Source: a virus
Length of the DNA: 26,270 nucleotides
Strand: one strand, 5' to 3'
Virus record (IMG/VR): IMGVR_UViG_3300034374_001723
Coordinates: 1-26,270 of that record
The first letter of the stretch is position 1, and every line of letters begins with the position of its first letter. Positions 1 through 26,270 of this stretch are shown here, one piece after another. The notes beneath the pieces are model-generated. The model saw only the letters and a program-made list of their open reading frames with translations, was not told the DNA's origin and did not search any database. The translations under genes and the position numbers were made by a program.

Positions 1-607
1 TTGCGGGGAGCTTTTCTGCAAACTCGTCTAGGTCAATGTAATCCTTGACCTTACCCACAACCTTAACGTCACGCGCTGGGTCATCCTTAAAGTTGTGTGT
101 GTTTGGTACGCGCAGTATACGTGCTGCATCCGCAGTCACTACAGGATCAGCATCTAAACCGAATTCGGCGCACGCCGTCTTCAATCTTTCCGCTACAGGT
201 AACCATTCCTGTCTGGAATACGGGCGTGACAAAACCCAGTAAACGTGAAGCCCACGTCCTGAGTTTACGATAGTAGTACAGGCAGGTAGGCCGTACTCAT
301 GTATAAAATTATGTAACGCAATTAGTGCATCGCGCTGTGTTTCGTAGGGTTTGCCGACTCCACAATCAACATCTAGGAACAGAGCTTTCATTTGTAAGAC
401 GTTTTCGGCCTTACGATTTACATCCTCCACATACGTGGCCGGAGTGTAATAAGCATCGTACCCTTCAGCATCAAATTCATGCGCAGCATTAGCAGCCGCA
501 TCTACTGAACTATAAAATTTCTGTATTGTTTTGCCGTCTTTTATCCCTACTATGCAATAGTACCCTTCGTTTCCGGCAATGGTACTAAGAAACTCCTTAG
601 TTTCCAT
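1..607 (-). CDS. Archaeo-eukaryotic-type primase (AEP / primase-polymerase), C-terminus beyond window
   Basis: Open frame running off the left edge; 202 codons are visible from the ATG at 607, with a GGGA 6 bases upstream. Seen: an acidic hydrophobic motif ALFLDVDCG with D79 and D81, then SGRGLHVYW (S116, R118, H121), then RILRVPNTHNFK (R163, R166, N172, K174). This order, hDhD, then sxH in an S-G-x-G-x-H-like context, then R-x-x-R-x-P-x-x-x-N-x-K, is that of archaeo-eukaryotic primase palm domains found in phage and plasmid replication proteins. The role would be primer synthesis (or primase-polymerase activity) at the phage fork. It is the last visible gene of the leftward replication block and follows the SSB-like gene by 48 bases. 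Whether a helicase domain is fused downstream cannot be seen. Family assignment fairly sure; exact subfamily not. Confidence 0.8.
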   Translation of the reverse strand, partial: METKEFLSTIAGNEGYYCIVGIKDGKTIQKFYSSVDAAANAAHEFDAEGYDAYYTPATYVEDVNRKAENVLQMKALFLDVDCGVGKPYETQRDALIALHNFIHEYGLPACTTIVNSGRGLHVYWVLSRPYSRQEWLPVAERLKTACAEFGLDADPVVTADAARILRVPNTHNFKDDPARDVKVVGKVKDYIDLDEFAEKLPA

Positions 608-655
608 AAGATTCCCACATCAGAGAAATAGGGGCACCGTAGTGCCCCATTGTTT

Positions 656-1558
656 TTAGTCATCAAATTCATCAAGCAAACTTGCAAGATCGACATCGGC
701 TGGTGCTTCAACCTTTTTCTTTTTAGATACCTTGACCTTGGGTTCCTCAACTTCTTCTGCTACTGCCTCTACCGCTTCTACTTTTGGCATTTCTATCTTG
801 GGTAGTGCGGGAGTGCTATCTTCTTTCGGTTTAACAGTAAGTGCAATAAGTTTCTCAGTGTCTTCCGACTGCTGCACATCTATTGCAATTTTAAGTTCGT
901 CTTGCTCCAACACACGTACTGGTTTGAAACACAGCTTAGGTGTAGATGAGTCTGTATCAAAACGAATTTCTGTAAGTAAGGAAGCCAACGGAGCTTTCTG
1001 GGAATCTAGGAAACGTGCATACGTTTGTAGCCCCATCTTCTGCTTGTTGTCACCAAACACACTAGTAGCTGGTAACTGTAGCTGGTAAACCTCGTTCGAC
1101 TTTATGTTGCCATCGGCATCCGCAAGCAGTACCGCAACACGTTGTGAGTACCGGCACGCACGGCCTTCACCCATACCAGAACCTTTAATGTTTTGAGGAC
1201 AATCAAAACATGTCTCTGACTGACGGTCTCCATCAGCTACTTCTTTAGAAGGACGGCCTGTCTGTGTATCAGCAGACCAACACGTAGGAGGATTAGTAGC
1301 GCCAGCAGTATACTCACCAGCAAAATACATACGTGAGATTGGAGCTGTCTTTACCAGAACTACGTTTATAGCACGTTGCTCTAACTCCCCAACTTCTTGA
1401 CCGCTAACTACCTTACGGAATACGCCGCCACGAATACTCAGTCTGTTAACACCTCCAACAGACCCTCCCCTACCAGCCGCATTTGTATCTGGCTGTAGCT
1501 GTCCGAGTAAACTTTTATACTCGTCAGGCATGTTTTCAAACATAGTTATATTACTCAT
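656..1558 (-). CDS. Putative single-stranded DNA-binding protein with a four-cysteine insert
   Basis: 300 aa. What is seen: a glycine-rich early segment (about 29-45), a beta-rich central part, four cysteines spaced like a zinc site (C93, C117, C120, C135), a lysine-rich linker (about 270-282) and an acidic hydrophobic end, DLASLLDEFDD. Acidic C-terminal tails of this type are typical of SSB proteins, where they recruit partner replication proteins, and T4 gp32 also has an internal zinc site; this is analogy, not shown homology. The gene lies between an HTH gene and the primase in the replication block, as an SSB would. Its ATG overlaps the stop of the upstream HTH gene (ATGA), so translation is probably coupled. 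No named family was recognised with certainty. Confidence 0.5.
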   Translation of the reverse strand: MSNITMFENMPDEYKSLLGQLQPDTNAAGRGGSVGGVNRLSIRGGVFRKVVSGQEVGELEQRAINVVLVKTAPISRMYFAGEYTAGATNPPTCWSADTQTGRPSKEVADGDRQSETCFDCPQNIKGSGMGEGRACRYSQRVAVLLADADGNIKSNEVYQLQLPATSVFGDNKQKMGLQTYARFLDSQKAPLASLLTEIRFDTDSSTPKLCFKPVRVLEQDELKIAIDVQQSEDTEKLIALTVKPKEDSTPALPKIEMPKVEAVEAVAEEVEEPKVKVSKKKKVEAPADVDLASLLDEFDD

Positions 1559-1803
1559 ACATCATCCTCATCGCTGAAATCCAGTTCAAGTTGAACGGGT
1601 TCGTTTTGGTCTGTATCGACCGGTTCTGGTACTTCCTGTTTCAAAGCTGCTACCACTTGCGGAATGTTAAATCGGTATGTGTTTGCCACCTTTATATAAG
1701 TGTCTTTAGGCACATACCCTTTAGCTACCCATTCGCGGACGGTAGGGACTTTGACATTCAAGTACTTAGCTAGTTCCTCAAACGAGACATAACTGTCCGT
1801 CAT
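1555..1803 (-). CDS. Small helix-turn-helix (excisionase/MerR-like) DNA-binding protein
   Basis: 82 aa. The first 50 residues fit a winged HTH of the excisionase or HTH_17 type: SFEELAKYLNVKVPTVREWV is helix-turn-helix followed by a strand-like segment (KVANTYRFNIPQVVAAL). The tail is acidic and proline-rich (EPVDTDQNEP, ending DFSDEDDV). Such proteins bind short operator DNA as excisionases or small transcription regulators. No integrase is visible, so a regulator role is more likely than excision (inference). Start and stop both overlap neighbours by four bases (ATGA at 1800-1803 and at 1555-1558), so it sits in a tightly coupled operon with the 134-aa gene upstream and the SSB-like gene downstream. 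It is one candidate reader of the repeated palindromes in this window, but nothing links them directly. Confidence 0.65.
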   Translation of the reverse strand: MTDSYVSFEELAKYLNVKVPTVREWVAKGYVPKDTYIKVANTYRFNIPQVVAALKQEVPEPVDTDQNEPVQLELDFSDEDDV

Positions 1804-2204
1804 TTCTTTCTCCGTACTGTCACAGTGTATTCGCTATCACAATTTAACCCCTGTGGGAGCTTTTCGGGGTTGTCCTCAAGGAATTGCTTCATATTCCCCT
1901 GATGGATTCTTTTCTCAAGCAGTTCTGGCACTTCATTTTCAAGGATAAATTTACCCATCGCTTCCCAATCAGAAGTCCAGTATTTAGATTTGGTAGACCG
2001 ATAGAACGTACCGTTCTCTGTACGGACAGATTCGACACCGTTATCTTTACAGTGCTCCAAGAGTTTGATTTCTATGGCTTTCATCTTCAGTACAAGCTCT
2101 TCTTCTTGTTCTTTTAGAGCGGCTTGTAGCTCTAACTTCTTGTCTCTTATCTTTATATAGACCGAGACCAACCGATCTAAGTCGGGTTTCACCTCATTAC
2201 TCAT
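1800..2204 (-). CDS. Conserved-looking phage protein with N-terminal coiled coil, function unknown
   Basis: 134 aa from the ATG at 2204, which has GGAG eight bases upstream; a GTG one codon earlier is possible. Residues about 5-50 form a charged helix (VSVYIKIRDKKLELQAALKE and onward) likely to be a coiled coil. The rest is a compact alpha/beta part with GVESVRTENGTFYRS, YWTSDWEAMGKFILEN and an ending EYTVTVRRKK. This arrangement recurs in uncharacterised proteins of phage replication operons and loosely recalls Gp157-type proteins; the resemblance is from memory and no function is claimed. It is the first gene after a 72-base leader with 10-bp phased repeats, suggesting it may begin a transcription or translation unit covering HTH, SSB-like and primase genes. 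Confidence 0.6.
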   Translation of the reverse strand: MSNEVKPDLDRLVSVYIKIRDKKLELQAALKEQEEELVLKMKAIEIKLLEHCKDNGVESVRTENGTFYRSTKSKYWTSDWEAMGKFILENEVPELLEKRIHQGNMKQFLEDNPEKLPQGLNCDSEYTVTVRRKK

Positions 2205-2230
2205 CACGACATCTCCACAAATTACAATAG

Positions 2231-2280
2231 TTTAGCTAAGTTCTCCTTGGTTTGGCGCAGTTTAGTCTAGTTTTTATTAT
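2231..2280. repeat. 10-bp phased T-tract repeat in leader
   Basis: Between the helicase stop and the next leftward gene the plus strand reads in five consecutive 10-base units, each starting TTT or TTC: TTTAGCTAAG, TTCTCCTTGG, TTTGGCGCAG, TTTAGTCTAG, TTTTTATTAT. On the transcribed strand this is an AAAC-like motif once per helical turn. Similar spacing occurs at 14628-14660, 15601-15650 and 19011-19060. It could be curved DNA, a multi-site operator or simply spacer sequence. Confidence 0.5.
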
Positions 2281-3818
2281 AGTTCAAGCACATTAGTGTA
2301 TAAATCGATCATCTTGGAATGGACGTTTATTCGATCGTCCAACATCTTGTATATGTGCCTTTCCACCCTAGAACCTTCTAGTTGGATTACGGTACATGGA
2401 TGTTTCTGCCCAGTACGGTGTACACGAGCGTTGGCCTGTGCGTAGGTTTCCAAAGAAGATGTTGGCCCCCACCATACAATCGTGTTTGCCGCAGTTAGCG
2501 TTACACCATGTGCAGCCGCTTGCGGTTGGATTATCAGGACTCTAGGGTCTGGGTCATCTTGGAATCTACTAAATATCTCAGTGCGTTTGGACGCACTCAC
2601 ATCACCTCTGATAATCTCGTTTGTGATACCGTCAGCTTTTAGCTTCTCAGCCAGTACGTCAATGACGTGCTTGAACGGTACAAAGATAAGAACCTTCTGG
2701 CTGGACTCGTCGATCACCTCACGTAGAACCTTGTACCGATTCTTAATATCAAACTCCACCGTCTCTCCAGTGTCGGTATACACCGCACCGCAGGATATTT
2801 GTAAGAGCTTGTTCATGTTAACCGCAGCATTAGCAGCAGAAATTTGTTCCCCTGCCGCTACCGCAACCATCTGGTCTTTAAGGGTCTTGTAATATTTCTT
2901 TTGCTGTGGGGTTAGTTCGACCTCACGTTTTACGTAGGTCATGTCAGGTAAGTCTAGGCACTCATCTTTCGTAAACCGAATAGCCGGTTGTAGTGCGTTG
3001 AATACTGTATCTGTAGCATCTGGTTTGGGTAGCCACTTAAACTGTGTAGCCTTGAACATAACCTTGTCCCTGAACGCCCCAAAAAATCTGGGCACGCCAG
3101 CAGGATTAACAAGTTTAGCTATCCCATACGCATCTACGGGAGACTGCGCGGCTGGAGTACCGGTCATCATCCACAACCAAGTATCGGGTTTGAGTAGAGA
3201 GTTCAGTACTTTCCAGCGTTTAGATTGCGAGTTCTTGTAGTGGGTAGCCTCGTCCACAATGATCAGGTCAAACCCACCTGCTTCGATATCGTCTTTAACT
3301 ATCTCCACGCCATCGTAGTTGATAATGACGTACTCGGCTTCTCCGTTGATTATCTCCTGCCGTTTCTTTTTAGAACCATGTGCTATGTCTACTGTGCGGT
3401 GCATAGCAAACTTGAACAGGTCAGCCCGCCATGCCGAATCCATAATAGATATGGGGCAGATGATTAGGACACGGTTGATTATCCCCTCGTCCAGCAGAAA
3501 GTCTGACGCCCAGATTGCAGAGCCGGTCTTTCCGGTGCCCTGCTCATTAAAGCAAAACCCCCGGCTATTTAAGGTTAAGAAAGAGGAAGTTGTTTTCTGA
3601 TGCTCGAAAGGCTGGTACTTGCCTGTCCATTTATACTTGCCCAGTATGGGGGATGGCACATCTCTGACGTTTAAGTTCCGTAAAACACGGGACTCATCTA
3701 CACCCCAGTTAACAATAACGTCATTTGCGTTGAGTTGTCTGCTCTTTGGTATCGCCGCAGTAATTTTTTCGGGATTACGAACCCGCAGAAGCAAGCCTCT
3801 GTTATCGACAATTTGCAT
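2277..3818 (-). CDS. SNF2-family DEAD/DEAH-type DNA helicase/translocase
   Basis: 513 aa, two RecA-like domains. Domain 1: FNEQGTGKTGSA (Walker A, K97), RVLIICPISIM (motif Ia), LIIVDEATHYKN (Walker B as DEAT, 189-192), MMTGTP (motif III, 219-222). Domain 2: KVLIFVPFKHVIDVLAE (motif IV), RVLIIQPQAAAHGVTLTAAN (motif V), then ANARVHRTGQKHPCTV (motif VI with arginine finger). The motif VI and Q-x-x-R-x-H-R-x-G-Q signature places it in the SNF2 group. Phage members are small, lack extra targeting domains and are taken to be double-stranded DNA translocases working in replication or recombination. The start ATG follows an AGGG about ten bases upstream and sits six bases after the preceding stop. 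A VRR-NUC nuclease, a frequent partner of this helicase type, is encoded at 10580. Confidence 0.93.
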   Translation of the reverse strand: MQIVDNRGLLLRVRNPEKITAAIPKSRQLNANDVIVNWGVDESRVLRNLNVRDVPSPILGKYKWTGKYQPFEHQKTTSSFLTLNSRGFCFNEQGTGKTGSAIWASDFLLDEGIINRVLIICPISIMDSAWRADLFKFAMHRTVDIAHGSKKKRQEIINGEAEYVIINYDGVEIVKDDIEAGGFDLIIVDEATHYKNSQSKRWKVLNSLLKPDTWLWMMTGTPAAQSPVDAYGIAKLVNPAGVPRFFGAFRDKVMFKATQFKWLPKPDATDTVFNALQPAIRFTKDECLDLPDMTYVKREVELTPQQKKYYKTLKDQMVAVAAGEQISAANAAVNMNKLLQISCGAVYTDTGETVEFDIKNRYKVLREVIDESSQKVLIFVPFKHVIDVLAEKLKADGITNEIIRGDVSASKRTEIFSRFQDDPDPRVLIIQPQAAAHGVTLTAANTIVWWGPTSSLETYAQANARVHRTGQKHPCTVIQLEGSRVERHIYKMLDDRINVHSKMIDLYTNVLEL

Positions 3819-3823
3819 TTAAG

Positions 3824-4111
3824 TTACCCTACTAGCTTATCTGGGTATTTAGCAGCCATTGCTAGAAGTTCGTTTTTATTTTCAATGGCTTCCGGATGAT
3901 CACCGGTAACGCAGCGGCTTCTTAAATCTTCTTCTGGGCTGTACTTTAAGTTGTACCCTCTAGGGTACGCACCTTCTACGGTACAATGAGAAGACCTATG
4001 CCCTTCTCCCCCGCCTAATCCGTGATAGTGTCTGTCCCCGCATTCTTTACACACAAAGACATATTGCCTGCCACGTATGTAACAATCGACTGTAGGTATT
4101 TCATCTTGCAT
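3824..4111 (-). CDS. Small cysteine/histidine-rich (zinc-finger-like) protein
   Basis: 95 aa using the ATG at 4111, which has AAGGAG nine bases upstream. A longer in-frame start at 4144 exists but lies inside the lysine-rich end of the upstream gene and has no ribosome site of its own. Seen: VFVCKECGDRHYHG followed by GHRSSHC, a CxxC plus His/Cys cluster that could bind zinc, then a hydrophilic C-terminus with RSRCVTGDHPEA and a helix ending PDKLVG. The gene is followed after five bases by the SNF2 helicase, so co-translation is likely. Zinc binding is inferred from spacing only; function is not recognised. Confidence 0.65.
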   Translation of the reverse strand: MQDEIPTVDCYIRGRQYVFVCKECGDRHYHGLGGGEGHRSSHCTVEGAYPRGYNLKYSPEEDLRSRCVTGDHPEAIENKNELLAMAAKYPDKLVG

Positions 4112-4124
4112 GACATCATTCTCC

Positions 4125-4439
4125 TTATTTCTTTTTCTTCTCACGCTTACTAGTTTCAGAAACTAAACGCCCTTTGGAATCTCGTTTGAACGATCTGTTC
4201 TTGGACTTACTTTCTATCTTGGTACCGTGAGAGTTCTTGCCACCTTTGCTCAGTGCTTTCTTGTGGCTAACGTCCTTGCCCTCTCGTTTGTCGGCTTTGC
4301 CGTTCTTGTTTTTGTCTACGCCTTCCTTGTCTATCTTACGCCGCGCACGCTGCCTTTCCATACGGTCAGCATGTTCACCACGCTTCTTCTGTTGCTCGTA
4401 CTCTTTCTTATAAGGACGTTTCTTTTTTGTATATGGCAT
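4125..4439 (-). CDS. Very basic small protein with degenerate HNH-like motif
   Basis: 104 aa from the second ATG (4439), five bases after GGGAGG; the first ATG at 4442 is too close to the ribosome site. Nearly half the residues are Lys, Arg or Glu, e.g. PYTKKKRPYKKEYEQQKKRG and the ending SKREKKKK. The stretch DVSHKKALSKGGKNSHG followed by SKSKNRSF lines up with the core of small HNH proteins (D-x-x-H-x-x-P-L-x-x-G-G then N). The first H is kept but the usual Pro is Ala, the typical cysteine knuckles are missing and only short N motifs remain. It may be a DNA-binding relic of an HNH nuclease or a very reduced active one. Its start overlaps the stop of the RecB-like nuclease (TGATG). Confidence 0.6.
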   Translation of the reverse strand: MPYTKKKRPYKKEYEQQKKRGEHADRMERQRARRKIDKEGVDKNKNGKADKREGKDVSHKKALSKGGKNSHGTKIESKSKNRSFKRDSKGRLVSETSKREKKKK

Positions 4440-5128
4440 CATCGCCTCCCATTATGTGGGCACTCAGTTACGACACAGTGTGCTCTACAAAGCCCTGTGG
4501 GTTTAGGATTCCATACGTCATTGTCGTATGATTTTTCCAGTGTAGCGTAGGCAGTTAACCACTTGCGCCACAGTTCTGTTTGGTTTTCTATGGTATATGT
4601 CTCTTTAATGAAAGCCTTACATACCACAAACAACAACCCACATTTCACCTTCTTTATGTCAGGGAAATGTCTGAAGACAGCAAGAGCCATTAGCTCTAGT
4701 TGTCCCTTGTCTGCATATTTAGCAGACTTACCGGTTTTGTAATCTATTACTGTAGCAACGCCGGTTTTTTCGTCAACTATTAATAGATCGGCTACACCCC
4801 TAAACCAAACACCGTTATCAAAGAATCCACACGGTTCTAGCTTTTCAGTCAGCCCCATTTTGTATTCGCAGAGCTTTTCGCCTTTCATACCTTTGAGTTT
4901 GTCTAACGCACTCAAAGCATAGTCAAATCGGGGGTCTAGCTCTTTAACTACACCGCCGACGTAATCTTCTGCGGCCTTGTGAAATTCGTTTCCGTAAAAG
5001 ATAGCTTCGGTTTCAAAGTTCTCCTCGTAATCTTTTACTACCTTCGTGTGGTAATACTTCTTCGGGCACTGATCAAACGTCTTTATGCTACTGAACGACC
5101 ACGCTGGTTTGGTATCCACTCGGTACAC
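4439..5128 (-). CDS. PD-(D/E)XK nuclease, RecB/Cas4-like, with possible Fe-S cysteine quartet
   Basis: 229 aa from a GTG at 5128; a GTG three codons later (5119) has better spacing from GGAG and may be the true start. N-terminus WSFSSIKTFDQCPKKYYHTK is the usual opening of the PDDEXK_1 (RecB C-terminal) family. The catalytic set is visible: H50 in EFHKAAE, D114 in GVADLLIV, D129-Y-K131 in VIDYKTGK and Q143 in KGQLELMA. Cysteines at 21, 214, 218 and 223 (CPKKYY near the start; CRAHCVVTEC at the end) match the split pattern, one Cys early and three late, that holds a 4Fe-4S cluster in AddB and Cas4. Predicted role: DNA end processing in phage recombination or replication. Overlaps the polymerase gene by 46 bases. 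Not a CRISPR Cas4: no cas genes or arrays are present. Confidence 0.85.
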   Translation of the reverse strand: MYRVDTKPAWSFSSIKTFDQCPKKYYHTKVVKDYEENFETEAIFYGNEFHKAAEDYVGGVVKELDPRFDYALSALDKLKGMKGEKLCEYKMGLTEKLEPCGFFDNGVWFRGVADLLIVDEKTGVATVIDYKTGKSAKYADKGQLELMALAVFRHFPDIKKVKCGLLFVVCKAFIKETYTIENQTELWRKWLTAYATLEKSYDNDVWNPKPTGLCRAHCVVTECPHNGRR

Positions 5129-6954
5129 TCTCCGTAGTTTTTGCCGATCTCCACGTCACCACGCACGGGAAGGCCGTTCGCCCACTCCGGTGTGTAACGC
5201 ATGCAGGAGTCCACGTAGATAGCAGCTTCCTCTACCTCCGTGTCTCTGACACAGCATACCACAGAATCGTGTACCGTTAACAAAATAGGGTACCGCTTAG
5301 ATATCATTAACATCTGTTCGGACATCACACAACGTGCTATTCCCTGACACACGTTTTCTATAACTTTACCGCCGTAAATCTTAGTCCAGCCCCGTCTAGT
5401 CTTGTACGTAAACTGAACACCTTTCTCTGTCTCGTCAGCTTTTAGCTGGTTGTAATACATCATCAACCCTGATGGGAGTTGAATAGCGTTGAGATTAGGC
5501 ACCACTTCGAGCACTCCCTTACGTCCAAGTTCTGCGGAGTAGTCTTGGTAGATGCGCATCAGTGCAGTTTGGGCCTGCCGCCATAAGTTAGTAATTGAGT
5601 CGTTCGTGTCCCTGTAGATACGTACAATACGTTCTGCTTCCGCCGCTTCTACGTCAACCCCGAACGTCTTAAGTTGGTCACGGAATCTTACTGCCCCCAT
5701 TCCATATCCGGCTCCGAGGATTGTAGTCTTACCGATGAAGCGTTGGTGGGCAGTAACTTCGGATTCAGGCACACCATAAATAGCCGCTGCCATCTTCTTG
5801 TATACGTCTTCTCCCTTCTCAAAAGCCTCGACCAAATCATCCTGACCGGCTAACCATGCGAGTACACGCGCCTCTATCTGGGCAGAGTCGGCTTCAACCA
5901 GCGTGTATCCTTCCGGTGCTACGATACATGACTTCAAAACTTTAGCGTTCTGACCCCGACTTGGTAGGTTCTGTAGGTTAATCTTGTCTTGACCGCCCCA
6001 TCTGCCGGTGTGTGCTGCGTAGTATTTAATCGGTACAGGTAATGCGCCGCGCAGTGCGATATCAATAAACCTTTCTGTACGTGTTTCCTCTAGCGTACTC
6101 TTAAGTCCTATGCGAGCTGCTACTAACGCTTGCACCTTTGGGTCTTCGTGTTCTTGGAGAGCTTTGAATGCTTCATCGCTTTTAGCAAAAGCAAACGTCT
6201 CTTTACCTGTACGCAAACTTGTTTTGGTTGGAGGGATAACACCTAGTGATTCCAACGCCTTAGCAAACTTAGGGTTGGACATAAGCTCGTCCTTCTCAAT
6301 CCCGCATTCTTCGAGCAAGCGATCTTTTTGAATTTTTAGATTCGACAGGTGGTCTTGTAGTTTATCTATGTCTAACTCAAGCACAGGGTCTATAAACATA
6401 CGCAAGGTCATATCTATAACTTTAAGTTCTGACCTCGGAAACTTGCGCGTAGTCATAAAGATATTAAACAGTTTGTAGGTTAGCTCTACATCTTGGATAC
6501 AGTAATCCCCATACCGTTCTAATTCGACATCGCTGAAATCTTCGCGGCGTTTGTCCAACGCATGAATTACTTCGTCTCCTTTCTCTCCGACATCGTACAT
6601 CTCTGAAAGTTTTTTAAGTGACGCACCGGCATCAACACCGTGTATTGCACGCGCCATGCAAAGAGTATCAAGGTATAAACGAGGGTGAATATCAAGCAAC
6701 CAACTAAGAATAGCGCCGTCAAACAAAGTGTTATGAGCAAGTACAGCACACTCTTCCCAGTTATAGTTGTCATGTAAGTACCTCTTCAGGTCGCTGAATG
6801 CTCCACTCAACCATACTGTCTCGCCATCATTTACTTTTACACTCACACCAATGATTTCAAACTCAGGACTACGAATGTACTGTTCTGTAGTTAGTTTAGT
6901 TAGCGAGAACGTTTTTGAGTAATAGGTCTCAAAGTCTACGGTTATGACATCCAC
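5083..6954 (-). CDS. Family A DNA polymerase with 3'-5' exonuclease domain
   Basis: 623 aa, starting with GTG at 6954 that overlaps the upstream TAG by one base. Exonuclease domain: Exo I VDFETY (D7, E9), Exo II AHNTLFDG (N75, D79), Exo III YGDYCIQD (Y151, D155). Polymerase domain: motif A LVEADSAQIEARVLA (D356), motif B RFIGKTTILGAGYG (R405, K409, Y417), motif C LTVHDSVV near the C-terminus. No N-terminal 5' nuclease domain; the size suits phage replicative enzymes of the T7/PolA type. Role: replicative synthesis with proofreading. The residue four after the motif B lysine (equivalent to E. coli Phe762, T7 Tyr526) is Leu413. Followed by the overlapping RecB-like nuclease. Confidence 0.96.
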   Translation of the reverse strand: MDVITVDFETYYSKTFSLTKLTTEQYIRSPEFEIIGVSVKVNDGETVWLSGAFSDLKRYLHDNYNWEECAVLAHNTLFDGAILSWLLDIHPRLYLDTLCMARAIHGVDAGASLKKLSEMYDVGEKGDEVIHALDKRREDFSDVELERYGDYCIQDVELTYKLFNIFMTTRKFPRSELKVIDMTLRMFIDPVLELDIDKLQDHLSNLKIQKDRLLEECGIEKDELMSNPKFAKALESLGVIPPTKTSLRTGKETFAFAKSDEAFKALQEHEDPKVQALVAARIGLKSTLEETRTERFIDIALRGALPVPIKYYAAHTGRWGGQDKINLQNLPSRGQNAKVLKSCIVAPEGYTLVEADSAQIEARVLAWLAGQDDLVEAFEKGEDVYKKMAAAIYGVPESEVTAHQRFIGKTTILGAGYGMGAVRFRDQLKTFGVDVEAAEAERIVRIYRDTNDSITNLWRQAQTALMRIYQDYSAELGRKGVLEVVPNLNAIQLPSGLMMYYNQLKADETEKGVQFTYKTRRGWTKIYGGKVIENVCQGIARCVMSEQMLMISKRYPILLTVHDSVVCCVRDTEVEEAAIYVDSCMRYTPEWANGLPVRGDVEIGKNYGECTEWIPNQRGRSVA

Positions 6955-7403
6955 TACAATCTATCCTCGTATTCGCTAACAGGCGGTATGCCCGTAGCTG
7001 TTAGTTTACCTTCTTTTATTAGTGCTTGACGGTTAGCTTCCTGTGCAGCCGCTATTTCTTTTTTATTTTGGCCGGTGTATTCGACAGCCAGTTTTTCTTT
7101 GATGAGTAGCTTATTGATTGTTGTTCGCCCCACTTTGATTTCACCCAAGTACCTTCCAAACTTTCCCTTCTCCCTTGTTCGGAGCGCATAAACTCCTCCC
7201 AACTTGAGAGCCTTTTGGGCGTAGGCTTTCGCGAGTAGTCCATGTGCTTTCTCCTGCTTATTTCTAGTGCGACACTCTGGAGTATCGATGCCGAAAAGAC
7301 GGATACGCTGATTACGAACCCAACAATCAAAACCAAGATCAATGTCAACATCTACTGTATCCCCATCTACTATGCGTCTAATAGTTGCTTTGTATTCGTA
7401 CAT
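6954..7403 (-). CDS. Staphylococcal-nuclease-like (thermonuclease/SNc domain) endonuclease
   Basis: 149 aa. The fold signature is clear: RIVDGDTVDVDIDLGF (strands with D19 and D21), RIRLFGIDTPECR (R35, D40, E43) and KFGRYLGEI (R84), giving the Arg-Glu-Arg active site and calcium-binding acids of micrococcal nuclease. There is no signal peptide, so it would act inside the cell, for example on host DNA or during phage DNA processing (inference). The length equals one catalytic domain. Its ATG follows directly on the TAG of the 59-aa zinc-ribbon gene, and its own stop overlaps the GTG of the polymerase, so the three are probably translated together. Confidence 0.92.
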   Translation of the reverse strand: MYEYKATIRRIVDGDTVDVDIDLGFDCWVRNQRIRLFGIDTPECRTRNKQEKAHGLLAKAYAQKALKLGGVYALRTREKGKFGRYLGEIKVGRTTINKLLIKEKLAVEYTGQNKKEIAAAQEANRQALIKEGKLTATGIPPVSEYEDRL

Positions 7404-7583
7404 CTATTGTTCCTCTACAATTCTCTCTCGCAGTATTGCGTCTTGCCAATTCTTGCACCACGGACAGAACCAACCTTTGCGGTATGCTCGTGGGTGTTCA
7501 TCGCCGTCTCGTTTTTCGATGTAGCCAAGCACCTCAAGCATCTTCTGGCCGCATTTACACGTCTGCCCCAGTTTTTTGTACAT
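7404..7583 (-). CDS. 59-aa zinc-ribbon-like mini-protein
   Basis: Found by reading the gap between the lysin and thermonuclease genes. Frame from ATG at 7583 to TAG at 7404-7406, which directly abuts the thermonuclease ATG. Seen: QTCKCGQKMLEVLGY near the start and GWFCPWCKNWQDA near residue 37-50, two CxC/CxxC knuckles about 30 residues apart as in a compact zinc ribbon, followed by a short charged helix ending RIVEEQ. The ribosome site is weak (AGATAAAG), but the fit between neighbours and the paired cysteines support a real gene. It fills otherwise empty sequence in a region with almost no gaps. Function unknown. Confidence 0.7.
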   Translation of the reverse strand: MYKKLGQTCKCGQKMLEVLGYIEKRDGDEHPRAYRKGWFCPWCKNWQDAILRERIVEEQ

Positions 7584-7585
7584 CT

Positions 7586-7990
7586 TTATCTAACACCTGT
7601 ATAAAACACATGTTTGTGTATGTTAGCTGTAACTTGTCCTGTGTATGCCCACTCGGGGAATACCTTTGTACTGTGGTAATGAGTCGCGCCCCCTGTGATA
7701 TCGGGGATCAAACCACTCAAATGCACTATGTATACCGCATCCCGCCAAGCCCGTTCATCGTGCGGGTCTTCTGGTTTGCCATCGCAGTAGAAGCTGAACT
7801 GACACATGTTGCGGATGGGATTACCGTTCCAGTAGTAACCTTGTTTGACTACATCACACGCATTGTCTGGGTAGCGTGGGTCTTCGATTCTATTTCGTAT
7901 TACATGAGCGACTGCAATCTGCCCTGCATCTGGTTCACCTCTAGCCTCAAAGTAGATAGCTAGGGCTACGCACATAAGCGGGGTGATCAT
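7586..7990 (-). CDS. Cell wall hydrolase, SleB family (endolysin)
   Basis: 134 aa from ATG at 7990; the frame opens earlier at a GTG, but GGAG lies six bases before this ATG and the ATG overlaps the upstream stop (ATGA). Seen: LAIYFEARGEPDAGQIAVAH then VIRNRI, CDVV, CQFSFYCDG and a late ATHYHS. The opening ALAIYxEARGE with its glutamate and the C-QFS(F/W) segment are the signature of Hydrolase_2 (SleB/CwlJ) peptidoglycan hydrolases, whose activity is lytic transglycosylase-like. In phages these act as endolysins at the end of infection. There is no signal peptide, so a holin would be needed; the 56-aa membrane protein at 15704 is one candidate, though distant. Confidence 0.85.
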   Translation of the reverse strand: MITPLMCVALAIYFEARGEPDAGQIAVAHVIRNRIEDPRYPDNACDVVKQGYYWNGNPIRNMCQFSFYCDGKPEDPHDERAWRDAVYIVHLSGLIPDITGGATHYHSTKVFPEWAYTGQVTANIHKHVFYTGVR

Positions 7991-8205
7991 ACAATTCTCC
8001 ACAACCTGTAAGTGCTATCTTCTTGTTTACGCATCGTCATTACCCTTTCATGCCTAGTCAAAAACATTTGTGCGCTAGCCGCTTCTCTGTAGTTATCAAG
8101 TGCAACACTATCACCAACTTCCATATCTAGCAGTGGATCAAACCTAGACGACCGGCCTCCTCTACGTCGAGGCACAGGTATATCTTTCTCTATTATCAAT
8201 TCCAT
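7987..8205 (-). CDS. Small phage protein with RRG-rich N-terminus, function unknown
   Basis: 72 aa from the ATG at 8205 preceded by AAAGAG; a TTG start ten codons earlier is possible but unlikely. Seen: MELIIEKDIPVPRRRGGRSS, then DPLLDMEVGDSVALDNYREA, a helix AASAQMFLTRHE, and a strand ending YRLWRIV. The pattern IEKxIPxPxxRGxxS, MEVGDS, helix, then a short final strand ending in W-R-V is one I recognise from many small phage replication-region proteins annotated only as hypothetical. The alpha/beta arrangement with basic N-terminus would suit nucleic acid binding (inference). The stop overlaps the lysin start. Confidence 0.65.
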   Translation of the reverse strand: MELIIEKDIPVPRRRGGRSSRFDPLLDMEVGDSVALDNYREAASAQMFLTRHERVMTMRKQEDSTYRLWRIV

Positions 8206-8235
8206 AACTATCTCTTTGCTGGTAACTGGTTTCAA

Positions 8236-8766
8236 TCAGTGAACAACGACCCCGTAGTCAGGGATTTCGTATTCATAATTTATCGTCTCATCGTTGGGTG
8301 ACATCAAGAACGCGCCATTGCTGGTATGAAACTGCATAGCCATCTTTGTAGGGGGCGACATAGTAATAACGTGTGAGACATTCGGATACATTATAGGAAC
8401 AGATTCTAGTAGCTCATTTACCAACCGACGCCCGGCCCCCTTAGAGTACGACCACAAAGAATAAAGACAAAAGACCGTAGCTATGCTTGTATCGTCTTCA
8501 TCAAACTTAGCTTCGACTTCTTCAATAAGTTCGTCTATCTCTCCGGTCGCGTACATTCGTAACTGATCTTCTGTTCTCGGAATGAACGGACACATCACCG
8601 TACAGACAATAGCGTTTACCTTCATGTCGAAACCCTGTTTGTCCACATCAGCAAACACACGAAACTTTCCCTCGAAACGTGTTACGTTATCTTCAAACAA
8701 GTGTGGACGAACAGGGTCATCGGCTATGTAGTCGATGAAGTCTTCCATGCTACATTCAATCAGCAT
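8236..8766 (-). CDS. GNAT-like acetyltransferase
   Basis: 176 aa; the ATG at 8766 has GAGGAA six bases upstream and overlaps the previous stop by eleven bases. N-terminal half: acidic helices and two strands (FRVFADVD, VNAIVCTVMC). C-terminal half resembles the GNAT core: TVFCLYSLWSYSKGAGRRLV has strand beta-4 followed by a K-G-x-G-R/x-L pyrophosphate-binding loop and helix, then VSHVITMSPPTKMAMQFHTS with helix and NGA turn as in acetyl-CoA-binding motif B. The loop is GAGRR rather than the classic Q/RxxGxG/A. Likely modifies a small molecule, protein or peptidoglycan component; the substrate cannot be inferred. Confidence 0.6.
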   Translation of the reverse strand: MLIECSMEDFIDYIADDPVRPHLFEDNVTRFEGKFRVFADVDKQGFDMKVNAIVCTVMCPFIPRTEDQLRMYATGEIDELIEEVEAKFDEDDTSIATVFCLYSLWSYSKGAGRRLVNELLESVPIMYPNVSHVITMSPPTKMAMQFHTSNGAFLMSPNDETINYEYEIPDYGVVVH

Positions 8767-8878
8767 CGTCTTCCTCTAGTATCTGTTCGAGTTTATCTAC
8801 CGCTTCAACAAGACGTTTGCCTAGCTGTACCAACTCTTCAGCATGCTCCTCGTCTATTTTAATTGTTATCTCTAACAT
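8756..8878 (-). CDS. 40-aa helical mini-protein
   Basis: The long open frame reaches back to 8974, but its first 32 codons are the out-of-frame shadow of the 50-aa gene upstream. The ATG at 8878 with GGGA about five bases before it is the sensible start. The protein is MLEITIKIDEEHAEELVQLG and continues with an amphipathic acidic helix ending LEEDDAD, so a short strand then a single long helix. It overlaps the 50-aa gene by 20 bases and the GNAT-like gene by 11. Function unknown; size and charge suit a small phage modulator protein. Confidence 0.55.
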   Translation of the reverse strand: MLEITIKIDEEHAEELVQLGKRLVEAVDKLEQILEEDDAD

Positions 8879-9011
8879 GGCGATCCCACTCCCGTTCGCG
8901 CTCTTCGTCTGGATCAACTTCGTATGACCGCCACTTGTAATCCTCGTCCTCATCACCAACGCGATTCGGATCATCTGGTATTGTGCGCCAATCGTTATAG
9001 ACTCTACCCAT
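8859..9011 (-). CDS. 50-aa acidic/arginine-rich mini-protein
   Basis: Frame ATG 9011 to TAA 8859. A strong GGAGGAG lies seven bases before the start, and the protein reads MGRVYNDWRTIPDDPNRVGD, then a DEDEDYKW stretch and EEREREWDRHVRDNN. Hydrophilic, rich in Asp, Glu, Arg and Trp, with no membrane segment. It overlaps the 38-aa gene upstream by eight bases and the 40-aa gene downstream by twenty. Function unknown, but the ribosome site and the chain of overlaps make it a credible gene. Confidence 0.65.
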   Translation of the reverse strand: MGRVYNDWRTIPDDPNRVGDEDEDYKWRSYEVDPDEEREREWDRHVRDNN

Positions 9012-9120
9012 TATCATTCTCCTCCGGTCTGGTTAAATTAACTAACTGCCACGCAAGTTCGTGCAGCGCCGCTTTGTCTTCTTCGCACTGAATCAGGTTA
9101 ATTACTTCTTGTAGCGTCAT
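9004..9120 (-). CDS. 38-aa helical mini-protein
   Basis: Frame ATG 9120 to TAG 9004. AGGAG is seven bases upstream, in the sequence AGGAGAATGATAATG, which is repeated exactly before the next gene at 9011. The protein MTLQEVINLIQCEEDKAALH continues to ELAWQLVNLTRPEENDNG: one or two amphipathic helices and a polar tail. It overlaps the 74-aa gene by 23 bases and the 50-aa gene by eight. Function unknown. Confidence 0.6.
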   Translation of the reverse strand: MTLQEVINLIQCEEDKAALHELAWQLVNLTRPEENDNG

Positions 9121-9322
9121 TATCATTCTCCTGAATATCTTTCAGTATCTCCCGCCGTAGTCGCTTGCGATCTTCGGGCGAACATTTACTCACGATCTTG
9201 ATATCACTCAGTCTTAGTTTGTAACTCGACGGCTGCCAGTACAGTGCAGCTTCCGGCTCAGTGACCAACATGTACTGCCATGTCTCACCATCTATATCTA
9301 TATAAAAAGATTCACCAATCAT
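9098..9322 (-). CDS. 74-aa small phage protein, function unknown
   Basis: The ATG at 9322 overlaps the upstream TGA (ATGA) and has GGGAG about eight bases before it. Seen: GESFYIDIDGETWQYMLVTE (beta-rich, several aromatic residues), then SSYKLRLSDIKIVSKC and a charged helix PEDRKRLRREILKDIQEN. A small beta sheet followed by a helix. First of four consecutive overlapping small genes (9322 to 8756). No family recognised. Confidence 0.65.
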   Translation of the reverse strand: MIGESFYIDIDGETWQYMLVTEPEAALYWQPSSYKLRLSDIKIVSKCSPEDRKRLRREILKDIQENDNDATRSN

Positions 9323-10308
9323 TCTGCATCACTCCCACCTTTTAGTCTATAGTCTTTCTCCACAAATCCCTCTTTGTTCCCATTAACATACGTTGAATTA
9401 ATCCACACTTTCTTCCCGTTCTGGTACGTACGGATATGTCCTCGTCTCATGTGGCTACGTTTCGCACCGCCTCCACCGCCGTTGCCTCCACCCAAGTACG
9501 GGCTATCCCATACCTCACCGCCGATAGACAGAACCTTGTAGTCATAATTAGCTGTCTCACCTCTCTTGGCATGTTTCTTAGCAAGTTTAGGAGGGACATT
9601 TACAGGTACTTGTTTACAGTCGTTTATCTCTAGCAGATTGCAAAGCGTAGCCATTGACATAAAGTCATCTTGGTAGTCTGACAGAATTTCCCCTATTTCT
9701 TCTTGGCTATTCCCATGATCCACAAGATATTCAATAAAATTGACTGTATGGGGGTCGGGGTTCCAATCAAGTCCATATCCCATAGCTCTATAAGCGCCAA
9801 TATCTTCAGGCTTAAAACTAAATTTGCAGAACGCTGGTTGGCACGCCCATACTTTAAGATGGGGGGCATACAATACTGACGCACATCTTATGTCTAAATC
9901 TTCCCCCTCTTCTTGTTTCTGGACAAGAATAGAAATTTTATGGGTGTCTATTTTTTCGGGTGCATCTGGTACTTTTATTCTTGTTGCGCCTTTCGTGTCG
10001 ATACCATCTGCCTGATTATTTATATGAGTAGTACTTAGCAGAATCGTAATTGGGTACGGCAATCGAAATGGCATGTACTCTTTACCATCAAAAGGAGGAT
10101 GTAAATCTTTATCACCAATTATGTTTCTTACATCTGGTACATAAAACTTCATGCCCCTCTCAATAGTTTCAGCTAAGTAGTTCATTGAGTGGGCGTGTTG
10201 CGGCATTTCGTTTTCGAGAAGCACCCCAACCGCATTACGCATATCACGTACCGCATCCTTAAACTTACCCCAGTGCGGGATACCTCTAACTGTCTGTTGT
10301 TTCTTCAT
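9319..10308 (-). CDS. 329-aa phage protein with glycine-rich hinge and RSHMRRGHIR C-terminal motif, function unknown
   Basis: The ATG at 10308 is preceded by AGGAG at seven bases; the frame stays open to an ATG at 10371, but that region is inside a set of hairpins and has no ribosome site. Residues 1-60 are basic and helical; about 100-180 are beta-rich with LPYPITILLSTTH and KISILVQKQEE; about 190-260 are helical with acidic stretches. Then a run GGGNGGGGG, and RSHMRRGHIRTYQNGKKVWI with an ending N-x-x-x-x-G-x-V-x-K-x-Y. The S-H-x-R-R-G-H-x-R motif followed by K-x-x-W-I is common at the ends of uncharacterised phage and plasmid proteins. No enzyme motif seen. The long structured gap just upstream may control it. 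Confidence 0.6.
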   Translation of the reverse strand: MKKQQTVRGIPHWGKFKDAVRDMRNAVGVLLENEMPQHAHSMNYLAETIERGMKFYVPDVRNIIGDKDLHPPFDGKEYMPFRLPYPITILLSTTHINNQADGIDTKGATRIKVPDAPEKIDTHKISILVQKQEEGEDLDIRCASVLYAPHLKVWACQPAFCKFSFKPEDIGAYRAMGYGLDWNPDPHTVNFIEYLVDHGNSQEEIGEILSDYQDDFMSMATLCNLLEINDCKQVPVNVPPKLAKKHAKRGETANYDYKVLSIGGEVWDSPYLGGGNGGGGGAKRSHMRRGHIRTYQNGKKVWINSTYVNGNKEGFVEKDYRLKGGSDAE

Positions 10309-10340
10309 TCTCGTTCTCCTAGTTAAAAGAAATAAGTTTG

Positions 10341-10569
10341 CGTGAGTTCGTACAGAAATCCCCCCACCCATTCAGGGTTCATGCTGTACTTGCTCACGAC
10401 TAACCGTAGCGTGGCTTACTCGGTGCATGCACAGGGTTGGAGTGCTCTCATGAGGCATTTAAGCCCTGTCATGCACTGCGGATGTTTTCGGCCGGAATGA
10501 TACAAACACACCTACCCACCGTCCGCTGGGGTATGGGGGAGTAAACAAATCAACTAAAAAACCTCCCCC
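10341..10569 (-). ncRNA. Structured intergenic element with four consecutive hairpins (candidate leader RNA)
   Basis: The only sizeable gap inside the leftward block (10309-10579). Inverted repeats in transcript order: GGGGGAG/CTCCCCC (10563-10569 with 10535-10541, 21-nt loop); GCGGA/TCCGC (10522-10526 with 10478-10482); CATGCAC/CCCTGT arms (10464-10476 with 10423-10436, 13 pairs with one bulged base at 10430, containing an inner CTCATGAG palindrome); and CTCACG plus CTGTAC arms (10384-10398 with 10341-10355, 12 pairs around a 3x3 internal loop). The second and third are one base apart. The last ends 33 bases before the start of the 329-aa gene. No T-run, so not a simple terminator; no tRNA signature or known riboswitch core recognised. 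Could be a cis-regulatory leader, a processed RNA or a DNA structure. Confidence 0.5.
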
Positions 10570-10579
10570 TACTAAGAAC

Positions 10580-10876
10580 CTAAAACGACAGCAGTACCTC
10601 CCGCACGCTATCTATATTGTCTTCATTTACTACCCACCCCACCCCGGCAGCCTTAGCTATATTTTCCAGTTCACGTTTCTGTAAAGCAGTCGTAGTGTTC
10701 TTGCCTGCTTTACACTCAATAGCGAAAAACTTTCCTTTGTAGCACCCGACTATATCCGGCACACCCGAACGTCCGTAGCCACCTGTGGCTGGAAAGAAGT
10801 AATAAACATCTTCACCCAACGTCTTCAGTTGTTTCACTATCTGATTCTTTACTCGTTTCTCCGGCGTCATCGCCAT
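10580..10876 (-). CDS. VRR-NUC domain nuclease (PD-(D/E)XK, resolvase-like)
   Basis: 98 aa from the ATG at 10876, nine bases after GGAG; ATGs at 10885 and 10870 are alternatives. The whole protein is one domain: TPEKRVKNQIVKQLK helix, YYFFPATGGYGRSGVPDIVG with the catalytic Asp, KGKFFAIECKAG with the E-x-K pair, then TTALQKRELENIAKAAGV and a final strand WVVNEDN. This is the VRR-NUC fold, whose standalone phage members cleave branched DNA such as Holliday junctions. It overlaps the upstream gene by 65 bases and is last before the structured gap. It probably works with the SNF2 helicase at 2277; the two families often co-occur in phages. Confidence 0.9.
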   Translation of the reverse strand: MAMTPEKRVKNQIVKQLKTLGEDVYYFFPATGGYGRSGVPDIVGCYKGKFFAIECKAGKNTTTALQKRELENIAKAAGVGWVVNEDNIDSVREVLLSF

Positions 10877-11144
10877 CAGTTTCATCTCCGTTCAAATGAA
10901 TCCAAAACACGTTCTCTTGCATCCGTCTACCGATGTTATCTATGTACTTGCTCGGTGACTTGTGCGGCATTACTCTCAATACTGCTACCTTACGTTGTAC
11001 CCACAAAGGTACCTTGTCTGCGGGAATTGTATAAGGGCGACTTATGTTGACACCTCGTATGGTCATCTCCATAAGACCGAATGACTGCAAGACAACAAAG
11101 TCGCCCTTAAGTTCCACACGTAGTACGGCTTTATCAATTCTCAT
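10812..11144 (-). CDS. 110-aa small protein with acidic tail, function unknown
   Basis: ATG at 11144 with GGAG nine bases upstream, overlapping the previous stop by eleven bases. The N-terminal 60 residues are beta-rich (AVLRVELKGDFVVLQSFGLM, EMTIRGVNISRPYTIPAD) with an SH3-like or OB-like feel. A WVQRKVAVLRVM segment follows, and the last 30 residues are strongly acidic (NGDETDGDDAGETSKESDSE), an end like that of DNA mimics or SSB-type proteins. No family recognised. The long overlap with the nuclease means the acidic tail shares sequence with the nuclease N-terminus and may partly be a by-product of that overlap. Confidence 0.55.
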   Translation of the reverse strand: MRIDKAVLRVELKGDFVVLQSFGLMEMTIRGVNISRPYTIPADKVPLWVQRKVAVLRVMPHKSPSKYIDNIGRRMQENVFWIHLNGDETDGDDAGETSKESDSETTEDVG

Positions 11145-12225
11145 CCGGTGCTACTCCGTAGACAAACTTGTATACAAAATCAGTGGGTACCATAAACGCA
11201 CAGGCTTCCTTACAGAACACTTCGTAGTCTGGCCTGATCACGCCGATGTTCTTGGCACACCCATCGTCATCCCGCTCGACAGTTTCCAGTGTCATCACTG
11301 CACGCTGTATTTCGACAGGCAAATCCTCAAAGTAATCGAAAGTTTGTACCTGTACCTCATCGTATGGGGATCGCTGCGCTTTGTGTATGCAAACAATCTT
11401 TCCGGTTATAGCCGAACGCATCATGCACATGACACTGCGATCTCCTGCGTGTTCTTGTTTAGCTAACACAGCGTTACGTGCGTCGCGGTACTTGATAAAA
11501 GTTTCACGTAGTGCGCTATCTTCCGACAGAGTGGGGGACTTACCTTCCTCCATCTCGTACAACATGTTCAGTATTTCACGCGCACAACTTCTGCTGACTG
11601 CATCGGTTCTAAAGTTTGAGAACAAACCCTTGAGTTCGTCATCGTACGATTCAACCATCTCCCACACCAAGGGCGACAAGATATCCGCAACGTGTTCCGC
11701 TAACTCATCGTCACCGTAAGGACGTAGGCCAGCAACAAAACTTGCTGCTCGTTTGGCATCGTTGACTGCATTGATAGTCCTCTCTTGATCGTAAGTGCTG
11801 ACACAGGAAGTGCTAAGTCTACGTTGCCGCTTGATACGCAAAGACTCTATCTCGTACCGACACTCGTCTGAGTTATACCAAACGTGTGCAGTATATAAGT
11901 TGCTACGTCTGGGACGGATAGACCACTTCCTTATGTGTTCACCCATGTATTCATCCTTGTGGGTTGCCATAGGATGAATGTCTACTGCATAGCTAAACTT
12001 CTCCTGAATAAGTTTCAGCAGGATTATTGTCCTCTCAGTCGTCTTGTACTTACCAAACTTGTAACGTGCGTCGTCTTCTCCCCACTCTTCACGTTCAAAT
12101 TCCTTTAGCTCCTCATCGATTTTCGGAATGTAAGAGCCGTTGACGGTCTGTTTCTCTTCACCGTAAAAGCGTTCACGAAATTGTAAAGGGGTGTCGTTCA
12201 CACCCCGATCATTGTATCTAGCCAT
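11134..12225 (-). CDS. 363-aa phage protein, function unknown
   Basis: ATG at 12225, seven bases after GGAG, 13 bases downstream of the VWA-protein gene. Mostly charged and helical; early part GSYIPKIDEELKEFEREEWG, a middle with many Arg (SLRIKRQRRLST), KRAASFVAGLRPYGDDELAE, and a C-terminal alpha/beta stretch with TGKIVCIHKAQRS and VFCKEACAFMVPTDFVYKFV. There is no Walker motif, nuclease triad, membrane segment or obvious zinc site. Being immediately downstream of the MoxR/VWA/DUF3150-like module, it could be a fourth component or a substrate of it (inference). Confidence 0.6.
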   Translation of the reverse strand: MARYNDRGVNDTPLQFRERFYGEEKQTVNGSYIPKIDEELKEFEREEWGEDDARYKFGKYKTTERTIILLKLIQEKFSYAVDIHPMATHKDEYMGEHIRKWSIRPRRSNLYTAHVWYNSDECRYEIESLRIKRQRRLSTSCVSTYDQERTINAVNDAKRAASFVAGLRPYGDDELAEHVADILSPLVWEMVESYDDELKGLFSNFRTDAVSRSCAREILNMLYEMEEGKSPTLSEDSALRETFIKYRDARNAVLAKQEHAGDRSVMCMMRSAITGKIVCIHKAQRSPYDEVQVQTFDYFEDLPVEIQRAVMTLETVERDDDGCAKNIGVIRPDYEVFCKEACAFMVPTDFVYKFVYGVAPDEN

Positions 12226-12238
12226 AAGAGTTCTCCAA

Positions 12239-13465
12239 TTAAAGGTTTACGTGGACAGCAGTGCCCACATTAGGTCTTGCAGTGTCGTGCCCAAGAATGC
12301 ACCACAGTACGGGCGAGTTCCATGTGCCCCAATCCCCACCCAGATATCCATCCGTGCATACGATCACCGCTTGGGGATTGATGTTATGCTCTGCCATGTA
12401 CTCGTTTACACAGCTTATGTCAGTGCCACCACCACCGGCTGGCTTAGTTGACTCAACCAGCCTGTCAATGTCTTCGGCTTCGTACGTCTCATCCGCACAG
12501 ATTTTGGTGTCCCAGTACAACACGCGAATCTTGTTCACATTGACGTTGGATACCACACCCTGCACCTCGGACAGAAACTTAGTTAGCTCTGCCTGACCAA
12601 TGCTGCCTGACGTGTCGATAGCGATAACAAGTTCGTCTACCTGCTCGGACACACCACTCGGCATGTACATACCGGCTGACATGTACCGGCGATTGGGTCT
12701 GGCATACGTTGAGTAATCTGTACCTCGGCATGTCTCGGTAACAAACTCACTCAACACATCGACCCAATTGATCTCCGGTTGCAGCAGCGAATCAATCGCA
12801 CGGTTGCCACCACTACCAACCTTACCGGCAGTCAATGCACCCTGACGAATCGCGGTGTCGATCTGCTCGGCAAGTTGCTGTTGCTCCTCGTCCGACATGC
12901 TTTCGGCACCCTCCCAATCGTGATCGTCAAACCCCTCACCATCACCCTGTTCGGATTCACCAGATTGCTGTTGCTCCTCCTGTTCAGCGTATAAGATGTT
13001 GAACACCTGCTCACTGTTCATCTCAGAGAAACGTGTATCTGCAAGTCCCATTAGCTGACCAGTCTCCTTGCATCTAGGCATCTCAACAAACAAGGTACCG
13101 TCATCGTTGACAGACTTGTCACTGAGTATCTGCAAGTTGATAACGTGATCGCATGCTATGTTAGCCAGCCGATGATCCTTGTCGTGCAGATGTTTCCACG
13201 TAGTCAGATGGCGATACAGCTTGTGATAACACTCGTGCAAGATAAGGAAACGTAGTTCAGGGTCAGTCAAACTATCGACAAACTCCCGTCCGTACCACTC
13301 GTCCCGCCCGTTGGTGCAAGCTGTAGGAACATCATCTCGTACCTCCTTACTACCCATCATCAGCACACCGGCTAATGCGATGTAGTTCCTGTGGTCAATG
13401 ATATTAACCAGAGCTTTGGATACCCGCTGCTCGGCGGTTAGTTGTGTTCGTGTTGAGAACGTCAT
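12239..13465 (-). CDS. Metallopeptidase-like plus VWA-domain protein (DUF2201-type), MoxR partner
   Basis: 408 aa. N-terminal domain: LRFLILHECYHKLYRH carries HExxH (H77, E78, H81) followed by HRLANIACDHVIN, as in the DUF2201 putative metallopeptidase domain. A glutamine- and acid-rich linker spans about 160-205. C-terminal VWA-like domain: VIAIDTSGSIG gives the MIDAS DxSxS (D284, S286, S288), GGGGTDIS the MIDAS threonine (T348) and VIVCTDGYLGG the third acid (D372). Such proteins act with MoxR AAA+ ATPases, the VWA part bridging a substrate to the ATPase as in metal chelatases and RavA-ViaA. The gene follows the ATPase by 11 bases with AAGGGGGTG before its ATG. The natural substrate in phages is unknown. 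Confidence 0.85.
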   Translation of the reverse strand: MTFSTRTQLTAEQRVSKALVNIIDHRNYIALAGVLMMGSKEVRDDVPTACTNGRDEWYGREFVDSLTDPELRFLILHECYHKLYRHLTTWKHLHDKDHRLANIACDHVINLQILSDKSVNDDGTLFVEMPRCKETGQLMGLADTRFSEMNSEQVFNILYAEQEEQQQSGESEQGDGEGFDDHDWEGAESMSDEEQQQLAEQIDTAIRQGALTAGKVGSGGNRAIDSLLQPEINWVDVLSEFVTETCRGTDYSTYARPNRRYMSAGMYMPSGVSEQVDELVIAIDTSGSIGQAELTKFLSEVQGVVSNVNVNKIRVLYWDTKICADETYEAEDIDRLVESTKPAGGGGTDISCVNEYMAEHNINPQAVIVCTDGYLGGDWGTWNSPVLWCILGHDTARPNVGTAVHVNL

Positions 13466-13476
13466 AAGTCACCCCC

Positions 13477-14616
13477 TTACTTCTTGTCGTTGAAGTACAT
13501 GTAACCGTTAGCCATGCACCACTCTTGAAACTCCTTGGTGTTAACCACCACATCTTGCTTGTGGTAGTCATCCTTACGGGCGGCATTGACAAACAAACCC
13601 TGCGCTTCCTTGGGCAGTCGGCTCAGGTACTTCATCCATTGGCTCACCCACTGATACTCGATAGTCGCCAGCGTACGCTGAACAACCATGCAATATGCTG
13701 CGGGAGATTCAGGAACCTTGGCGGTCATCGGGTTGTCCTTGATATCCTGATTGGTAGGCAAGTCACTAGCCAGTTCGAGAAACGACTGCATGTCACGCGC
13801 AGCCCGATCACCGATAGTGCCGGTCAGGAGCAACCGCACGGTAGCTTTGTCAAACTTGTCTGCCTGCCACAAGATATCGCTAGCAGCCTCCAACGATCTA
13901 GGCGTCACGAACGCCGTACGCCACTTGGCTTTGGGGTGGTAGATGTACGGATTCGCATCGTCCAGATGCCGTTGGTATTCCTCCGTAGACGGATTGCCAG
14001 ATGGTTCGGACAGTTCGGTGAACGACTGCAAGACTTGTGGGTTCTCGTTTACCCAACCCAAGACAGAGTGGTGAATACCGTTTGACTGACCCCATTCTAC
14101 CCACTCTTTATGGTCGGGCTTGCGCATGCGCACTACGGTTATGCGATTACGTGCGTGTGGTGGTAACAAGTCCCCCACCTGCTCGGCACCCAGATTAGTT
14201 GTGGCAAACACGATTGACCCATCCGGTAGCTTCTTACCACCGGCAGTCTCGTGTTCCTGCATGATGCGCAGCAGACCATTCTTCACAGACGGGTTAGCCT
14301 TGCCCAGTTCGTCAATCATCAGGATGATCGGCTTCTTACTGTGAAATCCCAACTCCTCGTTGACTGCGTACCGCACCACACCGTCATCGTCGATCTTGTC
14401 GAACATCGGCACGAACATATCGGCAATGTCCTTGGTGGTGCTGTCAAAGTATACCGGTACGTGTTTCGGTAACAGTCGGGCAAGCAACTTGAGTATGGAA
14501 GTCTTACCCGAACCCATGTCACCTTCGACAAGTATGGTCTGTTTGTCCCCCACTGCTGCGATGGCATAAGCAAGGGCGTTAAGTTCTACTGTAGCGTTCA
14601 ATTGAATAGCAGACAT
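13477..14616 (-). CDS. MoxR-type AAA+ ATPase
   Basis: 379 aa. Walker A EGDMGSGKTS (K38), Walker B IILMIDELGKA (D102, E103), sensor 1 VFATTN (N141), arginine finger region PPHARNRITVV (R156, R158), then a helical lid region to about 280 and an extension to 379. The GDMGSGKTS loop, the DELGKA Walker B and the HARNRI motif are those of the MoxR clade. These ATPases form hexamers that remodel proteins together with a VWA partner, here encoded directly downstream. ATG at 14616 with ACGGAG seven bases upstream. The 47 bases before it hold a 10-bp phased repeat. Equivalent genes recur in other large phages, but no function is established. Confidence 0.92.
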   Translation of the reverse strand: MSAIQLNATVELNALAYAIAAVGDKQTILVEGDMGSGKTSILKLLARLLPKHVPVYFDSTTKDIADMFVPMFDKIDDDGVVRYAVNEELGFHSKKPIILMIDELGKANPSVKNGLLRIMQEHETAGGKKLPDGSIVFATTNLGAEQVGDLLPPHARNRITVVRMRKPDHKEWVEWGQSNGIHHSVLGWVNENPQVLQSFTELSEPSGNPSTEEYQRHLDDANPYIYHPKAKWRTAFVTPRSLEAASDILWQADKFDKATVRLLLTGTIGDRAARDMQSFLELASDLPTNQDIKDNPMTAKVPESPAAYCMVVQRTLATIEYQWVSQWMKYLSRLPKEAQGLFVNAARKDDYHKQDVVVNTKEFQEWCMANGYMYFNDKK

Positions 14617-14627
14617 AAGAGTCTCCG

Positions 14628-14660
14628 TTTAGTTAAGTTTAGTTGAGTTTAGTTAAGTTA
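14628..14660. repeat. 10-bp phased AGTTAAGTTT repeat before the MoxR gene
   Basis: Three consecutive 10-base units AGTTAAGTTT, AGTTGAGTTT, AGTTAAGTTA, flanked by TTT and AGGTTAG, sit between the DUF3150-like stop (14664) and the ribosome site of the ATPase gene. On the transcribed strand this is a CTAAAC/CTTAAC motif once per helical turn, ending at AACGGAG. Compare 2231-2280, 15601-15650 and 19011-19060. Confidence 0.6.
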
Positions 14661-14663
14661 AGG

Positions 14664-15563
14664 TTAGAAGTCCAGTGTAGGCATCTGTTGGATGATCTTG
14701 TCGATATCCTGTTTGGTCTGCAAACGCTGAGTCTCACTGTTCCGCAACGCATCCGGCGTTATCCCGTCCAATGCCATGCGCAGATTGTTGGTGATACCGG
14801 TCATCGTTGCGTCATTGGTGACGTTGCAGTTGCGCATAAGTTCCACAAACTTAGCCACATTACTTACCAGAGTGTCATGGAACCCTGTTGGCTTATCGTC
14901 ACCGGAGTAGTTCAGCATCTTGGACATGTTCTCCAGTGGCTCACGCAGTCGCTTGAACACATCGCTGTACGCAGATTCCACCCTGCGCTTGAGCATATCC
15001 TCGTACTGGGACTTCATGGCGTGCGCAGCTTGGTTGCCCACCTGTACGATCCAGTTGTCGGGATCAACCAACGGCTCGTAATCAATGTGGATAGCAATCC
15101 GGCAATCAAGTGCGTACACACTTGGGAACAGAGATTGGTCAAACAAGTCCCCAAGCTCCATTTGCGCAGCACTCGCTGCTCGCGGGTAGTCATCGAGAAA
15201 CTCGGCTTTGAGTTGGTAAAACTCGTTTGTGAAATCCTCCATCTGTGCCTGATAGTCGAGCAGTTTAGCGTTCGACACCAGACGCGCACCCAAGTTACCC
15301 CAAGGCAGAGTGTTGTCCATGTGCCACCGATAGATAGTCCGACTGAGTTTCTGTAGTGCAGCATGCTGCGGACTCTCGATAAGTTTCTTGCGTGAGGTAA
15401 CACGCTTAGGGTCGGCATGCTTGATACGTGCCAGTGCCCTCGCAGCCTCGGGGTCGTTCTTCACCAGATCAGGCACGCTGCGTGACAGGCTGACAACCAT
15501 TGCGCTAGTGGCAATCGATGGTACAACTACTTCGTCGAGTTGAGTTTGTGTTTCGTAGCTCAT
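14664..15563 (-). CDS. DUF3150-like protein, third member of the MoxR/VWA module
   Basis: 299 aa from the ATG at 15563, which has AGGAG six bases upstream; the frame is open back to 15812, but that part covers a palindrome, phased repeats and another gene. The sequence is mostly helical: VVSLSRSVPDLVKN start, SPQHAALQKLSRTIYRWHMD, NTLPWGNLGARLVSNAKLLD, then YQAQMEDFTNEFYQLKAEFL, LGDLFDQSLFPSV, and a C-terminal half with FHDTLVSNVAKFVELM. The order 'VSLS..., helix, NTLPWG-x-x-GARL, helix, FL-x-x-YP, LGDLFD' matches my memory of DUF3150, a phage family usually encoded next to MoxR and VWA genes. It may be an adaptor or substrate for the chaperone complex (inference). Confidence 0.7.
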   Translation of the reverse strand: MSYETQTQLDEVVVPSIATSAMVVSLSRSVPDLVKNDPEAARALARIKHADPKRVTSRKKLIESPQHAALQKLSRTIYRWHMDNTLPWGNLGARLVSNAKLLDYQAQMEDFTNEFYQLKAEFLDDYPRAASAAQMELGDLFDQSLFPSVYALDCRIAIHIDYEPLVDPDNWIVQVGNQAAHAMKSQYEDMLKRRVESAYSDVFKRLREPLENMSKMLNYSGDDKPTGFHDTLVSNVAKFVELMRNCNVTNDATMTGITNNLRMALDGITPDALRNSETQRLQTKQDIDKIIQQMPTLDF

Positions 15564-15576
15564 TACGTTCTCCTTT

Positions 15577-15593
15577 TCTGACAGGTTGTCAGA
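15577..15593. promoter_or_regulatory. 17-bp palindrome, locus A (single copy)
   Basis: TCTGACAGGTTGTCAGA: perfect 7-base arms around a 3-base spacer. It lies between the phased repeat and the AGGAG of the DUF3150-like gene. On the transcribed strand the right arm runs directly into AAAAGGAG, so it could act as an operator in DNA or as a 7-pair, 3-loop hairpin beside the ribosome site in RNA. Confidence 0.65.
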
Positions 15594-15600
15594 TTTTTCA

Positions 15601-15650
15601 GTTTGGTTAAGTTTCGTTTGATTTGACGCTGTTTCGTTCAGCGTTTGACT
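15601..15650. repeat. 10-bp phased TTT repeat upstream of DUF3150-like gene
   Basis: Successive 10-base units GTTTGGTTAA, GTTTCGTTTG, ATTTGACGCT, GTTTCGTTCA, then GCGTTTGACT, each with TTT at nearly the same place. Adjacent to palindrome A and about 40 bases from the start of the DUF3150-like gene. The pattern is less regular than at 14628 or 19011. Confidence 0.4.
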
Positions 15651-15703
15651 ATTATCGGACATATCCTGAACCCAGTCAAATGTTTGCTGATCGTGTTTAT
15701 CTA

Positions 15704-15874
15704 TCACAGTAACAGTCCTCCTATTGTGATCATTACCATAAACAGGAACGCAATCGTTCCCCCCACTACTATCTTGCACAGCGTCCATGCCAGACTCTCT
15801 TCCTCTGCCCACACGTACTTATTGTGCGGGTCATGTATGTTGTGACTCTTTCTGAAGTTATCCTGCTCGTTCAT
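15704..15874 (-). CDS. 56-aa single-pass membrane protein
   Basis: Start at ATG 15874 with GGAGG seven bases upstream; it follows the HAD phosphatase stop by two bases. The polar N-terminus MNEQDNFRKSHNIHDPHNKY is followed by WAEEESLAWTLCKIVVGG and a hydrophobic segment TIAFLFMVMITIGGLLL reaching the C-terminus. One transmembrane helix at the very C-terminal end (tail-anchored, N-terminus inside) is predicted by eye. It could be a small holin or pinholin-like protein, or a membrane anchor for a host-directed function; its distance from the lysin gene (7586) weakens the holin idea. Confidence 0.6.
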   Translation of the reverse strand: MNEQDNFRKSHNIHDPHNKYVWAEEESLAWTLCKIVVGGTIAFLFMVMITIGGLLL

Positions 15875-15876
15875 TG

Positions 15877-16386
15877 TTACTCCTCCCATGCTTCGACTTG
15901 TAAACAGCGGAAGCCATTCGCCCGCCACATATCCACCACGCACTGCCGGTCATCCAACACGCACAGCACGTCATCGGGTGTCAGACCAAGTTCCTGTACC
16001 ATTTCGAGTTTGACCTCGGTATCGGGTCGGCGGTCGTTAGCCTTACGCATGACTAACCGCTCGTCGTAATCCCAATCCTCGTGAACGTGTTTTTGTAACC
16101 ACTCAACAGTTTCGGCCCGCACCACGTCATTACGCCCAGACAGGAAATAAACCTCCCGCTCCACCGCTCCGCAGACCATGCAGCCTGAGTTGTGTCCGAG
16201 TATCAACGACTCCAGTATCTGGATAACGTCCCTGTTCGGCGCGTCATCGACGCATGCCGCATTGAAGCTATCCCAATCGCGCTCGGCGTAGGGCTTCAGC
16301 GTCCCGTCAGGATTCTTGATGTAGGGGAGCCGGTGGTTCACATCGGCCAGTGTTCCGTCTAGGTCGCACAAAATTACTTCTTTCAT
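15877..16386 (-). CDS. HAD-superfamily phosphatase (polynucleotide kinase 3'-phosphatase-like)
   Basis: 169 aa from ATG 16386, eight bases after GGGAG; ATGs at 16401 and 16392 are less well placed. Motif I VILCDLDGTLAD has the nucleophile and acid/base aspartates (D8, D10), motif II is VYFLSGRNDVVR (S and G of the turn), motif III is a Lys near RPDTEVKLEMVQ, and motif IV is VLCVLDDRQCVVDMWR. The cap is small and includes GCMVCGAVE, a CxxC. The layout closely resembles the phosphatase domain of T4 Pnkp and similar phage HAD proteins (DLDGTLAD, FLSGR, VLDDR-x-x-V-x-x-W). A role in repairing 3'-phosphate RNA or DNA ends, or in nucleotide metabolism, is plausible; no kinase domain is attached. 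Confidence 0.88.
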   Translation of the reverse strand: MKEVILCDLDGTLADVNHRLPYIKNPDGTLKPYAERDWDSFNAACVDDAPNRDVIQILESLILGHNSGCMVCGAVEREVYFLSGRNDVVRAETVEWLQKHVHEDWDYDERLVMRKANDRRPDTEVKLEMVQELGLTPDDVLCVLDDRQCVVDMWRANGFRCLQVEAWEE

Positions 16387-16388
16387 TC

Positions 16389-16625
16389 TCATTTCTCCCA
16401 TCGCTTTGGATTGAATTGTTTAGCTGTCTCGAACGCACTCTCGTGAGAGCAGACCGCAGCAGCTTGTTTGTGTTGCTCGATTATCGGGAATTGCTTGGGC
16501 GCCCCCCACCCTTGGGATTCGGCACACGGCTTGCAATACTCGAAATATTTAGCGCGATCCGCCGGGTACAGTAAGCCGCAACGTACGCAACCATGTTCTG
16601 ATAAGTTAGCTTTGGTCTTGCTCAT
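16389..16625 (-). CDS. 78-aa zinc-finger-like protein
   Basis: Start at ATG 16625, five bases after AGGAG; the longer frame to 16682 has no ribosome site. Seen: HGCVRCGLLYPADRAKYFEY followed by CKPCAE, two CxxC pairs 18 residues apart, a classic treble-clef or zinc-ribbon spacing, then a polar tail with a further Cys (AAAVCSHESAF) and ending NPKRWEK. Overlaps the 72-aa gene upstream by 20 bases and is followed two bases later by the phosphatase. Probably a small zinc protein of the early region; partner unknown. Confidence 0.7.
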   Translation of the reverse strand: MSKTKANLSEHGCVRCGLLYPADRAKYFEYCKPCAESQGWGAPKQFPIIEQHKQAAAVCSHESAFETAKQFNPKRWEK

Positions 16626-16824
16626 CACGGCTCCTCTTTTCCTGCTCAATGGCAGCCTGCTCGGCTCGCTTCTCCTGCTCAACGACTGCCCCTTCTAGGT
16701 CATCGTAGAACGCGTACAGTTGACTGCATATCGGACGGGTGACGTACAGTGGCAAATCCATATCAAGAATGAGGTCGTCAATCTTGTCTAACAGGTCGTC
16801 GATTTTGTCTAGTTGTTCGTGCAT
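16606..16824 (-). CDS. 72-aa coiled-coil protein, first gene left of the regulatory hub
   Basis: ATG 16824 with GGAG seven bases upstream; the frame opens at 16866 inside the palindromes, so the internal ATG is preferred. The N-terminus has a heptad-like duplication LDKIDDLLDKIDDLILDMDL, then LYVTRPICSQLYAFYDDLEG and a charged helix rich in Glu, Lys, Gln and Ala ending RDEQDQS. The sequence predicts a helical hairpin or dimer. Two 17-bp palindromes end 16 bases before the start, so it is probably controlled by whatever binds them. Function unknown. Confidence 0.6.
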   Translation of the reverse strand: MHEQLDKIDDLLDKIDDLILDMDLPLYVTRPICSQLYAFYDDLEGAVVEQEKRAEQAAIEQEKRSRDEQDQS

Positions 16825-16840
16825 AAGTAGTCTCCGTTTT

Positions 16841-16875
16841 TCTGACAAAGTGTAAGATTCTGACAAAGTGTCAGA
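16841..16875. promoter_or_regulatory. Tandem 17-bp palindromes, locus B
   Basis: TCTGACAAAGTGTAAGA (16841-16857, one arm mismatch) and TCTGACAAAGTGTCAGA (16859-16875, perfect), exactly 18 bases apart. They precede the ribosome site of the 72-aa gene; on its strand the pair ends TGTCAGAAAAACGGAG, matching locus A (TGTCAGAAAAGGAG). Confidence 0.7.
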
Positions 16876-16952
16876 AATCGCTCAGTGCTGGGCGTTGCTC
16901 ACAGTCCCTCTCCCAGCATCATTATTATCCCATTTCCCCAGATTTGGGTCAA

Positions 16953-16958
16953 ATTATA
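16953..16958 (-). promoter_or_regulatory. Possible -10 box (TATAAT) for the leftward block
   Basis: On the minus strand TATAAT occurs inside CGAGTTTCTATAATTTGACC, about 130 bases before the 72-aa gene and upstream of palindrome locus B. No good -35 hexamer is seen 16-18 bases earlier. A short palindrome AGAAAC-TC-GTTTCT (16958-16971) overlaps it and could be an operator. The only non-iteron signal seen between 16876 and 16982. Confidence 0.3.
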
Positions 16959-16982
16959 GAAACTCGTTTCTCTAACTCTTAT

Positions 16983-17367
16983 ATTGCAACCATTGCAACT
17001 TTAGCGTTTTTGAGGAGGTTGCAGAATGAAATCCAGTAACTACGCGGGCTGTGGGTTGCTTTGCAACTTTGCAACCATTGCAACCTTGGTTTGACTACGA
17101 TCTGTGAAAATAGGCCGGAGGGGGGAGGAAGGGGAGAAATCTCCCAGAATTCACAGGAGTGACGTTTTGGAGGTTGCAATGGTTGCAATGGTTGCAATAC
17201 AAAATAAGAAAAAATAAAAAATTAAATAAATATAATAATAATAGTAACTTAGTACCAAATCCCCCCACCCAATTTACTACCCCCTATTGCAACCTTGCCG
17301 TTTTTCCAAAGGTTGCAATGGTTGCAATACCCCTCTACCTAATGCTACCAATGCAACCTTTGCAACC
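16983..17367. repeat. GGTTGCAAT iteron cluster, candidate replication origin
   Basis: About 14 copies of a 9-base unit GGTTGCAAT or its complement. Inverted set: 16983, 16992, 17060, 17068, 17077. Direct set: three exact head-to-tail copies at 17172-17198. Then mixed: 17286 inverted, 17311 and 17320 direct, 17350 and 17359 inverted; a degenerate copy is at 17017. Two more sit at 18766-18782. The unit holds the palindrome TTGCAA. Iterons in tandem at 9-base spacing, both orientations, beside an AT-rich tract in a gene-free region are the classic layout of an iteron origin. No coding potential is seen in this stretch. Confidence 0.65.
17199..17250. other. AT-rich tract beside iterons (candidate DNA unwinding element)
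   Basis: Directly after the three perfect iterons, about 50 bases contain almost only A and T (only two G and one C by eye): AAAATAAGAAAAAATAAAAA followed by ATTAAATAAATATAATAATA. Sharp contrast with the C-rich and mixed sequence on both sides. Fits a duplex-unwinding region of an origin (inference). Confidence 0.6.
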
Positions 17368-17394
17368 TTTTTTATATCGAACATGTTTATCTAA

Positions 17395-17555
17395 TGGCAG
17401 TTAGCCTGAAGGAGAACTGGTTTCTGTTTTTCTGACAAGTTGTAAGATTCTGACAATCTGTCAGATTTTTTGGCGTGGTGGCAATGCGCCACAAGGGAAC
17501 TGGTTTCTGTATCTGGGGGGACGTGGCAGTTAGCCACAAGGGAACTGGTTTCTAT
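17395..17555. repeat. 32-bp repeat in three copies with GGC-N5-GCC core
   Basis: Copies at 17395-17427, 17479-17510 and 17524-17555. Shared form: TGGCAGTTAGCCACAAGGG followed by AACTGGTTTCTGT. Copies 2 and 3 start GTGGC-N5-GCCAC with different N5 (AATGC, AGTTA), so the short hairpin is kept while its loop varies; copy 1 is less perfect. Intervals are 84 and 45 bases, and palindrome locus C lies between copies 1 and 2. No open frame crosses them. Confidence 0.65.
17431..17465. promoter_or_regulatory. Tandem 17-bp palindromes, locus C
   Basis: TCTGACAAGTTGTAAGA (17431-17447) and TCTGACAATCTGTCAGA (17449-17465), 18-base period, same order and same C-to-A arm change as locus B. No gene starts beside it: leftward lie the iterons, rightward the 32-bp repeats. 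Confidence 0.7.
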
Positions 17556-17561
17556 AGGCAC

Positions 17562-17593
17562 AAAAAAAAGGGCAGACTCCGAAGAGCCTGCCC
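17562..17593 (-). terminator. Rho-independent terminator with UUCG loop, after the 40-aa gene
   Basis: On the minus strand: GGGCAG-G-CTC-TTCG-GAG-T-CTGCCC (17593 to 17570) followed by eight T. One mismatch in the stem; AAA/TTT extend it on both sides, so it may also work rightward. Near copy of the hairpin at 17743-17764. It is eight bases beyond the stop of the 40-aa gene. Confidence 0.85.
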
Positions 17594-17600
17594 TTTGGGT

Positions 17601-17723
17601 TTACTTTTTTATCAATTCTACCGTTACAGGAAATTCGTTTTCGTAGAATATAGATATATGTTTTAGAGCGGTTTCGATATCGAGGTCTTTAGAGATACCT
17701 AAACAGGTTATTCGAACGATCAT
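17601..17723 (-). CDS. 40-aa orphan mini-protein between twin terminators
   Basis: ATG 17723 has GGAG six bases upstream; an ATG two codons earlier is too close. Reads MIVRITCLGISKDLDIETAL, continuing KHISIFYENE and FPVTVELIKK, stop TAA at 17601. The pattern beta strand, helix, beta strand suggests a compact fold. It lies alone between two near-identical UUCG-loop terminators, so it is either its own transcription unit or read through from the 220-aa gene upstream. No family recognised. The strong ribosome site, balanced composition and terminator spacing argue for a real gene. Confidence 0.65.
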   Translation of the reverse strand: MIVRITCLGISKDLDIETALKHISIFYENEFPVTVELIKK

Positions 17724-17735
17724 AATCATCTCCAG

Positions 17736-17764
17736 AAAAAGAGGCAGGCTCCGAAGAGCCTGCC
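17736..17764 (-). terminator. Rho-independent terminator with UUCG loop, after the 220-aa gene
   Basis: Minus strand GGCAGGCTC-TTCG-GAGCCTGCC (17764 to 17743), a perfect 9-pair stem with an exceptionally stable C(UUCG)G loop, then TCTTTTT. It starts eight bases after the stop at 17772. The following TCTGGAG supplies the ribosome site of the 40-aa gene, so terminator and next gene are directly joined. Confidence 0.85.
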
Positions 17765-17771
17765 CGATAGA

Positions 17772-18434
17772 TCACTTGGTTTTCTTCAGGGTAATCCCTG
17801 CTGAACACCAGCCGTTGGTCATAGCAGTATCCATCTGCTTGATTTCGTCAGTACCGAATTCCTCGCGGAAGGTATGCAGGACTCGCGTGATAAACTTCGC
17901 GCGATCAACCTGTGCCTGCGTAGCATTATCCGGTGAATTCTGCTTAAGCAGGTAGTGCATCGCGCCGACAAAGCGCTGATCCGCTGACCACTCGGTCTTG
18001 TCGGCTTTGTTGCGCGGGCTACTGCCTTGCGCTACCGCACCATTGCGAAGCGCTTCGACGTATTCAAGCCAACCCATCAGCGCCTTGAAAGGCCGTCGAA
18101 TCTCGACGGTGACTAGTTGATCGTACGCTTTCTTCGCGTCTTCGCTCCAATCCTTACGTTCTGGCTTGGTGCTTTTCAGCATACGCTGTTCCGACTTCGG
18201 TCGCGTAGGGATCACCAGATCCTTGAAACATTCGCAAAGCGGATGGCCCTGCTTGAACGTATCTGGGAACTTGTCACGCGTCAGGCCCGCGTCGATCAGC
18301 AGGGTCGCCGTCTTTTCCGCTTGCTTGCGGAAATTGCTACCCGACTTGGCGAACTTGTCGATTTCAGCGCCAGACATAGCGTCTTGGTTACGATCGATTT
18401 CAGCAGCAGCGTTAGTTATAGATTGAATAGACAT
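17772..18434 (-). CDS. 220-aa phage protein in the regulatory hub, function unknown
   Basis: ATG 18434 with GGAG nine bases upstream; a start five codons earlier is open but lacks a ribosome site. Mostly helical and charged: SIQSITNAAAEIDRNQDAMS, EIDKFAKSGSNFRKQAEKTA, then TRDKFPDTFKQGHPLCECFK, a basic middle (RPKSEQRMLKSTKPERKDW), RRPFKALMGWLEYVEALRNG and a C-terminal part with FITRVLHTFREEFG and a Gly/Ser/Thr-containing ending LKKTK. No enzyme motif. An isolated cistron with its own leader, palindrome set and terminator beside the candidate origin suggests a highly expressed regulator or origin-binding protein (inference). Confidence 0.65.
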   Translation of the reverse strand: MSIQSITNAAAEIDRNQDAMSGAEIDKFAKSGSNFRKQAEKTATLLIDAGLTRDKFPDTFKQGHPLCECFKDLVIPTRPKSEQRMLKSTKPERKDWSEDAKKAYDQLVTVEIRRPFKALMGWLEYVEALRNGAVAQGSSPRNKADKTEWSADQRFVGAMHYLLKQNSPDNATQAQVDRAKFITRVLHTFREEFGTDEIKQMDTAMTNGWCSAGITLKKTK

Positions 18435-18489
18435 AAGATATAACTCCAATAGGATTAAAAGAAATGTGCCGGTTTGTGCCGGACACAGG

Positions 18490-18507
18490 TATATAGTGAC
18501 CTATATA
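18490..18507 (-). promoter_or_regulatory. Palindrome with T7-promoter-like sequence upstream of the 220-aa gene
   Basis: TATATAG-TGAC-CTATATA, perfect 7-base arms. Read on the minus strand, TTATATAGGTCACTATA matches the T7 promoter TAATACGACTCACTATA at 12 of 17 positions, including the whole TCACTATA end, but lacks the GGG start. It lies about 55 bases before the 220-aa start. Either an operator or a promoter for a phage RNA polymerase not encoded here. A direct repeat TGTGCCGG (18465 and 18475) sits between it and the gene. Confidence 0.35.
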
Positions 18508-18525
18508 AACGTGTTTGGATAGTTT

Positions 18526-18560
18526 TCTGACAATCTGTCAGATTCTTACAATCTGTCAGA
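18526..18560. promoter_or_regulatory. Tandem 17-bp palindromes, locus D (inverted orientation)
   Basis: TCTGACAATCTGTCAGA (18526-18542) and TCTTACAATCTGTCAGA (18544-18560), again an 18-base period. The imperfect member is on the right, so the pair is inverted relative to loci B and C and faces the late operon. About 92 bases upstream of the 220-aa start and directly next to the G-quadruplex motif. Confidence 0.7.
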
Positions 18561-18565
18561 AAATG

Positions 18566-18590
18566 CCCCCCCACCCTACCCCCACCCCCC
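18566..18590 (-). other. Strict G-quadruplex motif
   Basis: On the minus strand four G runs of 6, 5, 3 and 7 are separated by loops of 1, 2 and 1 base (plus strand: CCCCCCCACCCTACCCCCAC then CCCCC). The first base is six from palindrome D. Such short loops predict a very stable quadruplex. Confidence 0.75.
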
Positions 18591-19010
18591 GTGGCTGGAG
18601 CAGGTACCATAGGCCCGCGTATACATACTATTACGCTCAAACGATTGGCGATTATTTGTCCCAATAAATCTAATAATATTTATTGTCCGGGCATTAATCT
18701 AAGTTACCTAAACAAGTTTACTCCCCACCCCCTTAAGTACGTCTTGCGACCACCCCTTAAACAAAGGTTGCAAAGTTGCAATGCCCCCTCCCCCCTTCTT
18801 TTTGAAACCCCGTCCTACTTACCCCACCCCCTCCATTTCCGGCATACCCCCCGTCAGGAGTCCCGAGGTACTTACACAAACAAATTTTTGTTATTTAACT
18901 TAGCTTTGATTTCTGCAATGTTCTTATTTTAGTGGCAGGCTATAGCCCTTACCCCATTTAGCTTTTAGTTCTTTCTGCCACCTATGCCACTTTTTTTGGA
19001 AAACTTTTTA
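18591..19010. other. Gene-free stretch between the divergent blocks
   Basis: No credible gene. It holds two further GTTGCAA iterons (18766-18782) and several C-rich runs on the plus strand (18721-18755, 18783-18835). There is a GGCTATAGCC palindrome (18938-18947) and an inverted repeat GTGGCAG/CTGCCAC (18932-18938 with 18975-18981) followed by ATGCCAC and seven T. A 15-base sequence CTTTGATTTCTGCAA (18904-18918) recurs exactly at 19061-19075. The late promoter is probably in this stretch or just after it, but I cannot point to a convincing -35/-10 pair. Confidence 0.5.
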
Positions 19011-19060
19011 TCTAACAGTTTCTAACACTTTCTAACAGTTTCTAACACATCCCAACACTT
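19011..19060. repeat. Five 10-bp phased TCTAACACTT repeats
   Basis: Consecutive units TCTAACAGTT, TCTAACACTT, TCTAACAGTT, TCTAACACAT, CCCAACACTT. Perfect 10-base period, one helical turn, located 173 bases before the first late gene. Directly followed by the second copy of CTTTGATTTCTGCAA. Probably binding sites for a late regulator or curved DNA. Confidence 0.75.
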
Positions 19061-19094
19061 CTTTGATTTCTGCAACACGCGTGATATTGTGAGT

Positions 19095-19183
19095 TAGGGG
19101 CTACATGTTTCACCTATTAATCTCCTTGAGCGCCCCTATTTATGCCCTCGCCGACGACTCCACACGTTGCGAGGGTTCTTTTT
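19095..19183 (+). promoter_or_regulatory. Two-hairpin leader of the terminase operon, second hairpin terminator-like
   Basis: Hairpin 1: TAGGGGC (19095-19101) with GCCCCTA (19132-19138), seven pairs. Hairpin 2: CCCTCGC (19145-19151) with GCGAGGG (19169-19175), seven GC-rich pairs and a 17-base loop, followed by TTCTTTTT. It would end rightward transcripts 50 bases before the small-terminase gene, so it may be an attenuator or a target for antitermination. Confidence 0.55.
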
Positions 19184-19232
19184 GGTCTATATACTTGCAC
19201 CCAACGGCTTCGGCTTGCGGAAAGGTGTTTGT

Positions 19233-19793
19233 ATGGCTATTGCTTTAGTGCCAGAGTTTGGCATTGAAATACCAGATGATGTTCCTTACATGGACTTACG
19301 TGCTCGTGCGGAAGCGGCTTGCAATACGATTCACGAGTTAGAGGATCATGGTCTGGAGTTTGAAGCTACTGAAGAAGATCGTGATGTAGCTGCTGTATTG
19401 CTAACTTCGTACGCAGCAGATGTAGAGAAAACCTCAAAAACCGTTTCTACTTCCCGTGTTAACTCAATGACACCGGCCTCCCTTGTAGAAACTCACGGCA
19501 TCCTCAAAGAATTTGGTCAGCTTATTGCAACAAGCGCGGCTGAAATACGTAATACCGTAACAAACAAGCTCATACTTGAGACTGAGAACCCCGACGCCCG
19601 TATTCGTATGAAGGCTCTGGAGTTACTGGGCAAGATGACAGACGTTGGATTGTTCACAGATCGCAAGGAAATTACGGTAACCCACCAGACTGCGGACGAG
19701 CTACGTGAGAAATTGCGGGAGAAGTTGACCGTACTCAAGCAAAACGCCGAAGGGGTCTATGAGCAGGAGGGGGAAGTTAATGACGCGGAGTGA
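19233..19793 (+). CDS. Putative terminase small subunit
   Basis: 186 aa from the ATG at 19233, seven bases after AAGG; the frame opens at 19167 inside the leader hairpin and that start is rejected. N-terminal MAIALVPEFGIEIPDDVPYM, then helices with RARAEAACNTIHELEDHG, a middle TSRVNSMTPASLVETHGILK, and a C-terminal part ARIRMKALELLGKMTDVGLF with a basic heptad-like end (DELREKLREKLTVLKQ). The position at the head of the packaging operon just before TerL, the size and the KALELLGKMxDVGLF helix seen in phage terminase small subunits support the call, though the usual N-terminal HTH is not obvious. Confidence 0.6.
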   Translation: MAIALVPEFGIEIPDDVPYMDLRARAEAACNTIHELEDHGLEFEATEEDRDVAAVLLTSYAADVEKTSKTVSTSRVNSMTPASLVETHGILKEFGQLIATSAAEIRNTVTNKLILETENPDARIRMKALELLGKMTDVGLFTDRKEITVTHQTADELREKLREKLTVLKQNAEGVYEQEGEVNDAE

Positions 19794-19965
19794 AGTTGCT
19801 GCTGAACGTGGTGAAATTTGCCGTAGCTGCCCCGAATTCAGACCCACACTGCATACTTGTAAGATATGTGGGTGCTGGATGGAGGCTAAAATCTGGTTGA
19901 TGTTGGCAAGTTGTCCCCTGAAGAAGTGGGAAGCACACAGACATGATAACAGCGCAGGCCGCTAA
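19780..19965 (+). CDS. 61-aa zinc-ribbon protein before TerL
   Basis: ATG 19780 preceded by GGAGGGGGAAGTTA. Sequence MTRSEVAAERGEICRSCPEF, then TCKICGCWMEAKIWLM and ASCPLKKWE. Two CxxC pairs plus two further cysteines (CRSC, CKICGC, SC) in about 35 residues make a compact zinc site. Similar 'ICRSCPEF...CKxCGCxM...CPLxKW' proteins occur beside terminase genes in phages; function unknown, perhaps a DNA-packaging accessory. It overlaps the small-terminase gene by 14 bases and TerL by 23. Confidence 0.75.
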   Translation: MTRSEVAAERGEICRSCPEFRPTLHTCKICGCWMEAKIWLMLASCPLKKWEAHRHDNSAGR

Positions 19966-21568
19966 ACACTTAAATGCGGCACCCCCACCTCCGGAATTTA
20001 CGGCGGAAGAGGTAGACTTCCTCTTAGAAAACCTAGATTCGTACACGCCGGAAGAACAAGCTGAGATTTACCGGATAGTTGAGGAGCTTGAGGCTCGGAA
20101 GCGGGCTGAAGCCTGCTATAACGACCTGATTGAATTCTGTAAGGCCATGCAGCCGGACTATAAGGTGGGAAAACACCACCGAGTACTGGCAAATCTCCTG
20201 ATGGAGATCGAGAAAGGGAAGGTTTACAACGAGGAAGGGGAGGAACAGGCCGAATCTGGTAAGGATCGGGTCTGTGTGAACATGCCGCCCCGTCACGGTA
20301 AGTCCCAACTCATCTCGATTTACTTTCCAGCGTGGTTTTTAGGGCGGAATCCGGACAAAAAGGTGCTGATGGTGTCCCATACCACTGATTTGGCGGTGGA
20401 TTTTGGTAGAAAAGTAAGGAATTTGATTGGAACCGAAGAATATCAGGCGATTTTTCCCAATGTGCAGCTCGCACAGGACTCAAAAAGCGCGGGAAGGTGG
20501 AATACGAGTGCGGGTGGGGAGTATTTTGCCTGTGGTGTTGGTTCAGCTTTGGCTGGTCGTGGTGCCCACCTCCTACTTATTGACGATCCACACAACGAAC
20601 AAGACATCATCAACGGAAACTTGGACGTTTTTGACAAAGCCTACGAATGGTTTACCTACGGTGCGCGAACACGTCTGATGCCCGCAGGCCGTGTGGCTAT
20701 TGTACAGACCAGATGGCACTTGGATGACCTGACGGGCCGTGTTGTACGGGATATGGCGCAGTCTGACCTTGCAGATGCGTATGAAGTGGTGGAATTTCCA
20801 GCAATTCTGGAGATTGAGAACCCTGATAACCCCGCAAAGCCGACTGAAAAGCCCCTATGGCCTGAGTTTTTTAACCTAGATGCGCTGTATCGCACTAAGG
20901 CTTCGATGCCTCTTTTCCAGTGGAATGCTCAGTATCAGCAGAAACCCACGGCTGAAGAGGCGGCTATTGTTAAACGTGAGTGGTGGAATGAGTGGGTCAA
21001 AGAAGACCCTCCACCCTGTGAATACATAATAATGTCGCTCGACGCGGCGGCTGAGAAGAACAACCGTGCTGACTACACGGCCCTGACTACGTGGGGTGTT
21101 TTTTATAATGAGGAGGAGAATCGGTACTCCATCATCCTCCTTAATAGTATTAAGAAACGGCTAGAGTTCCCCGAGTTAAAAGAATTGGCCTATGGCGAGT
21201 TTAACTCTTGGGAGCCGGATGCGTTTATTGTGGAGAAGAAAAGTAGTGGTACGCCGTTATATCAGGAGATGCGGCGGATGGGTCTGGTGGTGCAGGAATA
21301 TACCCCTCACAGGGGATCGGGTGATAAGATCGCTCGTTTAAACTCCGTAGCGGATATAGTAAGCTCCGGCTTAGTGTGGGTTCCACAAACACGTTGGGCA
21401 GAAGAGCTGGTTGAGGAAGTGGCTGGCTTTCCTTTTATGTCGCACGATGACCTCGTGGACAGCACAATCATGGCATTGATGCGTTTTAGACAAGGCGGGT
21501 TTATCAGGCTCCCGACCGATGAGCCAGATGAACAACCACTATACAGACGTAGGGGCGGTTACTACTAA
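19943..21568 (+). CDS. terL: Terminase large subunit (TerL)
   Basis: 541 aa. ATPase domain: deviant Walker A MPPRHGKSQ (K120), coupling segment VLMVSHTTDLAVDFGRKVRN, Walker B LLLIDDPH (D214, D215), then QTRWHLDDLTGR. Nuclease domain (RNase H fold): IMSLDAAAEKNNRADYTAL (D367), DAFIVEKKSSGTPL (E431) and SHDDLVDSTIMAL (D502, D503), giving the three acidic positions for two-metal cleavage. Role: ATP-driven packaging motor and genome cutting at the portal. The PPRHGKS loop with the DAxxxxxxAD nuclease start is typical of the Terminase_6 group. Preceded by an acidic helical N-terminus of about 70 residues. The ribosome site is weak (GGGAAG), consistent with coupling to the overlapping gene. Confidence 0.97.
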   Translation: MITAQAAKHLNAAPPPPEFTAEEVDFLLENLDSYTPEEQAEIYRIVEELEARKRAEACYNDLIEFCKAMQPDYKVGKHHRVLANLLMEIEKGKVYNEEGEEQAESGKDRVCVNMPPRHGKSQLISIYFPAWFLGRNPDKKVLMVSHTTDLAVDFGRKVRNLIGTEEYQAIFPNVQLAQDSKSAGRWNTSAGGEYFACGVGSALAGRGAHLLLIDDPHNEQDIINGNLDVFDKAYEWFTYGARTRLMPAGRVAIVQTRWHLDDLTGRVVRDMAQSDLADAYEVVEFPAILEIENPDNPAKPTEKPLWPEFFNLDALYRTKASMPLFQWNAQYQQKPTAEEAAIVKREWWNEWVKEDPPPCEYIIMSLDAAAEKNNRADYTALTTWGVFYNEEENRYSIILLNSIKKRLEFPELKELAYGEFNSWEPDAFIVEKKSSGTPLYQEMRRMGLVVQEYTPHRGSGDKIARLNSVADIVSSGLVWVPQTRWAEELVEEVAGFPFMSHDDLVDSTIMALMRFRQGGFIRLPTDEPDEQPLYRRRGGYY

Positions 21569-21580
21569 AGGTAAATAATT

Positions 21581-24016
21581 ATGGCGATAGAGAAAGGTGT
21601 ATACCAAGCCCCAGACGGCTTACCCGAAGACGTTGATGCGGTTGTCGAGATGGAAGTTATGTCTGATGCTCCCGTGCAGGTTGAGCTTGAAGACGGCAGC
21701 ATCGAGATAAACTTCGGTGGGGAAGAGAACGAGGAAGCAGAATACGCGCCGTTCGACGCTAACCTTGCTGAATACCTAGAAGAGAACGAGCTACGTGCAT
21801 TAGGTTCTGATCTGGTTGAAGCCTTTGAAGGCGATACTGCCAGCCGTAAAGAGTGGGCGGATACCTTCGTTAAAGGTTTGGAAGTGCTGGGCTTTACTTA
21901 TGAAGAGCGCACTGAACCTTGGGAAGATGCTTGCGGTGTGTACAGCAACGTGCTGGCCGAAGCAGCTATTCGTTTTCAGGCAGAAGCGATGAGTGAAACA
22001 TTTCCTGCCGGTGGGCCAGTTAAGACAAAGATAATTGGTGAGATAACTAAAGAGAAAGAAGATGCAGCCTTACGCGTTAAGGCTGATATGAATTATGAAC
22101 TGACTGAGGTGATGACGGAGTACCGTCCAGAACATGAACGCATGTTGTATAGCCTTGGTCTTGCAGGGTCTGCGTTTAAGAAAGTTTATTACGATCCAAA
22201 CATAGGGCGTCAAGTAGCACTTTACATACCTGCTGAAGATGTAGTCGTACCTTATGGTGCTTCTAATATAGAAAGTGCCGAACGTGTTACGCATGTGATG
22301 CGTAAGACTAAGAACGAGCTACTTAAACTACAGGCGGGGGGATTCTATCGTGAAGTTGATCTTGATGATCCTGCGCCTTACCACACAGATATTGAAGAGA
22401 AGAAAGCCGAAGAGGGAGGATACTCCATTACTTCGGACGACAGATATACCGTACTTGAGGTTCATGCTGACTTAGTTATTGATGGTATTGATAATGAAGC
22501 CGGTGATGAAGATAAACAGATAGCCAAACCTTATGTTGTAGCGATAGAAAGAGGTACCGGAGAAGTACTTTCTATTCGTCGTAACTGGAACCCCGAAGAC
22601 CCGTTGATGCTTAAGCGTCAGTATTTCGTGCATTATGTTTATGTGCCGGGTTTTGGTTTTTATGGACTTGGATTAATCCACATTATTGGTGGATACGCTA
22701 AAGCAGGTACTTCCCTGATTCGTCAGTTAGTTGACGCAGGTACACTGTCAAACCTGCCGGGGGGCTTAAAGTCTCGTGGTTTACGGGTCAAAGGAGACGA
22801 TACCCCCATCGGCCCCGGTGAGTTCCGTGATGTAGACGTGCCCTCCGGCAGTATTAAAGAGAACATAATGACGCTCCCTTACAAGGAGCCAAGCCAAACA
22901 TTATTAGCTCTCTTACAGCGTATTACAGAAGAAGGTCGTAGATTAGGTGCGATCTCTGATATGAACATTTCTGACATGAGTGCTAATGCACCTGTCGGAA
23001 CAACGCTTGCTCTTCTTGAGCGTACGCTCAAGCCAATGGCTGCTGTTCAGTCCAGAGTACATTATGCGATGAAGCAGGAGTTCAAACTCTTGCGGGCTAT
23101 CATTGCTGAGTACGCTCCGGAAGAGTACATGTACGTGCCTGACCGTGGTGAGCCTCGTGCTAAACGAGACGATTACGCCGTGGTGGATGTTATTCCCGTC
23201 AGCGATCCCAACAGCAGTACGATGGCTCAACGAGTCGTTCAGTATCAAGCAGTACTGCAAATGGCGCAGGCCGCCCCACAAATCTATGACTTGCCACAGT
23301 TGCATCGTCAGATGATTGAAGTTTTAGGTATTAAGAACGCCGACAAACTTGTACCGACGAAAGACGATATTAAACCTGCTGATCCTGTAAGCGAAAACAT
23401 GAATGTGTTGGTGGGTAAACCAATCAAAGCATTCATCTACCAAGATCATGCAGCACATATCAGAACTCACCAAGCGTTCTTACAAGACCCGCAGATTGCG
23501 GCGTTTATTGGTCAGAACCCCGCAGCGCAACAGATAGTTGCAGCCCTAAATGCACACGTTGCGGAGCACATTGCTTTTGACTATAGAGTACAGCTTGAAC
23601 AAAGACTTGGTGCGCCTCTACCCGCACCTAATGAAGAACTGAGCGAGAAAGATGAAGTATTGCTGGCGCGTCTTATTTCTGATGCTGCTATCCAGAATAC
23701 TCAAGCTAAACAAGCTCAAGCGGCTCAAGCTGCTGCACAGCAGAAAGCTCAAGACCCTGTTATTCAAATGCAACAGCAGGAGCTACAGATTAAAGCCGCA
23801 GAACAACAGCGTAAGGCCCAAAAAGATCAGGCAGACGCCGCACTTGATGCTGCCAAACTTCAGCTTGATAAGCAGAAAGCAGATAAATCCGCTGCTATTG
23901 AAGCCGCCCGCGTTGCTGCTCAGGTAGACCAAGCCAGCGCAAGACAAGACTTGGATGAAGCCAAAGCAATACTTGATCTTGCGAAAGCACAGGAAATGCC
24001 CCCAAGGAGGCAATAA
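21581..24016 (+). CDS. Portal protein (long form with coiled-coil tail)
   Basis: 811 aa. Acidic N-terminus to about 75; FTYEERTEPWEDACGVYSNV and AEAMSETFPAGGPVKTKIIG near 100-150; PEHERMLYSLGLAGSAFKKV and YIPAEDVVVPYGASNIESAE; SIRRNWNPEDPLMLKRQYFV; VYVPGFGFYGLGLIHIIGGY; GALSDMN-like AISDMNISDMSANAPVGTTL (stem/crown helix of portals). From about 690 the protein is rich in Gln, Ala and Lys (KQAQAAQAAAQQKAQDPVIQ and onward), predicting a long coiled coil. The place after TerL and before the scaffold-like gene, the length and the WNPEDPL and GFGFYGLG segments fit portals of podovirus-like phages. Twelve copies would form the packaging and ejection ring. The long coiled tail probably forms a barrel inside the head. 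Confidence 0.88.
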   Translation: MAIEKGVYQAPDGLPEDVDAVVEMEVMSDAPVQVELEDGSIEINFGGEENEEAEYAPFDANLAEYLEENELRALGSDLVEAFEGDTASRKEWADTFVKGLEVLGFTYEERTEPWEDACGVYSNVLAEAAIRFQAEAMSETFPAGGPVKTKIIGEITKEKEDAALRVKADMNYELTEVMTEYRPEHERMLYSLGLAGSAFKKVYYDPNIGRQVALYIPAEDVVVPYGASNIESAERVTHVMRKTKNELLKLQAGGFYREVDLDDPAPYHTDIEEKKAEEGGYSITSDDRYTVLEVHADLVIDGIDNEAGDEDKQIAKPYVVAIERGTGEVLSIRRNWNPEDPLMLKRQYFVHYVYVPGFGFYGLGLIHIIGGYAKAGTSLIRQLVDAGTLSNLPGGLKSRGLRVKGDDTPIGPGEFRDVDVPSGSIKENIMTLPYKEPSQTLLALLQRITEEGRRLGAISDMNISDMSANAPVGTTLALLERTLKPMAAVQSRVHYAMKQEFKLLRAIIAEYAPEEYMYVPDRGEPRAKRDDYAVVDVIPVSDPNSSTMAQRVVQYQAVLQMAQAAPQIYDLPQLHRQMIEVLGIKNADKLVPTKDDIKPADPVSENMNVLVGKPIKAFIYQDHAAHIRTHQAFLQDPQIAAFIGQNPAAQQIVAALNAHVAEHIAFDYRVQLEQRLGAPLPAPNEELSEKDEVLLARLISDAAIQNTQAKQAQAAQAAAQQKAQDPVIQMQQQELQIKAAEQQRKAQKDQADAALDAAKLQLDKQKADKSAAIEAARVAAQVDQASARQDLDEAKAILDLAKAQEMPPRRQ

Positions 24017-24019
24017 CTT

Positions 24020-24217
24020 ATGGCGAAAACCGTCTTTGACGTGCTTGATGAAAAACTCGCTGATATTCAGCGCGAGCAAGAAGGATTTGTAAACAGTGGA
24101 GGAGCAAAAGACTTTGCTGGGTACAAAGAAGTGTGCGGGGTGATTCGAGGTCTAGCCACCGCCCGTAGAGAGATAGCCGACCTTTCGCGTAACTATATGG
24201 AAGCTGAAGATGACTGA
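24020..24217 (+). CDS. 65-aa small protein between portal and co-chaperonin
   Basis: ATG 24020 with AAGGAGG in front, three bases after the portal stop. Sequence MAKTVFDVLDEKLADIQREQ, then GGAKDFAGYKEVCGVIRGLA and TARREIADLSRNYMEAEDD: two helices joined by a Gly-rich turn, ending acidic. The GGAKDFAxYKExCGxIRGL pattern followed by R-E-I-x-D-L-S-R is one I recognise from small proteins in phage head operons, annotated only as hypothetical. Probably a head-completion or assembly accessory (inference). Overlaps the next gene by eight bases. Confidence 0.7.
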   Translation: MAKTVFDVLDEKLADIQREQEGFVNSGGAKDFAGYKEVCGVIRGLATARREIADLSRNYMEAEDD

Positions 24218-24656
24218 AGCGACGGTAAGTATTACCCCCGATGGGGTGCATGCTGAAACTGCACTAGAAAAGCAGCGTAGAGAAAAGATAGCAGAACAAG
24301 AACGTGAGTTAGCAGAGTTAGAGAACAAAATCCCAAAACCTGCTGGGTATCACATTCTTATAGCCTTACCTAACATTGAAGAGACTTTTGGAGGTAGTGA
24401 AATTCTTAAGTCAAATCAAACAGTTAGAGACGAGTACATTCTGTCTATCATAGGTTGTGTTATTGACATGGGCGAACAAGCCTATGCGGACAAAGATCGG
24501 TTCCCCACAGGCCCTTGGTGTAAGCAAGGGGATTATGTGATGTTCCGAGCAAATACTGGTACTCGTTTCAAGATAGGTAGGCAAGAGTATCGATTAATGA
24601 ATGACGACTCTATTCAGGCTGTCGTCCCCGATCCGAGCGGTATAACTCGCGCATAG
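24210..24656 (+). CDS. GroES/Cpn10-like co-chaperonin
   Basis: 148 aa. After a charged helical N-terminus of about 45 residues (EKQRREKIAEQERELAELEN), the rest follows Cpn10: PAGYHILIALPNIEETFGGS, then SEILKSNQTVRDEYILSIIG as the flexible loop and following strand, CVIDMGEQAYADKDRF, KQGDYVMFRANTGTRFKIGR and EYRLMNDDSIQAVV, matching VKxGDxVLFxxxxGTxVKIxGEEYxLLxxDDILAVV. Phage co-chaperonins such as T4 gp31 fold the capsid protein with host GroEL; the location next to portal, scaffold and capsid genes suggests the same. The N-terminal helix is extra compared with the usual 95-110 aa. Confidence 0.85.
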   Translation: MTEATVSITPDGVHAETALEKQRREKIAEQERELAELENKIPKPAGYHILIALPNIEETFGGSEILKSNQTVRDEYILSIIGCVIDMGEQAYADKDRFPTGPWCKQGDYVMFRANTGTRFKIGRQEYRLMNDDSIQAVVPDPSGITRA

Positions 24657-24666
24657 GAGATAGAGT

Positions 24667-25761
24667 ATGGCGATGCAACAAGTTGAGTTCGAGTTTCCTG
24701 ATCCAGATAAGGAAGAAAAAGGAAATTTAGAGGAAGTTGAAATTGAGGCGGCAGAAGAAAAATCTACTGATTTAGAAGTAGAGGGTGCTGTTGGCCGTGA
24801 GGATATGCAAAAACCTCAGAAAAAACAAGAAGTTAAAGAAACAATAGAAGCTGGAGAGGTTGAAATCGAGGTAGAGGACGATACTCCTGAAGCCGATAAA
24901 GGTAGAAAACCCTCTGACCCTCCAGAAGACGTGACTGACGAAGAGTTAGAAAACTACTCTAAGAAGGTCAAAAAGCGTATTCAACAATTTAGTAAGGGGT
25001 ATCACGATGAGCGTAGAGCCAAAGAAGCGGCTATGCGTGAGCGTGAAGCTCTTGAAGAGTACGCAAAGAAATTAGTTGAAGAAAATCAAGAACTTAAGAA
25101 AAATAGTGATCGTAGCTATAATGCTATGGTTATAGCTGCACAGCAAAAAGCTGAAGCAGAACTAATAGCCGCAAAGCGGCAGTATAAAGAGGCTTATGAG
25201 TCAGGCGATTCAGAAGCAGTCTTAGAAGCGCAACAAGTACTACACGACGCTCAATCTCGTGCCACTCGTGCTAAAAGTATGCGTCCTCGTAAAGAACAAG
25301 AAGCTCCCCAAGCTACGGAAACTTCTTTACAAACAAACGCTAATACGGTACAACAGCAGGAAGAAGCACCCAGAGCGCAAGAAGTTCAGCGTGATGAGAA
25401 GGCCGAAGCATGGCGCGATGATAACCCGTGGTTTGGTTCTGATGACGAAATGACGGCTTTTGCCCTTGGGTTGCATACTAAATTAGTGAAAGAGGGTGTA
25501 GACCCTAAATCTGATGATTACTACGAGAAGATAAATTCTCGTATGCGAAGTGTCTTCCCCGATCAGTTTGATGACGGGATAGAAGATGAGCCGGAAGCGG
25601 CGCCTAAAAAACGACCTAGTAACGTGGTTGCACCCGCTACGCGGAGCACAGGGCCTAAGAAAGTTAGGCTAACTCAATCACAAGTTGCTATAGCGAAGAG
25701 ACTTGGAGTTCCATTGGAACAATACGCCAAACAGGCTGCACAACTATCGAGGAATTCATAA
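24667..25761 (+). CDS. Capsid scaffolding/assembly-type protein
   Basis: 364 aa, very acidic first third (many Glu; EVEIEVEDDTPEADKGRKPS), then ENYSKKVKKRIQQFSKGYHD and a coiled-coil region with KEAAMREREALEEYAKKLVE and AEAELIAAKRQYKEAYESGD. A Gln/Glu linker follows, then DDNPWFGSDDEMTAFALGLH and a basic C-terminus (KKRPSNVVAPATRSTGPKKV, ending SQVAIAKRLGVPLEQYAKQA). The acidic, helical, low-complexity body with a small basic helix at the C-terminus is typical of internal scaffolds, whose C-terminal helix binds the capsid protein. The place just before the capsid gene agrees. Gly-Asp-rich WFG motifs recur in such proteins. Confidence 0.75.
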   Translation: MAMQQVEFEFPDPDKEEKGNLEEVEIEAAEEKSTDLEVEGAVGREDMQKPQKKQEVKETIEAGEVEIEVEDDTPEADKGRKPSDPPEDVTDEELENYSKKVKKRIQQFSKGYHDERRAKEAAMREREALEEYAKKLVEENQELKKNSDRSYNAMVIAAQQKAEAELIAAKRQYKEAYESGDSEAVLEAQQVLHDAQSRATRAKSMRPRKEQEAPQATETSLQTNANTVQQQEEAPRAQEVQRDEKAEAWRDDNPWFGSDDEMTAFALGLHTKLVKEGVDPKSDDYYEKINSRMRSVFPDQFDDGIEDEPEAAPKKRPSNVVAPATRSTGPKKVRLTQSQVAIAKRLGVPLEQYAKQAAQLSRNS

Positions 25762-26207
25762 TGGCTGAGAATAGATTAAATAGAGACTTAGAAAAGCGTG
25801 AGCGAACTCCACGTAAAAAGGCGTGGGAGCGCCCCGAAGTCCTACCTAATCCGACTCCTGAGCCGGGGTACACGTACCATTGGGTGCGTATTAGTACTCA
25901 GGGTCAACCTGATCCTACGAATGTTTCCTCAAAACTGCGTGAAGGTTGGGAACCCGTGCTGGCTACCGATCACCCAGAGATTTTCTTGACCGGAATTGAA
26001 AATGAACGGTTCAAAGATAATATCGTTATAGGTGGTCTGTTGCTGTGTAAGGCACCACAGGAATTGGTAGATGAGCGTAATGAGTACTACCAGCAACAGG
26101 CCAAAGGCCAGATGACTTCTGTGGATAACAACCTGATGCGCGAAAATGATCCGAGGATGCCTCTGTTTAATGACAGAAAGTCCACGGTTACTTTTGGTAA
26201 AGGTTAA
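25761..26207 (+). CDS. 148-aa head-region protein, function unknown
   Basis: ATG 25761 overlaps the scaffold stop by one base (TAATG). Basic start AENRLNRDLEKRERTPRKKA, then PEPGYTYHWVRISTQGQPDP, SSKLREGWEPVLATDHPEIF, DNIVIGGLLLCKAPQELVDE and a polar C-terminus (NLMRENDPRMPLFNDRKSTV). The core 'W-x-R-x-S...D-x-x-N-x-x-x-K-L-x-E-G-W-E-P-V...I-x-x-G-x-L-x-L-x-K-x-P' occurs in a common class of phage proteins lying between scaffold and capsid genes. A capsid-associated or assembly protein is likely; the exact role is not known. Confidence 0.65.
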   Translation: MAENRLNRDLEKRERTPRKKAWERPEVLPNPTPEPGYTYHWVRISTQGQPDPTNVSSKLREGWEPVLATDHPEIFLTGIENERFKDNIVIGGLLLCKAPQELVDERNEYYQQQAKGQMTSVDNNLMRENDPRMPLFNDRKSTVTFGKG

Positions 26208-26222
26208 TTTTAGGAGCTAACA

Positions 26223-26270
26223 ATGGCTTATCCGACTGTATCTGGCCCTTACGGGCTTGTACCGGTTAAG
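26223..26270 (+). CDS. Start of probable major capsid protein (runs off right edge)
   Basis: ATG 26223 with AGGAG six bases upstream (TTTAGGAGCTAACAATG), 15 bases after the previous stop. Sixteen codons are visible: MAYPTVSGPYGLVPVK. The place after scaffold and helper genes and the short polar MAxPTxSGPYGLVPV opening, familiar from capsid proteins of phages with this gene order, suggest the major capsid protein. Only the N-terminus is present, so this is based mainly on context. Confidence 0.55.
   Translation, partial: MAYPTVSGPYGLVPVK

Follow-up and report, generated by a model that had tools for sequence, protein, structure and literature searches.

The HK022 put RNA raises read-through of terminators in cis and needs no phage proteins to do so; there are two such sites, one per early operon, close to the early promoters. 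In phage lambda, the Q/pR' late leader, with its terminator tR', lies between Q and the lysis genes. A third phage RNA, Proteo-phage-1 (Rfam RF03044), is classed by Rfam as 'Gene; sRNA', and its 82-position model describes a hairpin, then a stem with an AGYNGN loop, and an AAaAACa strand followed by a CCGGCAG-like segment complementary to that loop. No paper naming Proteo-phage-1 or RF03044 was found in the literature searched, a scope that leaves the founding paper of the class outside.

A structured RNA that resembles this class fills a gap in the leftward operon of a 26,270-base virus record (IMG/VR record IMGVR_UViG_3300034374_001723, positions 1 to 26,270; hereafter the window), between the stop codon of a VRR-NUC/Hjc-like nuclease gene at 10580 and the likely start of a 329-aa gene, ATG 10308, which is preceded by AGGAGAA (Table 1). 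The 329-aa product has no match in Pfam or PHROG. The nearest isolates of the window's portal-like protein are freshwater cyanophage-named records, pelagiphages and roseophages, all below 60% identity, and the phage is probably marine. The element sits ~8 kb inside the leftward block. An earlier, sequence-only reading of this locus took the gap to be the only large one of that block, which is correct below ~16.4 kb; farther up, however, no minus-strand ORF of at least 100 aa is found between 16401 and 17772. Two strong, near-alike intrinsic terminators stand in tandem at window positions 17742-17765 and 17567-17596 (minus strand), directly after the first leftward gene and upstream of the remaining operon.

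Table 1. Coordinates of the RNA element, its parts and the flanking genes in the window (arms are given 5' to 3' on the minus strand; paired fractions and copy counts refer to the relatives).
Feature	Position	Strand	Description
Structured RNA element, whole	10340..10569	-	5' end 10569, 3' CACGC at 10340; ~230 nt
P0 hairpin	10535..10569	-	GGGGGAG 10569-10563 with CUCCCCC 10541-10535; 81% + 71% of cells paired
Pseudoknot stem S1	10513..10533	-	UACCC 10533-10529 with GGGUA 10517-10513; 96.1% paired
Pseudoknot stem S2	10478..10526	-	GCGGA 10526-10522 with UCCGC 10482-10478; 90.6% paired
A-rich strand AAAACA, before S2 3' arm	10483..10488	-	Invariant, 36/36 copies
P3 long hairpin	10423..10476	-	GUGCAUG 10476-10470 with CAUGCAC 10429-10423; CAGGG 10468-10464 with CCCUG 10436-10432
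CUCC in P3 internal loop	10439..10442	-	Rich in pyrimidines; most copies read UUCC or CUCC
P4 hairpin	10402..10416	-	AGCC/GGUU (10416-10413/10405-10402); 7-nt loop ACGCUAC, family pattern NCGNNAM
P5 hairpin	10341..10398	-	CGUGAG 10398-10393 with CUCACG 10346-10341; GUACAG 10389-10384 with CUGUAC 10355-10350
CUGAAURGGUGG inside P5	10364..10375	-	Conserved; long form only
Upstream gene, 101 aa, VRR-NUC/Hjc-like nuclease	10580..10885	-	Pfam Hjc E 7e-6, phrog_93 E 9e-18; outside RNA
Downstream gene, 329 aa	9319..10308	-	Replaced by other genes in relatives; outside RNA

Comparative analysis shows that the gap encodes a conserved structured RNA on the minus strand, composed of the P0 hairpin, an H-type pseudoknot core formed by S1 and S2, the long hairpin P3, P4 with its NCGNNAM loop, and P5. 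The sequence-only reading had placed four hairpins at 10341-10569, which is nearly exact: its 7-pair arm is P0, its bulged 13-pair arm corresponds to P3 (7 + 5 pairs), and P5 (6 + 6 pairs) accounts for its 12-pair arm, interrupted by a 3x3 loop. The 5-pair hairpin is likewise a real pairing but belongs to the pseudoknot, of which it is one strand pair (S2), while S1 and P4 escaped notice. A 28-codon frame said to start at 10464 meets a stop there and starts at 10458; its TGAATG end is present but occurs in only 18 of 36 copies, and neither the frame nor the longer start form of the downstream gene is conserved.

Loci were gathered via polymerase homology and via the 329-aa gene, and the element was sought by tblastn and nhmmer. 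Of the 33 loci in which the VRR-NUC gene is present, 28 have the element; many of these loci are near-duplicates, and one (L084) is the window itself. The five that lack it (L077-L079, L081 and L082) belong to the most distant loci. Further copies came from scanning viral contigs with two patterns, which gave at least 120 matches and 49 stretches; 89 good matches, among the matches listed, gave 43 after dereplication, and the 36 long-form copies were aligned by sequence alone, the seven with another 3' domain being left out. Pattern matches in the genome collection were mostly chance: full S2 was found in 8 of 35 dereplicated matches, and L246, among these eight, was judged chance and dropped. 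Trained on 59 sequences, the window copy among them, a core model finds one strong copy in the window, at 51.8 bits for a sequence of its own training set; the next scores 6.6. The same model finds no match at E ≤ 0.01 in ten isolates related to the window phage; weak matches in CRP-902, HTVC023P and CRP-901 were inspected and judged chance. Searches of phages by blastn with the window gap and the L026 copy as queries returned chance-level matches only.

The comparative data, rather than folding energy, prove the structure. Across the 36 diverged copies, 85.0% of the cells of the named structure form standard pairs vs 74.6% in column shuffles, none of 500 of which was as high; when the partners are slid by 1-3 columns, 31-47% are paired, a control over which the structure is favored by its derivation from one aligned sequence. 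Double changes occur in 29 of 45 pairs, with a covariation score of 0.347 vs 0.179. In this alignment, P0 shows double changes at 4 pairs (in two helix parts), and P3, 87% and 88% paired, shows them in 11 of 12 pairs and keeps an invariant UG in its 3' internal loop. P4 is 100% paired through G-C, A-U and G-U pairs. The outer part of P5 is supported (85.7% paired); the alignment gives no support to the inner part (P5b, 58.2% paired), for which pairing is not claimed. Because the core set excluded cores with fewer than four S2 pairs, the unselected test is that of 67 dereplicated pattern matches, in which two freely varying S2 pairs are each kept in 66, against shuffled means of 37.5 and 51.8, and the S1 positions are kept in 66 and 62; a further comparative test puts S2 pairing at 99.3%. 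Arms that change in relatives without compensating bases, which the sequence-only reading had offered as grounds for giving up its proposal, were thus looked for, and the structure passed. Its other check, folding against shuffles, gives a modest excess on the functional minus strand (z -1.70; 13 of 200 shuffles equally good) and a larger one on the opposite strand (z -3.68; 0 of 200); single-sequence folding understates the element, since nested folding is unable to score the pseudoknot.

The strand on which selection acts is indicated by the G-U cells, which on the sense strand outnumber A-C cells by 160 to 39 (42 to 8 in the core set): it is the RNA of the minus strand, on which the operon also lies, that is under selection. 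A DNA structure, such as the replication origin or packaging site suggested at first, could explain why replication genes (PolA, VRR-NUC, SSB) often adjoin the element, but G-U would not then be kept on one strand only, and relatives are also found beside lysis and head genes; this explanation is very improbable.

RF03044 was first indicated by cmscan of the pattern loci. Window 10200-10700 yields nothing real against Rfam at the gathering cut-off or at E ≤ 10, RF03044 included, and G001, a 36-kb record with the same element, has no RF03044 match at E ≤ 1. The connection runs through intermediates: L057, obtained by polA homology and not by pattern, carries an element syntenic with the window copy (nhmmer E 1e-41) and scores 40.3 bits against RF03044, just below the gathering cut-off of 42, and L052 scores 17.5 bits; the L096 record reaches 65.3 bits, the L115 record (G005) 64.7 and the second copy in the latter 64.3. 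The features of the model recur in the window, its hairpin and AGYNGN-loop stem as P0 and S1 with AGCGGA, its A-rich strand and loop-complementary segment as AAAACA-UCCGCAG, so that both are phage RNAs in which P0 is followed by a GYNGN/NCNGC pseudoknot with an AAAACA strand. By contrast, the P3, P4 and P5 domains of the window copy are absent from the model, which covers only P0 and the pseudoknot. Given the synteny and score of L057, the window element is almost certainly a long, diverged relative of RF03044, extended beyond it and, at the curated cut-off, outside its membership. The early suggestion of a new structured leader or processed ncRNA is therefore borne out by the comparative tests as far as a conserved structured RNA goes, but the RNA is not wholly new, its 5' module being related to RF03044. 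New here are the long form, the supported pseudoknot, the 3' modules and the contexts, for which we found no earlier description, the founding paper (whether or not it draws the pseudoknot) aside.

The neighbors of the long form vary. The upstream gene encodes a VRR-NUC protein in 20 of 35 copies and a family A DNA polymerase, recognized by its C-terminus, in 9 of 35; the 608-aa polymerase of the short-form locus L137 matches DNA_pol_A. The polymerase at L120:3229-5904 has 891 aa vs ~610 aa in relatives, and its central stretch, matching the phrog_93 endonuclease at 428-602, is possibly an intein or homing insertion. Downstream, 17 gene families are found among the 36 copies, and the element is thus no leader of any single gene: a leader role for the 329-aa gene in particular is dismissed, and a metabolite riboswitch or gene-specific leader, to which the pseudoknot might point because pseudoknots are frequent among riboswitches, has next to no probability where the downstream gene is not constant. 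A 15-nt segment of the RNA (window 10382-10396) is perfectly complementary to the polymerase mRNA (gene 5083-6954, near its start; L006:10207-10221, E 0.78), probably by chance, as other copies (e.g., L023) retain the polymerase site and not the RNA side.

Several copies start 1-7 nt past the stop codon of the upstream polymerase gene and end near the ribosome-binding site of the next gene; the element is therefore probably co-transcribed in these phages. It leaves little room for a promoter of its own, and we infer that it is read within the leftward replication operon. Such compact placement between cistrons of long operons would also suit an element that acts in cis on how the mRNA is processed, stabilized or translated, e.g., an RNase site or an exonuclease block, but the pseudoknot, the invariant AAAACA and the loop conservation exceed the needs of a simple RNase site. 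Nor does the CUCC of P3 pair in cis with the ribosome-binding site: the mean energy is -5.74 kcal/mol with the copy's own downstream region and -6.00 with those of other copies, matched pairs being no better than shuffled ones. An intercistronic element of this type is unlikely.

Other relatives lie elsewhere in phage genomes. In the D3-like phages PAJU2 and PMG1 the element belongs to the left early operon and precedes the Erf and exonuclease genes in the former and an exonuclease gene in the latter (a second weak PMG1 match falls within a coding gene and was discarded), and in a Shimia genome a copy precedes terS. The prophage sample, 30 of the 43 listed RF03044 matches (35 of 298 genomes), comes from Pseudomonadaceae, the family of a Stutzerimonas genome. 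Twelve of these 30 copies follow a gene of phrog_3373 (6) or phrog_3412 (6), and a holin match lies within 1.5 kb downstream of 13; together, 18 of 30 are at a Q-like/holin junction, defined by the upstream phrog gene or the downstream holin match. Both families carry the PHROG label 'unknown function'; some phrog_3373 members also match the Q-like phrog_304, and one further member has a sub-threshold match to Pfam Phage_antiter_Q, while phrog_3412 is linked to Q by position alone. The two share the slot from ninG to holin (L313, L314 and similar loci), and phrog_3412 may be another antiterminator family. An intrinsic terminator is found within 200 nt downstream in 15 of 30 copies, vs 3 of 30 upstream and 0.4 in shuffles. 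The remaining 12 copies lack both Q-like gene and holin match, and six of them follow head genes.

The 3' modules differ between phage groups, and RF03044 covers the 5' module only. A P4 hairpin with a CGNNA loop lies 3' of the core in 45 of 73 loci, most of which belong to the family that defined P4, against 6 of 72 in the downstream control and 3.2 in shuffles; the 28 core-bearing loci without it include most RF03044-like copies. Beyond the Rfam model, 18 of the 30 prophage copies (L312-L341) have a hairpin with a GGAAAGA-like loop: it is present in all 18 copies at a Q-like/holin junction as defined above and in 0 of the 12 others. The window fragment has one copy, as do 15 of 15 records searched by pattern and nearly all records. 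Only G005 has two, diverged Proteo-phage-1 copies on opposite strands (L115; L307 = G005:27476-27555), the second of which, by eye, continues beyond the Rfam model into a CUCC-bearing P3 and a P4 hairpin whose loop is GCGUAAC.

These locations suggest that the element may act on transcription. Our preferred, though tentative, reading, somewhat short of an even chance, is a cis-acting antitermination or anti-polarity signal that modifies the elongation complex. The nascent RNA would fold while leaving RNA polymerase; the pseudoknot and the group-specific 3' hairpins would bind to the elongation complex, either directly or through a factor attached to it; and the bound complex would carry transcription of a long operon past terminators or Rho, by analogy with the HK022 put RNA or the late leader that Q controls in lambdoid phages. 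Sequence comparison supports such a signal through the covariation of all main helices, pseudoknot included, the strand test and the independence from the downstream gene, and so do the probable co-transcription, the Q-like/holin junctions, the downstream terminators, the GGAAAGA hairpin, the terS and D3-like left early operon positions and the two copies in G005. Against it count the near-universal single copy, the 12 of 30 prophage copies that lack both Q-like gene and holin, the 'unknown function' label of phrog_3373 and phrog_3412, and the place of the window copy, ~8 kb into the leftward block with no strong minus-strand terminator after it.

Nearly as likely is a trans-acting phage sRNA directed at a conserved host target. 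It would be excised from the operon transcript or, in the case of prophages, have a promoter and terminator of its own; Shine-Dalgarno sequences are possible partners of its CUCC loop, which is rich in pyrimidines. One copy per phage as a rule, the varying neighbors and the Rfam entry type agree with an sRNA, and the terminator that follows half of the prophage copies could mark where a separately made small RNA ends. The two copies in G005 do not agree with it, nor do the copies that start so close to a stop codon as to leave no space for a promoter; the CUCC energies given above also speak against it, as far as cis pairing goes.

The comparison with known cis-acting systems is mixed. Like put in its general features, the element is a structured RNA in phage operons, its cis action on the elongation complex being our proposal; two copies, the number typical of put, are found in G005 only. 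The prophage copies are at a junction equivalent to that of the lambda Q late leader in 18 of 30 cases and precede a terminator in 15, whereas the window copy lies in the early/replication operon of a probably marine phage, between VRR-NUC and the 329-aa gene, with no adjacent Q-like gene. No strong terminator was found 3' of it on the minus strand of the window. The gap itself lacks a GC-rich stem followed by a T-run, the sole candidate being a weak 5-pair site at 10377-10362, so that its hairpins are, as first noted, not ordinary terminators. Consequently, only an anti-Rho role would fit a cis-acting signal there.

A broader extension of the antitermination reading is rather doubtful: Proteo-phage-1 and the long form would make up one modular superfamily of RNA antiterminators, in which the shared pseudoknot docks on host RNA polymerase and exchangeable 3' modules set the signal that is passed. 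If so, NCGNNAM-loop P4 and P5 would serve the replication operons of marine phages, and the GGAAAGA hairpin with its terminator the Q/lysis junctions, and RNA-based antitermination would be a widespread class beyond the lambdoid put RNA. The orphan class itself gains a strongly covarying pseudoknot, its missing 3' domains and a wide reach into environmental phages, and where its function stood as unknown, the context of Q-like gene, element, terminator and holin now offers an idea on how phages control transcription that can be tested directly. As the core is carried by the isolated Pseudomonas aeruginosa phages PAJU2 and PMG1, such tests need no metagenomic phage.

Follow-up and report, generated by a model that had tools for sequence, protein, structure and literature searches.

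The replication origin of SaPIbov1 carries an A/T-rich stretch between its iterons. Rep proteins of SaPIs recognise their iteron origins via the C-terminal domain, and a staphylococcal Cch protein with a DUF927 domain is related to SaPIbov1 Rep, while Cch2 binds direct repeats downstream of its own gene, where a partner primase starts (PMC7581432). In phage NrS-1, a single protein combines primase and helicase and primes from a specific 8-nt sequence (PMC7102993). Here we describe an array of 9-bp boxes that is likely, with a probability of about 0.75, to be the replication origin of a podovirus of about 61 kb; the literature searched nowhere describes an origin for phages of this group. The window, the whole stretch of 26 270 nt analysed, comes from a virus record whose gene content is that of such a podovirus, with leftward replication genes (SNF2-type helicase, RecB-type nuclease, family-A polymerase, VRR-type nuclease, AAA+ ATPase, and VWA-like protein) and rightward terminase, portal, and virion genes. 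No integrase was recognised in this podovirus. Two further contigs from other metagenomes, G001 and G003, are 100% identical to the window over 17.5 kb, and G001 (36 kb) extends its genome leftward. Relatives at 42-88% protein identity have the same gene order as the window.

A both-strand array of 9-bp boxes beside an A/T-rich tract

The array comprises 16 boxes matching GGTTGCAAT with at most two mismatches on either strand within 16983-17367 (8 exact, 4 with one mismatch, and 4 with two), where the first-pass annotation had counted about 14; the three exact head-to-tail copies and the adjoining tract of about 50 nearly pure A/T bases that it described are indeed present (Table 1). On the plus strand the order is −−, ++ (weak), −−−, +++ (exact), A/T tract, −, ++, −−−, and spacing within the groups is 9 bp, in tandem, except for a single 8-bp step. 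Allowing at most one mismatch, the window contains 25 copies of GGTTGCAAT where 6.3 are expected (the shuffles reached 12 at most), and 12 of the 25 are inside the array. Within the gap 16867-17565 the best 9-mer family counts 14 members, compared with a mean of 4.5 and a maximum of 8 in 60 dinucleotide shuffles, so chance is excluded. Nowhere else in the window are there at least five copies of any 7-mer per 500 bp. The A/T-richest 40 bp of the whole window (17204-17243, 97.5%) lie in the tract. The short ORFs at 16979-17197 and 17159-17404, which cross the repeats, are mechanical and do not count as genes here. An outlying small pair of boxes is found at 18766-18782.

When viral contigs were searched for the exact triple 9-mer, the sole matches were two copies of this same virus and, in an unrelated contig, one repeat that is probably coding. 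Neither Megablast nor blastn against phages, with the window or the array as query, gave a useful match, and Rfam and tRNA searches gave none.

Table 1. Positions of the array and surrounding features in the window
Feature	Position	Strand	Remark
954-aa primase-DUF927 helicase, first 202 codons	1-607	−	Candidate initiator; complete in G001/L090:16942-19806
Single TCTGACANNNTGTCAGA palindrome	15577-15593		14 bp before in-frame ATG of 382-aa ORF
Pair of 17-bp palindromes TCTGACANNNTGTCAGA, 18 bp apart	16841-16875	.	Presumed operator, apart from iterons
Iteron group 1, two tandem boxes (16983, 16992)	16983-17000	−	Same place and strand in L013 and L014
Two degenerate boxes (17017, 17054)	17017-17062	+	Two mismatches each
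Iteron group 2, three boxes (17060, 17068, 17077)	17060-17085	−	Conserved in L013 and L014
Iteron group 3, three exact tandem boxes	17172-17198	+	Abuts A/T tract
A/T-rich tract (94% A+T)	17199-17245	.	Presumed DNA unwinding element; abuts group 3
Iteron, single exact box	17286-17294	−	
Iteron group 4, two exact tandem boxes	17311-17328	+	
Iteron group 5, three boxes (17341, 17350, 17359)	17341-17367	−	
Three AACTGGTTTC copies (17415-17424, 17498-17507, 17543-17552)	17415-17552	+	Each behind short inverted repeat
Second TCTGACANNNTGTCAGA palindrome pair	17431-17465	.	
225-aa gene	17772-18449	−	Position conserved, sequence not; unsupported as initiator
Third TCTGACANNNTGTCAGA palindrome pair	18526-18560	.	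Upstream of 225-aa gene

The gap that holds the array (16867-17771) has leftward genes on both sides (16606-16866 and 17772-18449) and does not separate the leftward from the rightward block, as had been thought; the strand change comes at about 18450-19166, ahead of the small terminase gene. Four tandem 10-bp repeats, TCTAACA(G/C)TT, occupy 19011-19060 upstream of that gene. A turn in cumulative GC skew, put forward earlier as a check on the origin, does occur in most genomes of the family, within about 0.2-5 kb of the array, but it follows gene orientation and cannot be separated from it, since the genes diverge there too, and it was therefore not counted as origin evidence.

Several other elements share this region. 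An RNA element, a phage promoter, and a packaging site are all conceivable roles for AACTGGTTTC, a conserved companion of the array: in the form AACTGG(T/C)NNC it occurs in 2-4 copies, with a genome-specific leader, in the corresponding region of most relatives. G001 and G003 end inside the third AACTGGTTTC copy (17548-17550), through strain variation or at a physical end. The TCTGACANNNTGTCAGA palindromes near leftward units are probably operators of a regulator; one relative, G006, has a palindrome of its own, TTGATGACAAGTGTCATCAA, in seven copies. Two near-identical terminator-like hairpins, GGGCAG(A/G)CTC-CGAA-GAGCCTGCCC, at 17570-17592 and 17743-17765 bracket a possible leftward ORF of 42 aa. 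In the relatives examined, a leftward gene of 181-271 aa stands to the right of the array, with mostly unrelated sequences, and judged from these sequences the position appears to be a hypervariable early-gene position. The 225-aa gene found there in the window, once suggested to bind the boxes, is thus an unlikely binder; it also has no relatives by tblastn or among families.

The same slot in related phages

For comparison, the slot was defined as the region from the leftward block to the small terminase gene and extracted from relatives. Of 16 genomes, 14 have their A/T-richest 40 bp in this slot, and in the remaining two the slot ranks second. Among the nearest relatives, the boxes correspond almost one for one to those of the window in place and orientation (−− −−− +++ [A/T] − ++ −−−): measured from the A/T tract, 14 boxes differ in place by no more than about 30 bp, and in strand not at all, among the window, L013, and L014. 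The unit itself differs by genome, all copies changing together (GGTTGCAAT, GGTTACAAT, and GGTTACATT/GGTAACATT). At the place of group 3, L013 has three copies of GGTTACAAT and L014 has two of GGTTACATT plus one of GGTAACATT; the stretch reads GGTTACAAT three times and then ATATAAAAAATAAAATAATAA in L013, GGTTACATTGGTTACATTGGTAACATTACATAAAATAAAAATAAAAA in L014 (=G005), and GGTTGCAATGGTTGCAATGGTTGCAATACAAAATAAGAAAAAATAA in the window. Throughout the shared layout, all boxes of L013 and L014 have A where the window unit has its central G. The layout beside an A/T tract, which the first-pass annotation proposed to look for in related phages, is kept, whereas the exact 9-mer is replaced, and the TTGCAA palindrome, from which it suggested binding in both orientations, is not essential, as near relatives carry TTACAA or TAACATT at the same places. 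The same order and strands of boxes at near-identical distances, with a different unit throughout, are the mark of a bound sequence that changes with its protein, and such a coordinated change is expected if the repeat evolves jointly with an initiator protein of the phage.

Further from the window the pattern is less regular. L015 (=G006) has a similar but less clean layout with units TGTCACAAA/GGTAACAAA, and its strand string is ambiguous because these units overlap on both strands; unit types in other relatives are ATGTTCC-, AATGTTC-, AACATTA-, TGGAACA-, and AACGGTA-. Analogous clusters in mixed orientation are found in this slot across the family. A strict test for exact 6-mer tandem pairs on both strands was positive only in slots, with a spacing of 9 in 5 of 26 genomes and of 8 or 10 in a few more, and gave zero positives in 337 kb of flanking DNA. 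When clustered 7-mers were counted more loosely, most of the family scored positive, with the more distant members lacking the 9-bp spacing, and these looser boxes count against the origin reading. Rhizobium phage TM3_14A has its A/T maximum in the slot and no clear 9-bp boxes, and no comparable array was found in the terminase-flanking region of the terminase relatives HTVC023P, HTVC027P, 023Pt, and DSL-LC04.

Two cultured Pseudomonas phages, Rollin and KPP25, show the same design as the window array. In Rollin, TTGCATACTTTGCATACTTTGCATATTTATATACAAAATAATAATAATAA lies at L217:~527-580 and TATGCAA occurs eight times at 260-679, both strands included; this phage also encodes a protein related to the candidate initiator described below (29% over 90%). 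KPP25 carries GTTACGATGTTACGAT and TCGTGACAATCGTGACAA, boxes of 8 and 9 bp, beside an A/T tract at 26.4-26.7 kb, and a second complete array with an A/T tract at about 58.25-58.55 kb (L134:8250-8550); its ORF056 is a primase of another group. These two far-apart modules are perhaps two origins, and they speak against a single-origin model, which does not predict them.

A primase-DUF927 helicase as candidate initiator

No O-like or Rep_3/RepA-type initiator was detected among the window proteins scanned, in agreement with the earlier remark that no lambda O-like protein is obvious, and no DnaA boxes occur near the array, the one TTATCCACA in the window, at 26120, being within chance and fewer than expected. 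The only initiator-like protein found is the 954-aa primase-helicase, and no other origin-binding candidate was recognised. It contains a Pfam DUF927 domain (E 8.7e-24), and a profile of 38 of its relatives matches PDB 8tch (E 2.5e-23) and 5dgk (E 7.3e-15). When the AlphaFold2 model of a 64%-identical relative (mean pLDDT 84, pTM 0.58) was searched with Foldseek, 8tch, the SaPIBov1 replication initiation protein with helicase activity, was the best match, followed by Cch, and SaPIbov1-Rep-like structures took ranks 1-4. The N-terminal part matches the folds of S-2L PrimPol 6zp9 (E 6.7e-8) and RepB' primase 3h20; the model thus points to an archaeo-eukaryotic primase fold, for which the sequence signal by itself is weak. 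A separate C-terminal region is predicted in the modelled relative. A relative of the primase-DUF927 helicase in Rhizobium phage RHph_TM3_14A (L135:42239-45322) is annotated as 'putative integrase'.

Because this initiator is a primase-helicase and not O-like, the lambda-like comparison drawn earlier was wrong in kind. The origin reading itself is backed, far beyond what the window by itself could show, by the kept architecture, the coordinated box change, the A/T tract, and the presence of a SaPIbov1-Rep-like initiator. This fused primase-DUF927 helicase, which the phage itself encodes and which is related to SaPIbov1 Rep, would be the likeliest initiator, and we rate the odds that it binds the boxes as somewhat better than even. 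Two observations argue against it: its gene start (window 607) lies 16.6 kb from the array (17172), SaPI origins being beside rep, and its C-terminal ~130 aa have no sequence match to any solved structure, this being the part with which SaPI Rep binds DNA. In 80 further loci searched near primase genes only one lag-9 cluster was seen, so the array is not simply adjacent to the primase gene.

Taken as a whole, the best explanation, and a probable one, is an iteron origin melted and primed by the primase-DUF927 helicase, and we infer binding, melting, priming, and initiation at the array along the following lines. The initiator would bind the 9-bp boxes flanking the A/T tract on both sides, assemble into rings, and melt the tract; it would then load itself as the helicase, travel outward, and prime synthesis, which the phage's family-A DNA polymerase would extend. 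A more speculative and rather doubtful extension is that the boxes have a dual use, as duplex sites for the DUF927 helicase and as template starts for the fused primase, such that one phage protein would recognise, melt, and prime its own origin, and block-wise switching of boxes would create replication specificities separating co-infecting relatives. If the iteron-origin explanation is true, it provides an origin and a matching initiator for a widespread environmental group of ~61-kb podoviruses, links tailed-phage replication to staphylococcal island initiators, and presents a set of natural origins whose iterons have all changed in concert, which makes initiator-iteron specificity directly testable, including in the cultured phages Rollin and KPP25.

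Other readings and comparison with known systems

The two modules of KPP25, which sit at gene-block junctions, and the looser arrays of distant relatives keep alive an unlikely alternative, namely that the boxes are operators of a phage transcription regulator for leftward genes and divergent promoters, with the A/T tract as promoter DNA. The array does lie in an intergenic gap of the regulatory region, and promoter-like sites exist, at a number near chance (5 vs 3.0). However, separate palindromic operators already precede the leftward genes, and operators do not need about 385 bp of boxes on both strands around the genome's A/T maximum. Moreover, no regulator travels with the array, and the neighbouring gene is not conserved.

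A role in packaging (pac/cos) or partition, in which the boxes or the AACTGGTTTC elements would be sites for terminase or a segregation protein, is improbable, even though the small terminase gene is 2 kb away, the two identical contigs stop inside the third AACTGGTTTC copy (at window 17548 and 17550), and a few more contigs end close to such an element. The window contig continues straight through 17550, the ends of complete relatives are elsewhere, and no ParA/ParB-like gene was seen among the proteins scanned. Assembly breaks near AACTGGTTTC were not accepted as proof of genome ends. We consider it very improbable that the inverted groups are a foldback priming signal, a cruciform or single-strand hairpin instead of protein-bound duplex iterons. 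Groups 4 and 5 can pair as a DNA hairpin, 17308-17370 as single-stranded DNA folds far better than shuffles (z = −6.7), and the opposed orientation is retained in L013 and L014, but groups 1-3 are not close-range hairpin partners, the identity of boxes within a genome is kept and not pairing alone, and a hairpin has no need of direct tandems.

Read as an iteron origin, the locus shares features with several described systems. Iteron plasmids and lambda ori likewise have tandem repeats adjoining an A/T-rich unwinding region, whereas the units here are 9 bp long and in both orientations. NrS-1 also joins primase and helicase in one protein, but its genome has only two recognition sites and no array, its helicase domain is unmatched by the 954-aa protein in profile or fold, and it is without another DNA polymerase, while this phage has a family-A enzyme. 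The DUF927 helicase of SCCmec Cch (PDB 5dgk) matches the profile of the 954-aa protein (E 7e-15); in contrast, the repeats of Cch2 are three 5-nt AAGTG units, and Cch/Cch2 modules have no phage structural genes. The initiator helicase of the SaPIbov1 replicon (PDB 8tch) belongs, by both sequence profile and fold, to the family of the 954-aa protein, and its origin consists of several short repeats (PMC7581432), as here, where they are multiple and beside an A/T-rich stretch. Unlike that replicon, the present element belongs to a podovirus, its primase domain is fused to the helicase, its 9-bp unit varies by lineage, and its array is far from the gene, whereas in the SaPIbov1/Cch type the origin is directly downstream of rep. 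Judged by this comparison, the placement of the array sets the locus outside full membership of the SaPI type, and its SaPI-type behaviour would be a functional likeness.
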